From: Gammaproteobacteria bacterium
Lineage (GTDB): Bacteria; Pseudomonadota; Gammaproteobacteria; Nitrococcales; Nitrococcaceae
Direction of reading: 5' to 3'
Assembly: GCA_030433275.1 (NCBI GenBank)
Contig: JAUILK010000005.1
Span: 1-64,000, forward strand
Length of the DNA stretch: 64,000 nucleotides
Shown: positions 1 to 64,000 of the stretch, piece after piece
Numbering within the stretch: position 1 is the stretch's first letter
How the letters are laid out: the number at the start of each line of letters is the position of its first letter
Notes under the pieces: generated by a model
What the model was told of the DNA's origin: nothing
What the model saw: only the letters and a program-made list of their open reading frames with translations
Database searches by the model: none
Program-made: the position numbers and the translations under genes

Positions 1-127
1 GTGCCGGCCCCGTCCAAAGTGCGGTAGAAGACCCGCACCATCTCGGTTGCTGGCTCGGACAAGGTCACCTCGAACTCGAGCTGCCTGTCACTGCCGCCGG
101 TGCCTTCCACCGCCTGACCGCCGGAGA
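1..127 (-). repeat. Copy 2 of a 720-bp-period direct repeat in the Calx-beta gene
   Basis: These bases are identical to 721-847. The copy may continue to the left of the window. It encodes the start of the third Calx-beta unit, in the same reading frame as the first copy (720 is a multiple of three). Confidence 0.95.
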
Positions 128-869
128 TGCTGATCTCGGGCAGCGCCGCGGAGGTGTCATCGTCGAGGATCACGGCCTTGCCCACCGCGCCTTCGACGCT
201 GTTGGCGATCGCCGCAGTGGGGGTGAACACCAGGTTGAAGAACTCGTTGGCTTCGGCCACCGCATCGCCGATGAGCGGCACGGCCACCGCCTTCATGGTC
301 TCGCCCGGGGCGAAGGTCAGCGAGTCGGCGAGCGCCTGGTAGTCGGCGCCGGCCTGGGCCGAGCCGTCGGCGGTGGTATAGTCGAGTGTGATCGCGGTGT
401 CCGAGGGGCGCGAGAGCGTCACTTCGAACAGCGCCTGTTGGCTGCCGTCGTTGCCCTCGACCAGTTGCACGGGGCTGACGAACAGCGCCTGCTTGGCTCC
501 GGTGCCGTCGTCATCGAGGATCACCCCGGTCGCGCGCAGCGTCTCCGCTCCGTTGGCGAACGCGGCGTTGGCGGGGTTAAACAGTTCGACGACCACGCTC
601 TCGTCGGTCTCGGCCAGGTCATCGGGTTCTACCGAAATGTTGAAGCTGGTGCTGCTCTGCCCGGCGTTGATGGTTACAGAGTTGCCCTCTTCGACGAAAT
701 CCACGCCCCCGCCCAGTGCTGTGCCGGCCCCGTCCAAAGTGCGGTAGAAGACCCGCACCATCTCGGTTGCTGGCTCGGACAAGGTCACCTCGAACTCGAG
801 CTGCCTGTCACTGCCGCCGGTGCCTTCCACCGCCTGACCGCCGGAGAGTGAGATAATTGGATCCGCCAT
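1..869 (-). CDS. Calx-beta repeat surface/secreted protein, N-terminal part (runs off window)
   Basis: The minus-strand frame is open from an ATG at 869 to the window edge, 289 codons, and is strongly acidic. The start follows a GGGAG ribosome site 8 bases upstream. The protein reads as successive beta-sandwich units of roughly 110-120 residues. Each unit has a VEGxxGSxxxLxFxVTLS strand, a Y.T.DG segment, an FxPGE or INAGQ turn and a closing VILDDD. This is the signature of Calx-beta domains, which bind calcium and are common in large adhesins and type I secreted proteins. Two complete units are visible (about residues 5-125 and 126-240) and a third begins. No Sec signal peptide is visible, which fits C-terminal type I secretion, but the C-terminus is outside the window. 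The third unit repeats the first at DNA level. The family call is confident; the cellular role is inferred. Confidence 0.85.
   Translation of the reverse strand, partial: MADPIISLSGGQAVEGTGGSDRQLEFEVTLSEPATEMVRVFYRTLDGAGTALGGGVDFVEEGNSVTINAGQSSTSFNISVEPDDLAETDESVVVELFNPANAAFANGAETLRATGVILDDDGTGAKQALFVSPVQLVEGNDGSQQALFEVTLSRPSDTAITLDYTTADGSAQAGADYQALADSLTFAPGETMKAVAVPLIGDAVAEANEFFNLVFTPTAAIANSVEGAVGKAVILDDDTSAALPEISISGGQAVEGTGGSDRQLEFEVTLSEPATEMVRVFYRTLDGAG
721..847 (-). repeat. Copy 1 of a 720-bp-period direct repeat in the Calx-beta gene
   Basis: These bases are identical to 1-127. Identity stops at 848, close to the start codon, so the repeated part begins about 8 codons into the protein. 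Perfect DNA identity, including silent positions, points to recent duplication or gene conversion. Confidence 0.95.
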
Positions 870-1727
870 CTGAATTTTCTCCCTGTTGATTCGTTATTAA
901 GCTTTGGTATTCAGAGATTTGGATTTGGAGCGGTGCATGCCCCGGTTTTCAACACTCACCCTGCGGATGCTTCGTTCCATCGCGAGCGAATGGTTGGTCT
1001 TTATTGTGTGACATGCCGGGCGCCGTATAAGATTAGTTGTTACTTAATCGATCGCCCATGGCACAACATGTAGCATCAAGAGAGTGGAATAGCCAGTTGA
1101 TTTTGAAAAAATTTGTATAAGCTGCTTTTGCAGCGGAGGGGGTTTTTAAAAGCAATATTTAGACCGCTATAATCTTTTTTATAGCCAAACAATACGTTGG
1201 ATTTATAAATGCTCAGTTTGATCGGCCCAGGAAATCAAAAGTGTAAAAAATAACGACGTGAAGCAGTTTATTGATTGGTTATTTTTTCGTCTATCGGCAG
1301 CGTCTTTTCCATTGGGATGACGTGACCGAGGGTTGGAATAGGGGCATTCATTAAGGTACTTCGTGGCCGGATATTCCGGATACGGCGGCGATGGCATGCA
1401 CAGAACAGCAACGCCTGCCACCAGCGTCTACAGGCCTGGATGGCGCGCAAGCTTTATCCTGAGAGTATCGAGCACTCGCAGACTATGGTTTCCATTCAGC
1501 AACACCCGTCGCTCTGCATAAGCTGGGCGTGCGTTTTTTTTGTCTGGGCCATGAGGCACACTTGAGTATGTGCGGGCCGGCTTACCTTGTGATCTATTGT
1601 TGGCTCTGGCGGATACAAAAGCGCGCCGGCTTCATGAGTTCGCCCTTCGGATGATCGACAATAAGCGTTATTTTAGCGAACAATCAGCGAGTTGTGATAA
1701 AAATGATTGCGCCGCCAGGGATTCAGA
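870..1727. other. Long stretch without a recognisable gene
   Basis: About 860 bases lie between the Calx-beta start and the antitoxin stop. The part near 1030-1290 is much richer in A and T than its surroundings. Short open frames occur (for example 1203-1421 minus), but none has a convincing ribosome site or a recognisable protein. Visible structures are a GCTGC-TTTT-GCAGC hairpin at 1121-1134, a 7-bp-arm inverted repeat at 1166-1185 and a 10-bp A/T inverted repeat (1245-1254 with 1278-1287). The region must hold the promoter of the Calx-beta gene, which I cannot place with confidence. Confidence 0.6.
1145..1173 (+). promoter_or_regulatory. Possible sigma-70-like promoter with no gene downstream
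   Basis: A perfect TATAAT (1168-1173) lies 17 bases after TTTAAA (1145-1150), a four-of-six match to the -35 consensus. The -10 is inside an inverted repeat with arms GCTATAA (1166-1172) and TTATAGC (1179-1185). It points into a stretch without an open frame. Chance occurrence in A/T-rich DNA is quite possible. Confidence 0.25.
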
Positions 1728-1976
1728 CTATAGTTGATCGCCTGTCTGCGGCGGGGCGCCGCCCTCGCGCGTCATCAAACGCCGAAACGCCTCTCGGTCG
1801 CCTTTACCTTTGCGTGCCGCAAAGAAACTGGCTGTACGCAAAGCGGCTACCTTCTCGGCGACGGCAGTGGCTACGAACTGATTGAGGCTGGTGCCGTCCG
1901 CGGCTGCTAGCCGTTCGGCTTCGGCCTTGATCGAGGCGGGAAGCCGGAGAGGGTAAGTCGAGCTGCGGGTCTTCAT
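1728..1976 (-). CDS. Ribbon-helix-helix-type antitoxin of a PIN toxin pair
   Basis: This is an 82-residue protein. Its N-terminus (LRLPASIKAEAERLAAADGTSLNQFV, shown here only as a family pattern: a beta strand, then two helices with a TSLNQF turn) fits the ribbon-helix-helix fold of antitoxins that bind DNA as dimers. The C-terminal 40 residues are basic then flexible, the usual toxin-binding tail. Its ATG overlaps the TAA of the upstream PIN toxin by one base, and an AGGAG ribosome site lies 6 bases before it, inside the toxin gene. The two are therefore translationally coupled. The toxin is upstream, the reverse of the commonest toxin-antitoxin order. Neutralisation of the PIN protein is inferred from the gene pair. 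Confidence 0.75.
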   Translation of the reverse strand: MKTRSSTYPLRLPASIKAEAERLAAADGTSLNQFVATAVAEKVAALRTASFFAARKGKGDREAFRRLMTREGGAPPQTGDQL

Positions 1977-2392
1977 TACAATCTCCTAAGTGCTTCTCCC
2001 GGAAGCAGAACATCCAGTTCGAAGGCATCGATTGCTGGTCGGAAGTGCTTTCGATTGAAAGTGACAAGGGCATCGACCTTACCATTGACGGCCGCTTCCA
2101 GAACCAATTCGTCGGTGGGATCTCGTAGTTGCGGCCGCCATAGAAACCAAAGCTCGACAGGCACCACGAGATCCGCGAGGTAGTTTAAAAAGATCGCAAC
2201 GCCACGCTGGTCTAGCCCGGCCGCCAATATGTGTTCCGCCCGCTGGCACACAGCCTCATATTCAAGAAACAGCGGCACGGTCGCCGATAGGGTTGTCCGT
2301 CCCTCGTCGGCCGCCAAAATAAGCGCGGCGGACGCCCCTGTTGGACTGCGCATGGCGGCAACGATGGTATCGGTATCCATTACCACCTTCAT
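1976..2392 (-). CDS. PIN-domain toxin (putative ribonuclease, COG1569 type)
   Basis: This protein of 138 residues from ATG 2392 has the PIN-domain pattern of toxin ribonucleases of the COG1569 group. It starts with a hydrophobic strand ending in an acidic residue (VVMDTD, D6), followed by an acidic LFLEYE helix (E44), a DPTDE motif (D94) and a VDALVTFNRKHF segment (D107). These acidic residues would hold divalent metal ions for RNA cleavage. An in-frame ATG at 2416 would add eight residues, but the family usually begins at the VVMDT strand, so I chose 2392. No clear ribosome site precedes either start, so the message may be leaderless. Palindromes just upstream are likely operators. Confidence 0.8.
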   Translation of the reverse strand: MKVVMDTDTIVAAMRSPTGASAALILAADEGRTTLSATVPLFLEYEAVCQRAEHILAAGLDQRGVAIFLNYLADLVVPVELWFLWRPQLRDPTDELVLEAAVNGKVDALVTFNRKHFRPAIDAFELDVLLPGEALRRL

Positions 2393-2397
2393 ATTGT

Positions 2398-2423
2398 ATA
2401 TGATGTCATATTGCATGCGATAT
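2398..2423. promoter_or_regulatory. Overlapping palindromes at the toxin-antitoxin promoter
   Basis: ATATGA-TG-TCATAT (2398-2411) is a perfect 6+2+6 inverted repeat. ATATTGCATGCGATAT (2408-2423) is a near-perfect palindrome with one mismatched pair. They overlap by four bases and lie immediately upstream of the PIN toxin start. Ribbon-helix-helix antitoxins repress their own operons through such short palindromes. The operator role is inferred. Confidence 0.5.
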
Positions 2424-2630
2424 TATCAATTTCATCATTCTGGTTGCCCAATGATCCGGACCGCAGCCAAGTGAAAGCACGGACAGCTCTCGTGATCGAT
2501 TTTGAGTTTGTCGAAAGGCCGGGATGATGGGGCGGGGCACGTTCAGGAGAATGCGTAATTATTTGGACTTGAACGGCGGTTGGGATGCGTTCGAAATGCA
2601 AGAATTGATCGGAGCCATGGGGGATAGGCG

Positions 2631-3407
2631 ATGGCCGGGTGGGAGCGCAGCAACGCAATCGGGCTGATGGTATTCGGAGTGATTCTGGCTGTCGGCATGG
2701 TGGGTTCGGCGTGGATCGTGATGAAAGGCGTCGAGTACGTGAAGTTGTTCGACACGTCGATGATCAGCGTCACCGGCTCCAGTCACGAGGTGGTCGATTC
2801 GGATACGGTGAAGTGGGTGGGGCGCTTTACCCGGGTGGTAGACACGACGGACGTGGCGGCGTTGGAGACGGCTTACGCTCGGCTTCGGAAGGATTTGGCC
2901 GAGATCGTCGCGCTGCTGGGTGAGCAGGGCTTTCGGCGCGACGAACTGGTGATCTCGCCGGTGCAGCAGAATCCGCGCCACCAGCGCTGCGGTTACCAGA
3001 GTCCGCCGGGTTGCGTGGACAAGGTGGTGGGCTACGATCTGGGGCAGACAGTGACCCTCGATTCCGACCAAGTGCAGCGGGTGACGGCGCTGGCGCAGGA
3101 TATGACGCCTTTTTTGAAGCAAGGGATCAACCTCGCCACGCAGACGTTGGCCTACTATTACAGCAAGTTACCGCAGATGCGCCGTGAACTCCTCGCCAAG
3201 GCCATCCACGATGCCCAGCAGCGCGCTGAGAGCATCGCCCGGACCACCGGCGCGCAGGTGGGGCCGCTGCGCTCGGTGGACAGCGGCGTCTTCCAGGTGA
3301 CCGCGCTGCACTCCACCAATGTTTCCAGCGTCGGTGTCTACAACACCGCAACGATCACCAAGCGGATTACCGGTGTGGTGCACGCGAGTTTCGTGCTCGA
3401 ACGGTAG
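2631..3407 (+). CDS. SIMPL-domain (DUF541) membrane-anchored periplasmic protein
   Basis: This is a 258-residue protein. Residues 9-31 form a single membrane-spanning segment rich in G, V and I, serving as an uncleaved anchor. The rest has the SIMPL (DUF541) pattern: an early ISVTGSSHEVVDSD strand, a helix with repeated A/L positions (residues 78-100), the ISPVQQNPRHQRC segment, and an AIHDAQQRAESIARTTGAQVG helix-turn typical of the family C-terminal half. GGGGGATAGG precedes the ATG. The family is periplasmic or membrane-associated and linked in some bacteria to stress or envelope functions, but no reaction is established. The gene is convergent with rpoE, with a decayed gene between them. 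Confidence 0.85.
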   Translation: MAGWERSNAIGLMVFGVILAVGMVGSAWIVMKGVEYVKLFDTSMISVTGSSHEVVDSDTVKWVGRFTRVVDTTDVAALETAYARLRKDLAEIVALLGEQGFRRDELVISPVQQNPRHQRCGYQSPPGCVDKVVGYDLGQTVTLDSDQVQRVTALAQDMTPFLKQGINLATQTLAYYYSKLPQMRRELLAKAIHDAQQRAESIARTTGAQVGPLRSVDSGVFQVTALHSTNVSSVGVYNTATITKRITGVVHASFVLER

Positions 3408-3584
3408 TCGGGGGCTTGGCCATCTCGTCCCGCCAGTGCCGGTGGGTGCGGATGCAAGACCGCTGGATCCATCCGATAATGGCTGTTGAGCCGAATGGCG
3501 CTTATTTTAACGGCCCGCAGTGGGCAGAGAGGGTTTTGTGGGGTCCGATCCGAGGGCGCTTGCCGCGTGGTTGCGGCAAACGAG

Positions 3585-3898
3585 CCTCCAACCTTCTGCG
3601 CCGCAGCGGATCGTAACAAGGCGCCGATATTAGAGGTACTCAGGCATCTCTTCATCGGCGCGGGGTGTGTTTTGGAGATCGGCACCGGCACCAGGCAGTA
3701 TGCCGCCTATTTCGCGGCCAATCGGCCGCCTATAACTTGGCAGGCAACTGAGTTGCTGGCCGAGCTTGGCGGGATTGAAGCGTGGCGGCGGGAGGCGGTG
3801 CTGGCCAAACCTTCCGTCGCCCTTGGTCCTGGATGTGCGTCATGATCTCTGGCCTGTGACCGGCGTCGCCGGCGCCTTTTCGGCCAACACGGCGCTCA
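3585..3898 (+). pseudogene. Decayed fragment of a DUF938 SAM-dependent methyltransferase
   Basis: From about 3591 the plus strand reads as the N-terminal half of a DUF938 protein: AAADRNKAPILEVLR, then CVLEIGTGTRQYAAYFAA (the SAM-binding glycine loop), then ITWQATE and GIEAWRREA. Near 3804-3808 the homology jumps by one frame and continues as LPSPLVLDVRHDLWPV and FSANTA. It stops at about 3898, where the opposite-strand rpoE gene ends. A complete family member has about 200 residues; only about 105 are left, in two frames and without a plausible start codon. The gene is therefore frameshifted and truncated. The family resemblance is from memory of its consensus. Confidence 0.75.
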
Positions 3899-4612
3899 TT
3901 CCAACAGGGGGCGCAGGCGTTTGTCGACGGTTTCGCGGGCGCGGTAAATGCGTGAGCGCACCGTTCCGATCGGGCAGTTCATCGCCTCGGCCACTTCCTC
4001 GTAGGTGAAACCTTTGAGCTCCCGCAAGACAAGTGCGGTGCGCAGATCCTGAGGCAGTTCCTCGAGCGCCAGTGCTACGGTGTGCTCGATTTCGTCGCGC
4101 AGGGCGAGCGCCTCGGGTGAATCGTGATCTTTCAACCGGGAATCTAAGCCGTAGTACTCGGCCTCTTGGGCATCGATGTCCCGGTCGGGGAGTCGCCTGC
4201 CGAGCGCCGTCAAGTGATTTTTCGCCGTATTGAGCGCGATTCGGTACAGCCAGGTGTAAAATCCGCTGTCGCCGCGGAATTTGGGCAGCGCCCGATACGC
4301 CTTGATGAACGTTTCCTGTGCCACATCCAGCGCTTCCGTTTGATCGTGGATGTAGTGGGCAATCACTTTGAGAAGCTTGTGTTGGTATTTTTGAACCAGC
4401 GTATTGAAGGCCTGCTTGTCACCGGCCTGCACACGTGCGATCAGCATTTGATCGTGCTGAGCATTGGCGGTCGGTTGGTCGATTTTGGTACGACCTGTCA
4501 AGCTGCCGACAGCACCGAGTTGGTTCGCGCGCTCACTTTTGGTCGGCGATTGTTCGAGGGTGGCAGAGGGCGAAATTTTCTGTTCAAGACACACGTTGGT
4601 TTGTATAGCCAC
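3896..4612 (-). CDS. rpoE: ECF RNA polymerase sigma factor, RpoE/AlgU type
   Basis: This is a 238-residue extracytoplasmic-function sigma factor. From about residue 56 it follows E. coli RpoE closely. Region 2 has GDKQAFNTLVQKYQ, the DVAQETFIKAYRALPKFRGDS core and YTWLYRIALNTAKN. Region 4 has LPQDLRTALVLRELKGFTYEEVAEAM and the helix-turn-helix PIGTVRSRIYRARE. The start is a GTG preceded by GGAGGG at 8 bases, which supports a 50-residue N-terminal extension absent from E. coli RpoE. The usual partners rseA, rseB and mucD do not follow; a decayed gene lies directly after the stop. A DegS/AlgW-like protease is encoded near 40 kb. An envelope-stress role is inferred from the family. Confidence 0.9.
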   Translation of the reverse strand: MAIQTNVCLEQKISPSATLEQSPTKSERANQLGAVGSLTGRTKIDQPTANAQHDQMLIARVQAGDKQAFNTLVQKYQHKLLKVIAHYIHDQTEALDVAQETFIKAYRALPKFRGDSGFYTWLYRIALNTAKNHLTALGRRLPDRDIDAQEAEYYGLDSRLKDHDSPEALALRDEIEHTVALALEELPQDLRTALVLRELKGFTYEEVAEAMNCPIGTVRSRIYRARETVDKRLRPLLE

Positions 4613-4797
4613 GACACTGTCCCTCCATTAAATTGTTAAGCAGAAGCGTCGTGCCTTCCTTGGCTGAGCCACCTTGCCATTACGCCCGTCGTAACGAAGC
4701 GTAGAGCATGGTAACGGGATTAAATGAGTCGACGCGCCCGTGGCTGGATTTTGCTTTGGCTTGTATGCTTAGTATGAATCCCTCCTGGGAGATAACG

Positions 4798-4838
4798 ATG
4801 CGGGTATACCCGAATAAATGGCACGGGTATACCCGCAT
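4798..4838. repeat. 15-bp perfect inverted repeat with a 12-bp palindrome in each arm
   Basis: Arms 4798-4812 and 4824-4838 are exact reverse complements separated by 11 bases. Each arm contains CGGGTATACCCG, itself a perfect palindrome, so the site is also a tandem pair of palindromes 23 bp apart centre to centre. It lies downstream of the response-regulator gene and upstream of rpoE, both on the minus strand. No T-run follows on either strand, so it is not a standard intrinsic terminator. Confidence 0.9.
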
Positions 4839-4891
4839 TAGGTAATAAAAAAACCCTTAACTCTTTTATCCTAAAATAATCGTGCGCTGTT

Positions 4892-5575
4892 TCATGATGC
4901 TATGCTTTCTCCTGAGTCCTCGGGAGGAATGATTCCCGTGCGCATCGCGTAGCGCACTAAACTTGGAATATCACGAATATTAAGCCGGCGCATCAGCTCG
5001 GCGCGATGGGTTTCTACCGTCTTGATGCTAATGTGCAATAATTCAGCGATGTCGTTATTGGTATTGCCCTCCACGATGAGCTGCAATATCTGCCGGTGAC
5101 GCGGAGTCAGCGCCGCAAGTTCCGCTGTGCCCTCCGTACAGGTACTGTTGAGGCCGTCGAGGCATTCATCGAGAAGGTTTTTAGCGATGGCTGGTGAGAG
5201 ATAAGCCTCACCTTTGCACGTCGATGCGATGGCCAGTTCCAGTTCGGTGGGTGTGGCATCCTTGAGCAGATAACCGGAGGCGCCGGCTTTGATCGCGCGC
5301 TGGACATAGTCGGGGTTGGGGTACATGGTCAGAATGAGGATGTGTGCATCCGAAAACTTACGGATTTGCTCCGTCGCCTCCAAACCATTTAGGTTGGCCA
5401 TCGAGATGTCCATCAACACCAGGTCGGGTTTCAAGGAACGAGCCAATCGGCATGCCTCGAGCCCATCGGAGGCTTCCCCAACCACCTCGATCGTGGGTAT
5501 TCGTTCTAATAGTGCGCGCAGGCCGGCGCGCACGAGGGTGTGATCATCAACCAACAGTGTATGAGTTTTTTTCAC
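4892..5575 (-). CDS. NarL/FixJ-family response regulator
   Basis: This 227-residue protein has a receiver domain (residues 3-120) and a LuxR-type DNA-binding domain (about 150-215). The acidic pocket is D10-D11, the phosphoacceptor is D56 (VLMDIS), T83 sits in ILILTMY and the lysine is in GYLLKDA. The C-terminal helix-turn-helix reads LTPRHRQIL...EGNTNNDIAELLHISIKTVETHR, the classic LuxR signature. It starts at GTG with only a weak GAGG site. No histidine kinase gene lies beside it, although about 760 bases upstream are free, so it is an orphan within this window and its signal is unknown. It could share a transcript with rpoE downstream, but the inverted repeat lies between them. Confidence 0.9.
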   Translation of the reverse strand: MKKTHTLLVDDHTLVRAGLRALLERIPTIEVVGEASDGLEACRLARSLKPDLVLMDISMANLNGLEATEQIRKFSDAHILILTMYPNPDYVQRAIKAGASGYLLKDATPTELELAIASTCKGEAYLSPAIAKNLLDECLDGLNSTCTEGTAELAALTPRHRQILQLIVEGNTNNDIAELLHISIKTVETHRAELMRRLNIRDIPSLVRYAMRTGIIPPEDSGESIAS

Positions 5576-6335
5576 GGGGTAACGGCCTCGCTATGCCCGG
5601 AATAGCAATTTTGGAGCTGGTCGCAGCGGTTCGGTTCGGCCTTGGTGACACGAAAACTCTGCTACGTTCTGCCAGTATAGGTAGAATAGATTAGATAGTA
5701 TGAGGAAAGGCGTTTGTAGCGAGTTTCCTGCCATTCCGTTGCACCGTCCAGCATCGTTTTTTCTCCCTGTGCAGCGCTTACTCGCGGTATCAGCCCTTTG
5801 GAGTGACGGGCAGCAACACAGGGGTCTTACGGTCAGTCCTCTAGGTAGTGGTCTTGACTGGAGGGCTCACCTCACGTTTCAGGCTTTTAAATCATTCTGT
5901 ACAAGCATAGAAGATAACTCGACCAGGGTAAGTTACCGCCTATGGCGGCGTGACCGATAGAAGCTCTGCCGTTCCGGCATGCTTTGAGGCGGATGAGCTT
6001 CTTCCAACCCGGAGCGGAAGATAACCTTGACGCGAGGCTGGATGGGTCAGTCCCACATGGGACAGGTATCTGCAGATAGTACGGGATATTTTGTGCCGAC
6101 ATATCGTGGGAAGGCGCTTTACGGGACGGGATTTCGCGTCTGAGCATTCCGCCGATATACAGCATGGTAAACCCGCCTGGGGTCTTGAAGGGCACATCGG
6201 CGATCCGGATCCGCCGCATGCATTGGGGCCGGTGGAGGAAATCGCGGGATGCGCTTTGGGGGCGCTGCTACTCTCCTGAGCACGGCAGGAATGGCCAGCC
6301 GTGCACACGTAAGAGTTAGAATATCGTCGGACGGT
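5576..6335. other. Stretch of about 760 bases without a recognisable gene
   Basis: Several overlapping open frames of 60-135 codons exist here on both strands, but none gives a protein I recognise or has a convincing ribosome site. A sensor kinase gene would be expected upstream of the response regulator, yet no kinase H-box or ATP-binding motif can be read in any frame I checked. A small palindrome, GTCCCA-CA-TGGGAC, lies at 6050-6063. The region contains the promoter for the response regulator and the 3' end of ybeL. Confidence 0.55.
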
Positions 6336-6857
6336 TTATTCTTCTGGCTGGTCCCGAGTCTCGGAGGGAAGCGGGCGTCGATAGACCAAGCCCTGGCACT
6401 TCGGACAAGGGGGAATGGGTTCTGCTTGGGTAAAACGAATGACCTCACCGCATTGATTGCAGGACAAGGCGCCGGGGCCAGCAATCTCGCCAGCGTGGTA
6501 GGTCGCTGATTGCTGCTGTAGCTCACGCTGCAATGCCATCCATTCCAGCCGGGTCTTATCGGCTACGGAAGAGAAGCGATCCCAGATCCAGTTCTCGACC
6601 AGCTGCAGATCCATCCGCAGCCAGTTCTTGAGGTCTTCATCGGTAGCGGCGGAGTAGCGGGCGGCATCTTCGACATCCCGGCGCAGGAAGCTTCCTATGC
6701 GTTCCGCTTCTTCTCGCGTGAGTTCGCCCAATTCGACTGCCCGCTCCTTGACCGTCTCGAGGGCTTCATGCAGTTTGGCATGCTCCATGGCGTGGCGAAG
6801 GCGATCGAGCATCCGCTCGTAGGCGTGGGCATGATGGTCGCGATTGCGCTCAGTCAT
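6336..6857 (-). CDS. ybeL: Zinc-ribbon protein of the YbeL (DUF1451) family
   Basis: This is a 173-residue cytoplasmic protein. The first 130 residues are strongly helical and charged (EALETVKERAVELGELTREEAERI, a coiled-coil-like pattern). The C-terminus carries a zinc ribbon, CNQCGEV and CPKCQG, followed by a proline- and arginine-rich tail. The start at ATG 6857 is set by GGGGAG 6 bases upstream; a longer frame to 7064 has no support. The gene is divergent from leuS and adjacent to it, as ybeL is to leuS in E. coli, which supports the name. No biochemical function is known for the family. Confidence 0.85.
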   Translation of the reverse strand: MTERNRDHHAHAYERMLDRLRHAMEHAKLHEALETVKERAVELGELTREEAERIGSFLRRDVEDAARYSAATDEDLKNWLRMDLQLVENWIWDRFSSVADKTRLEWMALQRELQQQSATYHAGEIAGPGALSCNQCGEVIRFTQAEPIPPCPKCQGLVYRRPLPSETRDQPEE

Positions 6858-7093
6858 GGTCGCTCCCCGGTATGGGTTGTTTGATTTATTATTTTGCGCC
6901 TCCCGACGGGATTCACCAAATCGGTGTGTTTGTGGCGGAATGATCAGTGCGCCAGCGGGTCGGGATAGAGTCGGCCGGTGGTGCAAAGCCATGACGCTAC
7001 GGTATCCTTTTGGGCTGCCGTTGGGGTTGCAGCGGGAATTCGGGCGATTGTGCCTGCCTGTCAAGCGTTGATCTGGGGATGCAGTGAAGACCG

Positions 7094-9682
7094 ATGGAAG
7101 AGATTTATAAGCCGGAGGAAATCGAGGCGGAAGCCCAGCGATTCTGGGAGGCGAACGACACGTTCCGGGCTAAGGAGGACGCGACTCGCCAAAGCTACTA
7201 CTGTCTGTCCATGTTTCCGTATCCCAGCGGCAAGCTGCATATGGGGCACGTGCGCAATTACACCATCGGTGATGTCATCGCCCGCTACCAGCGCATGCTC
7301 GGCAAAAATGTCCTCCAGCCCATGGGTTGGGATGCTTTCGGCTTGCCGGCAGAGAACGCGGCGATTCAAAACCGGGTGCCGCCGGCGCAATGGACTCGGC
7401 AGAACATCGCCTACATGCGCCGGCAGCTCAAGCGCCTCGGTTTCGGCTATGACTGGCATCGCGAGATCGCTACTTGCGATCCCGGCTACTATCGTTGGGA
7501 GCAATGGCTGTTCACCCGGTTGTTCCGTAAGGGGTTGGTCTATAAGAAGACGGCCACGGTCAACTGGGATCCGGTCGACCAGACGGTGCTCGCTAACGAG
7601 CAGGTGATCGATGGCAAAGGCTGGCGCTCGGGTGCCGTGGTGGAGCGGCGCGCTATTCCGCAGTGGTTTTTGAAGATCACGGCCTATGCCGATGAGTTGC
7701 TGGCCGCCCTGGATGAGCTTACGGGGTGGCCCGAGCAGGTCAAAACCATGCAGCGCAATTGGATCGGCCGCTCCGAAGGGGTCGAAATTGAGTTTGCGTT
7801 ACCGGGTCGGGATGCGCCACTTAAGGTATTCACCACACGCCCGGATACGCTGTTCGGAGTGACCTATATGGCGCTCGCCGCTGAGCACCCGCTGGCGGCT
7901 GAGGCTGCCCGGGGCAATCGCGAGCTTGCCGCCTTCATCGAGCGCTGCAAGGGGAGTTCGGTGTCCGAGGCCGCGCTGGCCACTGCCGAGAAGGTGGGGC
8001 TGGACACCGGGCTACGCGCCTTGCACCCACTCACCCAGGAGCACGTGCCGATTTGGGTGGCCAACTTCGTTTTGATGGAGTATGGCTCCGGCGCGGTGAT
8101 GGCCGTGCCGGCCCATGATCAGCGTGACTGGGACTTCGCCATGGCCTACGCGCTGCCCATCCGGGAGGTGGTTGCCCCCGGTGAGAGCCGTACGAGCGAC
8201 CTCGCCCAGGCCGCCTACACAGAATCGGGCGTGTTGGTGAACTCGGGCGAATTCTCCGGGCTTACCTCGCAAGAGGCCGCTTCGGCTATTGCCGAGCGCC
8301 TCGAGTCCATGGGTTGCGGTAAACGCCGAATTACCTATCGGTTGCGTGATTGGGGCATCTCTCGGCAGCGCTACTGGGGGGCGCCGATCCCGATGCTGCA
8401 CTGCCCGAACTGTGGCGATGTGCCGGTGCCCGAGGAAGATTTGCCCGTCGTGCTGCCGGAGGAGGTCGAATTCGACGGGGCCGGCTCGCCGCTGCAGCGT
8501 CTGCCGGCTTTCGTCGAGGCGTGCTGTCCCGAATGCGGCGCTGCGGCACGGCGCGAGACCGATACTTTCGATACGTTCATGGAATCTTCGTGGTATTACG
8601 CGCGTTTTGCTTGCGCGGATAACACACAGGCAATGCTCGATTCCCGTGCGGCTTATTGGACGCCGGTGACCCAATATATCGGTGGTATCGAACACGCCAT
8701 TCTGCATCTGCTTTATGCGCGGTTCTATCATAAGCTCCTGCGGGATGAGGGCCTGCTCGCATCCGACGAGCCGTTTACCCAACTGCTCACCCAGGGGATG
8801 GTGCTCAACAATATTTTCTTTCGCCGTACCCCGGTGGGAGGTATCGCCTACTACAGTCCGTCCGAGGTCGAGTTGCGCTACGATGAGCGGGGTCAGCCGG
8901 CTGGTGCCGTGCTCAGAAGTGACGGTCAACCGGTGGAAACGGCTGGCATGGGCACCATGTCCAAGTCCAAGAACAACGGTGTGGACCCGCAAGCGCTGGT
9001 GGAGCGTTTCGGCGCCGATACGGTGCGACTGTTCATCCTGTTCGCGGCGCCCCCAGAGCAAGCACTGGAGTGGTCCGATAGCGCTGTTGAGGGCGCCTAC
9101 CGCTTCCTTAAGCGGCTTTGGAATTTGGTTTTGGCGCATGTCACCGCCGGTCCGGTCCGTGTATCGGTGACAGCCCAGTTGACGCCGCAGCAGCGGGCGA
9201 TACGGCGCAAGATCCACGAGACGGTTCAGAAGGCGAGCGATGATGTGGGCAGGCGATTTACCTTCAATACGGCTATTGCCGCTGTTATGGAGCTTGCCAA
9301 CGCCTTGGGCCGTTTCGATGATAGTAGCGATCAGGGCCGCGCCGTGCGCCAGGAAGGCCTGGAAGCCATCGTGTTGGTTTTGGCGCCGATGGTGCCGCAT
9401 ATCGCGCACCGGCTCTGGCGTGAATTGGGGCATGGTGGTGCCGTTGTCGATGCGGCGTGGCCCACGGTGGATGATGCCGCGCTGCAACGGGACGTGGTCG
9501 ATTTGGTGGTCCAAGTCAACGGTAAGCGGCGCAGCTGCATTCAGGTGGCTGTCGGCGCGGAGCAGGAGGTCATCCGTACGGTGGCATTGAACGACCCGAA
9601 TGTCCGGCGCTTCACCGTCGGTAAGCGCATTGAGCGCGTCATTGTCGTGCCCGCCCGGTTGGTGAATGTGGTCGCCCGATGA
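7094..9682 (+). CDS. leuS: Leucyl-tRNA synthetase
   Basis: This 862-residue class I aminoacyl-tRNA synthetase charges tRNA-Leu with leucine. The HIGH motif is HMGH at residues 49-52 and the KMSKS motif is TMSKS at 621-625. Between them lie the connective-peptide editing domain, with the [21 protein letters not shown] motif region that removes mischarged amino acids, and two CxxC pairs near residues 437-480 typical of a zinc-bearing insert. The C-terminal anticodon-binding and appended domains are complete, and the length matches the bacterial family. The stop overlaps the lptE start by four bases, so the two genes are coupled. Expression as the first gene of the leuS-lptE-holA string is inferred from spacing. 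Confidence 0.98.
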
Positions 9683-10185
9683 GTCTTTCGTTGTTGGCCC
9701 GCTTATCCCTGCTGTTCGTGGTCGTGTTGCTGGTGGGTTGCGGCTGGCATCTGCGGGGTTCGGGGGGCGGTGGCGATTTGGGTGGCGTCATGGTTTATGT
9801 GCTACCGGAGATGGGTGAAGGCGAACTCGCCAACATCACAACCGATACGTTGCGCAGCTACGGCGCGCAGGTGGTCGATGAACAGCAAGTCGCCGACTGG
9901 GTTTTAGTCCTGCTGGGTCAGCAAATCAATCGTCGCACGATATCCGTTACGACGCAGGGGCAGGCCCGAGCCTATGAGCTGAGGTATACCTTACGCTTTC
10001 GCGTGGATAGCGCAGAGGGTGAAGCCCTGCTGGGCGAGCAGACGGTCGCGCCCCAGGTGGTCTATCAGGCGGATCCACTGAACGTGCTTGGTAGGGAGAG
10101 CCAGGAGCGGCGGCTCACCGAGCAGCTGCGTCGCCAAGCACTCGATCTGATGATGGGGCGCTTGGTCGGTACTCCCCGGTCTTGA
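9679..10185 (+). CDS. lptE: LPS-assembly lipoprotein LptE
   Basis: This 168-residue outer-membrane lipoprotein plugs the LptD barrel and helps insert lipopolysaccharide into the outer leaflet. The N-terminus is a lipoprotein signal peptide with hydrophobic residues 9-19 and the lipobox LVGC, with the lipidated cysteine at 21, followed by the GWHLRG segment typical of LptE/RlpB. The mature part has the alternating strands of the family ([19 protein letters not shown]). The ATG overlaps the leuS stop by four bases. holA follows after 18 bases. The position between leuS and holA is the same as in E. coli. Confidence 0.93.
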
Positions 10186-10203
10186 CGACTACGGTTCAAG
10201 AGT

Positions 10204-11226
10204 GTGGCGCAGATTCGCATCGACGAGCTAGAGCGGCATTTGAGCGAACGCCTCGCTCCGGTGTGGCTGGTGGCCGGTGAAGAGTTGCTGCTCATCGATG
10301 AAGTATGCAGAGGCATTCGTGCGGCGGCCCGCACGGCGGGCTACTCGGAGCGCCAAGTGCTGCATGCCGAGACGGGCAGCTTTGACTGGAGCCTGTTGGG
10401 TGCGGCGGCGGGTAATCTTTCTCTATTCAGCGACCGCCGGTTGATCGAACTTCGCCTGCCGGGGGGGAAACCTGGAGTAGGCGGTGCGCAGGCTTTGCAG
10501 GTGTATTGTCGGACGCCGCCGGCCGATACGTTGCTGTTGGTGATCTGCGGGCGGCTCGATGTCCGACAGCGCCGCAGCGCCTGGGTCGAGGCGCTCAGCC
10601 GGGCCGGCCTGATGCTCTACACCTGGCCCGTGAGTCGGCGGGATTTTCCGCGCTGGATAACGCAACGGTTGCTTTCGCGCGGTTTGATCGCCGAGCGGGA
10701 GGTCGTCGAACTGCTTGCCGAGCGCGCCGAGGGCAATCTGTTGGCCGCCGCGCAAGAGGTGGAGAAGCTGTATTTGCTGTTGGGCGAGGGCCAGGTGGAT
10801 TTGGTTACCGTACGCCGTGCCGTGGTAGACAGCGCACGCTACGATGTCTTCGATTTAAGCGAGGCGGTGTTCGGCGGCGAGCGCCCGCGCGTGGCTCATA
10901 TCTGCCGCAGCCTGCAGGGGGAAGGTGCCGAGCCGACGCTGGTATTGTGGGCGCTGGCGCGCGAGCTGCGGGTGATTGCAACCCTGCCGGCGCTGGCGGG
11001 CGATGCACGCCGAATCAACGATCTGTTTCGTCAGCATCGGGTTCCCAAACATCGCCACAGCCGGTTGCGCCAACTTGCGGCCGGTGCTTCGGTCGATGCC
11101 TGGGAAAGGTTGCTGGTCCGAGCGGCTGGGGTCGATCGAGTGATCAAAGGAGCGGCGCCCGGCCGGCCTTGGGATGAACTGTTACAATTGAGTTTTGAGC
11201 TGGCGGCCTTGGCGGCGGCGATTTGA
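10204..11226 (+). CDS. holA: DNA polymerase III delta subunit
   Basis: This 340-residue subunit of the clamp-loader complex binds the beta sliding clamp and opens the ring. The N-terminal domain begins with the hydrophobic [17 protein letters not shown] stretch, a degenerate nucleotide-binding fold that delta uses as a clamp wrench, followed by GSFDWSLL and [17 protein letters not shown], strongly conserved in HolA. The C-terminal collar domain ends with [11 protein letters not shown]. The start is GTG with only a weak AAGAG site, and lptE lies 18 bases upstream. Length matches the E. coli protein (343 residues). Confidence 0.95.
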
Positions 11227-11269
11227 AGACGGCCGCGGGCCAGCGCCGAATCGGACGGAGACAGTGCAG

Positions 11270-12535
11270 ATGCACAGTTCGCAGGTACGTGACTATATGC
11301 AGGGCATCGGTCGCGCGGCGCAAGCGGCGGCCCGGGTATTGGCGCGCGCCAGTAGTGCCCAGCGCGATACGGCGTTGCTGGCCGTGGCCGAGCAGCTGCA
11401 GAGCGAGCGTCAGCGGCTCAAGGAGGCCAATGAGCGCGATCAGCAAGCGGGGCGGGCCGGTGGGTTGGAACCCGCGCTCCTGGATCGCTTGGGTCTAAGC
11501 GACGCCCGAATTGATGATATGGCCGAGGGGCTGCGCCAAATCGCGGCACTGCCCGATCCAATCGGCGCCGTTCGGGATCTGCACAGCCGTCCTTCGGGGA
11601 TTCAGGTAGGTCGTATGCGGGTGCCGCTCGGCGTTGTTGGCATCATCTATGAGGCTCGTCCCAACGTGACTGCGGATGCCGCCGGATTGTGCCTGAAATC
11701 GGCCAACGCGGTCATCTTGCGGGGCGGATCCGAGGCCATCCATTCCAATCAGGCCATTGCCGATTGTATCCGTCGCGGGCTTGCCGTGAGCGACTTGCCT
11801 CGGGAGGCCGTGCAAGTGGTGGAGATAACCGATCGGGCAGCAGTCGGTGAGTTGATTACGATGGATGAGTACCTCGATGTACTCGTCCCCCGTGGTGGTA
11901 AAGGGTTGGTCGAGCGGTTGCTGCGCGAGGCCACGGTGCCCATGATCAAGCATCTGGACGGTATTTGTCATGTCTATGTCGATGATCAAGCCGATCCGGA
12001 GAAGGCCGTGCGGATCGCCTATAATGCCAAAACCCAGCGCTACGGTACGTGCAACACCATGGAAAGCCTGTTGGTCGCCGAGGCCATCGCACCTCGGCTG
12101 CTTCCTCGGCTAATCGATCTTTACCAGCAGGCTGGTGTGGAGTTGCGAGGCTGTGAGCGGACGCGGGCGCTCGCGCCGGCCATGCCGGCGGCTACGGAAG
12201 CTGACTGGGGAACCGAATACCTCGCCCCGATATTGGCTATTCGGATCGTTGCTGATTTGGACGAGGCGATCGAACACATCGAACGTTATGGTTCACATCA
12301 CACGGACAGCATAGTGACAGAAAACTATACGCGTGCCTGGCGCTTTCTACGCGAAGTCGACTCCAGCTCGGTCATGGTCAACACCTCGACACGTTTTGCC
12401 GATGGCTTTGAATATGGGCTCGGCGCCGAGATCGGCATCAGCACCGCTAAGCTGCACGCCCGGGGGCCAGTCGGGCTCGAAGGTTTGACCACTGAAAAAT
12501 ACGTGGTGCTGGGCGACGGCCATATCCGCGAATGA
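11270..12535 (+). CDS. proA: Gamma-glutamyl phosphate reductase
   Basis: This 421-residue NADPH-dependent enzyme of proline biosynthesis reduces glutamyl 5-phosphate to glutamate semialdehyde. Family signatures are visible: [35 protein letters not shown] across residues 115-150 (given as a pattern), the catalytic-cysteine segment [11 protein letters not shown] near residue 259, and [27 protein letters not shown] near the C-terminus. The open frame extends upstream into holA, but ATG 11270 fits the family N-terminus and has GGAGACAG upstream, so I use it. The stop overlaps nadD by four bases. No proB is adjacent. Confidence 0.95.
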
Positions 12536-13200
12536 GGTGTGGCACGGCGGTCCATGGCGCGCCGATCGGTTTATTGGGCGGAACCTTCGATCCCGTTCAT
12601 CACGGTCACCTTCGCCCCGCGATCGAATTGCTGGAGCGGCTCGGTTTGGCGGAAATGCGCCTTGTCCCCGGCCACGTTCCTCCCCATCGACGGCCACCTT
12701 GTGCGAATTCTGGACAGCGGCTGCGTTTGCTGCAATACGCGGTGGCGGATGCGCCAGGTTTGGTAGTCGATGCTCGAGAGCTGCGGCGCGGCGGTTATTC
12801 CTACACGGTGGCCACGCTGCGTGAGTTGCGTGCCGAGTTGGGGTCGCGCCCGCTCTGCTTCGTGTTGGGCAGCGATGCTTTTCTGGGAATGGCCAGTTGG
12901 TACCGCTGGCGCGATCTCGCGACATTGGCCCACCTGGTGGTAATGCAGCGGCCAGGATACGTCTTGCAGCCCGGCGACGAACTGGCTGAATGGGCTACGG
13001 GCCGGCAAGTGTTCGATCCGGCCGCTCTGCGAAGCCGCATTAGTGGGTTAATCTTGTTTCAGGAGACCACGCCGCTTGATATTTCGGCGTCCCGAATCCG
13101 TCGGCTCATCGCCCAGGGCCGTTCGGCGCGTTATCTGATGCCGGATTCGGTGTGGGAACATATCGCCAACGAGGGTTTGTATGGTTACCCGCAGGTATGA
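12532..13200 (+). CDS. nadD: Nicotinate-nucleotide adenylyltransferase
   Basis: This 222-residue enzyme of NAD synthesis transfers AMP from ATP to nicotinate mononucleotide. It carries the nucleotidyltransferase motif [13 protein letters not shown] (residues 15-27, with the HxGH pair) and the PPHRRPP segment that contacts the substrate. The second signature is the [17 protein letters not shown] stretch (SxxxR) near residue 190. The ATG overlaps the proA stop. nadD-rsfS-rlmH is a widely conserved order and is kept here. Confidence 0.96.
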
Positions 13201-13252
13201 ACAATCGCAGTAGCAATTCTCCAGCCGCGGCGGAGAAGGAGGTCGACAGAAT

Positions 13253-13630
13253 TTGATGATGAAATCGGTCAAAACCGTGGATGAGGTGCGGCGAATCATC
13301 CAGACGGCGTTGGAGGATATCAAGGCTGAGAACGTGGTTGTGCTCGATGTGCGCCGCCGTACTTCCATTACCGACTTTATGATGTTCGCGAGCGGCACCT
13401 CGCGTCGGCACGTCAAGTCGATCGCAGATCGTGTCCTCGAGGCAGCCAAACGCAACGCCATCCATGTGCTGGGTGTCGAAGGGGAAGAGAGCGCCGAGTG
13501 GATCCTCATCGATTTGGGCGATGTGGTTATTCATGTGATGCAGCTCGCTGCCCGGGAATTCTATCGGCTCGAGCACATGTGGGGCATGGAATCCGAAGAC
13601 GAGACGACCGGACTCGGGGAAGGATCTTGA
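13253..13630 (+). CDS. rsfS: Ribosome silencing factor RsfS (YbeB)
   Basis: This is a protein of about 125 residues that binds ribosomal protein uL14 and blocks 30S-50S joining when nutrients are low. The family core is clear: ALEDIKAENVVVLDVRRRTSITDFMMFASGTSRRHVKSIAD in the first half (pattern only) and EGEESAEWILIDLGDVVIHVM in the second, with the EWILID segment diagnostic. A strong AAGGAGGT lies 9 bases before TTG 13253 and 12 before ATG 13256, so either could be the start; the difference is one residue. rlmH follows after six bases. Confidence 0.95.
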   Translation: MMMKSVKTVDEVRRIIQTALEDIKAENVVVLDVRRRTSITDFMMFASGTSRRHVKSIADRVLEAAKRNAIHVLGVEGEESAEWILIDLGDVVIHVMQLAAREFYRLEHMWGMESEDETTGLGEGS

Positions 13631-13636
13631 TAGATC

Positions 13637-14107
13637 ATGGAATTGCGACTGATTGCAGTCGGGCAGCGTATGCCGCGCTGGGTCGAGGAGGGTTGGCGGG
13701 AATTTGCCCGACGAATGCCGGTCCAGTTGCCGTTGCGCTTGCTGGAAGTGCCGCTGGGACGGCGTGGACGGCACCGGAATATCGATGCGGCGCTGGCCGA
13801 GGAGGGGGCGCGAGTGCTCGCGGCCGCCGGCAACGCGCGGATTGTGGCGCTCGACTGTCGGGGGCACCCGCTCAGTACCAAGGAACTCGTTGCGCGTATG
13901 GAGGGATGGCTGCAGGATGGGCGCGATGTTGCTCTGCTGGTCGGCGGGCCCGATGGTTTGTACCGGGAGTGTCTGACCCGGGCGGAATACCGTTGGTGTC
14001 TATCGCCACTGACCTTGCCGCACATGCTCGTTCGGGTCATTGTCGCGGAACAGTTATACCGAGCCTGGACTGTACTGCAAAATCATCCTTATCATCGAGG
14101 TGGATGA
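13637..14107 (+). CDS. rlmH: 23S rRNA pseudouridine-1915 N3-methyltransferase
   Basis: This 156-residue SPOUT-family methyltransferase modifies pseudouridine 1915 in helix 69 of 23S rRNA. The N-terminal MELRLIAVGQRMPRWVEEGWREFARR and the SPOUT knot residues near the C-terminus (LLVGGPDGL, then SPLTLPHMLVRVIVAEQLYRAW) are typical. The final HPYHRGG motif is near-invariant in RlmH. It starts at ATG six bases after rsfS. Confidence 0.97.
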   Translation: MELRLIAVGQRMPRWVEEGWREFARRMPVQLPLRLLEVPLGRRGRHRNIDAALAEEGARVLAAAGNARIVALDCRGHPLSTKELVARMEGWLQDGRDVALLVGGPDGLYRECLTRAEYRWCLSPLTLPHMLVRVIVAEQLYRAWTVLQNHPYHRGG

Positions 14108-14165
14108 GCCACAGGCGCGCTGCGCCGGCGGTGCCACCTCGCGAACAAGCCGCATGAGGTTTGGC

Positions 14166-14777
14166 ATGGAGCCGGAAGCGCTTCCCGATATTTATCTCGC
14201 CTCTACTTCGCCGCGCCGGCGGCAGCTGCTCGAACAGCTGGGCGTACATTTCGCTGAAGTCCAACAGGATATCGAGGAAACCCCACAGCCGCGTGAAAGC
14301 CCGGAGGTGTTTGTATTGCGCTTGGCATTGGAAAAGGCGCGTGCTGGGTTGCAGACGTTGCCGGAGGATCGGCTCAGACCGGTTCTAGGGGCAGATACGG
14401 TGGTCGTCATTGACGAAGAGGTCCTTGGCAAGCCGACTGATGAAGCGCAGGCGATGGCGATGTTGCAGCGGTTATCCGGGCAGGTTCACCGTGTGCTTAC
14501 TGGCGTTGCGCTTGTTACGGCCGATCATGAGGCGACGCGCCTGTCCGTGAGCAACGTGACGTTTCGCCCGCTCCAAGCCGAGGAGCTGCGGGCCTACTGG
14601 CGCAGTGGTGAGCCTCTCGATAAGGCCGGTGGTTACGCCATTCAGGGCCGGGGCGGCGGGTTCGTCGCACATTTGGATGGCAGTTACTCCGGTGTCATGG
14701 GGTTGCCGTTGTTCGAGGTTGGAGATTTGCTCGCCGAGTTCGAGATCGCCTATCAACGGCACTGGGACTCCGGATAA
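14166..14777 (+). CDS. Maf-family nucleoside triphosphate pyrophosphatase (YhdE type)
   Basis: This 203-residue enzyme hydrolyses non-canonical or dTTP/UTP-type nucleotides to monophosphates. It has the Maf signature LASTSPRRRQLLEQLGVHF near the N-terminus, LGADTVVVID in the middle, and GGYAIQGRGGGFVAHLDGSYSGVMGLPL (pattern) near residue 165. The position immediately before rng matches yhdE of E. coli (dTTP/UTP pyrophosphatase) rather than yceF. The start at ATG 14166 has GAGG six bases upstream; the frame extends further upstream into rlmH without support. Substrate assignment is inferred from context. Confidence 0.9.
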   Translation: MEPEALPDIYLASTSPRRRQLLEQLGVHFAEVQQDIEETPQPRESPEVFVLRLALEKARAGLQTLPEDRLRPVLGADTVVVIDEEVLGKPTDEAQAMAMLQRLSGQVHRVLTGVALVTADHEATRLSVSNVTFRPLQAEELRAYWRSGEPLDKAGGYAIQGRGGGFVAHLDGSYSGVMGLPLFEVGDLLAEFEIAYQRHWDSG

Positions 14778-14780
14778 GTC

Positions 14781-16247
14781 GTGGGCCAAGAGATATTGAT
14801 TAACGTTACACCTCGTGAAACTCGGGTCGCGGTGGTGGAAAACGGAGTTTTGCAAGAGGTTTACATCGAGCGGGCCTATCGGCGTGGTTTGGTGGGCAAC
14901 ATCTATAAGGCGAGTGTCTCACGCATATTGCCAGGCATGCAGGCGGCTTTTCTCAATGTGGGATTGACACGCACAGCCTTTCTGCATGCCTCGGATATTA
15001 CTTGTCCCGCAGCATCGACCGAATCGGGTGGCATTCCTATAGCCGATATCACCGATTTGCTCAAGGAGCAACAGCATGTTTTGGTGCAGGTGATTAAGGA
15101 CCCGATCGGCACCAAAGGCGCACGTTTGACCACTCACATTACCGTTCCCTCTCGGCTTATGGTCTTGTTACCTGATAATCCGACGATAGGTATTTCCGCT
15201 CGGATCGAAGAGGAGGCCGAACGGGCGCGGCTGCGCCGCATTGGCGAGGCGTTCGTCGCGGCTGGCGAGGGTTGCGGCTATATTTTACGCACAGCGGCGG
15301 AAGGCGCTACCGAGGACGCTTTGCAGCGCGACCGGGATTTTCTGTGCAAGCTTTGGAAATCGATTCAAGTGCGCAGCGAGCTGGCTCAGCCCGAGACGCT
15401 TGTCCACGGTGATCTGCCGCTTGCACTGCGCGCACTGCGAGATCTGGTCACCGAAGGTATCGCTAAGGTCTGGGTGGATTCCTGGGAGACCTACCAGAAA
15501 GTGCGGGTTTTTTGCGAACAGTTTTTGCCAGATATCGCGGAGCTCATCGAGCATTATCGGGGGGAGCGCCCGATTTTCGATCTTTACGGGGTGGAGGACG
15601 AAATCCAGCGTGCGTTGGAGCGCCAGGCCCAGCTTAAATCGGGTGGCTATTTGATCATCGATCAGACCGAGGCGATGACGACCATCGACGTCAATACGGG
15701 GGGATATGTCGGCCATCGAACTTTGGAAGAGACGATCTTCAAAACCAATCTCGAAGCGGCTCAAGCCATAGCTCGACAGCTGCGACTGCGCAATCTCGGC
15801 GGGATCATCATTATCGATTTCATCGATATGGAGGAAGAGGATCATCGGCGTCAGGTGCTGCGTGCGCTTGAGAAAGCCCTTGAGCGGGATCATGTGAAGA
15901 CGCAGATCAGTGGAGTCTCGGCACTGGGTTTGGTGGAGATGACCCGTAAGCGTACCCGGGAGTCGTTGGAACGTGTTCTGTGTGAGCCGTGTCGAACCTG
16001 CGCTGGGCGCGGTAGCCTCAAGACTGCCGAAACCGTCTGCTACGAAATTGCGCGCGAAATTCTCCGGGAAGCACGGCAGTTCGATGTCCAGAAGCTGTTG
16101 GTGTTGGCCTCCCAAGAGATCGTCGATCTAATCCTCGATCAAGAAAGCGATACCCTTGCCGAGCTCGAGAGTTTTATCGGTAAACCGATCGAGTTCCAGG
16201 CCGAGCCGCTTTATACCCAGGAACAGTTCGACGTGGTTCTGATGTGA
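14781..16247 (+). CDS. rng: Ribonuclease G
   Basis: This 488-residue endoribonuclease of the RNase E/G family matures the 5' end of 16S rRNA and degrades some messages. An S1 RNA-binding domain occupies about residues 38-130 (GNIYKASVSRILPGMQAAFLNVG pattern). The catalytic metal-binding acids are in TTIDVNTGGYVG and IIIDFIDME. The zinc-link cysteines CEPCRTCAGRG lie near residue 404. The start is a GTG directly after maf (3-base gap). The length equals E. coli RNase G, and the long C-terminal scaffold of RNase E is absent. Confidence 0.97.
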   Translation: MGQEILINVTPRETRVAVVENGVLQEVYIERAYRRGLVGNIYKASVSRILPGMQAAFLNVGLTRTAFLHASDITCPAASTESGGIPIADITDLLKEQQHVLVQVIKDPIGTKGARLTTHITVPSRLMVLLPDNPTIGISARIEEEAERARLRRIGEAFVAAGEGCGYILRTAAEGATEDALQRDRDFLCKLWKSIQVRSELAQPETLVHGDLPLALRALRDLVTEGIAKVWVDSWETYQKVRVFCEQFLPDIAELIEHYRGERPIFDLYGVEDEIQRALERQAQLKSGGYLIIDQTEAMTTIDVNTGGYVGHRTLEETIFKTNLEAAQAIARQLRLRNLGGIIIIDFIDMEEEDHRRQVLRALEKALERDHVKTQISGVSALGLVEMTRKRTRESLERVLCEPCRTCAGRGSLKTAETVCYEIAREILREARQFDVQKLLVLASQEIVDLILDQESDTLAELESFIGKPIEFQAEPLYTQEQFDVVLM

Positions 16248-16281
16248 TCATTCGGCGGCGCAAACACGGGATGTCTGGCCA

Positions 16282-19200
16282 GTGCCAAATGGGGTTTTGC
16301 AACGGTTGGCGCGCGCGAGAGTGATTACTCTGTCGTGGCATACGGTTGGGAGGGTCCGCGCGGGATTGCTTTATGCTGTTACGGGCGTATTGGTTGCAGC
16401 GGCGATTGCGTTGACGGCGCTGCGCGTGACGCTCGCCTATGCCCCGATTTTCCATGGCGAGTTGGAAGCGCTGCTCGCCCGGTGGCTGGGTCGTCCAGTG
16501 GCCATTTCTGCTTTGGATGCGCGCCTGGTTGGGTTTAGTCCAACGCTGGTTCTCCACGACGTGCGCATCGGTGGCACTTCGAGCCGTCCAGCTGATTTGG
16601 CGGCGAGTCGGTTCGAAGTCTCGATTGACTTTGGGGCGATGTTGCGTAATTTCCAGGCTCGGTTTGTCGAACTACGCGCCGATCAGCTCAAGGTCACGCT
16701 GCGGCGCTATGCAGATGGGCGCATTGCTTTTGGTGAGCAAGCGAGCGGTGCGGGCCGTCGGTTTTTTGCATTCATCGCGCGCCTGCGCTTGCGGGATGCC
16801 TCGGTCAAGCTGATCGATCAACTCCGGGGCGAGAGCTGGCGGTTGTCCGATCTCCACGCTTGGTTTTGGTACGACGCCGGGGACGCTCGTCTAGCCGCCC
16901 ATTTCCTACCGGTGCAGCCGCACCTGGCGAAACGGGTGGAGCTTGCCGCGCGTTGGCATGGCTCACCTCGTTCTGTGGCTGAAATCAACGGCTCGGGTTA
17001 TCTGCGTTTGCGCGCGGCGCGGTTTGGCCAAATCAGTGCGGTCTTGTCACCGGTTTGGAGCGTGCCGGTGGTGACCGGGCAAACCGATGCTCAGCTCTGG
17101 TTGCGTGTGCGTGGAGGGCAACCCGAGCGAGTTTCCGTCGATGCCAGTGCTCGGGGGTTGGAACTCGGTGGGGCTGAGGGGACAGTGCGGTTTCGACGTC
17201 TGGCTGGGCGTGGTTACTGGCAGCGTGTAGATGACGGTTGGAATCTCGATATCAATGCCTTGCAACTGCAAAGGGTAGGCGATGCGCCGGGCTCTCCCGG
17301 CAATATATCGATTCGGTATGTGACCAATGCTGTACGCGCGCCGCTATGGCGCGTTCGCGCCACAGCGCTACGGTTTGGCGATTTGGCCGCGCTAACGAGT
17401 GACAACGACCTATTACCCCCAAGGTGGCGCCAGCGGCTCGCGCGGTTGGCACCACGGGGTGAGCTCAGCGAGGTCGCCTTGGTAGTGCAAGCCACCGATC
17501 AGATGCAACGCTACCGCGTGAAGGGGCGTTTCCAGGGTCTTGCGTTAGAGCCGGTCGACCGATTGCCGGGTCTGACCGCCGGCGCGGGTCGTTTTCTGAT
17601 CAGCGAACAGGGTGGGTTATTGCGGCTTACTGCACGCAACACGCAGCTCAGCTTGCCTGAGCTCTTTCCCCAACCGCTTGCGTTGCAGCGCTTGCAAGTG
17701 CACAGCGAATGGCAGGTCAGCAGGGGCCGAGTGCGGTTGGCGATCCCTCGGTTTCAGGCGCGTGATGCGGGTGGTGAGTTGGATGCCCAAGTCGGGTTAT
17801 GGCTCGGCGCACGACAGCGGCCATTTATCGATGCGCGCGCCCATTTGCGCCACAGCGAGGCCGCTGACATCAGTCGCTATCTGCCGGAGCGGGTATTGGC
17901 CAAGGGGCTGAGCGAATGGCTGCAGCATGCGATACGTGGCGGTCGTGTCCAGGCTGATCTGATATTGCGAGGCCGGCTCCACGATTTCCCCTATCGCACG
18001 GGCTCGGGGGTATTTGAGGTGCGCAGCCGGGTGGACGAGGTGAGCCTGGCTTACCACCCAGACTGGCCGGTGTTACGTGGGTTGGCCGGCCGGCTGTTGT
18101 TTCGCCGAGGGGCGTTGCGCATCGCACTCGATCGCGGTCGTGCTTATCGCAGCGGATTGACTCATGCCACGGCCATTATCCCTAATCTGATGCAGCCACG
18201 GCTGATGGTGCATGCCCAGTTCACTGGTCCAGGCGGCGATTTGCTGCGTTTTCTACGCGAATCACCATTGGCTGATGATCACGCGGCCACATTGCGGCGG
18301 GTATCGCTCGCGGGAGAGCCACGGCTCGATTTAAAGCTCGATGTGCCGTTCGGTGGTCGGCCGATTAAAGTCGTTGGCCGAGTCGATCTGGACGGGGCGC
18401 GCTTGGCGGCGCCGCTCCTTGGTTTGGTTATTGAGGATCTAACGGGGCGGATCGGTTTCGATGAGAATGGCATGAGCTGGGATCGGTTGCACGGGCGTTT
18501 CAGTGGCCAGCCTTTGGTAAGCAAGGCTGTTACGAGTGGTGCACCGCGGCGGATTCGGATCGAGACACAGTTCCGTTCTGCGGTGGCGGATTTGCTCGGC
18601 GCTGATAATCCGCTCGCAGCGCAGCTTCCTGGCACTACGAATTGGCGCTTGCGGATCGAAAGTAACGGTTTCCGCGCCACCAAGCAGCATTTGGAGTTGA
18701 CTCTGGAGTCTGCGCTGCGCGGTGTACCGGTGAATTGGCCTCCACCGTTGGCGAAACTACGAGCAACCCCCCGGCAGCTGACGATTCGGACGCGGTTGGA
18801 CGCCGCGGGCCGAGGACCGATTCACGTGCGTTATGGGGATTTGGGTTCCGCCGTTCTCACCTTGACGCCGCGTCCGTGGAGCGTGGAGCGGCTGGGGGTG
18901 CGCTTTGGCAGTGGCCCAGCGCGGCTGCCCAAGGGCCCTGGGACTGAACTGTCCGGTACGTTGAGGCAGTTTGATTTAGCTAAACTGATCGGTTTGGGAT
19001 CAGGACAAAAACCGCTTGATCTGCCTTCTTTACAGAGCGTCGATTTGCACCTCGGTACGCTCTATTGGGCAGATGCTCGGCTCGTGGATGCGCTGCGTTT
19101 AAGCGTAGAAAAGCGGTCGGGCGATTGGCTCATCCGGCTCGCGGGTCCGAATGCTGCCGGCTGGGTGCGTTGGCCACAACGGAGGGGGGATCGAGCGAGG

Positions 19201-20121
19201 GTGAGTCTCACACGGTTGCGCCTTGCCGGGTGGCCTGAGTTTGGCACCGAGCGTGATCGGCTCGGGTCGAATGCACTGCGTCTTCCTGGGATCGATTTGG
19301 ATATTGCGGATCTGCAGTTGAATACCGCCAACTTTGGTCACCTGCGCCTACGTCTTGTTCCGGTGAGGGCGGGGCTGGTGGTGGAGACAATGAACTTGAC
19401 CGGACCGGTGCTCAAGATCAAAGCGGCCGGTGGATGGGATGACAACGCCACGCGCGGTCATTCGATGATGGAAGTCAGCATGGTCAGCGAGGATACCGGC
19501 AAGGCATTGGCATTGTTTGGGTTCGCGCAGGCCATCGGCAATGGTAAGACCGATGCGCAGGCGCGTTTGCAGTGGCCTGGTACATTGCTGGATTTCGGAG
19601 TCGCACGTATCACCGGGAGATTACGGTTTACCGTCCGAGACGGTGCGCTACTCAAAATTAAGCCCGGAGCGGGCCGGATTTTCGGTCTGCTCAGCGTGGC
19701 GACTTTGCCGCGACGACTGATGCTGGATTTCTCTGATCTTTTCGGTCAAGGTTTGGCATTCGACCGAATCGAGGCTCATTGTCGCCTTGAAAATGGCGCG
19801 GCACAGCCTGAAGTGTTCTATATTGACTCTCCCGCGGCCTATATCGAGGTTTCCGGACCGATCGACTTGGTTAAGGGGGAGTACGATCAGACGGTTACCG
19901 TGATCCCGCATGTTTCCTTCGCAGTGTCGCTACTCGGTGGTTTGGCGGGCGGTCCGGTGGCAGGAGTGGTTTTGTTTCTGACTCAGAAATTATTTCAGAC
20001 GAGCATGACGCAGTTGGCCCAGAATCAATATCGGATAACCGGCCCCTGGGAACATCCACGGATTGAAGGTATGGGGCAAACGCGAGCCGAAGTGCCGAGG
20101 GGGGGGGATGATTCAAGATGA
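16282..20121 (+). CDS. yhdP: AsmA-like intermembrane phospholipid transport protein YhdP
   Basis: This 1279-residue protein has one N-terminal membrane segment (about residues 31-52) and a very long periplasmic part rich in beta strands. It belongs to the AsmA/YhdP (DUF3971) bridge-like proteins, which carry phospholipids between inner and outer membrane. The conserved C-terminal part (GLLSVATLPRRLMLDFSDLFGQGLAFD and a final GGLAGGPVAGVVLFLTQKLF segment, shown as patterns) is diagnostic of YhdP. It starts at GTG 16282, 34 bases after rng, as in E. coli. The reading frame is intact for 3.8 kb. The end overlaps the nitrilase-family gene by 14 bases. Confidence 0.92.
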   Translation: MPNGVLQRLARARVITLSWHTVGRVRAGLLYAVTGVLVAAAIALTALRVTLAYAPIFHGELEALLARWLGRPVAISALDARLVGFSPTLVLHDVRIGGTSSRPADLAASRFEVSIDFGAMLRNFQARFVELRADQLKVTLRRYADGRIAFGEQASGAGRRFFAFIARLRLRDASVKLIDQLRGESWRLSDLHAWFWYDAGDARLAAHFLPVQPHLAKRVELAARWHGSPRSVAEINGSGYLRLRAARFGQISAVLSPVWSVPVVTGQTDAQLWLRVRGGQPERVSVDASARGLELGGAEGTVRFRRLAGRGYWQRVDDGWNLDINALQLQRVGDAPGSPGNISIRYVTNAVRAPLWRVRATALRFGDLAALTSDNDLLPPRWRQRLARLAPRGELSEVALVVQATDQMQRYRVKGRFQGLALEPVDRLPGLTAGAGRFLISEQGGLLRLTARNTQLSLPELFPQPLALQRLQVHSEWQVSRGRVRLAIPRFQARDAGGELDAQVGLWLGARQRPFIDARAHLRHSEAADISRYLPERVLAKGLSEWLQHAIRGGRVQADLILRGRLHDFPYRTGSGVFEVRSRVDEVSLAYHPDWPVLRGLAGRLLFRRGALRIALDRGRAYRSGLTHATAIIPNLMQPRLMVHAQFTGPGGDLLRFLRESPLADDHAATLRRVSLAGEPRLDLKLDVPFGGRPIKVVGRVDLDGARLAAPLLGLVIEDLTGRIGFDENGMSWDRLHGRFSGQPLVSKAVTSGAPRRIRIETQFRSAVADLLGADNPLAAQLPGTTNWRLRIESNGFRATKQHLELTLESALRGVPVNWPPPLAKLRATPRQLTIRTRLDAAGRGPIHVRYGDLGSAVLTLTPRPWSVERLGVRFGSGPARLPKGPGTELSGTLRQFDLAKLIGLGSGQKPLDLPSLQSVDLHLGTLYWADARLVDALRLSVEKRSGDWLIRLAGPNAAGWVRWPQRRGDRARVSLTRLRLAGWPEFGTERDRLGSNALRLPGIDLDIADLQLNTANFGHLRLRLVPVRAGLVVETMNLTGPVLKIKAAGGWDDNATRGHSMMEVSMVSEDTGKALALFGFAQAIGNGKTDAQARLQWPGTLLDFGVARITGRLRFTVRDGALLKIKPGAGRIFGLLSVATLPRRLMLDFSDLFGQGLAFDRIEAHCRLENGAAQPEVFYIDSPAAYIEVSGPIDLVKGEYDQTVTVIPHVSFAVSLLGGLAGGPVAGVVLFLTQKLFQTSMTQLAQNQYRITGPWEHPRIEGMGQTRAEVPRGGDDSR

Positions 20122-20963
20122 GGCGCGACTGGCGGCTATTCAAATGGTTTCTGGCGATGAAGTGGCGGCGAACCTCGAATCGGCCGATTGCCTTATTGCC
20201 GCAGCGGTGGCTGGCGGCGCCGATTTGGTGGCATTGCCGGAGAATTTCGCCTTTGTGGGTCGTGATGAAGCCGACAAGCTGACGATAGCGGAGCCGGATG
20301 ACGGTGGTCCAATTCAAACTTTTTTGGCGGAACAGGCGCGTCGTCATAACATCTTCCTGGTCGGTGGCACGATCCCTTTGCGTACTTCCGGTCAGCGGCG
20401 GGCACGAGCCGCCTGCTTGGTTTATGGGCCCGGCGGTGAGCGCTGTGCTCGCTACGACAAAATTCATCTGTTTGACGTGGCCGTAAGTGCCGACGAGCGG
20501 TATTGTGAATCGGAAACACTACAAGCCGGTGACAATACCGTGCTTTTCGACACGCCGTTTGCCCGCGTAGGTTTGGCCGTCTGCTATGATTTGCGTTTCC
20601 CCGAGCTCTTCCGTGAGTTGGTGGCGCGGGGTGCAGAGCTGCTGGTGGTGCCCTCGGCATTTACTGCACTCACCGGGGCCGCGCATTGGGAGCTTCTGGT
20701 TCGTACCCGGGCTATAGAGAATCTGTGCTATCTGGTGGCTCCCGATCAGGGTGGGGAGCATCCCAATGGTCGCCTAACCCATGGCGAAACGCTGATCGTG
20801 AATCCATGGGGGCGGATTCTGGGGCGCCATAGCCGCGGACCCGGTATGGCCCAGGCTCGAATGGTTCGTGCCGAGCTTCGGGAAACGCGCCGACGCTTCC
20901 CGACGCTTGAGCATCGTCGCCTAGGCGTGGCTTCGCCGGCGGCGCGGTCGACGGAGGAAGGCA

Positions 20964-20971
<8 letters not shown>
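20108..20971 (+). CDS. Carbon-nitrogen hydrolase (nitrilase superfamily, Nit1-like)
   Basis: This 287-residue enzyme has the nitrilase catalytic triad: E45 in PENF, K118 in YDKIHLF and C159 in [11 protein letters not shown]. The closest group by these motifs is the Nit1/NitA type, which hydrolyses deaminated glutathione as metabolite repair. Omega-amidases share many features, so the substrate is uncertain. It starts at ATG 20108 after a run of G bases that can serve as ribosome site; an upstream in-frame ATG at 20063 lies within yhdP and is less likely. It overlaps both neighbours (14 and 8 bases), so it is co-translated with yhdP and tldD. Confidence 0.9.
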
Positions 20972-22424
<1,453 letters not shown>

Positions 22425-22457
22425 ATGATGCGTCGAGATTTTAGATAGGAGGGTTGG

Positions 22458-23819
22458 ATGACGGAATCTGCGTTGAGTCCGGCTGTGCAGCGCCAGTTGC
22501 CGGCCAAAGCCGAGCTTGCCGAGCCGCTTTCTGAGGCGCTCGAGGAGGCTACTCGGCAAGGTGCCACGGCAGCTGAAGCCTCCGTCAATTCGAGTTTCGG
22601 TTTGTCGGTCAAGGTTCGCCAGGGCGAAGTGGATACGCTGGAGCATATGCGCGATCGTGGTTTGGCGATTACCGTTTATTTCGGCCAACGTAAGGGATCG
22701 GCTAGTTCGGCCGATTTTAGCCGTGCCTCGTTGATGGAGACGGTTCGTGCCGCATGTGATATCGCGCGTTATACTTCCGAGGATCCCTGCGCCGGCTTGG
22801 CTGACGCCGCGTTGATGAGTGCGGATGCGCCGGATCTGAGGCTCCATTATCGCTGGGATATCGAGCCGGAGACGGCGATCGATTTGGCGCGCGAATGCGA
22901 AGCCGCCGCACTTGAGGTGGATCGGCGCTTGACCAATTCCGAGGGTGCCGAAGTCTCGACGCACCAAGGGATTCACGTTTATGGCAATACCCACGGTTTT
23001 CTGGACGGCTATCCGGCCTCCCAGCACAGCATCAGCTGTGTGGTGCTCGGCCGCATTGGCGAGTCCATGCAGCGAGATTATTGGTATACGACCGCTCGCG
23101 ATCCGAGCGCATTGCAAGCGGCCATAGCCGTTGGGCAAGAGGCGGGGCGGCGTACTGTCCGGCGTTTGGGGGCACGTCGGCTCTCGACTCGGACGGTACC
23201 GGTTCTTTTTACGCCTACGGCCGCCCGTAGCCTGTTCGGCCATTTTCTAGGGGCTATCCAGGGCGGCAGTTTATATCGCAAGGCCTCTTTTCTGCTCGAC
23301 TCGCTGGATACGCAAGTGTTTCCGAACTGGCTCAACATCGAGGAACAGCCGCATTTGCCGAGCGCTTTGGGTAGCGCACCATTCGACGGGGAGGGGGTGG
23401 CGACGCGGTCTCGCATTCTGGTCGAACAAGGTGTGCTGCGTGGCTACGTGCTGTCGAGTTACTCGGCTCGAAAGCTCGGAATGCAGACGACGGGTAACGC
23501 TGGAGGGATTCATAACTTAGTCGTTCACCCTGGCACCATGGACTACGCGCAACTGCTCCAGGAGATGCATCAGGGGTTGGTGGTCACTCATTTGATGGGG
23601 CAGGGGGTCAACCCGGTAACCGGGGATTACTCTAGGGGCGCTGCTGGCTTTTGGGTGGACAACGGCGAGGAGGCCTATCCGGTGGAAGAAATCACTATCG
23701 CGGGTCACCTAAAAGAGATGTTCGAGCGCATTCGGGCGGTCGGCCGGGATGTTGATATCCGTGGCAACATACGTACCGGTTCGGTGCTGGTCGAGGGTAT
23801 GACCATTGCTGGCGAGTAG
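22458..23819 (+). CDS. pmbA: Metalloprotease partner PmbA/TldE
   Basis: This 453-residue protein is the non-metal-binding partner of TldD. It shows the family N-terminus (EATRQGATAAEASVN, then VKVRQGEVDTLEHMRDRGLAITVYFGQRKGSASSADFS pattern) and the C-terminal NPVTGDYSRGAAGFWVDNGE and IRTGSVLVEGMTIAGE segments, and it lacks the HExxxH motif, as expected. ATAGGAGGG precedes the ATG. Adjacent to tldD in the same orientation, it should form a two-gene unit with it. Confidence 0.96.
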   Translation: MTESALSPAVQRQLPAKAELAEPLSEALEEATRQGATAAEASVNSSFGLSVKVRQGEVDTLEHMRDRGLAITVYFGQRKGSASSADFSRASLMETVRAACDIARYTSEDPCAGLADAALMSADAPDLRLHYRWDIEPETAIDLARECEAAALEVDRRLTNSEGAEVSTHQGIHVYGNTHGFLDGYPASQHSISCVVLGRIGESMQRDYWYTTARDPSALQAAIAVGQEAGRRTVRRLGARRLSTRTVPVLFTPTAARSLFGHFLGAIQGGSLYRKASFLLDSLDTQVFPNWLNIEEQPHLPSALGSAPFDGEGVATRSRILVEQGVLRGYVLSSYSARKLGMQTTGNAGGIHNLVVHPGTMDYAQLLQEMHQGLVVTHLMGQGVNPVTGDYSRGAAGFWVDNGEEAYPVEEITIAGHLKEMFERIRAVGRDVDIRGNIRTGSVLVEGMTIAGE

Positions 23820-24007
23820 TCCGCGGTGGCTTTGAGCGTGGGAATGGTGCCTGCCCACGCACTGACGGCCCGTTGACCGACCCTGCAGTCGGCTTACGGC
23901 GACCGCTTTGGCCAAGGAAATTTCGAGTGGCGGTTTTGCTCTGCATGGATCGATTGGGGCTTCGGTAGCGCGGTTTCAACGCACAAGTTCAGATGAAGGG
24001 GAGAGGT

Positions 24008-24346
24008 ATGAAGTTTCGAGAACTGCTCGAAACCTGGGAGAGATCAGCCGGAGAGCGGCGCACTTCGGAAGCCTATTCGGTGCGCTTGCCAGTCCATGAC
24101 GCAGCCAAACTTGCCGCGCTTGCCGAGATGTTCCCTGGGCGCTCGGAGCAGGACATCATTACTGATTTGCTCTCTACTGCACTCGACGAAATTGAAGCGG
24201 CTTTTCCTTATGTGGCGGGCGATCGGGTCGTGGCCGAGGACGAACACGGTGATCCGATCTACGAGGACGCTGGTTTGACACCGCGTTTTCAGTCCCTCAC
24301 CCGCAAGCACCTGCAATGCTTCGGCGCTGAATTCGATGAGGGGTGA
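24008..24346 (+). CDS. Small conserved protein, so-called type 1 pili tip component family
   Basis: This is an acidic protein of 112 residues, starting MKFRELLETWE. The start has GGGGAGAGG a few bases upstream. It is mostly helical, with a central VRLPVHDAAKLAALAEMFPGRSEQDIITDLL pattern (an RLP strand then two helices, similar in look to ribbon-helix-helix antitoxins) and a C-terminal GDRVVAEDEHGDPIYEDAG hairpin. Databases carry relatives under the doubtful name type 1 pili tip component; nothing here (no signal peptide, no pilin genes nearby) supports a pilus role. It ends 22 bases from the convergent HPr gene. Function unknown. Confidence 0.75.
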   Translation: MKFRELLETWERSAGERRTSEAYSVRLPVHDAAKLAALAEMFPGRSEQDIITDLLSTALDEIEAAFPYVAGDRVVAEDEHGDPIYEDAGLTPRFQSLTRKHLQCFGAEFDEG

Positions 24347-24368
24347 GTCGATTGGAAAAAGAAGGCTA

Positions 24369-24656
24369 CTATTCGGTTTCGCCAAAACGCTCATCGACTA
24401 ACTCGGCCAATGTGACGAGGGCTTCGTGAGCATCTGGCCCGCGAGCTAGAATCAAGAGCTTCGTTCCGCAACAAGCGGCAAGCATCAGCAGGCCCAGGAT
24501 GCTCTTGCCGTTGACTTCCTTGCCGTCGCGTTTGATTCGTATCTCACTACGAAAACGCGAGGCTACCGAGACGAAGCGGGCAGCGGCTCGAGCATGCAGA
24601 CCGAGCTTATTGGTGATCAGAATCTCGCGTATGAGAAATGCATCGTTATCTGTCAT
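24369..24656 (-). CDS. HPr-like phosphocarrier protein (NPr type)
   Basis: This 95-residue phosphotransferase carrier protein receives phosphate from enzyme I on a histidine and passes it to EIIA. The active histidine is H21 in GLHARAAARFV. The regulatory serine is S52 in VNGKSILGLLMLAA, the site used by HPr kinase, whose gene lies upstream in the same block. The clustering with rpoN, ptsN and rapZ suggests the nitrogen-type phosphotransferase system (NPr, ptsO). It is separated from rapZ by 399 bases without a gene; enzyme I is not in the window. Confidence 0.92.
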   Translation of the reverse strand: MTDNDAFLIREILITNKLGLHARAAARFVSVASRFRSEIRIKRDGKEVNGKSILGLLMLAACCGTKLLILARGPDAHEALVTLAELVDERFGETE

Positions 24657-25055
24657 GTTCGATTTAATATGGGGCTTTTTTCAGCCACATTCTATTGTGC
24701 CCCCGGTAAAACCTCGTTTTGTCGTTCGAGCAGCGTTTGCTGCGGATAATTCAGTATCTCTCGGTACGGTACGCTCATGGTTCGATGTCGGTTACGACTA
24801 TCAACAACCCACCCCTATTCATCTAGACGTGTATGGCCAGGTTGTTCGATTGGTAGCCGAATGCCTAATCAATTTTAAAAAACGCCTGATTTTTTTGCAG
24901 CCTGTGTAATCGGTATTGGGACTTTGCTCGATATTGTCGCTCGCCTTGCAAGACGTTCGCGCCGAGGGTCATTTTGCCGTTTTTAAAAAGCCTTTCACTA
25001 ATTCGGTTATGTTTCAGTAGCAGCCACAGGTAAGGGATACCTTACATGTCTACAG
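24657..25055. other. Gap without a recognisable gene between rapZ and the HPr gene
   Basis: In many proteobacteria a mannose-type EIIA gene of about 390 bases sits between rapZ and HPr. Here the same length carries no open frame of that kind on the minus strand, and I cannot read EIIA motifs such as THG in it. The stretch is richer in A and T than its neighbours (for example 24850-24900). It may contain a promoter for HPr, but I see no confident -35/-10 pair. Confidence 0.55.
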
Positions 25056-25916
25056 TCAGCCGTGCGCGAGTTCCCGATGACGCACGGTGACGCTGCTCCT
25101 GTGCGCGCGGAAATGATTGGCCAATCGATTCGCCAAGTAAACGGAACGATGTTGTCCGCCGGTGCAGCCGACGGCTACGGTGAGGTAACTGCGGTTTTCA
25201 CGTTCGAAGTGCGGAATCCATTCATCGAGAAAATTCTGGAGCTGGTGATAGTAGCGCTCCACGTCCTGCTGTGCAGCGAGATAGTTGACCACGGCCGCAT
25301 CCAGGCCGGTGAGTGAGCGCAGTTTGGGCTCCCAATACGGATTGGGGAGACAGCGAACGTCGAACACATAATCGGCATCCGGTGGAAGCCCTTGTTTGTA
25401 GCCGAATGACTCAAACAGCAATGACAGAGAATAGGGCTCGCGTACGAGGCGTTTGCGCACCAGATCGCGCAATTGATGTACGGTAGTCCGGGTGGTGTCG
25501 ATAATGAGATCGGCCCGTTCTAGTATCGGCTTGAGCAATATACGCTCGTACTCAATGGCCTCTGAAAGCGGGATGTCGGGCCCACTGAGTGGATGGCGGC
25601 GGCGGGTCTCGCTGAAGCGCTTGAGGAGCGTTGCGTGTTCCGCATCCAGTGCTAGGATTTCGCAGTGGATGCCCCGGGCCATTATCCCCTTCAGGATCGT
25701 TGGGAACCGGGTCAGATCTTCGGGACCATTGCGTGCGTCCATGCCGACAGCATAATGCTGATTCGCGGCCGTGGGGGTTTCGGTGACGTGACGAGCAAGC
25801 GCGCTTAGCAGTCCCACAGGTAGGTTGTCGATGCAGTAAAAGCCGGTGTCTTCGAGCGTGTTAAGTGCGATACTTTTGCCCGACCCGGACAGTCCGCTGA
25901 TGATCACCAGCCTCAT
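25056..25916 (-). CDS. rapZ: RNase adapter protein RapZ
   Basis: This 286-residue P-loop protein binds small RNAs and, in E. coli, targets GlmZ for RNase E cleavage to control glucosamine-6-phosphate synthesis. The Walker A motif GLSGSGKS is at residues 8-15, followed by ALNTLEDTGFYCIDNLPVGLL, which is diagnostic. The C-terminal RNA-binding domain contains FDVRCLPNPYWEP and VAVGCTGGQHRSVYLA, both near-invariant. Its start overlaps the hprK stop by four bases, so the kinase and adapter are coupled. Confidence 0.97.
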   Translation of the reverse strand: MRLVIISGLSGSGKSIALNTLEDTGFYCIDNLPVGLLSALARHVTETPTAANQHYAVGMDARNGPEDLTRFPTILKGIMARGIHCEILALDAEHATLLKRFSETRRRHPLSGPDIPLSEAIEYERILLKPILERADLIIDTTRTTVHQLRDLVRKRLVREPYSLSLLFESFGYKQGLPPDADYVFDVRCLPNPYWEPKLRSLTGLDAAVVNYLAAQQDVERYYHQLQNFLDEWIPHFERENRSYLTVAVGCTGGQHRSVYLANRLANHFRAHRSSVTVRHRELAHG

Positions 25917-26758
25917 ACCAACTCCAGCACCTGTTCTCCAACTACTCCTAGCGTGGAAATCCCGGCGGCATCACGTGCTTGGATTTGGCGCACCGCAGTT
26001 TCGATGAGCAGCGCTCGCGGTCGCAGATTGGATAGGGTCAGCCGGAGTAGACTACGACCAAGCCAACCCTGCCGCGCCCAGGTTCCATACAAAGGGTCGG
26101 CAGGGGGTGATTTGGCTGTGAGCACTACGAGCAGCCGGATGACGGCGCTCGATGCAACGGCTGTCTCGCCGAACAGTTCATCGGCCTTCAATAGCCCCAG
26201 CCCATGGATTGCTAATTGGCCGTGAAGTGGGCCGGGCCCGCTGCCTAGCAACGCACCACTGCCATGTGCTTTTATTCGGACCGCATCATCGGTTATCAGC
26301 TGGTGGCCGCGTTCGAGTAGCATCAAAGCGGTTTCACTTTTGCCTACACCGCTTTCGCCTTGGAGCAGTATACCGTAGCCATGGACTTGGACGAGCGTTC
26401 CCGGGCGCGTCAGATCGAGCTGCGCATCAAGCAGTTTTCGGATGCGCGCGAGAGCTACCGAGCTGGGCAGTGGAGTGCTGATAACCGGCGTCAGCAAATG
26501 CTTGTGGCGGTGCGCTGTATCGCTGTCGGAGGATTCGACCCAAAGCAGAGGGGGAGGGGTGCAATTGAGTTCGGACCGGTTCGGTATGAGCCGAATCAGG
26601 GCAGGTGTCTCTGGGCCGACCCAACAATCGGCTGTTTCGGGTAGCTGCAAATCAATGGGTAGATCCGATATTGGCGGCCTTGGGGCATCGGCATCTAGGG
26701 CGCGAGCGAGTATGGCACAGTCGAGCCGGGTGTCCCCTAAATTGTTTGTATCAGGCAT
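25913..26758 (-). CDS. hprK: HPr kinase/phosphorylase
   Basis: This 281-residue bifunctional enzyme phosphorylates and dephosphorylates the regulatory serine of HPr. It has the Walker A motif GESGVGKSETALMLLERGHQLITDD (pattern) near residue 132 with the preceding HGYGILLQ, and the second signature IHGLGLLKADELFGETAV about 55 residues later. The N-terminal domain is somewhat shorter and the C-terminal motif more divergent than in Firmicutes HprK, as in other proteobacterial forms. GGGAG precedes the ATG. A proteobacterial HprK linked to rapZ and an HPr with serine 52 suggests the target is that HPr. Confidence 0.9.
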   Translation of the reverse strand: MPDTNNLGDTRLDCAILARALDADAPRPPISDLPIDLQLPETADCWVGPETPALIRLIPNRSELNCTPPPLLWVESSDSDTAHRHKHLLTPVISTPLPSSVALARIRKLLDAQLDLTRPGTLVQVHGYGILLQGESGVGKSETALMLLERGHQLITDDAVRIKAHGSGALLGSGPGPLHGQLAIHGLGLLKADELFGETAVASSAVIRLLVVLTAKSPPADPLYGTWARQGWLGRSLLRLTLSNLRPRALLIETAVRQIQARDAAGISTLGVVGEQVLELV

Positions 26759-26967
26759 TCCCTCTCTCCCGACCGGCTTAAAACGAGGGGTGTCACCGCG
26801 GGAGCGACCAAACCGATCAATGGTGTTCGCACACTACGCCTGGTAGACCGGTTCCACCCGCTTGCGATCAGCGGCGCATGTATTGGTCATAGGCGCTTTT
26901 GACTACGTGCTCCATCGGCTCGGCGAATCTCGGCGTTGGGGGACGCATTATTCAGCTTGATGCCGGT

Positions 26968-27438
26968 TTAGGAGCCTGGCGAGTCAGTTTGCCAGCGCAC
27001 GATATGTTGATATATTTCCTCCACACTTTGGCTGCTTCGTAATCGTTCGCAAAATGAGTGATCACTAAACAGTTCCGCCAATGCTGCAAGAACGCGCAGA
27101 TGCTCGTCGGTGAAGTGTTTCGGTACGATCAAGGCAAACAGCAAATCGACCGGTTGCTTGTCGATCGCATCGAAATCGACAGCCTGATCCAGCCTGATAA
27201 GGGCGCCCCGAGTTTCGCTGATGCCATCAACGCGGGCATGCGGTAAGGCGACACCCTTTCCAAGCCCCGTACTTCCCAACCGCTCCCGCCCGATCAGGTG
27301 TTCGAAAATGATCCTGTCTGTCGGCTCGTCTTCGGTTTGAGCGAGGAGCGCACTAAGTACTTCCAGGCTGCGTTTCTTGCTGGTGACATGGACCCCACAG
27401 CGGATTCGCTCGGGGACTAATAGATTGACGACATTCAT
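26968..27438 (-). CDS. ptsN: Nitrogen-regulatory phosphotransferase protein EIIA-Ntr
   Basis: This 156-residue EIIA protein of the nitrogen phosphotransferase system controls potassium uptake and other targets by its phosphorylation state. The phospho-accepting histidine is H67 in GKGVALPHARV, followed by the family motifs IRLDQAVDFDAIDKQPVDLLFALIVP. ATG 27438 matches the family N-terminus (MNVVNLL); a longer frame to 27483 is unlikely. It lies downstream of hpf and 209 bases upstream of hprK in the same direction. Confidence 0.95.
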   Translation of the reverse strand: MNVVNLLVPERIRCGVHVTSKKRSLEVLSALLAQTEDEPTDRIIFEHLIGRERLGSTGLGKGVALPHARVDGISETRGALIRLDQAVDFDAIDKQPVDLLFALIVPKHFTDEHLRVLAALAELFSDHSFCERLRSSQSVEEIYQHIVRWQTDSPGS

Positions 27439-27543
27439 TGCCGCGTGCCCCAACGGATGAGATCTGAGGCGTGCCTTGCCCACGGCCCCACGCCGCCGGC
27501 CAGGATCAATCAGGATCCCGGCCAGCTGTGCTCGTTACGTTAA

Positions 27544-27870
27544 TTACTGCTCGAGGGCTTGGCTGACCGGGCCCTCTCGGCGATGGTGGTCCGCACGTTT
27601 TTCCTTGTGCTTGACGACTTGTCGATCGAGTTTGTCGATTAACCCGTCGATAGCGGCATACATATCCTGTTCGAGCGCGCCGGCATAGAGCTTGGCGCCA
27701 CTCACGTTGAGTGTTGCCTCTGCTTTTTGGTTCAGCTTTTCGACGGTCAGAACGACATGTGCGTCGACCACATTATCAAAGTGGCGCTCCAGTTTGTCGA
27801 ACTTCGACCCTACATAATCGCGTAACGCCTCGGTGATTTCTACGTGGTGCCCAGTAATATCGATCTGCAT
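27544..27870 (-). CDS. hpf: Ribosome hibernation-promoting factor
   Basis: This 108-residue protein binds the 30S decoding region and promotes 100S dimers in stationary phase. The fold is given by MQIDITGHHVEITEALRDYV at the start, KLERHFDNVVDAHVVLTVEK and HASGEDMYAAIDGLIDKLDRQVVKHKEK-like segments, close to the short E. coli type (95 residues). It has no long C-terminal dimerisation domain. ATG 27870 has GAGAGGG four bases upstream. It lies between rpoN and ptsN, as in E. coli. Confidence 0.95.
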   Translation of the reverse strand: MQIDITGHHVEITEALRDYVGSKFDKLERHFDNVVDAHVVLTVEKLNQKAEATLNVSGAKLYAGALEQDMYAAIDGLIDKLDRQVVKHKEKRADHHRREGPVSQALEQ

Positions 27871-27886
27871 AACGCCCTCTCGGTGA

Positions 27887-29380
27887 TTAGGCAAAACGCC
27901 TGCGCTCGGTTGATGAGGCGATGCTCATGGACTCGCGGTACTTGGCCACTGTCCGCCGCGCCACGTTGATTCCGTCGGCCTGGAGCTGCTCGGCAAGCTG
28001 GCTGTCGCTGAGCGGGCGTGAGGCCTCTTCGGCGGCGATCAAGCGGCGGATACGGGCTCGTATTGCGGTTGCCGAGCATTCTCCTCCGTCTACCGTCTGA
28101 ACATGGCTTGAAAAGAAATGTTTGAATTCGTAAGTCCCGCTGGGTGCTCTGAGATACTTTTGACTGGTGATGCGCGACACGGTCGATTCATGCATGCTGA
28201 TCGCTTCAGCTACCTCGCGCAGCACCAGCGGTTTCATTGCCTCCTCGCCATGCTCGAGAAAATCCCGTTGCCGCTCCACGATGCATTGTGCCACCTTCAG
28301 CAAGGTTTCGTTGCGCGAGTGTAGGCTCTTGATCAGCCAGCGTGCCTCCTGTAGATGCTGCCGCATGACTGAGTTGTCACGGCTATTATCGCCGCGCCGC
28401 ACGAGTCCCGCGTACTGATTGTTAACCCGCAGGCATGGATAGGCGTCTGGATTGACCTCGACCCGCCAGTGACCGTTTTCCTTGCGCACGAAGACGTCCG
28501 GAATAATATATTCTGGGCGTTCACTACTGATGCGCAGCCCGGGATGGGGATCAAGCGTCTGGACCAGTGCCAGGGTTTGCTGAAGAGCCTGCTCATCGAG
28601 GTGCAACCGACGCTTGAGCTGGGCAAACTGGCGTTTGGCCACCAGCCCCAGGTGCTGATCGATGAGTTGCCGCGCCGGCTCCAGCCAAGGAGTGTCGGGG
28701 TCGAGTTGGTCGAGTTGCACCAGCAGTGACTCGCGTGGGTCGCGTGCCGCAACGCCGACTGGGTCAAAGTGCTGGATTTGGATCAATACAGCTTCGATTT
28801 CTTGTTCGCATACGCTCCATTGCTCGGGAAGCGCTGTATGGATCTCAGCCAGAGAACAGCCTAAATAACCGTCATCGCGAATCGCATCGATGATGGCTTC
28901 AGCGATGGTTAACTCCCGAGGCGATAACCGATTGAGTTGAGCTTGCCAGGCTAGGTAGTCTTGAAGCGATTGGCCATCCTCACTTTGGTTGGCAAAAGGA
29001 TCCCATTCCTCGGTGTGGCCTGGGTCGCTGTATATGGTGACGCCGTCATAGCCGTCTTCCCAGTTTGTGTCCAGCGGCAGTTCATCACTGCTTTGCTCGT
29101 TTTGTGTCGTACCCTCGTTGTCTTGCTCCGCGTCTTGCCCCGCGCCGTTAGTTTCGCGCTCAATCTCATGTTCGCGCTCCGAAGGGCTCTCGAGCAACTC
29201 TGCCTCGTCGAAACTAGTATCTGGTTCCTCTGCAAGTTCGAGCATCAGGTTGGACTCAAGCGCCTGCTGTATTTCCATCCGCAGTTCGAGGGTTGGTAAT
29301 TGCAACAGGCGTATGGCCTGTTGGAGCTGGGGCGTCATCGTGAGCTGTTGACGCAGGCGGAGTTGAAGCGACTGTTTCAT
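27887..29380 (-). CDS. rpoN: RNA polymerase sigma-54 factor
   Basis: This 497-residue sigma factor directs transcription from -24/-12 promoters with enhancer-binding activators. The N-terminal glutamine- and leucine-rich region (residues 1-50, LRLRQQLTMTPQLQQAIRLLQLPTLEL pattern) contacts activator and core. An acidic low-complexity linker follows (55-125). The RpoN box ARRTVAKYR is at 474-482, and the preceding helix-turn-helix (VAEAISMHESTVSRITSQKYL) is intact. It lies between lptB and hpf with the standard order. A 129-base gap before it may hold its promoter. Confidence 0.97.
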   Translation of the reverse strand: MKQSLQLRLRQQLTMTPQLQQAIRLLQLPTLELRMEIQQALESNLMLELAEEPDTSFDEAELLESPSEREHEIERETNGAGQDAEQDNEGTTQNEQSSDELPLDTNWEDGYDGVTIYSDPGHTEEWDPFANQSEDGQSLQDYLAWQAQLNRLSPRELTIAEAIIDAIRDDGYLGCSLAEIHTALPEQWSVCEQEIEAVLIQIQHFDPVGVAARDPRESLLVQLDQLDPDTPWLEPARQLIDQHLGLVAKRQFAQLKRRLHLDEQALQQTLALVQTLDPHPGLRISSERPEYIIPDVFVRKENGHWRVEVNPDAYPCLRVNNQYAGLVRRGDNSRDNSVMRQHLQEARWLIKSLHSRNETLLKVAQCIVERQRDFLEHGEEAMKPLVLREVAEAISMHESTVSRITSQKYLRAPSGTYEFKHFFSSHVQTVDGGECSATAIRARIRRLIAAEEASRPLSDSQLAEQLQADGINVARRTVAKYRESMSIASSTERRRFA

Positions 29381-29509
29381 GTTCTGCTATCAATGCCGGT
29401 CAAGCGCCCAAGCGGCTGTTGGTGTAACGACTGTGCCTGAAACAATATCACATTGCAGGGTAGCGCAATTGTTGATCTATTTCTTATGGTGCCAGAAGCG
29501 GGCATTTTG

Positions 29510-30259
29510 TCACAGACGGAAATTACGTCCCAGGTAGACGGCTTTGACCTGATCATCGGCCAGCACGACATCGGCGGATCCTTCGGCGATCACTTGGCCT
29601 GCGCTCAGAATATAGGCTCGGTCGACAATCCCAAGTGTATCGCGCACATTATGATCCGTTATGAGTACACCGATTCCCCGTTCGACCAAATGTCGGACGA
29701 TGTCTTTAATGTCTCCCACCGAGATTGGATCAACCCCGGCGAAAGGCTCGTCGAGCAGTACGAATCGGGGGTCTGCGGCGAGCGCACGGGCAATTTCCAC
29801 CCGCCGGCGTTCGCCACCGGAGAGACTGATGCCAAGTTGATCACTCAGGTGGCTGACATGGAATTCCTCAAGTAGCGCTTCCATGGTGTGTTGCCGATCG
29901 ACCCGCGAGAGGCCGCGGCGCAGCTCAAGAATAGCCATTAAATTCTGGGCGACGGTGAGCTTGCGGAATACCGAGGCCTCTTGCGGTAGGTAGCCGATGC
30001 CCAAGCGGGCTCGAGCATGCATAGGCAGCCGGGTAATGTCCTGCTCATCCAAAGCGATCCGCCCACCGTCAGCAGATACGAGTCCGACGATCATATAGAA
30101 ACAGGTGGTTTTGCCGGCCCCATTGGGGCCGAGTAAGCCGACGATCTCGCCGCTGCGGATGTATAACGAGGCATCTCGAACCACCGGCTGCCGGCGATAG
30201 TGCTTGGTCAGCCCGGCGGCTTTGAGTTCGCTGCCGGGTGCTGCCGGGGCTGCACTCAT
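29510..30259 (-). CDS. lptB: LPS export ABC transporter ATP-binding protein LptB
   Basis: This 249-residue ATPase powers lipopolysaccharide extraction from the inner membrane with LptF and LptG. Walker A is GPNGAGKT at residues 44-51, the signature is [15 protein letters not shown], and Walker B is [13 protein letters not shown]. The C-terminal VYLGRNFRL is characteristic of LptB. The ATG overlaps the lptA stop by four bases. The lptFG genes are not in the window. Confidence 0.97.
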
Positions 30260-30816
30260 CGATTTTCGTCCGTTTGCTCGGCACGCGGCTGATTGGGGTA
30301 GATGGTAATGTGGATACGCTTCGCTTTATCTTTTCCGGAATGGGCTTTGACTTGATCTGCTTCGATATCGTAGACAATCTGGTTGCCGCGAAACGTATTG
30401 GAGCTTTGCCGCAACGTGGCTCCTTGGAGCAGCCGGATCCGGCGTGGCCCGGTTTGATAATACTCCATGCGGGGCGCTTTGGCGTGCACGTATTCGCTCT
30501 CACCCTCGGGTAATTCCCGGTAGGTTGCCGGATCGCCTTCCACGATGATGTGATCCAGTGCTCGACTGTCCGGGGCATAATAGATATGCATGACCTCGCC
30601 GGTGATTCGCAGCGTCCCCTGTATGAGCACGACATCGCCCCGGTAGACGCTCACACCCTTGACGTTATCGATTTCGGCCTGATCCGCGCTTAGTTTGATG
30701 GGTTGGTCGCGATCGCTGTCGCGAGCCACGCTGTTCGAGTAGGGTGCGAGCAGCGTGATCATGACCGTGATCAGCAGAGACCAGTCGAACCCTCTCTCAG
30801 CGATTCGATGCGGCAT
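30256..30816 (-). CDS. lptA: LPS periplasmic bridge protein LptA
   Basis: This 186-residue periplasmic protein forms the filament carrying lipopolysaccharide from LptC to LptDE. The N-terminus is a signal peptide with a hydrophobic stretch at about residues 12-25 and a probable cleavage after SVA. The mature part has the OstA fold pattern: [35 protein letters not shown] and [22 protein letters not shown] 30816 with AAGGG upstream is chosen over a longer frame to 30906. The tail beyond about 165 is charged. It overlaps lptC by 20 bases. Confidence 0.93.
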
Positions 30817-31366
30817 AGTATCCCTTGGCTGCGGCGAGCAGTTGGATGCGTTGCTTGTGCAGCCAGGCACGAGCCCCGATGCCGTCAATGCGAAAATCAC
30901 GGCCATAAACGGTCACCGGCGTGTCGGTATCGGCATAGTCCTCATGTGGACGCAGATGTAGGCGCTGCGTCTTTAGTGTGATCGCGGTGTTTTCGGTGCT
31001 TGCTGGGCGATGCAGCCGTACGCTGCCATATAGTTGCACTTCGCTGCCGCCGGCGGCTATCCGGCCATTGTCGGAGCGGCCTTGCCAGGGCGCTCCAGTC
31101 GAAGTGTATACAGTCCATACTGGTTGTTCGATCAGCGAAACGTCGGTTTGTCGGTAATGAACCATGCGCTTGCCCCGAACGTCGTAGTCGGCGCGACCGT
31201 CCGGGCGCGTGACGTGCAGGTCGAAGTCACCCAAATAATAGGTGGTTTGGGGCTGTTCGGAGCGCGGCCGAACCGGGCGTTGCTCGCCGAATAACCACCA
31301 AGCCAGCGGTGCCAGTAAGCCGAATACCACGACGGGGAATAAGCGATAGCGGCGGACGCTAGCCAT
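30797..31366 (-). CDS. lptC: LPS export inner-membrane protein LptC
   Basis: This 189-residue bitopic protein docks LptA to the LptBFG transporter. One N-terminal membrane segment is visible at about residues 8-26, followed by a periplasmic OstA-like domain with YLGDFDLHVTRPDGRADYDVRGKRMVHYRQTD (pattern) and the VTVYGRDFRIDGIGARAWLHKQRIQLLA end. ATG 31366 has GGAG five bases upstream; a longer frame to 31417 lacks support. The gene overlaps kdsC by 8 bases. Confidence 0.92.
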   Translation of the reverse strand: MASVRRYRLFPVVVFGLLAPLAWWLFGEQRPVRPRSEQPQTTYYLGDFDLHVTRPDGRADYDVRGKRMVHYRQTDVSLIEQPVWTVYTSTGAPWQGRSDNGRIAAGGSEVQLYGSVRLHRPASTENTAITLKTQRLHLRPHEDYADTDTPVTVYGRDFRIDGIGARAWLHKQRIQLLAAAKGYYAASNR

Positions 31367-31916
31367 ATTGCTCCAGTAAATCTTGCAGACACTCGCGTGC
31401 TGCGAGCAGTAATTCACAGACTTCGCGTACGGCGCCGTGGCCGCCGCGGTGATGGGTTTGCCAGTGGCAGGCTGCGGCGATCCGTGGGTGGGCGTTGGCT
31501 ACCGCGATACCGAGTCCGGCCATGCGTATGGCTCCGAGGTCGACTATATCGTCGCCGACGTAGGCGCAGTCGAGCGTGGTGAGTTTCAGTCCCTCGCACA
31601 GCGCAGTCAAGGCGAGGCGTTTGTCCTGTGCGCCTTGGACGACGTGACGAACGCCCAGTTCGCGCGCGCGCCGCGCCACTGTAGCGCAGCAGCGCGCGCT
31701 CAGTATGGCCACTTCGATGCCAGAGGTGATGGCCATTTTGATGCCTTGGCCGTCATGGCTGTGAAACGGCTTCATGGCTTCGCCGTACTCACCGATGTAG
31801 AGGGTGCCGTCGGTGAGTACACCGTCGACATCCAGCGTTAGCAATCGCACCTGTGCCGCCCGCGCGATCACCTCGGCATTCGGGCGTGAGCAGTAGGCAT
31901 TGTCGAACGCCGCCAT
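31359..31916 (-). CDS. kdsC: 3-deoxy-D-manno-octulosonate 8-phosphate phosphatase
   Basis: This 185-residue HAD-family phosphatase makes Kdo from Kdo-8-phosphate for lipopolysaccharide. The nucleophile motif is LDVDGVLTDGTLYI, the second motif is ILSARCC, and the metal-binding motif is YVGDDIVDL, followed by GLGIAVANAHP. The ATG overlaps the kdsD stop (TGATG arrangement). Length and tetramer-forming short cap are as in the KdsC family. Confidence 0.96.
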   Translation of the reverse strand: MAAFDNAYCSRPNAEVIARAAQVRLLTLDVDGVLTDGTLYIGEYGEAMKPFHSHDGQGIKMAITSGIEVAILSARCCATVARRARELGVRHVVQGAQDKRLALTALCEGLKLTTLDCAYVGDDIVDLGAIRMAGLGIAVANAHPRIAAACHWQTHHRGGHGAVREVCELLLAARECLQDLLEQYG

Positions 31917-32929
31917 CAAACCACGCCCGCTTGCAATAGATCGTGCATATTAAGCGCTCCGATCAGGCGGTTTTCGCTGTCCACCACCAACAAGGCGTTG
32001 ATCTTGTATTGCTCCATGAGTTGCAGCGCCTCTGCGGCCAAGCTATGGGCTTGCACGGTGCGTGCGCCGGGGGTTATGACCTCGGCCATGTAAGTGGTAT
32101 GCACATCGATTTGATGATCTAGGGCGCGCCGTAAATCGCCGTCGGTAAAGATTCCCAGCACCCGGTCTTCGGTGTCGACCACAGTGGTCATGCCCAGCCC
32201 TTTGTTGGTCATCTCCACAAGCGCATGGCTTAATAGCGTCTCTGGAGTAACCCGTGGAATGCGCTCTCCTACGTGCATGATGTCCTCTATGCGCAGCAAC
32301 AGGCGTCGGCCCAGCGAGCCGCCGGGATGAGAGCGCGCGAAGTCCTCGCGGGTGAAACCACGTGCATCGAGCAAGGCGATCGCCAGCGCATCGCCCATGG
32401 CCAGTGTGGCGGTAGTGCTGGACGTGGGGGCTAGGCCGAGCGGGCAGGCTTCCTCCGTGACGCTGATATCGATGTGCGCCGAGGCCGCTCGGGCAATCGT
32501 GGAGTTCGGGTTACCCGTCAGCGCAATAAGCGGTACATTGAGGCGTTTGATCAACGGCACGAGAATGGTGATTTCCCGGGTTTCGCCGGAGTTCGACAAC
32601 GCGATGACCGCATCGCTTGCGGTGATCATGCCGAGATCGCCATGGCTGGCTTCGCCGGGGTGGACGAAAAAAGCCGGCGTGCCGGTGCTCGCCAGTGTGG
32701 CGGCGAGTTTGCCGCCGATGTGCCCCGATTTACCCATGCCCGTGACGACCACCCGGCCTCGGCAATCGAGCAGCAAGCGGCAGGCTTGGGCGAAGTCGTG
32801 ACCGATGCGTTGCCCAAGCGCCGCGATAGCAGTGGCCTCCACCTCTATGACAGCGCGGCCGAGTTGGCAGAGATCCTCGTCGGTGGCTCGACGCGACGAC
32901 AGCGGGCGAAGGGTATGCGGCTCGGTCAT
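31916..32929 (-). CDS. kdsD: Arabinose-5-phosphate isomerase
   Basis: This 337-residue enzyme converts ribulose 5-phosphate to arabinose 5-phosphate, the first step of Kdo synthesis. A SIS sugar-isomerase domain fills residues 45-175 (VVVTGMGKSGHIGGKLAATLASTGTPAFFVHPGEASHGDLG pattern), and a tandem CBS pair follows at about 205-330 (IMHVGERIPRV, GIFTDGDLRRALD). It is the first gene of the minus-strand block. AAGGAG lies 6 bases before the ATG. The 275-base gap to the divergent mlaF must hold promoters for both. Confidence 0.97.
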   Translation of the reverse strand: MTEPHTLRPLSSRRATDEDLCQLGRAVIEVEATAIAALGQRIGHDFAQACRLLLDCRGRVVVTGMGKSGHIGGKLAATLASTGTPAFFVHPGEASHGDLGMITASDAVIALSNSGETREITILVPLIKRLNVPLIALTGNPNSTIARAASAHIDISVTEEACPLGLAPTSSTTATLAMGDALAIALLDARGFTREDFARSHPGGSLGRRLLLRIEDIMHVGERIPRVTPETLLSHALVEMTNKGLGMTTVVDTEDRVLGIFTDGDLRRALDHQIDVHTTYMAEVITPGARTVQAHSLAAEALQLMEQYKINALLVVDSENRLIGALNMHDLLQAGVV

Positions 32930-33204
32930 GGTGCACTCCTTGTGATCGACCGGTAACGCAACGACTGCAGATGTGCGTGCTCTGGATGAGTTCTATTGGA
33001 CCCGATGGCCTTGCCGATGGCAACGTTCCGTTCGTCCTTGCGCTGTAGGTTATGCAACTGGCGGCGATTTGACTGTGCTGGGCCTATGCAGGATACTGCA
33101 AACGCTCGCCGACAATAAGAATTTCCAACAAACACTCCGAGGCTCCGTACACCGCTATTTCGCTGCTCGGTGGCGGGTACGGTGGGTAGTTCGAGCGATT
33201 GCAG

Positions 33205-34050
33205 ATGGCAACTGGTAAAGGTGATCGAACCAACGACTGCGTGGTCGAGATCGAGAATTTGCATTTCTCGCGCGGGGCGCGGCGGATCTTTGCGGGCGTG
33301 GATATCGGTATTCGCCGGGGCGAGGTTGCTGCGATCATGGGCCCGAGCGGCACTGGCAAGACGACCCTGCTGCGCTTGATCGGAGGACAGCTGCGTCCGG
33401 ATGCTGGCCGGATCCGGGTCGACGGAGTGGATGTTCATACGCTCAAGCGCCGAGCGCTTTATCAATTGCGCAAGCGCATGGGGATGTTGTTCCAAAGCGG
33501 GGCGTTGTTTACCCATCTGAGCTGCTTCGAGAACGTGGCCTTCCCTCTGCGCGAGCATACCCGTCTGTCGCAAGCGTTGATCCGGCACCTGGTGCTGATC
33601 AAGCTCGAAGCGGTCGGTCTGCGCGGTGCCCACGCGCTTTATCCGGATGAGCTCTCCGGTGGCATGGCCCGTCGCGTGGCCTTGGCGCGTGCCCTTGCCT
33701 TGGATCCGATGATCGTTATGTATGACGAACCATTCTCTGGGCAGGATCCCATTTCTATGGGCATATTGGTGCGCCTCATTCGTCTGCTCAATGATGCGCT
33801 CGGTTTGACCAGCATCATTGTGTCCCACGACGTGGTGGAGACGGCGGAAATTGCCGACCGCGTGCACGTGATCTCTGCAGGCAAGGTGGTGGAGTCCGGG
33901 TCGCCGCAAGCGCTGCGTGCGTCATCCTCCGAGTGGGTCCAGCAATTCCTCAACGCTTTGCCGGATGGGCCGGTGCCGTTTCATTACCCGGGCCCGTCGC
34001 TTGAGGAGGATTTACTCGGCAACAGTGGTGCCGGGGTGTCTGGGTTATGA
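33205..34050 (+). CDS. mlaF: Phospholipid ABC transporter ATP-binding protein MlaF
   Basis: This protein of 281 residues is the ATPase of the Mla system, which keeps outer-membrane lipid asymmetry. Walker A is GPSGTGKTT, the signature [15 protein letters not shown], and Walker [15 protein letters not shown]. The C-terminal extension ([15 protein letters not shown]) is typical of MlaF. A TTG at 33199 is also in frame, but ATG 33205 seems more likely; neither has a strong ribosome site. The stop overlaps mlaE by four bases. Confidence 0.96.
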
Positions 34051-34823
34051 TCGAATGGTTGCGGCTGTTCGGCGAGCAGACCCTGGCAGCAATCGCCCGT
34101 CTCGGGCGCGGTCACATGTTCCTGCTGCGCGTGCTGTTCGGCCTGCCGGGCTTGCTGCGCCGCCCAGGTTTGGTGATTAGCCAGATCTATGCCACCGGCG
34201 TGCTTTCACTGCTGATCATAGCGGTCTCGGGGCTGTTCGTCGGGATGGTGTTGGGATTGCAAGGATATAATACATTGGTGAGTTTCGGCGCCGAGCAGTC
34301 GTTGGGCGTACTGGTGGCATTATCGCTTACTCGAGAATTGGGGCCGGTCGTCTCGGCACTGCTTTTCAGTGGCCGTGCGGGTTCGGCACTGACGGCGGAA
34401 ATCGGGCTGATGAAGGCCACCGAGCAGCTCTCCGGTATGGAGATGATGGCGGTTGACCCGGAGCGTCGGGTTGTGGCACCCCGCTTGTTGGGCGGGATGA
34501 TCGCGTTGCCGTTGCTCGCGGCGATCTTTACGCTGGTAGGCGTATTCGGCGGTTATTTCGTGGGTACAGTGCTGCTCGGCGTGGACAGCGGCGCATTTTG
34601 GTCACAGATGCAAACCCAGGTCAGCTTCACCGAAGATGTAGTCAATGGGGTGATCAAGAGCCTGGTGTTTGGTTTCGTCGTCACTTGGACCGCGGTGTTC
34701 GAGGGGTTCGATTGCACACCGACCTCGGAGGGCGTGAGCCGGGCGACGACTCGGACGGTGGTGCACAGTTCGCTTGCGGTGCTGGGCTTGGATTTCATCC
34801 TAACCGCGCTCATGTTCGATTGA
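34047..34823 (+). CDS. mlaE: Phospholipid ABC transporter permease MlaE
   Basis: This 258-residue inner-membrane permease has about five to six hydrophobic segments. The conserved core is [61 protein letters not shown] (pattern, residues 50-110), including the RELGPV and AGRAGSA-like motifs of MlaE. The C-terminus [29 protein letters not shown] is equally typical. It is translationally coupled to mlaF and followed by mlaD after 28 bases. Confidence 0.97.
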
Positions 34824-34851
34824 GCGAATCGCCAACGCACGGACGGGACGC

Positions 34852-35349
34852 ATGCAAAATTCGCGATGGCTGGAGACCGGGGTGGGACTGTTCGTTCTGC
34901 TGGGTTTGGGCGCCTTGCTTATCCTTGCTTTGAAGGTTAGTAACATATCGGCCTTTCAGCAGACCCAAGGCTATGATGTTATTGCTCAATTTCAAAATAT
35001 CGGCGGGCTGAAAGTGCGCGCGCCGGTAACGCTGGCCGGGGTGGCGGTGGGTCGGGTAGAAAACATAGCCGTCGATCCGAAGACGTTCGAGGCCCGGGTT
35101 GTGCTGACCATATCAGATAAATATGCCAACCTACCACAGGATACCAGCGCCAGCATTTATACCGCCGGTTTGCTGGGAGAGCAGTACATTGGTCTGCAAC
35201 CCGGTGGCATGGAGGAGGTGCTGCATCCCGGTGACGAGATCATGCTGACTCAGTCGGCTGTCGTGCTCGAACAGCTGATCGGTCAATTCCTGTATAGCAC
35301 GGCTGCGGGCACCTCGAAGAGCGACACGGATGGAGGGCAGAAGCCTTGA
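34852..35349 (+). CDS. mlaD: Phospholipid-binding MCE protein MlaD
   Basis: This 165-residue inner-membrane anchored protein forms the hexameric periplasmic ring of the Mla complex. A membrane segment spans residues 9-28, followed by an MCE domain (about 38-118) with NIGGLKVRAPVTLAGVAVGRVENI and the TAGLLGEQYIGLQPGG loop that lines the pore. The C-terminal helix pairs are normal. The stop overlaps the TTG start of mlaC. Confidence 0.96.
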   Translation: MQNSRWLETGVGLFVLLGLGALLILALKVSNISAFQQTQGYDVIAQFQNIGGLKVRAPVTLAGVAVGRVENIAVDPKTFEARVVLTISDKYANLPQDTSASIYTAGLLGEQYIGLQPGGMEEVLHPGDEIMLTQSAVVLEQLIGQFLYSTAAGTSKSDTDGGQKP

Positions 35350-35969
35350 TACGCCGGATTGTTATAATGCTTGTCATGGCTTGGCTGACCGTGTCGGCAA
35401 ATTCGGTCGGCGCGAATGTTGTGCCACCGGATGTGCTGGCACGGCAGACTACCGAGCAGATGTTGCAGGCCATAAAGGCACACCGCGCGGAGCTAAAGCG
35501 CGATCCCTCCATGATCTATGATTTGGTCAAGGAATTGGTGTTGCCGCACTTTGATTTCGAACTCATGAGCCGGCTCGTACTAGCTCAGAATTGGCGTACG
35601 GCTGAGCCGGATCAGCGCCAGCGCTTCGTCAATGAGTTTCGCCAGCTGTTGGTGCGAACCTATGGCCGGTCGCTAGCCGAGTATTCCGGGCAGAGCGTGG
35701 AGTTCGAGCCACTGCGTTCCGAACCGAGTTCTGGGCGTGTGACCGTGCACTCCAGCATCAAGCAGGCCGACGGCCCACCGATTCCGCTTGACTACAAGTT
35801 TTACAAAAAGCGAGACGCTGGTTGGAAGGTCTTCGATGTGATTACCAATAACGCCAGCCTAGTGCAAACTTACCGTAGTTCTTTTAGCTCCGAGATCCGG
35901 CGCCATGGTTTGGACGCGTTGATCGAGCAGCTCTCGCAGCGCAACGCTGAGAGCGTACGCGCGCCATGA
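35346..35969 (+). CDS. mlaC: Periplasmic phospholipid-binding protein MlaC
   Basis: This 207-residue soluble periplasmic carrier moves phospholipids between the MlaA-porin complex and MlaFEDB. The signal peptide is residues 1-23 with probable cleavage after VGA. The Tol-Tol-Ttg2 domain motifs are IYDLVKELVLPHFDFELMSRLVLAQNWRTAEPDQRQRFVNEFRQLLVRTY (pattern). It starts at TTG overlapping mlaD by four bases, and its end overlaps mlaB by four. mlaA is not in the window. Confidence 0.96.
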   Translation: MIRRIVIMLVMAWLTVSANSVGANVVPPDVLARQTTEQMLQAIKAHRAELKRDPSMIYDLVKELVLPHFDFELMSRLVLAQNWRTAEPDQRQRFVNEFRQLLVRTYGRSLAEYSGQSVEFEPLRSEPSSGRVTVHSSIKQADGPPIPLDYKFYKKRDAGWKVFDVITNNASLVQTYRSSFSSEIRRHGLDALIEQLSQRNAESVRAP

Positions 35970-36318
35970 GCGCAGCGCATTTGGCAACCAGGGAAGAGGA
36001 TGGGCGGCTAGCGTTGCTGGGCGAGCTGACTTTTGAGACAGTGCCCGGATTAAGCAAGAGCTTGGATTCGATGGTTGAGCAGGAGCCGCAGCTGCGCATC
36101 GATCTCGCCGAGCTCGAGCGGGTGGACAGCGCGGGGTTGGCGCTTTTGATCGAATGGACGCGTTTGGCGCGTGTGTTCGGTCACACCCTGGAATTCATCA
36201 ATATTCCGCAACAACTCCTTGCAATTGCCCATTTGAGTGGAGTCGAGCGGATGCTGCCGCTTTTGCCGGCGGACTCCGAGATCGATGCGGACGGCCAGCG
36301 TATTACAGGAGATCGTCC

Positions 36319-36322
<4 letters not shown>
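35966..36322 (+). CDS. mlaB: STAS-domain protein MlaB
   Basis: This 118-residue cytoplasmic STAS-domain protein binds MlaF and stabilises the transporter. The domain signature is LRIDLAELERVDSAGLALLIEWTRLA, with the serine-threonine region DSAG in the position of anti-sigma antagonist loops. The start overlaps mlaC; the end overlaps ibaG by four bases. The sequence is divergent, as usual for MlaB, so the name rests largely on gene order. Confidence 0.9.
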
Positions 36323-37828
<1,506 letters not shown>

Positions 37829-37850
37829 AGTGCAGGAGCTGCAGTTTGCC

Positions 37851-38531
37851 GTGAGCGACGATAATACGCTAGTTATTGCTCTGTCGAAGGGCCGGATTCT
37901 GACGGAAACGCTGCCGCTGTTGGGCTATGCTGGCATTGAACCGGTGGAGCAGCCGCAGACGAGTCGGCGGCTGATTTTGGCTACCGGCGTGCCACAGGTA
38001 CGGCTGGTGATCGTGCGTGCCGCCGATGCGCCGACTTACGTCGAATATGGCGGCGCGGATGTGGGCGTAACGGGCAAGGATGTGCTAATGGAATACGGTG
38101 GGCAGGGGCTCTATGAGCCGCTGGATCTCGGCATCGCCCGTTGTCGTCTCGTAATCGCCGGGCCACCCGGCGCAAACGTGACCGGCCGACGCGCTCGTGT
38201 GGCTACGAAGTACGTCAATATCACCCGCCGCTATTTTGCCGAGCAGGGGCGGCAGGTCGAACTCATCAAGCTTTACGGTTCTATGGAGCTTGCGCCGCTG
38301 GTTGGATTGGCCGATTTGATTGTCGATCTCGTCGACACCGGCGGTACCTTGCGGGCCAATGGTCTTGCGCCACTCGAGCACATTGCCGATATCAGCTCGC
38401 GTTTGGTAGTCAATCGAGCGGCCATGAAAACTAAACATCGGCTGATCAAGCCATTTTTGGCGCGGATGCAGGCTGCCGTAGTGGCAATGCATCGCTCGGC
38501 GGCGAGCTCAGGTGCAACCGGCAAATCCTGA
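37851..38531 (+). CDS. hisG: ATP phosphoribosyltransferase catalytic subunit, short form
   Basis: This 226-residue enzyme catalyses the first step of histidine synthesis. Motifs include [15 protein letters not shown] at the N-terminus, [18 protein letters not shown] and [34 protein letters not shown] (pattern, PRPP-binding loop). It lacks the C-terminal histidine-binding domain of long HisG, so it should work with a separate HisZ, which I do not see here. The start is set at GTG 37851 with AGGAG 12 bases upstream; GTG 37830 is a possible alternative. A longer frame into murA is not supported. Confidence 0.93.
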
Positions 38532-38549
38532 TCACGCTGGGAGCGGAGA

Positions 38550-39878
38550 ATGCTTACGATTAAACGTCTGAGTACTACACAGCCGGATTTTTGGGGCAAC
38601 CTTCGGCGGTTAATGGATTGGGACAGTGGAGCGACGGGGCAGGTAGAGCAAACCGTCGTCGAGATTCTCGAGGCGGTTCGTCGGCGCGGAGATGCCGCTG
38701 TGCTGGAGTACACGGCTCGCTTTGACCGCATCACGGCCCGCTGTGTCAGTGAACTGGAGATTCCACCCGAGCGCAGAGCCGCCGCTCTGGACAAACTGCC
38801 GAATGAGCAACGCGAGGCATTGGAATTCGCCGCGGAGCGAATCCGTGCTTATCATCAGCGCCAAAAAACCGAATCATGGTCTTATACTGAGCCCGACGGC
38901 AGCGTTCTCGGCCAGCAGGTGACGCCGTTGGAGCGTGTGGGAGTGTATGTGCCGGGCGGTAAAGCGGCCTATCCTTCCTCGGTGCTCATGAACGTGTTGC
39001 CCGCGCGTGTGGCTGGAGTCGATGAAATCTCCATGGTTGCCCCGGCTCCAGGAGGCGAAATCAATCCCTTGGTTCTCGCTGCGGCACAGATTGCGCGAGT
39101 GGATCGGCTGTTTACCATCGGTGGCGCGCAAGCCATCGCTGCCCTCGCTTATGGCAGTCAAACCATTGCTGCAGTAGACAAGATCGTTGGTCCGGGCAAC
39201 GCCTATGTTGCGGAGGCTAAGCGGCGGGTTTTCGGTCAGGTCGGGATCGATATGATAGCCGGGCCTTCGGAAATCATGGTTGTCTGCGATGGCCAAACTG
39301 ATCCCGAATGGATCGCCGTCGATCTGTTCGCCCAGGCTGAACACGACGAAGATGCCCGTGCCATGCTCGTCTGTCCCGATCCGTTGTATCTGGATCAAGT
39401 GCAAAGCGCTATGGAGCGCCTTTTGCCTGCCATGGAGCGTTCCGAGATTATTCGCGTCGCCCTCAACAGCCGCGGGGCGTTGATCTGCGTCCGGGACCTT
39501 GCCGAAGCGGCGGAGGTGGTCAATTTCGCCGCCCCGGAGCATCTTGAATTGTCGCTGATCGAACCTGAACGCATGCTCAGCGCCGTGCGCCATGCGGGGG
39601 CGGTTTTCTTGGGCCGAAATACGGCCGAAGTCTTCGGTGATTACTGCGCGGGGCCCAATCATGTCCTGCCGACCTCACGTACAGCGCGGTTTGCCTCGCC
39701 GCTTGGAGTGTATGATTTTCAGAAACGCACCAGCTTGGTGTACTGCTCCGATGACGGTGCCGACCGGCTAGGGCGCATTGCCGGCCGGCTTGCGCGGGGC
39801 GAGGGGCTGACCGCTCATGCGCGATCGGCCGAATGTAGAGTGCGGGAAGCCGACGGTGGGCAGCAATCGTCCCTATAG
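38550..39878 (+). CDS. hisD: Histidinol dehydrogenase
   Basis: This 442-residue zinc enzyme performs the last two oxidations to histidine. Family motifs are [28 protein letters not shown] and [13 protein letters not shown] (patterns), with the HEDARA-like [14 protein letters not shown] segment and the later [21 protein letters not shown] region that binds zinc and substrate. A GGGAGCGGAGA site precedes the ATG. Its last codons share the hexamer CTATAG with the opposite-strand protease gene. hisC, if present, is not here. Confidence 0.97.
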
Positions 39879-41045
39879 TCGGCGTGGGCGCTCCTCGATC
39901 GGGATGCGGTGTTGGAAAGCATGGCCGTTCTTGTGCAGCCCAGAGACCACGATCGTGGTGCCTGGCTTCTGGGCGGTAATGACCGTAAGCAGATTGTGGA
40001 TGTCGGCGACCGGGCTACCGTTTATGTTCAGCAATATATCCCCTGGCTTTAGTCCGGCTCGGGCTGCCGGAGTGCCAGGCTGCACATTGGCGATGAGCAC
40101 TCCGTGCTGCTCTGAGGTGTTCAGGCCGTATGCTGTGATCAGCTGCGGTATGATGCTCTGGACCTGAATGCCGATCCAGCCGCGGATGACGCGGCCGTCT
40201 TCGAGGATGCCCTTGAAAACGCCGCGTGCGAGGCTAATCGGGATGGCAAAACCGATGCCAAGCGATCCTCCGGTGCGGCTGAAAATGGCGGTGTTAATCC
40301 CCACTACTTCCCCGTGCACATTTATTAGCGCACCGCCGGAGTTGCCGGGATTGATGGCGGCGTCCGTCTGAATGAAGTTCTCGATCGTGGCCAAGCCGAG
40401 TTGGCTGCGCCCTGTCGCGCTTATGATACCTTGGGTGACCGTTTGCCCGATACCGAAGGGATTGCCAATGGCGAGCGCAATGTCACCCACTCGCAAGGTT
40501 TGGGAGTGGCCGAGCGTTACGGTGGGGAGTCCCTGTAGGTCGATTCGCAACACCGCCAAGTCGGTTTCGGGATCGCTGCCTACGACAAGCGCCGCGGTGC
40601 TGCGCCCGTCAGAGAGTAGCACTTGGATTTCGTCGGCGCCATTGATGACGTGGTTATTCGTCAGCACATAACCCTTGCTGCTGATCACGACGCCGGAGCC
40701 CAAGGAGGTCTCCAGGCGTTTGCGAGGCTGATCGTATCGCTCGCCGAAGTAGCGGCGCAGCGCACGCTCGTCGAAAAACGGGTGGCGTGGTTCGGCTACC
40801 TGTTTAGTGGTGTAGATATTCACGACCGCCGGGGCCGCACGCATGACGGCGTCGGCGTAAGAAACTGGTGTCGTTGTCGTCCGTGCCACGGCAATGTGGC
40901 TTGCAAGTGGTGTTTCGTGGATCTCCACGATCGGTCGCTCGGTGGGTAGCAGTCCGGGTGCTAGCCAGATTGTGACCATCGCTACGGCGACACCGATACC
41001 AAGGTATTTGAGTATGAACTGCACTACGCGCTTATGGGATTGCAC
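39873..41045 (-). CDS. DegS/AlgW-like periplasmic serine protease
   Basis: This 390-residue HtrA-family protease has one N-terminal membrane anchor (about residues 14-32), a trypsin-like domain with triad H132 (TNNHVI), D162 (ETDLAVL) and S236 (GNSGGAL), and a single PDZ domain (about 280-380, [29 protein letters not shown]). This layout matches DegS/AlgW, the site-1 protease that cleaves RseA and releases RpoE, rather than two-PDZ DegP. A short HDFF-like linker ([14 protein letters not shown]) fits the family. The gene is convergent with hisD, as in many Gammaproteobacteria. An envelope-stress role with the rpoE gene near 4 kb is inferred. Confidence 0.92.
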
Positions 41046-41146
41046 GCTATTTTATCTCGCACTGCACTTGCGGACACCGCAATGTGAAGAACACCGAAGG
41101 ACAGCAAGCCCGGCTGCATGGATTCGAATGGAGATCTGATATCGTC

Positions 41147-41905
41147 ATGATACAACTTTCCGAGTTGGTTCGTTATTGCAATGAGTTGCTCGGCATCAGC
41201 GGTTTTCATGATTACGCCCCCAATGGATTGCAAGTAGAGGGTCGTGACGAGGTGAGTCGCATCGTGACTGGGGTTACGGCTTCGATGGCGGTGCTTGAGC
41301 AGGCCATTGCCCTCGGCGCGGATGCCGTGCTTGTGCACCACGGTTATTTTTGGAAGGGCGAGCCCCCGCAGGTGACGGGCCTAAAGGCCCGGCGGCTGGG
41401 CATGTTGCTACGGCACGGAGTCAGTCTGATCGCCTATCATTTGCCTTTGGATACCCACGAAGTATTCGGCAACAATGCCCAACTTGGCAAACGGCTTGCT
41501 TTTGAGATGGACGGCTATACGGATGCCGGGGGGGTGCCGAGGTTGTTGGCCTTCGGACGCCTTGATGTGGCATCTTCGCCGAGCGATCTGGCCGATCGGT
41601 TGACTCGCCGGCTTGGGCGTGCCCCGCTTTATGTGGGGGTTGGTCCGCAGAGTATCCGTAAAGTGGTCTGGTGTAGCGGTGCGGCACAGCGCTTCCTTGG
41701 TGATGCCGTAACTCTTGGGGCCGATGCCTACATCAGTGGCGAGGTCTCCGAGTCAACTACCCATGAGGCGCGGGAGTATGGCATTCACTACTTTGCTGCG
41801 GGGCACCATGCGACCGAGCGCTATGGAGTGCAGGCACTGGGCGAGCACCTTGCCACGGAGATGCGCCTTGAGCACCACTTTGTGGATGACCCGAATCCGG
41901 TGTGA
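41147..41905 (+). CDS. Nif3-like dinuclear metal-binding protein (YbgI family)
   Basis: This protein of 252 residues has the YbgI/Nif3 pattern: NGLQVEGRDEVSRIVTGVTASMAVLEQAI, then VHHGYFWKG (metal-binding histidines), AYHLPLDTH, and GHHATERYGVQALGEHL near the C-terminus. These residues form a dinuclear metal site; the enzyme substrate is not established (GTP cyclohydrolase-I-like annotations are not well supported). ATG 41147 fits the family start, with GGAG further upstream than usual. A terminator-like hairpin follows at 42017. Confidence 0.93.
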   Translation: MIQLSELVRYCNELLGISGFHDYAPNGLQVEGRDEVSRIVTGVTASMAVLEQAIALGADAVLVHHGYFWKGEPPQVTGLKARRLGMLLRHGVSLIAYHLPLDTHEVFGNNAQLGKRLAFEMDGYTDAGGVPRLLAFGRLDVASSPSDLADRLTRRLGRAPLYVGVGPQSIRKVVWCSGAAQRFLGDAVTLGADAYISGEVSESTTHEAREYGIHYFAAGHHATERYGVQALGEHLATEMRLEHHFVDDPNPV

Positions 41906-42016
41906 TCACCTGAAGGTGGTTCGCCGCATGTTCGGTGATGTGCTTGACGACCGGAACGCTATGTAAGATCCTTGCACGCTGCGCGCATCTTGCAGTCATT
42001 AGCGAGCCCCGCGAGC

Positions 42017-42037
42017 CGGCCGTTCAGGCCGTTTTTT
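42017..42037 (+). terminator. Intrinsic terminator after the Nif3-like gene
   Basis: Stem CGGCC (42017-42021) pairs with GGCCG (42027-42031) around the loop GTTCA and is followed at once by six T bases. It lies between the Nif3-like gene and petA, in the right orientation to end the former. Confidence 0.65.
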
Positions 42038-42077
42038 CTGGCCGTATGCTCAGCTAACCCAGCAAAGGGGGATGTGA

Positions 42078-42677
42078 ATGAAACCGGAAGGGGCGGACTT
42101 GCGAAGGCGGCGCTTGCTGACCGGGGCGGCCGGTGTGGTCGGCGGTGTAGGGGTGGCGTATACCGCTGTCCCCTTTCTGAGTTATTGGCAGCCCAGCGTT
42201 CAGGCGGAGGCGGCTGCCGCACCAGTCGAAGTGGATATCAGCAAGCTTGAGCCGGGTCAGAAAATTGACGTCGATTGGCGCGGCAAGCCAATTTGGGTTT
42301 TTCGCCGTACCCAAGAAGAGTTGGATACCTTGCCGAAGCTCAATGGCTTGCTGCGGGATCCTCACTCCGAGGTCAGCACCCAGCAGCCAGCGTACTGCCA
42401 GAATCTGCCTCGATCGATCAAACCTGAATATGGCGTCATGGTTGGTATCTGTACGCACCTCGGTTGCATACCGCTCTACCAACCGAAGCCTGGTTCCGTT
42501 GACGATGAATGGTTGGGCGGGTTTTTCTGCCCGTGCCACGGTTCCAAATACGATCTTGCCGGGCGTGTCTACAAAGGCGTGCCGGCCCCGCTCAATCTCG
42601 CGGTGCCGCCATACTGGTACCCGAGCGAATCGCGCATCATTATCGGTGAACACCAAGAGAAAGGGGGCGCCTCATGA
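42078..42677 (+). CDS. petA: Ubiquinol-cytochrome c reductase iron-sulfur (Rieske) subunit
   Basis: This 199-residue subunit of complex III carries the 2Fe-2S cluster. A twin-arginine-type N-terminus (RRRRLLTG) and a hydrophobic segment (about residues 14-34) anchor it. The Rieske motifs are CTHLGC (C125, H127 cluster ligands; C130 disulfide) and CPCHGS (C151, H154 ligands; C153 disulfide). The stop overlaps petB by four bases. GGGGGATGTG precedes the start. With petB and petC it forms a classic fbc operon. Confidence 0.97.
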
Positions 42678-43993
42678 GCGATGATTCCAAGACTCGGGGT
42701 TTGCTGGGTTGGATCGACGCGCGTTTCCCTTTTACTAAGCTGTGGGAAGAGCACGCCGCTAAATACTACGCGCCGAAGAACTTCAACTTTTGGTATTACT
42801 TCGGCTCCTTGGCGATATTCGTTTTAGTTTTGCAGGTGCTCACTGGTATCTGGTTGACGATGTATTACAAACCGAGCGCCGAGCATGCCTTCGCCTCGGT
42901 CGAGTACATTATGCGCGATGTGCAGTGGGGTTGGCTCATCCGTTATCTGCATTCCACAGGCGCATCCGCTTTTTTCATCGTTATTTATCTGCATATGTTC
43001 AGAGGGCTGCTGTACGGCTCTTACCGTAAGCCGCGCGAGCTGCTTTGGCTCGTTGGCATGATGATTTACGCCATTCTCATGGCGGAGGCCTTCTTCGGTT
43101 ATCTGCTGCCCTGGGGACAAATGTCGTACTGGGGTGCGCAGGTGATTACTTCGCTGTTCGGGGCCGTGCCGGCGATCGGCGAAAAGCTCATGATCTGGAT
43201 TCGGGGCGATTACACCATATCCGATGTTACCTTGAACCGCTTTTTCGCGCTGCACGTGGCGGCCATGCCGCTGCTGATCGTGTTACTGGTGGTGGTGCAC
43301 CTTATAGCCCTGCACGAGGTGGGGTCCAACAACCCGGACGGCATCGATATCAAGCGCCACAAGGATGCCAATGACCTTCCCTTGGATGGCATCCCGTTCC
43401 ATCCCTATTACACTGTCAAAGACATGGTGGGCGTGACGGTTTTTTTAATCGTGTTCGCCCTGGTCGTCTTCTATTCACCGAGCATGTTAGGGTTGTTTCT
43501 AGAGCCCGAGAACTTCGAGCCTGCAAATCCTCTCAAGACCCCGGAGCACATTGCACCGGTCTGGTATTTCACGCCTTTCTACTCGATTCTGCGCTGTGTG
43601 CCTGACAAACTCTGGGGGGTTGTTGCACTCGGCGCATCGATCTTCGTATTGTTCCTTCTGCCCTGGCTGGATCGTGGGAAGGTGCGTTCGGTGCGCTACC
43701 GAGGGCGTGGGTTCAAGATCGCCTTGGCGTTGTTCGTGATCGCTGTGTTGGTTTTGGGTCACCTCGGTGCGAAACCACCCACTCCAGGGCGCAATTTGGT
43801 AGCACGTATCTGTGCGGTGCTCTATTTCGGTTATTTCGCGTTTCTCTGGATTTACACTTTCTTCGATTTGGAGAAAACCAAGTTGGAGCCGGAAAGAGTG
43901 ACAACGGGATCCGTCAAATGGATACCGAAATCGATACAATGGCCGCGTTTTGGGAAAACCAAACGGGAGCCGGAAAGAGTGAGCCCGAAATGA
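42674..43993 (+). CDS. petB: Cytochrome b of the bc1 complex
   Basis: This 439-residue membrane protein holds two b-type hemes and both quinol sites. The heme-ligand histidines are visible in the [19 protein letters not shown] helix and the [24 protein letters not shown] helix. The GWLIRYLH segment and the PEW-equivalent [13 protein letters not shown] motif are present. The first ending, [14 protein letters not shown], is where many relatives end; here 30 more residues follow that contain a second, similar KTKREPERV. This tail looks like a partial tandem duplication. The stop overlaps petC (ATGA). Confidence 0.97.
43871..43982 (+). repeat. In-frame partial tandem duplication at the 3' end of petB
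   Basis: Bases 43885-43901 and 43966-43982 are identical 17-base copies (GGAGCCGGAAAGAGTGA). With flanks included, 43871-43901 and 43952-43982 are similar along 31 bases. The offset is 81 bases (27 codons), so the protein repeats KTKxEPERV. Confidence 0.85.
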
Positions 43994-44760
43994 AAAAGCT
44001 CGCCTGTTTACTCGTGATCCTAATGGTGCCGGGGTTGGCCGGGGCAGTCGACGAGGATTTCGGGCTGATGGACGTGCGGACCGATCTGAGCGACAAGGCC
44101 TCTTTGCAGCGGGGTGCGAAATACTTCGTCAATTACTGCTTGGGTTGCCACTCGCTGAAATACTTGCGTTACCAGCGCCTGGGCCAGGATCTGGACCTGC
44201 CGGACGAACTGGTGGAGAAGTACCTTATTTGGGACGATAGCAAGATCAGTTCGCCCATGACTAATGCGATGCGCCCTAAGGATGCCGATAATTGGCTTGG
44301 TGGCGTCCCGATGGATCTGACTTTGGCGATTCGGCGACACAGCGGCGGAGGGTTGCGTATTGGCCGTGGTGCGGATTGGGTATACACCTACCTCAATACC
44401 TTCTATCGTGACGACAAAACTCCTACCGGGGTCAATAATCTTGTGATACCCAATGCATCAATGCCGCATGTCCTTTGGCGATTGCAGGGTGTCCCGGAAC
44501 CGGTCTACGCGCTGGCAGAGGGTGACCGCTCGGCCAAACAGCGCAAGGTGATCGGTGTCAAGATGCCCGAGGGAGGAGGTGCACTTAGTCAGGCTGAATA
44601 TCAGCAGATGACGCGGGATATCGTGAATTTTCTGGTCTATGCTTCGGAACCGATCCAGTCCGCGCGTAAGGCGCTCGGCCTACCGGTGCTATTATTTCTG
44701 GTTGTTTTCTTGGCCATTATTTATCTGCTCAAGCAGGAATATTGGAAGGACGTGCACTGA
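43990..44760 (+). CDS. petC: Cytochrome c1 of the bc1 complex
   Basis: This protein of 256 residues is the c-type heme subunit that passes electrons to soluble cytochrome c. A signal peptide ends near LAGA (residue 19). The heme site is CLGCH (C50, C53, H54). Family segments DADNWLGGVPMDLTLAIRRHSGG and NLVIPNASMPHVLW, with the methionine ligand likely in NASMPHVLW, are present. A C-terminal membrane anchor spans about residues 230-250, followed by KQEYWKDVH. ATG 43990 overlaps the petB stop; a longer frame from 43918 would lie in the petB tail and lose the signal peptide at the N-terminus. Confidence 0.97.
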   Translation: MKKLACLLVILMVPGLAGAVDEDFGLMDVRTDLSDKASLQRGAKYFVNYCLGCHSLKYLRYQRLGQDLDLPDELVEKYLIWDDSKISSPMTNAMRPKDADNWLGGVPMDLTLAIRRHSGGGLRIGRGADWVYTYLNTFYRDDKTPTGVNNLVIPNASMPHVLWRLQGVPEPVYALAEGDRSAKQRKVIGVKMPEGGGALSQAEYQQMTRDIVNFLVYASEPIQSARKALGLPVLLFLVVFLAIIYLLKQEYWKDVH

Positions 44761-44812
44761 GAGTGGGACAGCCTCTTCGGGCTGCCTGTCCAAACTGTGG
44801 TGGAGCTGGCAC

Positions 44813-45442
44813 ATGGCGGTGGTAAGCCGACGATCCATAATGACATTATATTCCGGACCCACCCATTATGATAGTCACCGGGTGCGGTTCGTGTTGGCGG
44901 AAAAGGGGATTGCTGCGGAGATCATTTCGGTTGATCTTGAAGAGGCGCGACCGGAGGATCTGACGGATCTCAATCCGTATGGGGAGTTCCCGACCTTAGT
45001 TGATCGTGACCTTGTCCTTTACGATTCCAAAGTAATCAGCGAATACCTTGACGAGCGTTTCCCGCATCCGCCGTTGATGCCGGTTGATCCGGTTTCACGG
45101 GCTAAGGCAAGGTTGGTTGTCTATCGTATCGAGCGGGATTGGTGTCGCCTTTTGATGCAGCTCGATTCGGCGGATAGTGAAACCGTGGCGGTCCTGCGCC
45201 AGGAATTGTGGGAGAGTTTGGTGGCTAGTAACGAGCTGTTCGCTTCAGGAACGCCATTTTTCCTGAGCGACGAGCTTACAATGATGGATTGTGCGCTCGG
45301 GCCGCTTATGTGGCGGCTGCCGCATTACGGAGTCGAAATTCCAACGAGTTCCGAAGGTATACATGGATACCAGGAACGCCTATTCGCGCTGGAATCTTTC
45401 CAAAAGAGCCTTAGTGAAGCGGAACGGGCAATGCGCGCTTGA
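44813..45442 (+). CDS. sspA: Stringent starvation protein A
   Basis: This 209-residue protein with a glutathione S-transferase fold binds RNA polymerase and modulates transcription in stationary phase. The N-terminal thioredoxin-like domain has MTLYSGPTHYDSHRVRFVLAEKGI and the conserved NPYGEFPTLVDRDLVLYDSKVISEYLDERFPHPPLMP (pattern) surface, near-identical in layout to E. coli SspA. ATG 44813 has GGAG seven bases upstream. sspB follows directly, as in E. coli, and petC precedes by 52 bases, a common order in Gammaproteobacteria. Confidence 0.96.
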   Translation: MAVVSRRSIMTLYSGPTHYDSHRVRFVLAEKGIAAEIISVDLEEARPEDLTDLNPYGEFPTLVDRDLVLYDSKVISEYLDERFPHPPLMPVDPVSRAKARLVVYRIERDWCRLLMQLDSADSETVAVLRQELWESLVASNELFASGTPFFLSDELTMMDCALGPLMWRLPHYGVEIPTSSEGIHGYQERLFALESFQKSLSEAERAMRA

Positions 45443-45459
45443 TCGGCGCGGACCGAGCC

Positions 45460-45864
45460 ATGAGTATGACCTCTAGTCGGCCTTATCTCATTCGCGCCTT
45501 ATATGAGTGGATCGTCGACAATGGGCTGACGCCTTATCTGTTGATCGATGCGACCCAGGAAGGCTTGGATGCACCACTCGAATATGCCGATAAGGGCAAA
45601 CTGGTACTTAATGTGGCGCCGCGCGCGGTGCGGGCATTGAATCTCGGCAACAGCGCTATTGATTTCAATGCCCGTTTCGGGGGGGCGGCGCGTGATGTTC
45701 ACCTTCCTGTGCAGGCTGTGCTCGCAGTTTATGCTCGGGAGAATGGTCAGGGAATGCTTTTCAGCGAGGACCTGGATGGTGGTGAACCTCCTTCCGGCTC
45801 GGGAGGAAGCAATACCGGTGCTGGTGGTGGCCATAAAAAACCGAACCTGCGCGTAATCAAATAA
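45460..45864 (+). CDS. sspB: ClpXP protease specificity-enhancing factor SspB
   Basis: This protein of 134 residues delivers ssrA-tagged peptides to ClpXP. The folded domain spans about residues 1-110 (YLIRALYEWIVDNGLTPYLLID pattern and the GKLVLNVAPRAVRALNLGN strand pair). A glycine- and serine-rich flexible linker then leads to the C-terminal ClpX-docking motif PNLRVIK. The start is ATG 45460 or 45466; a TTG at 45439 overlaps the sspA stop and would add seven residues. The linker and docking tail make the call firm. Confidence 0.96.
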   Translation: MSMTSSRPYLIRALYEWIVDNGLTPYLLIDATQEGLDAPLEYADKGKLVLNVAPRAVRALNLGNSAIDFNARFGGAARDVHLPVQAVLAVYARENGQGMLFSEDLDGGEPPSGSGGSNTGAGGGHKKPNLRVIK

Positions 45865-46009
45865 CATTCTCCAAGGACCCCACGCTCTAGGGCCTAGCCG
45901 GTTTTTTGCCCTGACTCATTTTTGTGGCAGGCCTTTGGATGCTTCCCGCCGCTGGGGTAGCGTACGATGAATTCAAACTATTTGCTCGCACGCAGCCGTT
46001 ATCGATCTA
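45865..46009. other. Convergent gap between sspB and diaA
   Basis: This 145-base gap holds a CTAGGGCCTAG inverted repeat (45888-45898 approximately) close to a six-T run in CCGGTTTTTT. It might end sspAB transcription, but the stem is only four pairs with a three-base loop, so I do not call a terminator. Confidence 0.35.
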
Positions 46010-46597
46010 TTATGGGCTGAACAAATGTTGGTCGATAAGATCACATAGACAGTGCGCTACTACCAGATGGGCCTCCTGGATCCGAGGGATCGCTTGCGCA
46101 GGGATACGAATTTCGATATCCGAAGGGCGCAGTCGCCTACCGACCTCGCCACCGTTGCAGCCAGTCAGGGCTACGATTCGCAGCTGGCATTGCTGAGCGG
46201 CTTGAATCGCGGTGGCGATATTGGGGCTGTTGCCGCTCGTAGTTAGGGTGAAAAGCACATCGCCGGGTCGGCCAATTGCTCGAATTTGTTTGGCAAACAC
46301 CTCCCGATAGTCGTAGTCGTTGGCGATCGACGTCAGAGTGGAGCTATCCGTAGTGAGTGCCACGGCTGACAGACCGGGTCGCTCCAGCTCGAATCGATTA
46401 AGCAGTTCAGAGGAGAAGTGTTGTGCAGCGGCTGCCGAACCACCGTTGCCACAGCACAGAATTTTGCCATCTTCACGCAGGCAGCGTGTCATGTTCTCGG
46501 CTGCTTGGATGATGGTCGGGATCGCGTGATCCAGTGTCATCTGTAGCGATTGGATGCTGTCATGAAAATTTCGAGCGATTCTTTCGTGTGCTTGCAT
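46010..46597 (-). CDS. diaA: SIS-domain protein, DiaA (replication initiation) type
   Basis: This 195-residue SIS-domain protein is in the GmhA/DiaA family. It has [22 protein letters not shown] (phosphosugar-binding loop pattern), [16 protein letters not shown] and [16 protein letters not shown]. DiaA binds DnaA and promotes initiation; GmhA (sedoheptulose-7-phosphate isomerase) is very similar in sequence. The position after lpoA and yraN is that of E. coli diaA, which decides the name. A GmhA role cannot be excluded from sequence alone. No strong ribosome site precedes the ATG; yraN ends 22 bases upstream. Confidence 0.85.
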
Positions 46598-46619
46598 GGG
46601 GTATCGCCTTTCTGTTCGG

Positions 46620-46979
46620 TCAGGCTACTTGGAAGGCATCGCGTATCCATTCGACGCGGCCTTGACCATCTATGGCGATGACATCGAAACGACAGGCAGC
46701 GTTCGGAGCATGAGCCAGCAAATAATAACGGGCGGCGGCAATGATCCGTTGTCGTTTTACCCAGGTTATGCTCTCCAGCGCTCCGCCGAAGCGTTTGGTG
46801 GCGCGTTGGCGTACTTCGACGAACACGAGTTCTCCAGTGTCCTCCATGACGAGATCGATTTCTCCCAAGCGAGTGTGAAAATTGCGCCGCAGGCAACGCA
46901 GGCCGCGGCGCCGAAGAAACTCGAGCGCTCGAGCTTCGGCCTGTTTACCGAGTAGGCGTGGATTCGGCTCTCTCATCAT
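46620..46979 (-). CDS. yraN: UPF0102 endonuclease-like protein YraN
   Basis: This is a protein of about 119 residues with the UPF0102 core: [57 protein letters not shown] (pattern), carrying the E-x(n)-D-ExK-like acids of a restriction-endonuclease-like fold (GEIDLV and FVEVRQR). A nuclease or Holliday-junction role is suspected for the family but unproven. The start is ATG 46979 or 46976, overlapping the lpoA stop, so it is coupled to lpoA. The longer frame to 47237 is a shadow of lpoA. Confidence 0.92.
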
Positions 46980-48916
46980 GGCGAGCGCCGGTCTGAGTTC
47001 TGCCGAGCGACCGAACTCGGGGCGATGGGGCGGAGCGGCTGTAACAGTCCATCGACGAACTGGGCCGGGCGCAGGTTGCGGTGGATAACCCCGTGCGCGC
47101 CCATCGTCAGTCGGCCGGTGCGTCCCTCGAACTGCGCCCCAGCATCGCTTTGTAATAGGGTGAGCATAGAAACAAGCCGATAGGCATCCATGCCCAATGC
47201 ATAGAGCCGGGGAAAGTGCTGCGTATTCTCCGGCCACAGCCGAGCGAGGTGATCGCGGGAGAGTGGGTCGTCGCTGGTGGCTGTATCAGGGTTTGGGACG
47301 AGCCAAGGAATGTCCGCGAGCAGCACGCCATCCATGTCACGATCCATGACAGATTGAGGGGTTCCCTCATAGGCTTGGGCCGTAGCTATGATCGGCACGC
47401 CTATCCCGTGGTGGAAGCGGATCTGCGGGCGTATGAGCCGAGCCTCGCGCGGGAAGGCACCGACGAAGATGCAATCCATGTCCCGACGGCGGCGAGGTTG
47501 GAACTGGATATCCCGCTGCAGCAACGAACGTAGCTGCTTGTAGCGCCTTATGCCGACATCGAGGTTGAGCAGTGTTTCGATCGATTCGCCGAAATCGGTA
47601 GTCCCTGGAGTATAGCGTGTCTGTTCGAGTACGCGCCCGCCCAACGCCTGAAACCGCTGTTGAAATGCCTGTGCTACGCGTTCACCCCAATCGTTGTTCG
47701 AGGTGAGGCTCAACGCGGTTTGATAGCCGCGCTGCCAGGCCAACTCGGCCGCTGCGAAGGCATCGTCTTCTGGGGCCAAGCCGAACTGATACAGCCCTTG
47801 GATAGGGGTGGTGGAATTGGGCAGCGTATTGAGTCCAAGAATCGGGGTGGCGGCAAAATCCATCACGGTGAGGCGCTGTAGGGCGCTCTTCGTGAGTGGC
47901 CCGACCACAACCTTGGCTCCCTCCGCCACAGCGGCTTGATAGGCGCTCAGGCTGTCCAGGCCGACCTCGCCGACATCATAGACCCACAGGCTCGGCCTTT
48001 GTTGGGGTGGATCCTGGTAATAGGCAGCCAGAAAGCCATGCTCGACAGCCTGGCCTACGGCGGCCAATGATCCTGAAAGTGGTAACAACAGTGCGATTGC
48101 GTCAGGCCTTTGCAGCGACTGCGCGGCTGTGGCCAGCAGCGCATTGATGAAACTTTCATCGGCTGGATGGTTGGGATAGCGCTGTTGCCAGGCGTGCAGA
48201 GCGGCAGCCAGCGCCTTCGAGTCAAGCTGGCGTGTGCGGTAAAAATAAGCGAGCTCAAGCCAGCCGCCGAAGCGGTCGGGAACGGGAGGGATCAGTCCGA
48301 CGAGTTGCTGCATGGGAATCACGAGCAGGGCGGACCAAAGCGCTTGTCGATTGGCTTGGCGGCTCGGTGGGTTTTGCAATAGCTCGCTGCGCTGATCTCG
48401 CAGGCGGGCGGCGGCGAGCGGTTCTCCGGTAGCTAGGCGGGCATCGGACTCTACGGCCAGCCAGTCTGGATGCAATGCATCGGGTAACGGAGTGGGGCGA
48501 GGGGTTAGCACTGCCAAGGCATCGGCACCCCGGTCGGCGGCCAGTGCAAGCCGCGCCTGGATGATGCGCCGCAAGGCGATGCTCGCGGGGGGCAGCGTGC
48601 GCCTCTGCGTTTGCTCCACAAGAGCGCGAGCTCGGCTAGGCTCGTTTAGCTCAAGATAGAGTTGGGCCGCCCGTAGCCGCAGTTCTGCTTGCTGTGGCGT
48701 GGGCGCTGCGGAGGCTGCCTGCTCGTAAAGCGAGGCGCTGCGCGGCAGGTCCCCGTTTGCCTGGGCGGCTACAGCCTGCCGAAGCAGTGTTTGCATGGCC
48801 GTGGGTGGGGGGGGTGGGCTTGTGGGTGCCAATACGCAGCCGCCCAGTAATAGCAATCCACAGATAACGCTTAGCAGAGAAATGGTCGGACCCGGATACG
48901 CTGGGGTCGCCCACAT
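46976..48916 (-). CDS. lpoA: Penicillin-binding-protein activator LpoA
   Basis: This 646-residue outer-membrane lipoprotein activates the transpeptidase PBP1A. The lipobox is LGGC with the cysteine at 27. An N-terminal TPR-like helical part (about residues 40-260, many A/L helices) is followed by a periplasmic-binding-protein-like domain with IALLLPLSGSLAAVGQAVEHGFLAAYY, VVVGPLTKSALQRL and RLYALGMDAYRL (patterns). ATG 48916 has GAGGAG upstream and gives a normal lipoprotein start; a longer frame to 49081 is not supported. It is divergent from rsmI, as in E. coli. Confidence 0.94.
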   Translation of the reverse strand: MWATPAYPGPTISLLSVICGLLLLGGCVLAPTSPPPPPTAMQTLLRQAVAAQANGDLPRSASLYEQAASAAPTPQQAELRLRAAQLYLELNEPSRARALVEQTQRRTLPPASIALRRIIQARLALAADRGADALAVLTPRPTPLPDALHPDWLAVESDARLATGEPLAAARLRDQRSELLQNPPSRQANRQALWSALLVIPMQQLVGLIPPVPDRFGGWLELAYFYRTRQLDSKALAAALHAWQQRYPNHPADESFINALLATAAQSLQRPDAIALLLPLSGSLAAVGQAVEHGFLAAYYQDPPQQRPSLWVYDVGEVGLDSLSAYQAAVAEGAKVVVGPLTKSALQRLTVMDFAATPILGLNTLPNSTTPIQGLYQFGLAPEDDAFAAAELAWQRGYQTALSLTSNNDWGERVAQAFQQRFQALGGRVLEQTRYTPGTTDFGESIETLLNLDVGIRRYKQLRSLLQRDIQFQPRRRRDMDCIFVGAFPREARLIRPQIRFHHGIGVPIIATAQAYEGTPQSVMDRDMDGVLLADIPWLVPNPDTATSDDPLSRDHLARLWPENTQHFPRLYALGMDAYRLVSMLTLLQSDAGAQFEGRTGRLTMGAHGVIHRNLRPAQFVDGLLQPLRPIAPSSVARQNSDRRSP

Positions 48917-49180
48917 CGTACTCCTCGCGCCAGTCGGAGTCTCTAGGCCGCCCGCTATGCCAACGCGGGTGCGGCGGGTCTCTCGTGCGGTTCCGCCGCT
49001 GCATGCATGATTGCCGACCCACCTGGATGGCCATAGTACATAATCAGACTTTTGGGGTGCGTGGTTTTGAATTAGGATCACCTGCTGGTTGCCTGTAGCA
49101 ATCGACGACGCGTAACCCTCGGCGCCGCTCGCACGAGATACGCTGTTGAGTCTCTTTTAAGCAAAGACGCAAGTATCCGG

Positions 49181-50044
49181 ATGCAAGAGCGAGCCTGTCA
49201 ATCCGCCCCAGGTGTACTGTATTGCGTTGCCACGCCGATCGGTAATCTGGCCGATATCAGCCGCCGTGCGCTCGATATATTAGAGCGGGTCGCTGTCATC
49301 GCTGCCGAGGATACCCGCCACACGCGCCGGCTGCTTACGTATTTTGGAATCAGTAGGCCGCTACTCAGCTTCCATGAGCATAATGAGGTGCAGCGTTCTG
49401 CCGTGCTCCTTGCTCGATTGGAGAAGGGGGAATCGGTTGCTTTGGTCAGTGACGCCGGAACACCGCTGATTAGTGATCCGGGTTTTCGCTTGGTTCGGGA
49501 AGCGCGCTATAGAGGGTTGCCAGTTTCACCTATTCCCGGTGCCTGCAGTATCATTGCAGCACTTTCGGTGGCGGGGTTACCTACGGATCGCTTCGTTTTC
49601 GAGGGTTTTCTCCCGGCGCGCGCGAGTGCCCGACAACGCTGCCTGCAGGGGTTACGTGGTGAGCCGCGGACCTTGGTTTTTCTGGAGTCGAGTCATCGGA
49701 TTGTGGCCGCTTTACACGATCTCGTGGCGGTGCTTGGTGCTACCCGCAAAGCCACGCTCGCCCGTGAGTTGACCAAGCGCTACGAGACGGTTCGGCTCGA
49801 CACACTCACTGGATTGGCGGACTGGGTAGCGGCACGGGCGGAGCGCGAACGGGGCGAGTTCGTGCTCGTGGTGGCTGGTGCGAGCGACGAGTTGCAGCCG
49901 CGCCCTGCCGGTCTTGCCCCCGAGGCCGCACTTGCGGCGCTGCTTGAGGAGTTGCCAGTAAAACAGGCCGTCCGTTTGGCAGCGCGTTTGACCGGTGCCT
50001 CGCGTAACACGCTCTACCGCCTTGCCCTTGAGCGGCGGTATTGA
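49181..50044 (+). CDS. rsmI: 16S rRNA (cytidine-1402 2'-O)-methyltransferase
   Basis: This 287-residue enzyme methylates the ribose of C1402 in the decoding centre. Motifs are LYCVATPIGNLADISRRALDILERVAVIAAEDTRHTRRLL (pattern), VSDAGTPLISDPGFRLVREA and PIPGACSIIAALSVAGLPTDRFVFEGFLP, all diagnostic of RsmI. The gene is divergent from lpoA with 264 bases between. rnpB begins about 40 bases after the stop. Confidence 0.97.
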   Translation: MQERACQSAPGVLYCVATPIGNLADISRRALDILERVAVIAAEDTRHTRRLLTYFGISRPLLSFHEHNEVQRSAVLLARLEKGESVALVSDAGTPLISDPGFRLVREARYRGLPVSPIPGACSIIAALSVAGLPTDRFVFEGFLPARASARQRCLQGLRGEPRTLVFLESSHRIVAALHDLVAVLGATRKATLARELTKRYETVRLDTLTGLADWVAARAERERGEFVLVVAGASDELQPRPAGLAPEAALAALLEELPVKQAVRLAARLTGASRNTLYRLALERRY

Positions 50045-50082
50045 CCGTGCGTACTTGGCAGCAGTGCGTTAAGCTAGTCAGT

Positions 50083-50446
50083 AGACGGGAAGTCGGCTGG
50101 GCAGTCGCTGTGCCGTTGACGGTGCAGAGGAAAGTCCGGGCTCCATAGGGCGAGGTGCCAGGTAACGCCTGGGCGGCGCGAGCCGACGGAAAGTGCCGCA
50201 GAAAACAGACCGCCGATGGCCCGCCAGGCGGGCTCAGGCAAGGGTGAAAAGGTGTGGTAAGAGCGCACCGCGCGGGTGGTAACACTCCGTGGCACGGTAA
50301 ACCCCACCTGGAGCAAGACCAAATAGGGAAGCGAGAGTGTGGCCCGCACGGCTTCCGGGTAGGTCGCTTGAGGTGCGCGGTGACGCGTACTCCAGAGGAA
50401 TGGCTGCCCTCGACAGAACCCGGCTTATAGGCTGGCTTCCCGTCTG
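50083..50446 (+). ncRNA. rnpB: RNase P RNA, bacterial type A
   Basis: The catalytic RNA that matures tRNA 5' ends is recognised by its universal blocks: GAGGAAAGTCCGGGCTCCAT near 50130, GGTAACGCCTGGGCGGC, AACAGACCGCCGATGGCCCG, GGTAAGAGCGCACCGCGCGG, GTGGCACGGTAAACCCCAC, AAGACCAAATAGGG and ACAGAACCCGGCTTAT near 50415. The ends pair as helix P1: AGACGGGAAG (50083-50092) with CTTCCCGTCT (50436-50445). The mature boundaries are set from this helix. It lies between rsmI and mraZ, a frequent place in Gammaproteobacteria. Confidence 0.98.
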
Positions 50447-50448
50447 CT

Positions 50449-50460
50449 TATTTGCAAATA
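50449..50460. repeat. Perfect 12-bp palindrome just after rnpB
   Basis: TATTTGCAAATA is its own reverse complement and follows the end of helix P1 at once. It is A/T-rich with no adjacent T-run, so it is not a normal terminator. It may be chance or a 3'-end signal. Confidence 0.6.
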
Positions 50461-50645
50461 GCCCGAATATTCTAAAATTTCACATCCTGTCAAATCATAC
50501 AATTGCGTTTTGCCGCATTAACCCGCCTTTCTCGCAACTTATTGTTTCTTAATTCAATTTATCGGTGAATCTAAAATATTGCCGTGCGACCTGTAAAGGT
50601 CGATTTAAGTAATTGTTATGGAAAGAATAATTTAAAGTTTTTTGC

Positions 50646-50674
50646 TTGACGCCGGATTTTGGGAAATTTAGAGT
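50646..50674 (+). promoter_or_regulatory. Likely sigma-70 promoter of the dcw cluster
   Basis: TTGACG (50646-50651) is followed 17 bases later by TAGAGT (50669-50674), matches of five and four of six to the -35 and -10 consensus. It lies about 60 bases before mraZ and just upstream of MraZ boxes, the same arrangement as the E. coli mra promoter. Confidence 0.55.
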
Positions 50675-50699
50675 GTGGAAAAAAGTGGGAGAGAGTGGT
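50675..50699 (+). promoter_or_regulatory. MraZ operator: three 10-bp-spaced GTGG boxes
   Basis: GTGGA (50675-50679), GTGGG (50685-50689) and GTGGT (50695-50699) repeat every ten bases, one helical turn. MraZ represses its own promoter by binding direct repeats of TGGG type with five-base spacers, which is exactly this geometry. The boxes lie between the likely promoter and the mraZ start, so autorepression is inferred. Confidence 0.75.
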
Positions 50700-50735
50700 A
50701 ATAAATGGAGCCGAGGGGTAGGGCAGGGGGCTTAG

Positions 50736-51194
50736 GTGTTTCGTGGCGTTGCCCAAATCAATCTGGACATAAAGGGGCGGATGGCATTCCCCAGCCGCTA
50801 CCGCGACAAGCTCATCCAGAGCAGCGACGGCCAGATTATGGTGACGGTCGATGTGGATGGGGATCAGTGCCTCCTTATTTATCCTTTGCCCGAATGGGAG
50901 CGAATCGAGCAAAAATTGATCAGGCTCCCGACTTTGAACCGCACGGCGCGGCGGTTGCAGCGGTTGCTCATCGGTCATGCCACGGAATGCCAATTGGATG
51001 GGAACGGTCGAATTCTATTGCCGCCGCCACTACGCGAGTTTGCCGGGTTGGGCAAGAAGGCGGTACTGATCGGCCAGGGCAATAAATTCGAGCTTTGGGA
51101 CGAGCCGGCCTGGAACGAGCGGCGCGACCAATGGCTCGCGGAGGCCGCGCAGGAGAATGAATTGCCTGAGGAGCTCGAAGCGCTTTCACTATGA
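50736..51194 (+). CDS. mraZ: Transcriptional regulator MraZ
   Basis: This 152-residue regulator has two AbrB-like (SpoVT) domains: the first contains [17 protein letters not shown] and the second [39 protein letters not shown], each with the DxxGRxxxP signature. It assembles into a ring and binds the boxes upstream of itself. It starts at GTG. It is the first gene of the dcw cluster, in which all genes read the same way to the window end. The stop lies inside the N-terminal part of rsmH. Confidence 0.97.
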
Positions 51195-52137
51195 GGCGCT
51201 GCCTCGTCGAGGGCAGCATCGCCCGGTATTGCTGGAGGCAGCCATCGATGCCATGGCCATCCGGGCCAATGGAGTTTATGTGGATGGAACCTTTGGCCGC
51301 GGTGGCCACGCGGCGGCGATTCTAGAGCGGTTGGCAACGGATGGCCGATTGTGCTTGATCGACAAGGATCCTGTCGCCATCAGCCGAGCTCAGCAGAAGC
51401 ACGCGGCCGATGCACGTTGCTCGATTCACCATGGTTCCTTTGCCGAACTCGGCGCGCTTGCCGATGCGTCCGGTATGCGGGGACGCATCGATGGGGTGTT
51501 GCTCGATCTCGGGGCTTCATCTCCACAATTGGACGAGGCGCAACGGGGATTTAGTTTTCTGCGCGACGGCCCGCTTGATATGCGTATGGATCCCTCTACA
51601 GGCGTGTCCGCCGCTGCGTGGCTTGCGGATGCACCGCTTTCGCAGATCGAGGAGGTGCTCAGGCGATACGGCGAAGAGCGCTACGCTCGCCGTATCGCGC
51701 AGGCCATTGATGCCTCTCGGCAGGCGGGGCGATTACCGCAGACGACCGGTGCGCTTGCCGCACTGATTTCTGCTGTTGTTCCACGCCGGGAAATGGGGAA
51801 GCATCCAGCGACCCGCAGCTTTCAGGCTATTCGCATCGCAGTTAATGACGAACTGGAGGAGTTGCGGTGCTTTCTCGCAGAGATCTGCGATTTGCTCTGT
51901 GCAGGTGGCCGATTGGTGGTGATCAGCTTCCACTCGCTTGAGGATCGGCTGGTGAAACGCTTTATGCGTGACCACAGTCGGATCGGCGATCTACCCGCGG
52001 GTATCCCAATCGTGGCGGAATCCATGCGCCCGCAGCTACGGCGGCCGGCGAAGCCCGTACGCCCAGATGCCGAGGAAATAAGAGCCAACCCGCGGGCTCG
52101 CAGCGCTGTGTTGCGAGTAGCGGAGCGGTTGCCTTGA
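51157..52137 (+). CDS. rsmH: 16S rRNA (cytosine-1402 N4)-methyltransferase
   Basis: This enzyme of up to 326 residues methylates N4 of C1402, the same nucleotide whose ribose RsmI modifies; both genes are in this window. SAM-binding motif [15 protein letters not shown], then [23 protein letters not shown] and the C-terminal [16 protein letters not shown] are diagnostic. The start is uncertain: ATG 51157 overlaps mraZ by 38 bases and is the only normal start codon before the conserved [11 protein letters not shown] segment. The TGA stop overlaps the TTG of ftsL. Confidence 0.95.
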
Positions 52138-52415
52138 AGGCTCGATCCGCCGCAACGGTTTTTATTTTACTGGCTATGGTGGTCGGCTCCGCTGTTGGGG
52201 TTGTCTACAGCAAACATAAGAGTCGAAGGTTGTTCATACAGTTACAAGAGCTAGAGCAGGAGCGTGACCAGCTCAAAACCGAGTGGGGCAAGCTGCAACT
52301 CGAGCAGGGCGCATGGGCAACCCATGGGCGAGTCGAGCGTATTGCTCGTGAACGGCTCGAGATGAGGATGCCGACGCAGGGCGATGTGGTGATCCTGTCG
52401 ATAGGTAGCCAATAA
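52134..52415 (+). CDS. ftsL: Cell division protein FtsL
   Basis: This 93-residue bitopic divisome protein forms the FtsQLB complex. One membrane segment is at about residues 8-25, followed by a periplasmic coiled coil ([26 protein letters not shown] pattern) and the [13 protein letters not shown] end that is typical of FtsL. It starts at TTG overlapping rsmH by four bases. Its name rests on position, topology and the C-terminal motif, because the family is poorly conserved. Confidence 0.92.
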
Positions 52416-52421
52416 TTTGCT

Positions 52422-52437
52422 GACCCCTTAGAGGGTC
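52422..52437 (+). other. Small stem-loop between ftsL and ftsI
   Basis: GACCC (52422-52426) pairs with GGGTC (52433-52437) around a six-base loop, 14 bases before the ftsI ribosome site GGGGAG. No T-run follows. It might influence ftsI translation or message processing, but may be chance. Confidence 0.35.
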
Positions 52438-52461
52438 GATCTGTGAAGCGGGGAGCAAACC

Positions 52462-54189
52462 TTGATCAGGCATGCATCGGATAGCAAGCCGCGGCCGTTG
52501 TCCAAGTGGCGCCCGGTGGCGCTAGTGTGCTGCTTTGTCGGGTTTGCGGGTGGTTTAATTTGGCGTGCCGTGGATTTGCAGGTTTTGAACCGCGATTTCC
52601 TGCTCAACCAAGGCGCGGCACGGTTCCTGCGCGATGTAGAGATCCCGGCCCACCGCGGCGTGATCCGGGACCGCAATGGTGAGCCGCTTGCTATCAGCAC
52701 GCCGGTGGATTCGGTTTGGGCCGATCCGGGCGATCTGCTGTTGGCAAAGCGCGATAAAATAGCTCGGCTTGCTCAACTGTTGCAACTTGACACCGAGCGC
52801 CTGCGCGCCGATCTGTATGCTCGCCGGGGGCGCGAATTCGTTTACCTGCGTCGGCGTATTACCCCAAATCTAGGCCAGCAAGTGGTCGCTTTGCGGCTGC
52901 CGGGTGTCGCGCTGCAGCGTGAATACCGGCGTTTCTATCCAGCCGGTGAGGTGGCTGGCCAACTCGTCGGCTTTACTAATATCGACGATTTTGGCCAGGA
53001 GGGCATGGAGCTCGCATTTAACGACTGGTTACGCGGAAAGCCCGGTGCTAAACGGGTAATCAAGGATCGACTGGGGCGGGTGATAGAAGATGTAGAGAGG
53101 TTGCGCGAGCCCAAACCGGGTCACGATCTTGTGCTCAGTGTGGACCGCCGGCTTCAATACATCGCTTATCGCGCCCTTAAGGCGGCGGTCCGCAAGCACG
53201 GCGCGCAGTCTGGTTCGCTGGTGCTGTTGGATGCCCGTACGGGTGAGGTGTTGGCCATGGTCAACCAGCCAGCATTCAACCCCAACGACCGTGCCGAGCT
53301 GATTCCCAGTCATTACCGCAATCGAGCCGTCACGGATGCCTTCGAGCCCGGCTCGAGTCTCAAGCCGTTCACGATTGCAGCTGCGCTGGACAGCGGCCGG
53401 TTCGCACCCCATTCGCTCGTGGACACAACGCCCGGCGTGCTGCATGTGGCGCGTGACACCGTGCACGACGTGCGCAACTACGGTGTCATCGACGTCATGA
53501 CGGTAATCGAGAAGTCGAGTAACGTTGGGGCAGCTAAAATTGCGCTGGACCTGAAGCCGGACACCGTATGGCGGATGTTCGGCCGGGTTGGTTTTGGCCG
53601 TCCCACGGGCAGTGGGTTTCCAGGAGAGACAGACGGCTATCTCTCGGGGCGACCGCCACGTTATCCTATTGATCGGGCGACGCTGGCTTTTGGCTATGGG
53701 GTCTCCGCCACGGCTTTGCAGCTTGCGCAAGCCTATACCGCTATTGCCACTGACGGGCGGCTGTTGCCGGTTTCGCTATTGCGCGTGAACGACGCGCCGG
53801 CCGGGCAGCGTGTCATGAGCGTGCACAGCGCCAGAGCCGTGCGCTCCATGATGGAGCAGGTAGTCTCCAGCGAAGGCACGGCGCCTAAAGCTGCCATCCC
53901 AGGTTATCGTATTGCTGGCAAGACCGGGACTGTGAAGAAATCCGCCTCCGGCGGTTACTCGGATCACCGTTATGTGGCCCTATTTGCCGGAATCGCCCCG
54001 GCCAGCGCGCCTCGTTTTGTCTGCGCCGTGATAATAAACGAGCCGACCGGTAAGTCGTACTATGGCGGGTTGGTCGCCGCACCGATCTTTAGGCACGTGG
54101 TTGAGGGTGCGTTGCGCTTGCGTAATGTGCCGCCCGATGGCCGCTTGCGGCAACCGGCCCTGTTGGCTGCCGGAGAGATGAGGCCATGA
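52462..54189 (+). CDS. ftsI: Peptidoglycan D,D-transpeptidase FtsI (PBP3)
   Basis: This 575-residue septal transpeptidase cross-links peptidoglycan at the division site. The membrane anchor is at about residues 19-40. The pedestal domain and the penicillin-binding motifs follow: SSLK in FEPGSSLKPF (active serine; many relatives have STVK or STFK), SSN in IEKSSNVGAAK, and KTGT in IAGKTGTVKK. The start is TTG, chosen because GGGGAG lies six bases upstream and the family N-terminus matches. The stop overlaps murE by four bases. Confidence 0.97.
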   Translation: MIRHASDSKPRPLSKWRPVALVCCFVGFAGGLIWRAVDLQVLNRDFLLNQGAARFLRDVEIPAHRGVIRDRNGEPLAISTPVDSVWADPGDLLLAKRDKIARLAQLLQLDTERLRADLYARRGREFVYLRRRITPNLGQQVVALRLPGVALQREYRRFYPAGEVAGQLVGFTNIDDFGQEGMELAFNDWLRGKPGAKRVIKDRLGRVIEDVERLREPKPGHDLVLSVDRRLQYIAYRALKAAVRKHGAQSGSLVLLDARTGEVLAMVNQPAFNPNDRAELIPSHYRNRAVTDAFEPGSSLKPFTIAAALDSGRFAPHSLVDTTPGVLHVARDTVHDVRNYGVIDVMTVIEKSSNVGAAKIALDLKPDTVWRMFGRVGFGRPTGSGFPGETDGYLSGRPPRYPIDRATLAFGYGVSATALQLAQAYTAIATDGRLLPVSLLRVNDAPAGQRVMSVHSARAVRSMMEQVVSSEGTAPKAAIPGYRIAGKTGTVKKSASGGYSDHRYVALFAGIAPASAPRFVCAVIINEPTGKSYYGGLVAAPIFRHVVEGALRLRNVPPDGRLRQPALLAAGEMRP

Positions 54190-55694
54190 CTGCTCTTTTG
54201 GCCCCGGCAGCGCAGCCGTTACGAGGGCTTCTCGAGCCACTTGGGATCGAAGCCGATGAGCGGCCGATCCATGGTGTTGCCGTGGATAGCCGCGAAGTGC
54301 GCCCTGGTTACCTCTTCATGGCGGTCCAAGGCACGTCACACCATGGTGGGGAGTTTTTCGCCGAGGCGCTTTCCAACGGTGCTGTCGCGATTCTTTGGCA
54401 GCCTACCCGTGGTTTCGACGGCCGATCGTTAACGACGCATTGTGCGCAACAGGTTGTGCCGTGCATCGCAGTGGAATCCTTGCGTGCGCAGGTAGGGATT
54501 ATCGCAGCCCGTTTCTATGGCGATCCAGCCGCGGAGATGACCGTGCTAGGCGTAACGGGTACCGATGGTAAAACTTCGGTGAGCCAGTTTATCGCCCGCG
54601 CTCTGGACCACAAAGGTCACCGTTGCGGGGTTGTCGGCACGCTCGGCTGTGGCTTTCCGAATCATTTGGAAAGTGTTACGAGCTTGACCACCCCGGAGCC
54701 GGTAACGCTCCAACGCGAATTGGCCCAGCTGCGCGCTCGCCACGCCCGGGCCGTCGTAATTGAGGCATCATCGCACGCGCTGCATCAGCAGCGCCTTGCC
54801 GGAGTCGATTTCGATGTCGCGGTACTCACCAATCTCAGTCGAGATCACCTGGATTACCATCCCTCGCCGGCCGCATATGCCGAGGCCAAGGCATTGCTGT
54901 TCCAGCGGCCCGAGCTCCGTGCGGTCGTTGTTAATGCCGATGATGATTTTGGTCGCAGCCTATGGACAGGCGTGTGTCATGCGCGTGTGATCGGGTACTC
55001 GCTCACTGGGGCCGAGGCAGTACCGCTGCGTTGTCTGCGCCTCGCTGCCCGGCCTGATGGGTTGTGGCTGGTGCTGGATGCCGTCGGTTGTCGAGCCACC
55101 GTTCGGGTCGGTTTGTTGGGACGCTTCAATGCGGCCAATGTGCTCGCTACGCTCGGTGCCTTGTTGGCGCTGGAAATTCCGCTCCGAGAGGCGCTGCAAC
55201 AGTTGTCTTTGTTGCAGCCGATCAGTGGCCGGATGGAGCGTTACGGAGGCGCAGGCCGGCCCTCGGTGGTAATCGACTATGCGCATACGCCGGCGGGTTT
55301 GCAGGCGGCGTTGGCGGCAATGCGTGAGCACTTTGCAGGCCGAATCTGGTGTGTTTTCGGCTGCGGTGGGGACCGTGATCGAGGCAAGCGGCCGCTCATG
55401 GGCGCGCTCGCCCGGGCGGGCGCGGATCGAATTATCATTACCAACGATAACCCGCGTGCCGAAGATCCTCGGCGCATCATAGCCGAGATTCAGGCCGGAG
55501 CCGGTACGGACAGTCGCGTGAGGGTTATTGAGGATCGCCGCGAAGCCGTAACCCGTAGTATTCGAGCAGCGGCTCCTGAAGATGCCATTCTGGTGGCTGG
55601 TAAAGGGCATGAGGACTATCAGCTTATCGGAACTCAGCAACTGCCTTGCAGCGACCGAGAGACCGTTAAACAAGCGCTGGAGGGGTTGCACTGA
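54186..55694 (+). CDS. murE: UDP-MurNAc-tripeptide (meso-diaminopimelate) ligase
   Basis: This 502-residue Mur ligase adds the third amino acid to UDP-MurNAc-L-Ala-D-Glu. The ATP loop is GVTGTDGKTS near residue 120, and the substrate-specificity motif DNPR in ITNDNPRAEDP identifies the meso-diaminopimelate-adding type. The central FGCGGDRDRGKRPLM segment is conserved. Start and stop overlap ftsI and murF (ATGA and TGATG). Confidence 0.97.
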   Translation: MTALLAPAAQPLRGLLEPLGIEADERPIHGVAVDSREVRPGYLFMAVQGTSHHGGEFFAEALSNGAVAILWQPTRGFDGRSLTTHCAQQVVPCIAVESLRAQVGIIAARFYGDPAAEMTVLGVTGTDGKTSVSQFIARALDHKGHRCGVVGTLGCGFPNHLESVTSLTTPEPVTLQRELAQLRARHARAVVIEASSHALHQQRLAGVDFDVAVLTNLSRDHLDYHPSPAAYAEAKALLFQRPELRAVVVNADDDFGRSLWTGVCHARVIGYSLTGAEAVPLRCLRLAARPDGLWLVLDAVGCRATVRVGLLGRFNAANVLATLGALLALEIPLREALQQLSLLQPISGRMERYGGAGRPSVVIDYAHTPAGLQAALAAMREHFAGRIWCVFGCGGDRDRGKRPLMGALARAGADRIIITNDNPRAEDPRRIIAEIQAGAGTDSRVRVIEDRREAVTRSIRAAAPEDAILVAGKGHEDYQLIGTQQLPCSDRETVKQALEGLH

Positions 55695-57055
55695 TGGATG
55701 CGGTGTCGCTCAATCGGCTGACCGCCGATCTGGGCGGGTATCTGCGCGGGCCGGATATCGAGATCGTCGGGGTGGCACTAGATTCACGCTGCATACGGCC
55801 GGGTGAACTCTTCGTCGCCCTTCCGGGTAACCGAGCGGACGGTCACGACTACGTGAGCGCCGCCCGCGCTGCTGGGGCTGCGGCGGCTTTACTCGAGCGT
55901 GCCGTATCGGAGCCGTTGCCGCAGTGGATCGTAGCCGATGGTCGCGAGACGCTGGCCGCCTTGGGCTGTTGGGTTCGAGAGCACTGCTCCGCGACCCACG
56001 TCGTGGCGGTGACAGGGAGCAATGGCAAGACCACCGTCAAGGAGATGCTGGCAGCGGTACTCACCCGTCACGGGGCAACTTTATCCACCTCAGGGAACTG
56101 CAATAACGAACTCGGTGTGCCGTTGACTCTTTGTCGTATGCAGCGCCGTCATCGCTATGCCGTGCTCGAGCTCGGCGCCAGCGCGGCTGGGCAGATCCGG
56201 CGCCTGACGCAGTGGGTTCGCCCGGGCATTGGCGTCATCACCAATGCCGGCCCAGCTCACCTGGATGGTTTCGGTTCGGTGGCTGGGGTAGCGAGAGCCA
56301 AGGGTGAGCTCTTCGAGACGTTGCCGGACGACGGGATTGCCGTAATCAACGCCGATGATGCATTTGCGAATCTCTGGCAGCGGTTGGCTGGGCCCCGACG
56401 CTGTGTGACTTATGGCTTTGGTGGACGGGCCGAGGTCTGGGCTGCTACGGCGGCGGACGGTCGGTTGGAGTTGCATTGGGATGGCCGGGTGTTGCCTGTG
56501 CGCTTGCCTCTGCTGGGGCGTCATAACCAGCTTAATGCGCTGGCGAGTGCTGCAGCCGCATTGGCGCTCGGGGTGCCTGATGCGGCGATTCGGGCCGGTC
56601 TGGAAGCGATGCGCCCGGTGCCGGGGCGCCTGTGCTGGCGGGAGGGGATCAGCGGGGCGCGTATTTTGGACGATACTTACAATGCCAATCCCGCTTCGCT
56701 GGCGGCGGCCATTCGCGTATTGGCCGAAGATTCGCAGCGTCGCTGGCTGGTGCTCGGCGATATGGCGGAACTGGGCGAGACGGCTTGGCGTCTGCATCGG
56801 CGGGTGGGCCAGTTAGCGCGGGCAAGCGGGGTCGAACGGCTGTTTGTGATCGGCGAACTCGCTGCTGCAAGCGCCGCTGGGTTTGGGTCCGGAGCCGAGT
56901 GTTTCGATAATCATGAGGCGCTTGTCAAAGCCCTATGCGGCGGTCTTGGGCCGGATATCGCGGTGCTCATCAAGGGCTCGCGCTCGGCGGCCATGGAGAT
57001 TATTGCCGATCGACTGGCGGTCGAAAAGCCGGATGCGGCCAGGATGGGGGGCTAA
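55694..57055 (+). CDS. murF: UDP-MurNAc-tripeptide D-alanyl-D-alanine ligase
   Basis: This 453-residue ligase adds D-Ala-D-Ala to complete the UDP-MurNAc-pentapeptide. ATP loop [14 protein letters not shown] near residue 110, then [19 protein letters not shown] and [20 protein letters not shown] are typical of MurF. The ATG shares a base with the murE stop. Length is normal (E. coli 452). Confidence 0.97.
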
Positions 57056-57057
57056 AC

Positions 57058-58140
57058 GTGCTACTGCTCCTAGCGGAATGGTTGGCGCAATACTATGGTG
57101 CTTTCAATGTCGTCCAGTATTTGACTTTCCGCGCCATTGTCGGAGCGTTGACCGCGCTGATTATTTCGTTGGCGGTGGGGCCACGGCTCATTCGTTGGCT
57201 GATTCAATATCAAGTTGGCCAGCAGATTCGCCAGGACGGTCCGCAGACCCACTTCTCGAAGGCCGGCACACCTACCATGGGTGGTACGCTGATCCTACTG
57301 AGCATCGCTGTATCGACGCTGCTGTGGAGCGATCTCGGTAATCGTTTCGTTTGGATCGTTTTGTTGGCCACGCTGGCCTTCGGTGCGGTTGGTGGCGTGG
57401 ATGACTATCTCAAGCTCATTCATGGCAACAGCACGGGGTTGCCGGCGCGAATCAAATACGGGTGGCAATCGGCGCTCGGGTTGCTCGTGGCGTTGGTGTT
57501 GTATGCTACGGCCCAAACTCCGGTTGAGACCTCTTTGATCGTCCCCTTTTTCAAGTCGGTGCGGATCCCACTGGATTGGCTGTTCATCCCGTTGACCTAT
57601 TTCGTCATCGTGGGTTCGTCCAACGCGGTGAACCTCACCGATGGACTCGATGGGCTGGCCATTGTGCCGACGGTCTTGGTCGGTGCCGCGCTGGCGGTGT
57701 TCGTCTATGCCACAGGTCATATCACGTTCGCGCAGTATCTCGGCATTCCGTATATCAATGGGGTCGGCGAGGCGGTGGTGTTTTGCGGTGCGCTGGTGGG
57801 TGCGGGGCTGGGGTTTCTCTGGTTCAACACCTATCCCGCTATGGTGTTCATGGGCGATGTGGGGGCGTTGGCGCTGGGCGCAGCTCTGGGTGTATTGGCC
57901 GTGGTTGTGCGCCAGGAGTTGGTTCTCTTTGTCATGGGGGGCGTGTTCGTCATCGAGACGCTGTCGGTCATGGTGCAAGTTGCCGCTTTCAAGCTGACGG
58001 GCCAGCGTGTGTTGCGAATGGCGCCGCTGCACCATCACTTCGAGCTCAAAGGCTGTCCGGAGCCGCGGGTTATCGTTCGGTTCTGGATCGTCACCATTAT
58101 TCTGGTCCTCATCGGATTGGCGACGCTGAAGCTGCGCTAA
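57058..58140 (+). CDS. mraY: Phospho-N-acetylmuramoyl-pentapeptide transferase
   Basis: This 360-residue integral membrane enzyme makes lipid I by moving phospho-MurNAc-pentapeptide to undecaprenyl phosphate. About ten hydrophobic helices are visible. Conserved cytosolic loops include [21 protein letters not shown] (aspartates of the active site), [26 protein letters not shown] and [14 protein letters not shown] 57058, two bases after the murF stop, gives the family length exactly; the frame extends upstream into murF without support. Confidence 0.98.
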
Positions 58141-58154
58141 GAGGCGAGAGTCGA

Positions 58155-59492
58155 ATGGTGAAGGGGGTTGACAAGGTGATCGTCGGGCTCGGGGAAACCG
58201 GCTTTTCCTGCGTGCGTCATCTGCTTAGGCAGGGGGCGCGGATCGCAGTGACCGATAGCCGTATCGAGCCACCCCGGCTCGCGGCGCTGCGTGCAGTTTA
58301 CCCTGAGGTGCCGGTGGCCAGCGGCGGTCTAGCCCGGGACTGGTTGCTCGCAGCAGAGGAGATTGTGGTCAGCCCTGGAGTGTCGCTCGCGGAGCCGGAA
58401 CTGTGCGCGGCACGTACCAAGGGCATTCCATTAATCGGGGACATCGAATTATTCGCGCGTGCCGCGGTGGCGCCGGTGCTCGCGATCACAGGGACCAACG
58501 GCAAAAGCACGGTCACTGCTTTACTAGGTGAGATGGCGCGGGCGGCCAACATCAACGTGGCGGTTGGCGGCAATTTGGGGCCACCTGCCTTGGATTTGTT
58601 GCAGATCCCGCAAGTGCAGCTATTCGTGCTCGAGCTATCGAGCTTTCAGCTTGAGAGCGTTTACAGCCTCAACGCCCAAGCGGCGATTCTCCTCAACGTT
58701 GCACCCGACCATTTGGACCGTTACCCCAATGTTACAGCCTATCTCAAGGCTAAGGCGGCTATTTTCCGTGGCGATGGAGTCATGATTCTGAATGCCGATG
58801 ATTCGGCCGTGCGCGCCCTGGCAAGCGCCGATCGGGAAACGCTTTATTTTACGCTTGCCGCGTCGACCGATGCGCGTACCTTTGGTATCGGCTGCTGGGG
58901 GGGCGAGCAGTGGTTTTGCCGGGGTCGTGACCGACTCGCTCCGTGCGCGGCATTCCATCTGGTGGGGCGGCACAATCGGGCCAATGCACTGGCGGCACTT
59001 GCTCTTGGCAGTGCTGCGGAATTGCCGCTACCGGCTTTGTTGCAGGGTTTGCAGACATTCAGAGGGTTACCGCATCGCATGGAGCCGGTAATCGAGCACG
59101 ACGGCGTGCTCTGGATCAACGACTCGAAAGGTACCAATGTCGGGGCCACCTTGGCGGCCGTGGCCGGGCTTGAGCGACCGCTGATCCTAATTCTGGGCGG
59201 CCAGGGTAAGGGGCAGGACTTTGCGGCGTTGGGGCCGGCTCTGCGCACGCGCGCGCGCGCCGTTGTGGTGCTCGGCGAGGATGCGCAGCGCCTGGCAAGT
59301 GTCCTCGGTGACGTCTGTCCCGTGGAGTGGGCTGCGGATCTATCCGCTGCCGTAGGGGGTGCTGCCCGGTGGGCACGATCCGGTGACATCGTCCTGCTCT
59401 CTCCGGCCTGCGCGAGTTTCGATATGTTTTCGAGCTACGCCGAGCGCGGTGAGGTGTTCCGTACGGCAGTAGAGGCAGCAATAAATGGCTGA
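58155..59492 (+). CDS. murD: UDP-MurNAc-L-alanine:D-glutamate ligase
   Basis: This 445-residue ligase adds D-glutamate. The N-terminal GLGETGFSCVRHLLRQG binds UDP, the ATP loop is TGTNGKSTVTALL, and the later VAPDHLDRY and NDSKGTNVGATLAAVAGL motifs are diagnostic. ATG 58155 has a GAGAG site upstream. The frame is also open upstream through mraY on another frame, but without support. The end overlaps ftsW by 8 bases. Confidence 0.97.
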   Translation: MVKGVDKVIVGLGETGFSCVRHLLRQGARIAVTDSRIEPPRLAALRAVYPEVPVASGGLARDWLLAAEEIVVSPGVSLAEPELCAARTKGIPLIGDIELFARAAVAPVLAITGTNGKSTVTALLGEMARAANINVAVGGNLGPPALDLLQIPQVQLFVLELSSFQLESVYSLNAQAAILLNVAPDHLDRYPNVTAYLKAKAAIFRGDGVMILNADDSAVRALASADRETLYFTLAASTDARTFGIGCWGGEQWFCRGRDRLAPCAAFHLVGRHNRANALAALALGSAAELPLPALLQGLQTFRGLPHRMEPVIEHDGVLWINDSKGTNVGATLAAVAGLERPLILILGGQGKGQDFAALGPALRTRARAVVVLGEDAQRLASVLGDVCPVEWAADLSAAVGGAARWARSGDIVLLSPACASFDMFSSYAERGEVFRTAVEAAING

Positions 59493-60687
59493 GACCGCCG
59501 TCAGCAACAATTTGCGCAGTGCGTGGCTCCGCCGCCGAGAGCCTGCATTGACGGCTAATTTGGACTGGGCGCTGCTCGGTGGGGTGTTAGCGATTTCGGC
59601 GCTAGGACTCGTCATGGTGGCTTCGGCTTCGGTGGCCGTTGCCGATCGAGAACTCGGCCAGCCTTGGTTTTATCTGCGCCGGCAAGGCGGCTATCTGCTG
59701 CTCGCCGGTTTGTTGGGTTGGCTTGTGTTGCGGGTTCCTATGATTCAATGGCAGCGACTCGGCGTTGTGCTGTTGGCATTGGGGGTTGGGCTACTGGCGT
59801 TGGTGTTGATCCCCGGTGTGGGGCACTCGGTCAATGGAAGCGTCCGTTGGCTGGCGTTGGGTGTTTTCAATCTGCAGGTCTCAGAGCTTGCCAAGCTTTG
59901 TGTTTTCATCTATCTCGCCGGCTATTTGGTGCGCCGCGAGGAGGCGGTCCGAACCGCCTTGCGCGGTCTGTTGATCCCGTTCGGGGTTTTGGCGCTGGTT
60001 TCGTTGCTTCTGCTGCTTGAGCCCGACTTCGGTGCGGCTGCTGTGCTCACGGCGACAGGCATGGCGTTACTGTTCATCGCTGGCGTATCGCTGTGGCATT
60101 TCAGCCTGCTGCTCATGCCGGTTGTGGCCACCGGCGCTGCGTTGATCGTCACTGAACCGTATCGTTGGCAGCGGTTGACGGCTTTCCTCAATCCCTGGGC
60201 GGATCCGTTTCAGTCCGGATTTCAGCTCACCCAATCGCTGATCGCGATCGGTCGCGGGCAGTGGCTGGGTGTAGGGCTTGGGAACAGCGTAGAGAAGCTG
60301 TTCTATTTGCCCGAAGCGCATACGGATTTCCTCTTTGCAGTACTGGCCGAGGAACTCGGTCTGGTTGGGGTGAGCGTGACCATCGGCCTCTATGGATTCG
60401 TCGTTTGGCGCGCCTTTCGAATCGCCGCGCGAGCCATGGCTCTGGGGCGGCGCTTTGGCGGCTATCTCGCTTATGCCGTGGGTACATGGCTGGGGCTGCA
60501 GGCCTTTCTCAACATCGGCGTCAACATGGGGTTATTGCCTACCAAGGGTATGACTTTGCCGCTCATGAGCTATGGCGGCAGCAGCTTGGTGATCAGCGTG
60601 CTCATGCTCACGCTGTTGGTCCGAGTCGACTACGAGAACCGGATTGCGGCAGTGAGTGCCCGTGCTGTGATCAGGGAGCGTGCGTGA
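59485..60687 (+). CDS. ftsW: Peptidoglycan glycosyltransferase FtsW
   Basis: This 400-residue SEDS-family polymerase works with FtsI to build septal glycan strands. About ten hydrophobic helices are present. Family motifs include VNGSVRWLALGVFNLQVSELAKLCVFIYLAGYL, LLLLEPDFGAA (the catalytic aspartate in EPDFG), LPEAHTDFLFAVLAEELG and GLLPTKGMTLPLMSYGGSSL (patterns). The ATG overlaps murD by 8 bases, and the stop shares one base with murG. Confidence 0.97.
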   Translation: MAETAVSNNLRSAWLRRREPALTANLDWALLGGVLAISALGLVMVASASVAVADRELGQPWFYLRRQGGYLLLAGLLGWLVLRVPMIQWQRLGVVLLALGVGLLALVLIPGVGHSVNGSVRWLALGVFNLQVSELAKLCVFIYLAGYLVRREEAVRTALRGLLIPFGVLALVSLLLLLEPDFGAAAVLTATGMALLFIAGVSLWHFSLLLMPVVATGAALIVTEPYRWQRLTAFLNPWADPFQSGFQLTQSLIAIGRGQWLGVGLGNSVEKLFYLPEAHTDFLFAVLAEELGLVGVSVTIGLYGFVVWRAFRIAARAMALGRRFGGYLAYAVGTWLGLQAFLNIGVNMGLLPTKGMTLPLMSYGGSSLVISVLMLTLLVRVDYENRIAAVSARAVIRERA

Positions 60688-61769
60688 TGAAAGACGCACC
60701 GGTAATGATTCTGGCCGGTGGGACCGGAGGCCACGTATTCCCGGCCCTTGCCGTCGCCGAGGAACTGCGGCGGCGGCGCGTGGCGGTGATTTGGGTGGGG
60801 ACTCGGCGGGGGTTAGAGGCGCGGGTGGTGCCAGCGACGGGGATTGCCATGGAGTGGCTCGAAGTGCGGGGGTTGCGAGGTAAGGGCTGGCGCGGTTGGC
60901 TCGGTGCGCCCGCGATGTTGCTGCGTGCCCTGTGGCAGGCATTGTGCCTAGTGCGCCGTTATCAGCCGCAAGCCGTATTGGGCATGGGAGGGTATGCGGC
61001 GGGGCCGGGGGCGTTGGCGGCGTGGCTGCTGCGTCGACCGTTGCTGATTCATGAACAGAATGCCACCGCCGGTTTTACCAATCGGTTTGTGCGGCGATTT
61101 GCTCGGGTCGTTATGACCGGTTTCCCGGGGGAGATTGCCGGGCGCGGCGTGTCCTGCGTTTGGACCGGCAATCCAGTGCGAGTTGAAATCACCCGCGTGC
61201 CGGTTCCGCAGCGGCGTTACACGGGGCGCCAGAATCCGCCGCGTTTGCTGATCCTGGGTGGTAGTCAGGGTGCTGCAGTGCTCAATCAGATCGTTCCGGC
61301 TGCATTAGCGGAGTTGGCCTCGGTGCAGCGTCCGGTAGTCCGGCATCAGGCGGGTGAGCGCACTCTGGCCCTGGCGAGGGAAGCCTATTCCCGCTACGCG
61401 ATTGTGGCGCAAGTGAGTGCCTTCATCGATAGCATGGCCGAGGCATACGAGTGGGCCGATTTGGTGGTTTGCCGAGCCGGTGCGTTGACCGTGGCTGAGC
61501 TCTCCGTGGTCGGCGTCGCATCGGTGCTGGTGCCGTTTCCGCACGCTGTGGATGACCATCAGACGGCCAATGCCCGTTACCTGAGCCGGGCCGGCGCCGC
61601 TGTGCTCATTCCGCAGCGCGCGTTTAGCGTACAGCATCTAAGTCGTGTGCTCGCAAGCCTGCTCGGCGATCGCGATCGGCTCTGGGTTATGGCGCAGCGT
61701 GCTCGTCAACAAGCTCGCCCGCAGGCCACGGCGTGTGTGGCCGAATTATGCCTGAAGAGTGCGGCATGA
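60687..61769 (+). CDS. murG: UDP-GlcNAc:lipid I N-acetylglucosaminyltransferase
   Basis: This 360-residue GT-B glycosyltransferase makes lipid II at the inner face of the membrane. The N-terminal glycine loop is [18 protein letters not shown]. The second loop is [17 protein letters not shown], then [23 protein letters not shown] and [16 protein letters not shown] with the [14 protein letters not shown] end. ATG 60687 shares a base with the ftsW stop. A longer frame upstream is a shadow of ftsW. Confidence 0.98.
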
Positions 61770-63214
61770 GTGTGGTTTGGAACCGTTGTTGGGATCCGAA
61801 TGCGCCGGGTGCGATGCGCCGGGTTCGACGTATTTACTTTGTTGGGATCGGCGGTTCTGGAATGGGTGGAATCGCCGAGGTATTGCTAAACCTTGGTTAC
61901 GAGGTCTTTGGCTCAGATTTACGCGCGAATGCGGTCACTCGACGCTTGAGCGATCTCGGTGCTTGTATCTGGTATGGCCACGATGGTCGAAGAGTAGCGT
62001 GTATGGACGCTGTAGTGACCTCCAGTGCCATTGGTTCGGATAATAGTGAAGTTGCGGCCGCCCGCCAACACCGAATTCCCGTCGTTCCGCGTGCCGAGAT
62101 GCTCGCGGAGTTGATGCGATTTCGCTATGGAGTTGCGGTGGCGGGTACCCACGGCAAGACCACGACGACTAGCCTGATCGCGAGCTTGCTTGCCGAGGAT
62201 GGGTTGGATCCCACCTTCGTGATCGGCGGCCGGCTCAACAGTGTAGCGAGCCATGCCCGTTTGGGTGCGGGCCATTACTTAGTGGCAGAAGCCGACGAAA
62301 GCGATGCTTCGTTCCTTTATCTGCAGCCGATGATTGCGGTGGTGACCAACATCGATGCCGATCACTTAGCTGCCTATCAGGGGGATTTTGCCCGTTTACG
62401 GGCGAGCTTTCTCGAGTTTCTGCATCACTTGCCTTTCTATGGCTTGGCGGTGTTGTGCATTGACGACCCGGAGATCCGCGCATTGCTGGATCGGATGACC
62501 CGCTCCACCCGCACCTATGGCTATAGTGTCGACGCCGATGTGCGCGCCACCGACGTGGTCCAACGGGGCCTACGCACCGGGTTTACGGTCCGTGTCGAGG
62601 ATGAGGCGCCTTTTGCCGTGGAGTTGAACCTACCGGGTCGCCACAATGCGCTGAATGCGCTGGCGGCGATTGCCGTGGCCTTGGAACTCGGCGTATCCCG
62701 CGCGGCTATCGCTCGGGGTCTGGCCGAGTTTGCCGGTATCGACCGACGTTTTCAGCCGTGCGGTGATCTCATCCTGGCGGGTGCTCGGGTCAGTTTGGTG
62801 GATGATTACGGGCATCACCCGCAGGAGATTGCCGCGGTGTTGCGAGCGGCCCGAGAAGGTTGGCCCAGTCGCCGTATCGTGCTGGCTTTCCAGCCGCACC
62901 GCTACAGCCGAACCCGGGATTTGTTCGAGGACTTTGCACGGGTGCTTTCGGCGGCTGATGCGTTGCTGCTCACAGAAGTCTATGCGGCGGGTGAGACGGC
63001 CATCGCCGGCGCCGACGGGCGCAGCTTATGTCGGGCGATCCGAATGCGTGGCCAGATCGACCCCGTGTTTGCGCTAGGCGTGGCAGAGTTGGTCGAGCTC
63101 GTACCGGAGGTGGTACACGACGGCGATCTGCTGATTACGCTTGGGGCAGGCAGCATCGGCAATGCGCCTGCGCTTTTGCTGTCTCGTTACGGCGCCGTGG
63201 AGGGCGAAAGATGA
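61766..63214 (+). CDS. murC: UDP-N-acetylmuramate:L-alanine ligase
   Basis: This protein of 482 residues is the first Mur ligase and adds L-alanine. Motifs are [29 protein letters not shown] at the N-terminus, the ATP loop [27 protein letters not shown] and [18 protein letters not shown] (patterns). ATG 61766 overlaps the murG stop by four bases. The frame extends upstream in murG to 61733, but 61766 gives the better coupling. The stop overlaps murB. Confidence 0.97.
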
Positions 63215-64000
63215 CGCTTTGGCGCGGGAGCTTGCGTGAGAACGAACCGATGCAGCGGCATACCTCATGGCGGGTTGGTGGGTATGCCGAGCGGTTCTTC
63301 GAGCCGGTTGACGTCAAGGATCTGGTGGCATTTGTGCGGCAGTTGCCTGCGGCTGAACCGGTGATGTGGCTCGGTCTGGGCAGTAATCTTTTAGTGCGCG
63401 ACGGTGGTGTGCGGGGAACCGTGATTCAAACCCGCGCGGCTTTGACCGCCTTGGAGCGATTACCGGGCGGGCACGTGCACATCGGCGCCGGAGTCGCCTG
63501 CGCTAAAGTGGCGCGGGCGTGCGCGCGGTGGGGGTTGGCGGGTGCGGAGTTCCTGATCGGTATCCCGGGTACGTTGGGCGGTGCGTTGGCGATGAACGCC
63601 GGGGCATGGGGCGCCGAGACTTGGTCGCGGGTCGAGGCGCTCGAGACCCTTGATCGAGATGGTGTGTGGCATCGACGCAGTCCGGGCGAATACCGGGTCG
63701 GCTATCGCACAGTGAGCAGCCCGGGGCCGGAGGCATTTTTGGGCGCTACGCTGCGGTTCGAACCCGGCGGCGATCCGCAGGCTTTGCATGCACGTATACG
63801 GGCTCTGTTGGTGCGTCGCGGGGCGACGCAACCGTTAGGACGCCCGAGTTGTGGCTCGGTGTTCCGCAATCCGCCGGGCGATTTCGCAGCTCGTTTGATC
63901 GAGAAGGCAGGCTTGAAAGGTCGAGGTTTTGGGGGCGCGTGTGTATCTACGAAGCATGCCAATTTCATCCTTAACCAAGGTGCTGCCACGGCCACGGATA
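63211..64000 (+). CDS. murB: UDP-N-acetylenolpyruvoylglucosamine reductase (type II), cut by window end
   Basis: The frame opened by ATG 63211, four bases overlapping murC, stays open for 263 codons to the window edge. This FAD enzyme reduces the enolpyruvyl group to make UDP-MurNAc. The FAD-binding part shows [21 protein letters not shown] and [33 protein letters not shown] supplies an active arginine, and the proton-donor serine is S216 in SCGSVFRNP. The HTSWRVGG start and short C-terminal spacing indicate the type II form, not the E. coli type I form. Only the last part, with the catalytic glutamate, is missing. Confidence 0.96.

Follow-up and report, generated by a model that had tools for sequence, protein, structure and literature searches.

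Several groups of large bacterial repeat proteins have been described that resemble the one reported here. For the Periscope Proteins (SasG, Rib, Sgo_0707 and CdrA) it was proposed that identical DNA drives changes in repeat number through intragenic recombination (PMC8201768, PMC9704523). DDxP proteins are large, modular and likely secreted by type I systems, their modules are exchanged by recombination and horizontal transfer, and they are also reported from Nitrosomonas and Nitrosospira (PMC7730722). BapP, LapA and CabC/CabD are large adhesins with arrays of Calx-beta or cadherin-like beta-sandwich domains and act in calcium-dependent adhesion (PMC12153261). Identical tandem repeats, recombination and length change are thus already known, and the exchange of modules is known from the DDxP proteins.

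We analyzed a stretch of 64,000 nucleotides (the window) that begins at the very start of contig C15 (119,333 bp) in a draft genome of the genus Nitrococcus. Positions 1-869 hold the N-terminal end of the gene for a large, acidic and cysteine-free Calx-beta repeat protein, which would be a type I-exported, calcium-stiffened adhesin or stalk with recombining units. Like the Periscope Proteins, this would be a surface-type protein with tandem, highly identical folded domains. Compared with those proteins, the unit here is a pair of different Calx-beta domains next to type I export genes, of which one domain is exchanged blockwise from genome to genome, and length variation is known between species, with one genome each. 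The large modular build, the likely type I secretion and the recombining modules recall the DDxP proteins (PMC7730722), but the module here is a Calx-beta domain and the DDxP motif was found in 0 of 5 sequences. A large protein with an array of Calx-beta domains is also the common feature with BapP, LapA and CabC/CabD. However, BapP is described with a propeller at its N-terminus and with a Sec signal peptide (PMC12153261), whereas in the window protein the first feature is already a Calx-beta domain and the units are nearly identical. In the open-licence literature we found no paper on Nitrococcus or Nitrosomonas with Calx-beta, and none that combines Calx-beta, type I secretion and tandem repeats.

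One gene on two contigs

The minus-strand frame is open from its ATG to the contig end, and its N-terminus (MADPII-) is the same in the orthologue of Nitrococcus mobilis Nb-231, a member of the same genus. The Calx-beta family (PF03160) matched the frame with two stretches (E 2.8e-28), as expected from the back-to-back Calx-beta frame that the earlier note had read from the letters alone. The scores were 98.7 bits for the window part, 238.8 bits for a second part on contig C3 and 468.9 bits for Nb-231, all above the cut-off of 27. The reported identity of two copies lying 240 codons (720 bp) apart was reproduced exactly (127/127 bases), and the copies diverge from positions 128 and 848 on. This spacing does hold one whole unit, but the unit is not a single kind of repeat: each 240-codon unit consists of two different Calx-beta domains, D1 and D2 (Table 1).

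Table 1. Positions of the repeat gene, its parts and related genes; plain numbers are window positions, L numbers denote loci.
Feature	Position	Strand	Basis
5' part of gene, 289 codons, ATG 869-867, cut by contig end	3-869	-	reading frame
Rest of gene on contig C3, 1143 codons to stop	L005:6297-9728	-	open frame, same genome
D1, first Calx-beta domain of unit 1, 118 codons	504-857	-	PF03160 match, unit alignment
D2, second Calx-beta domain of unit 1, 116 codons	156-503	-	PF03160 match, unit alignment
Start of D1 of next unit, 51 codons including linker TSAALP, cut by contig end	3-155	-	
Repeat copy identical to 721-847	1-127	-	length equals assembler overlap of the assembly
Repeat copy identical to 1-127	721-847	-	direct sequence comparison
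107 bp identical to end of contig C3, last D1 of same gene	562-668	-	
Likely ribosome-binding site AGGGAG, 9 bases before ATG	879-884	-	by eye
Small genes 3' of repeat genes	L005:5376-6131, L006:15853-16647, L007:4854-5549, L008:14077-14730		
C-terminal domain of about 220 aa, conserved	L006:15044-15724, L005:6300-6980, L007:4130-4780, L008:13385-14032		
Clustered long genes with the C-terminal domain	L194, L195 (G447:C44), L197 (G425:C50), L202 (G483:C65)		

Elsewhere in the same genome, the end of contig C3 was the only match of the region. Read in gene direction, C3 starts with the stretch identical to window positions 668-562, and trimming of the contig end by 20 bases could account for its length of 107 instead of 127 bp; further contig ends of this assembly look trimmed too. 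The flanks of C15 and C3 are collinear with one locus of Nb-231. To join the two contigs, 52 bp and a whole number of 720-bp units have to be added, which brings the total to a multiple of three and keeps the frame. The window and C3 hold two parts of one broken gene.

The Nb-231 orthologue is intact (1908 aa): three D1-D2 pairs are followed by one D1-D3 pair, then by six Calx-beta-like repeats, each some 120 aa long, and finally by a C-terminal domain of some 220 aa. From it we read the general layout as (D1-D2)n, D1-D3, six Calx-beta-like repeats and the conserved C-terminal domain. The window strain has an n of 1 or more, and its predicted protein would have 1450 aa, with 240 aa added by every extra unit. 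This strain could carry just the minimal layout D1-D2-D1-D3, with two identical D1, no longer array and a protein of about 1450 aa. Such a layout is seen in the Nitrosomonas genomes Nm51 and Nitrosomonas mobilis, and the missing stretch would then be 52 bp, in frame. We hold this for possible, albeit on the unlikely side, because Nb-231 as the closest relative has three units and a repeat gap of 52 bp would be a small obstacle for a paired-read assembler.

Domain composition, neighbouring genes and probable export

A structure model of D1-D2 (pLDDT 71.5) found its best fold match in the PDB in the tandem calcium-binding domains of NCX1/CALX (CBD12), and the sequence search agreed; the rmsd was high over two domains (about 16-20 A) and about 3-4 A over one. 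Both proteins have two consecutive Calx-beta domains. In NCX1/CALX, however, these are regulatory domains of a eukaryotic ion exchanger, whereas the window protein lacks an exchanger domain. The putative calcium binding, which had been predicted from the sequence, has its support only in the PF03160 family match and the CBD12 fold match. The window and Nb-231 sequences contain no cysteine and 16-17% acidic residues. RTX proteins are recognized by glycine-rich nonapeptide repeats of the pattern GGxGxD. This pattern was absent from all five sequences searched, and we therefore did not file the protein as RTX.

The C-terminal domain gave no Pfam or NCBIfam match (NCBIfam was scanned on the copy of the window genome), and its structure model was poor (pLDDT 47.4). 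It is conserved at four loci (Table 1) and is common to Nitrococcus and Nitrosomonas repeat proteins with differing middles, which consist of Calx-beta, PKD or cadherin-like repeats. In some Nitrosomonas genomes the domain occurs in two or three very long genes that share a contig and lie no more than about 10-20 kb apart.

Directly 3' of the stop codon on C3 lies a small gene with a DUF7901 match (PF25470) and weak matches to PEP-CTERM families. Beyond it, on the opposite strand, we found genes for an HlyD-type adaptor (TIGR01843, 411 bits) and a PrtD-type ABC transporter (TIGR01842, 744 bits), both above cut-off. A TolC-type protein (TIGR01844, 326 bits, above cut-off) is encoded on contig C97. 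The secretion proposed in the earlier note thus gains support, although of the hlyBD/tolC-like genes looked for nearby just the PrtD and HlyD genes adjoin the repeat gene, the TolC gene being located elsewhere. The Nb-231 locus has the same neighbours. In the single-contig Nitrosomonas-type genome G360, no PrtD/HlyD-like gene stands out among the listed open frames around the gene, as judged from the listing. Export by the adjacent PrtD/HlyD-type type I system is probable, judging from gene content.

The small gene also follows the repeat gene in Nm51, where DUF7901 was matched, and in Nitrosomonas mobilis, where it showed weak PEP-CTERM matches and no Pfam match. Hence a small gene of exported type, with DUF7901 and/or a PEP-CTERM-like C-terminus, lies directly 3' in 4/4 loci and forms a conserved pair with the repeat gene. 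On the other side of the gene, window positions 1640-2550 have no counterpart in the otherwise collinear Nb-231 locus. A PIN_3-domain gene is located there (1976-2416, minus strand), probably with a small partner gene just downstream, and the two likely make up a toxin-antitoxin pair that was inserted on the upstream side of the repeat gene. In the same interval, Nb-231 carries a gene for an astacin/matrixin-like metalloprotease (L006:6574-7920).

From its sequence features the protein is probably a calcium-stiffened surface or matrix adhesin (stalk). It would leave the cell through the adjacent PrtD/HlyD-type system, calcium would stiffen the rod, and the protein would act in adhesion or biofilm formation. 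Alternatively, the product might be released freely as a secreted enzyme, toxin or matrix filler. No ligand domain was identified in the protein, and no surface anchor either; the latter would suit free release, as would a paralogue-like gene downstream in Nm51 (L008:14855-21187) that has YD/RHS-like repeats by eye. Free release nevertheless appears unlikely to us, since no catalytic domain was found in the window gene or its orthologue, which have Calx-beta-type domains and one C-terminal domain.

Likeness of the unit copies and probable replacement of D1

Units were searched in 11 genomes, of which 8 matched. Nb-231 has three units of 705 bp, a number that depends on this older draft assembly. 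Units 2 and 3 are identical (705/705), unit 1 has 17 differing positions, 16 of them within the first 28 bases, and unit 4 departs from the pattern at about position 293, where it runs into D3. In G360, a single contig of 3.74 Mb, we found five units of 714 bp followed by D1-D3, with units 2, 4 and 5 identical (714/714). Nm51 (G483) and Nitrosomonas mobilis (G426), which belong to the same genus as G360, have one D1-D2 followed by D1-D3; the Nitrosomonas mobilis gene is split over two frames in the draft. Nb-231 and G360 thus show tandem arrays of folded domains whose DNA is identical to a very high degree over full units, while 127 bp are visible in the window strain. Across species the number of units is 1, 3 and 5, with one genome per species, so that the repeat-number variation predicted earlier is seen between species.

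In a tree of 14 D1 rows, built without the last ~25 codons of D1 and without the last D1 of the window genome (W_D1z_part, 55 codons known), the copies grouped by genome and not by position. A clade of the four position-equivalent last D1 was rejected (log-likelihood 176.5 lower, p-AU 8e-82); the branches between genomes were mostly weak, with 2 of 8 inner branches starred. This clustering by genome, together with the identical 705-bp units of Nb-231, favours the recent duplication or gene conversion that the earlier note had put forward. The copies seem to be kept alike by recombination. Homologous recombination between units, as unequal crossing-over and gene conversion, would change n and at the same time keep the units alike.

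A comparison of the window genome with Nb-231 revealed that D1 departs from the rest of the gene. In D1 the amino acid identity was 0.64 (dS 0.70, dN 0.27), whereas D2, D3 and the C-terminal domain showed identities of 0.95-0.97 (dS 0.17-0.24, dN 0.015-0.024). Within the D1-D2 unit and the D1-D3 part, the drop in identity is confined to D1. Differences at fourfold sites, counted within identical codon families, were found at 19/41 sites in D1 compared to 32/260 in D2, D3 and the C-terminal domain (Fisher p 1.5e-6) and 110/558 in prtD and hlyD (p 2.4e-4). Silent divergence was also high in the six repeats after D3 (162/360), possibly because repeats were compared that do not correspond to each other. 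In the window genome, the first D1 is identical to as much as can be seen of the second (127 bp) and of the last (107 bp), and the D1 copies of Nb-231 agree among themselves nearly as well. Since the D1 copies are alike within each genome, the change probably spread through each array. The comparison points to a divergent D1 that was probably imported and then spread through the array. A divergent D1 allele would occasionally enter an array and then be copied into every unit.

The array of G360 contains two D1 alleles. Unit 3 differs from unit 2 by 23 positions, all located at unit positions 119-206, with no difference elsewhere in the 714 bases; over the same positions the last D1 combines patches of both forms. 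It is possible that this array represents an intermediate of D1 replacement. A profile of the unit gave 6 matches in G360, all inside the gene and none outside, and we therefore infer that the second D1 allele probably came from another strain.

Rapid diversifying selection on the site, instead of import, could have produced the D1 difference between the two Nitrococcus. It would account for the high dN in D1, and a joint D1 clade of both genomes was not rejected (p-AU 0.33). We regard selection as quite unlikely, though: silent divergence is raised as well (dS 0.70 versus about 0.2, and the fourfold sites given above), which amino acid selection does not explain, and dN/dS in D1 is 0.39 and hence below 1. 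The import of a divergent D1 is the reading that we prefer. Nitrosomonas as the donor of the window-strain D1 found no backing: the joint clade with the Nb-231 D1 is not rejected, and the window D1 DNA is closer to Nb-231 (0.72) than to Nitrosomonas mobilis (0.60).

The length of 127 bp has a technical origin. The window-strain assembly comprises 3.41 Mb in 104 contigs, and we surveyed the starts and ends of all of them (208 ends). After 27 ends that read N were set aside, 181 were left, and 128 of these had an exact run in common with another compared place. This sharing is a lower bound, as long contigs entered the comparison with their first 20 kb and their ends. The run ended at exactly base 127 of the contig end in 35 of the 128 cases and at 126-128 in 49, beyond base 128 in 10 only and at base 99 in 8; each other value from 90 to 125 had about 1.2 cases. 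SPAdes commonly has 99 and 127 among its k values. A pile-up at 127 is what a de Bruijn assembler leaves behind when k = 127, and 127 bp is therefore only a lower bound on the true identity. Consequently, we rejected 127 bp as a biological repeat length. Contigs C27, C29, C37, C38, C43, C54, C61, C62, C65, C72-C74, C76 and part of C40 were masked with N, and repeat units there would be invisible.

The earlier note had allowed for an assembly error, and this caution applies to the length of the repeat, an assembler constant, but not to the repeat itself. The repeat is real, because the assembler stopped at a k-mer present more than once and because D2 enters the second D1 through a linker that is absent from the first. 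That the duplication is a pure artefact, with the contig end repeating a stretch that is single in the genome, is very improbable and already largely refuted: the repeat does lie at a contig end and matches the assembler overlap exactly, but the reading from D2 into the new D1 is unbroken through the linker TSAALPEIS, found at the same place in Nb-231, C3 has the far end of a D1 that is identical over 107 bp but leads into D3, giving at least two D1, and several units are present in Nb-231 and in the single-contig genome G360.

Distribution of the family

We searched for the family with a profile of the C-terminal domain (A1) in samples of the class, order, family and phylum, which overlap. 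In the order, 2 of 54 genomes matched, namely those of the window strain and Nb-231; in the Nitrosomonas family there were 9 of 125, all from one genus, with one match weak and containing stops. The class sample gave matches in 3 of 369 genomes, the window genome included and one of them weak. Six of the 398 genomes in the phylum sample matched, four of them weakly or at a middling level; only the window genome and G360 were strong there, and G899 was middling with 133 bits. A family general in the class was rejected on these counts. In a pattern search with the window part, which reaches close relatives only and may leave out the window's own genome, the collection of species genomes yielded four loci, one of them in Nb-231, two in Nitrosomonas and one in a distant Blastocatellia.

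Three other genomes of the same genus (G002-G004; 190-660 contigs) lacked a match to the A1 profile, the partner gene and a close PrtD. For repeats, this absence could be an effect of the draft assemblies. However, the non-repetitive partner gene was found in 2 of 5 genomes, and the best PrtD-like match in G002-G004 was a paralogue with 51% identity. As the partner gene and a close PrtD are missing too, the repeat-gene locus looks accessory in the genus, going by these gene inventories.

Calx-beta pairs that are more distantly related are common: 63 plasmid records (Azospirillum, Cereibacter and others) contain a sequence akin to the window part at less than 60% identity. The Rhodobacterales plasmid relatives of the unit reached 43% identity at best, and two of them had no long identical runs at any spacing tested. 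One distant relative on a Rhodovulum plasmid (43%, L221:3576-8501) has IS1634-family transposases on both sides, which is a possible mobilising route for such genes.

In the samples searched, the family is rare and patchy and occurs mainly in two nitrifier genera of different orders, the nitrite oxidiser Nitrococcus and the ammonia oxidiser Nitrosomonas, which suggests horizontal transfer. A far-reaching and highly doubtful idea is that D1 serves as a swappable recognition cassette. Divergent alleles from other strains would be copied to all units, so that the rod shows one specificity at a time, perhaps for the recognition of kin or partners in nitrifying aggregates.

For the reading of draft genomes, the locus is a caution that exact repeat lengths at contig ends may be assembler constants. 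For the family, it presents concerted evolution with a sharp block structure, in which one domain of a two-domain unit is replaced and spread through the array while its neighbours stay at ordinary divergence, and the Nitrosomonas-type array of G360 appears caught midway. This block replacement of D1 and the sharing of the family between ammonia oxidisers and nitrite oxidisers, of which one lives off the product of the other, are what stand out here.
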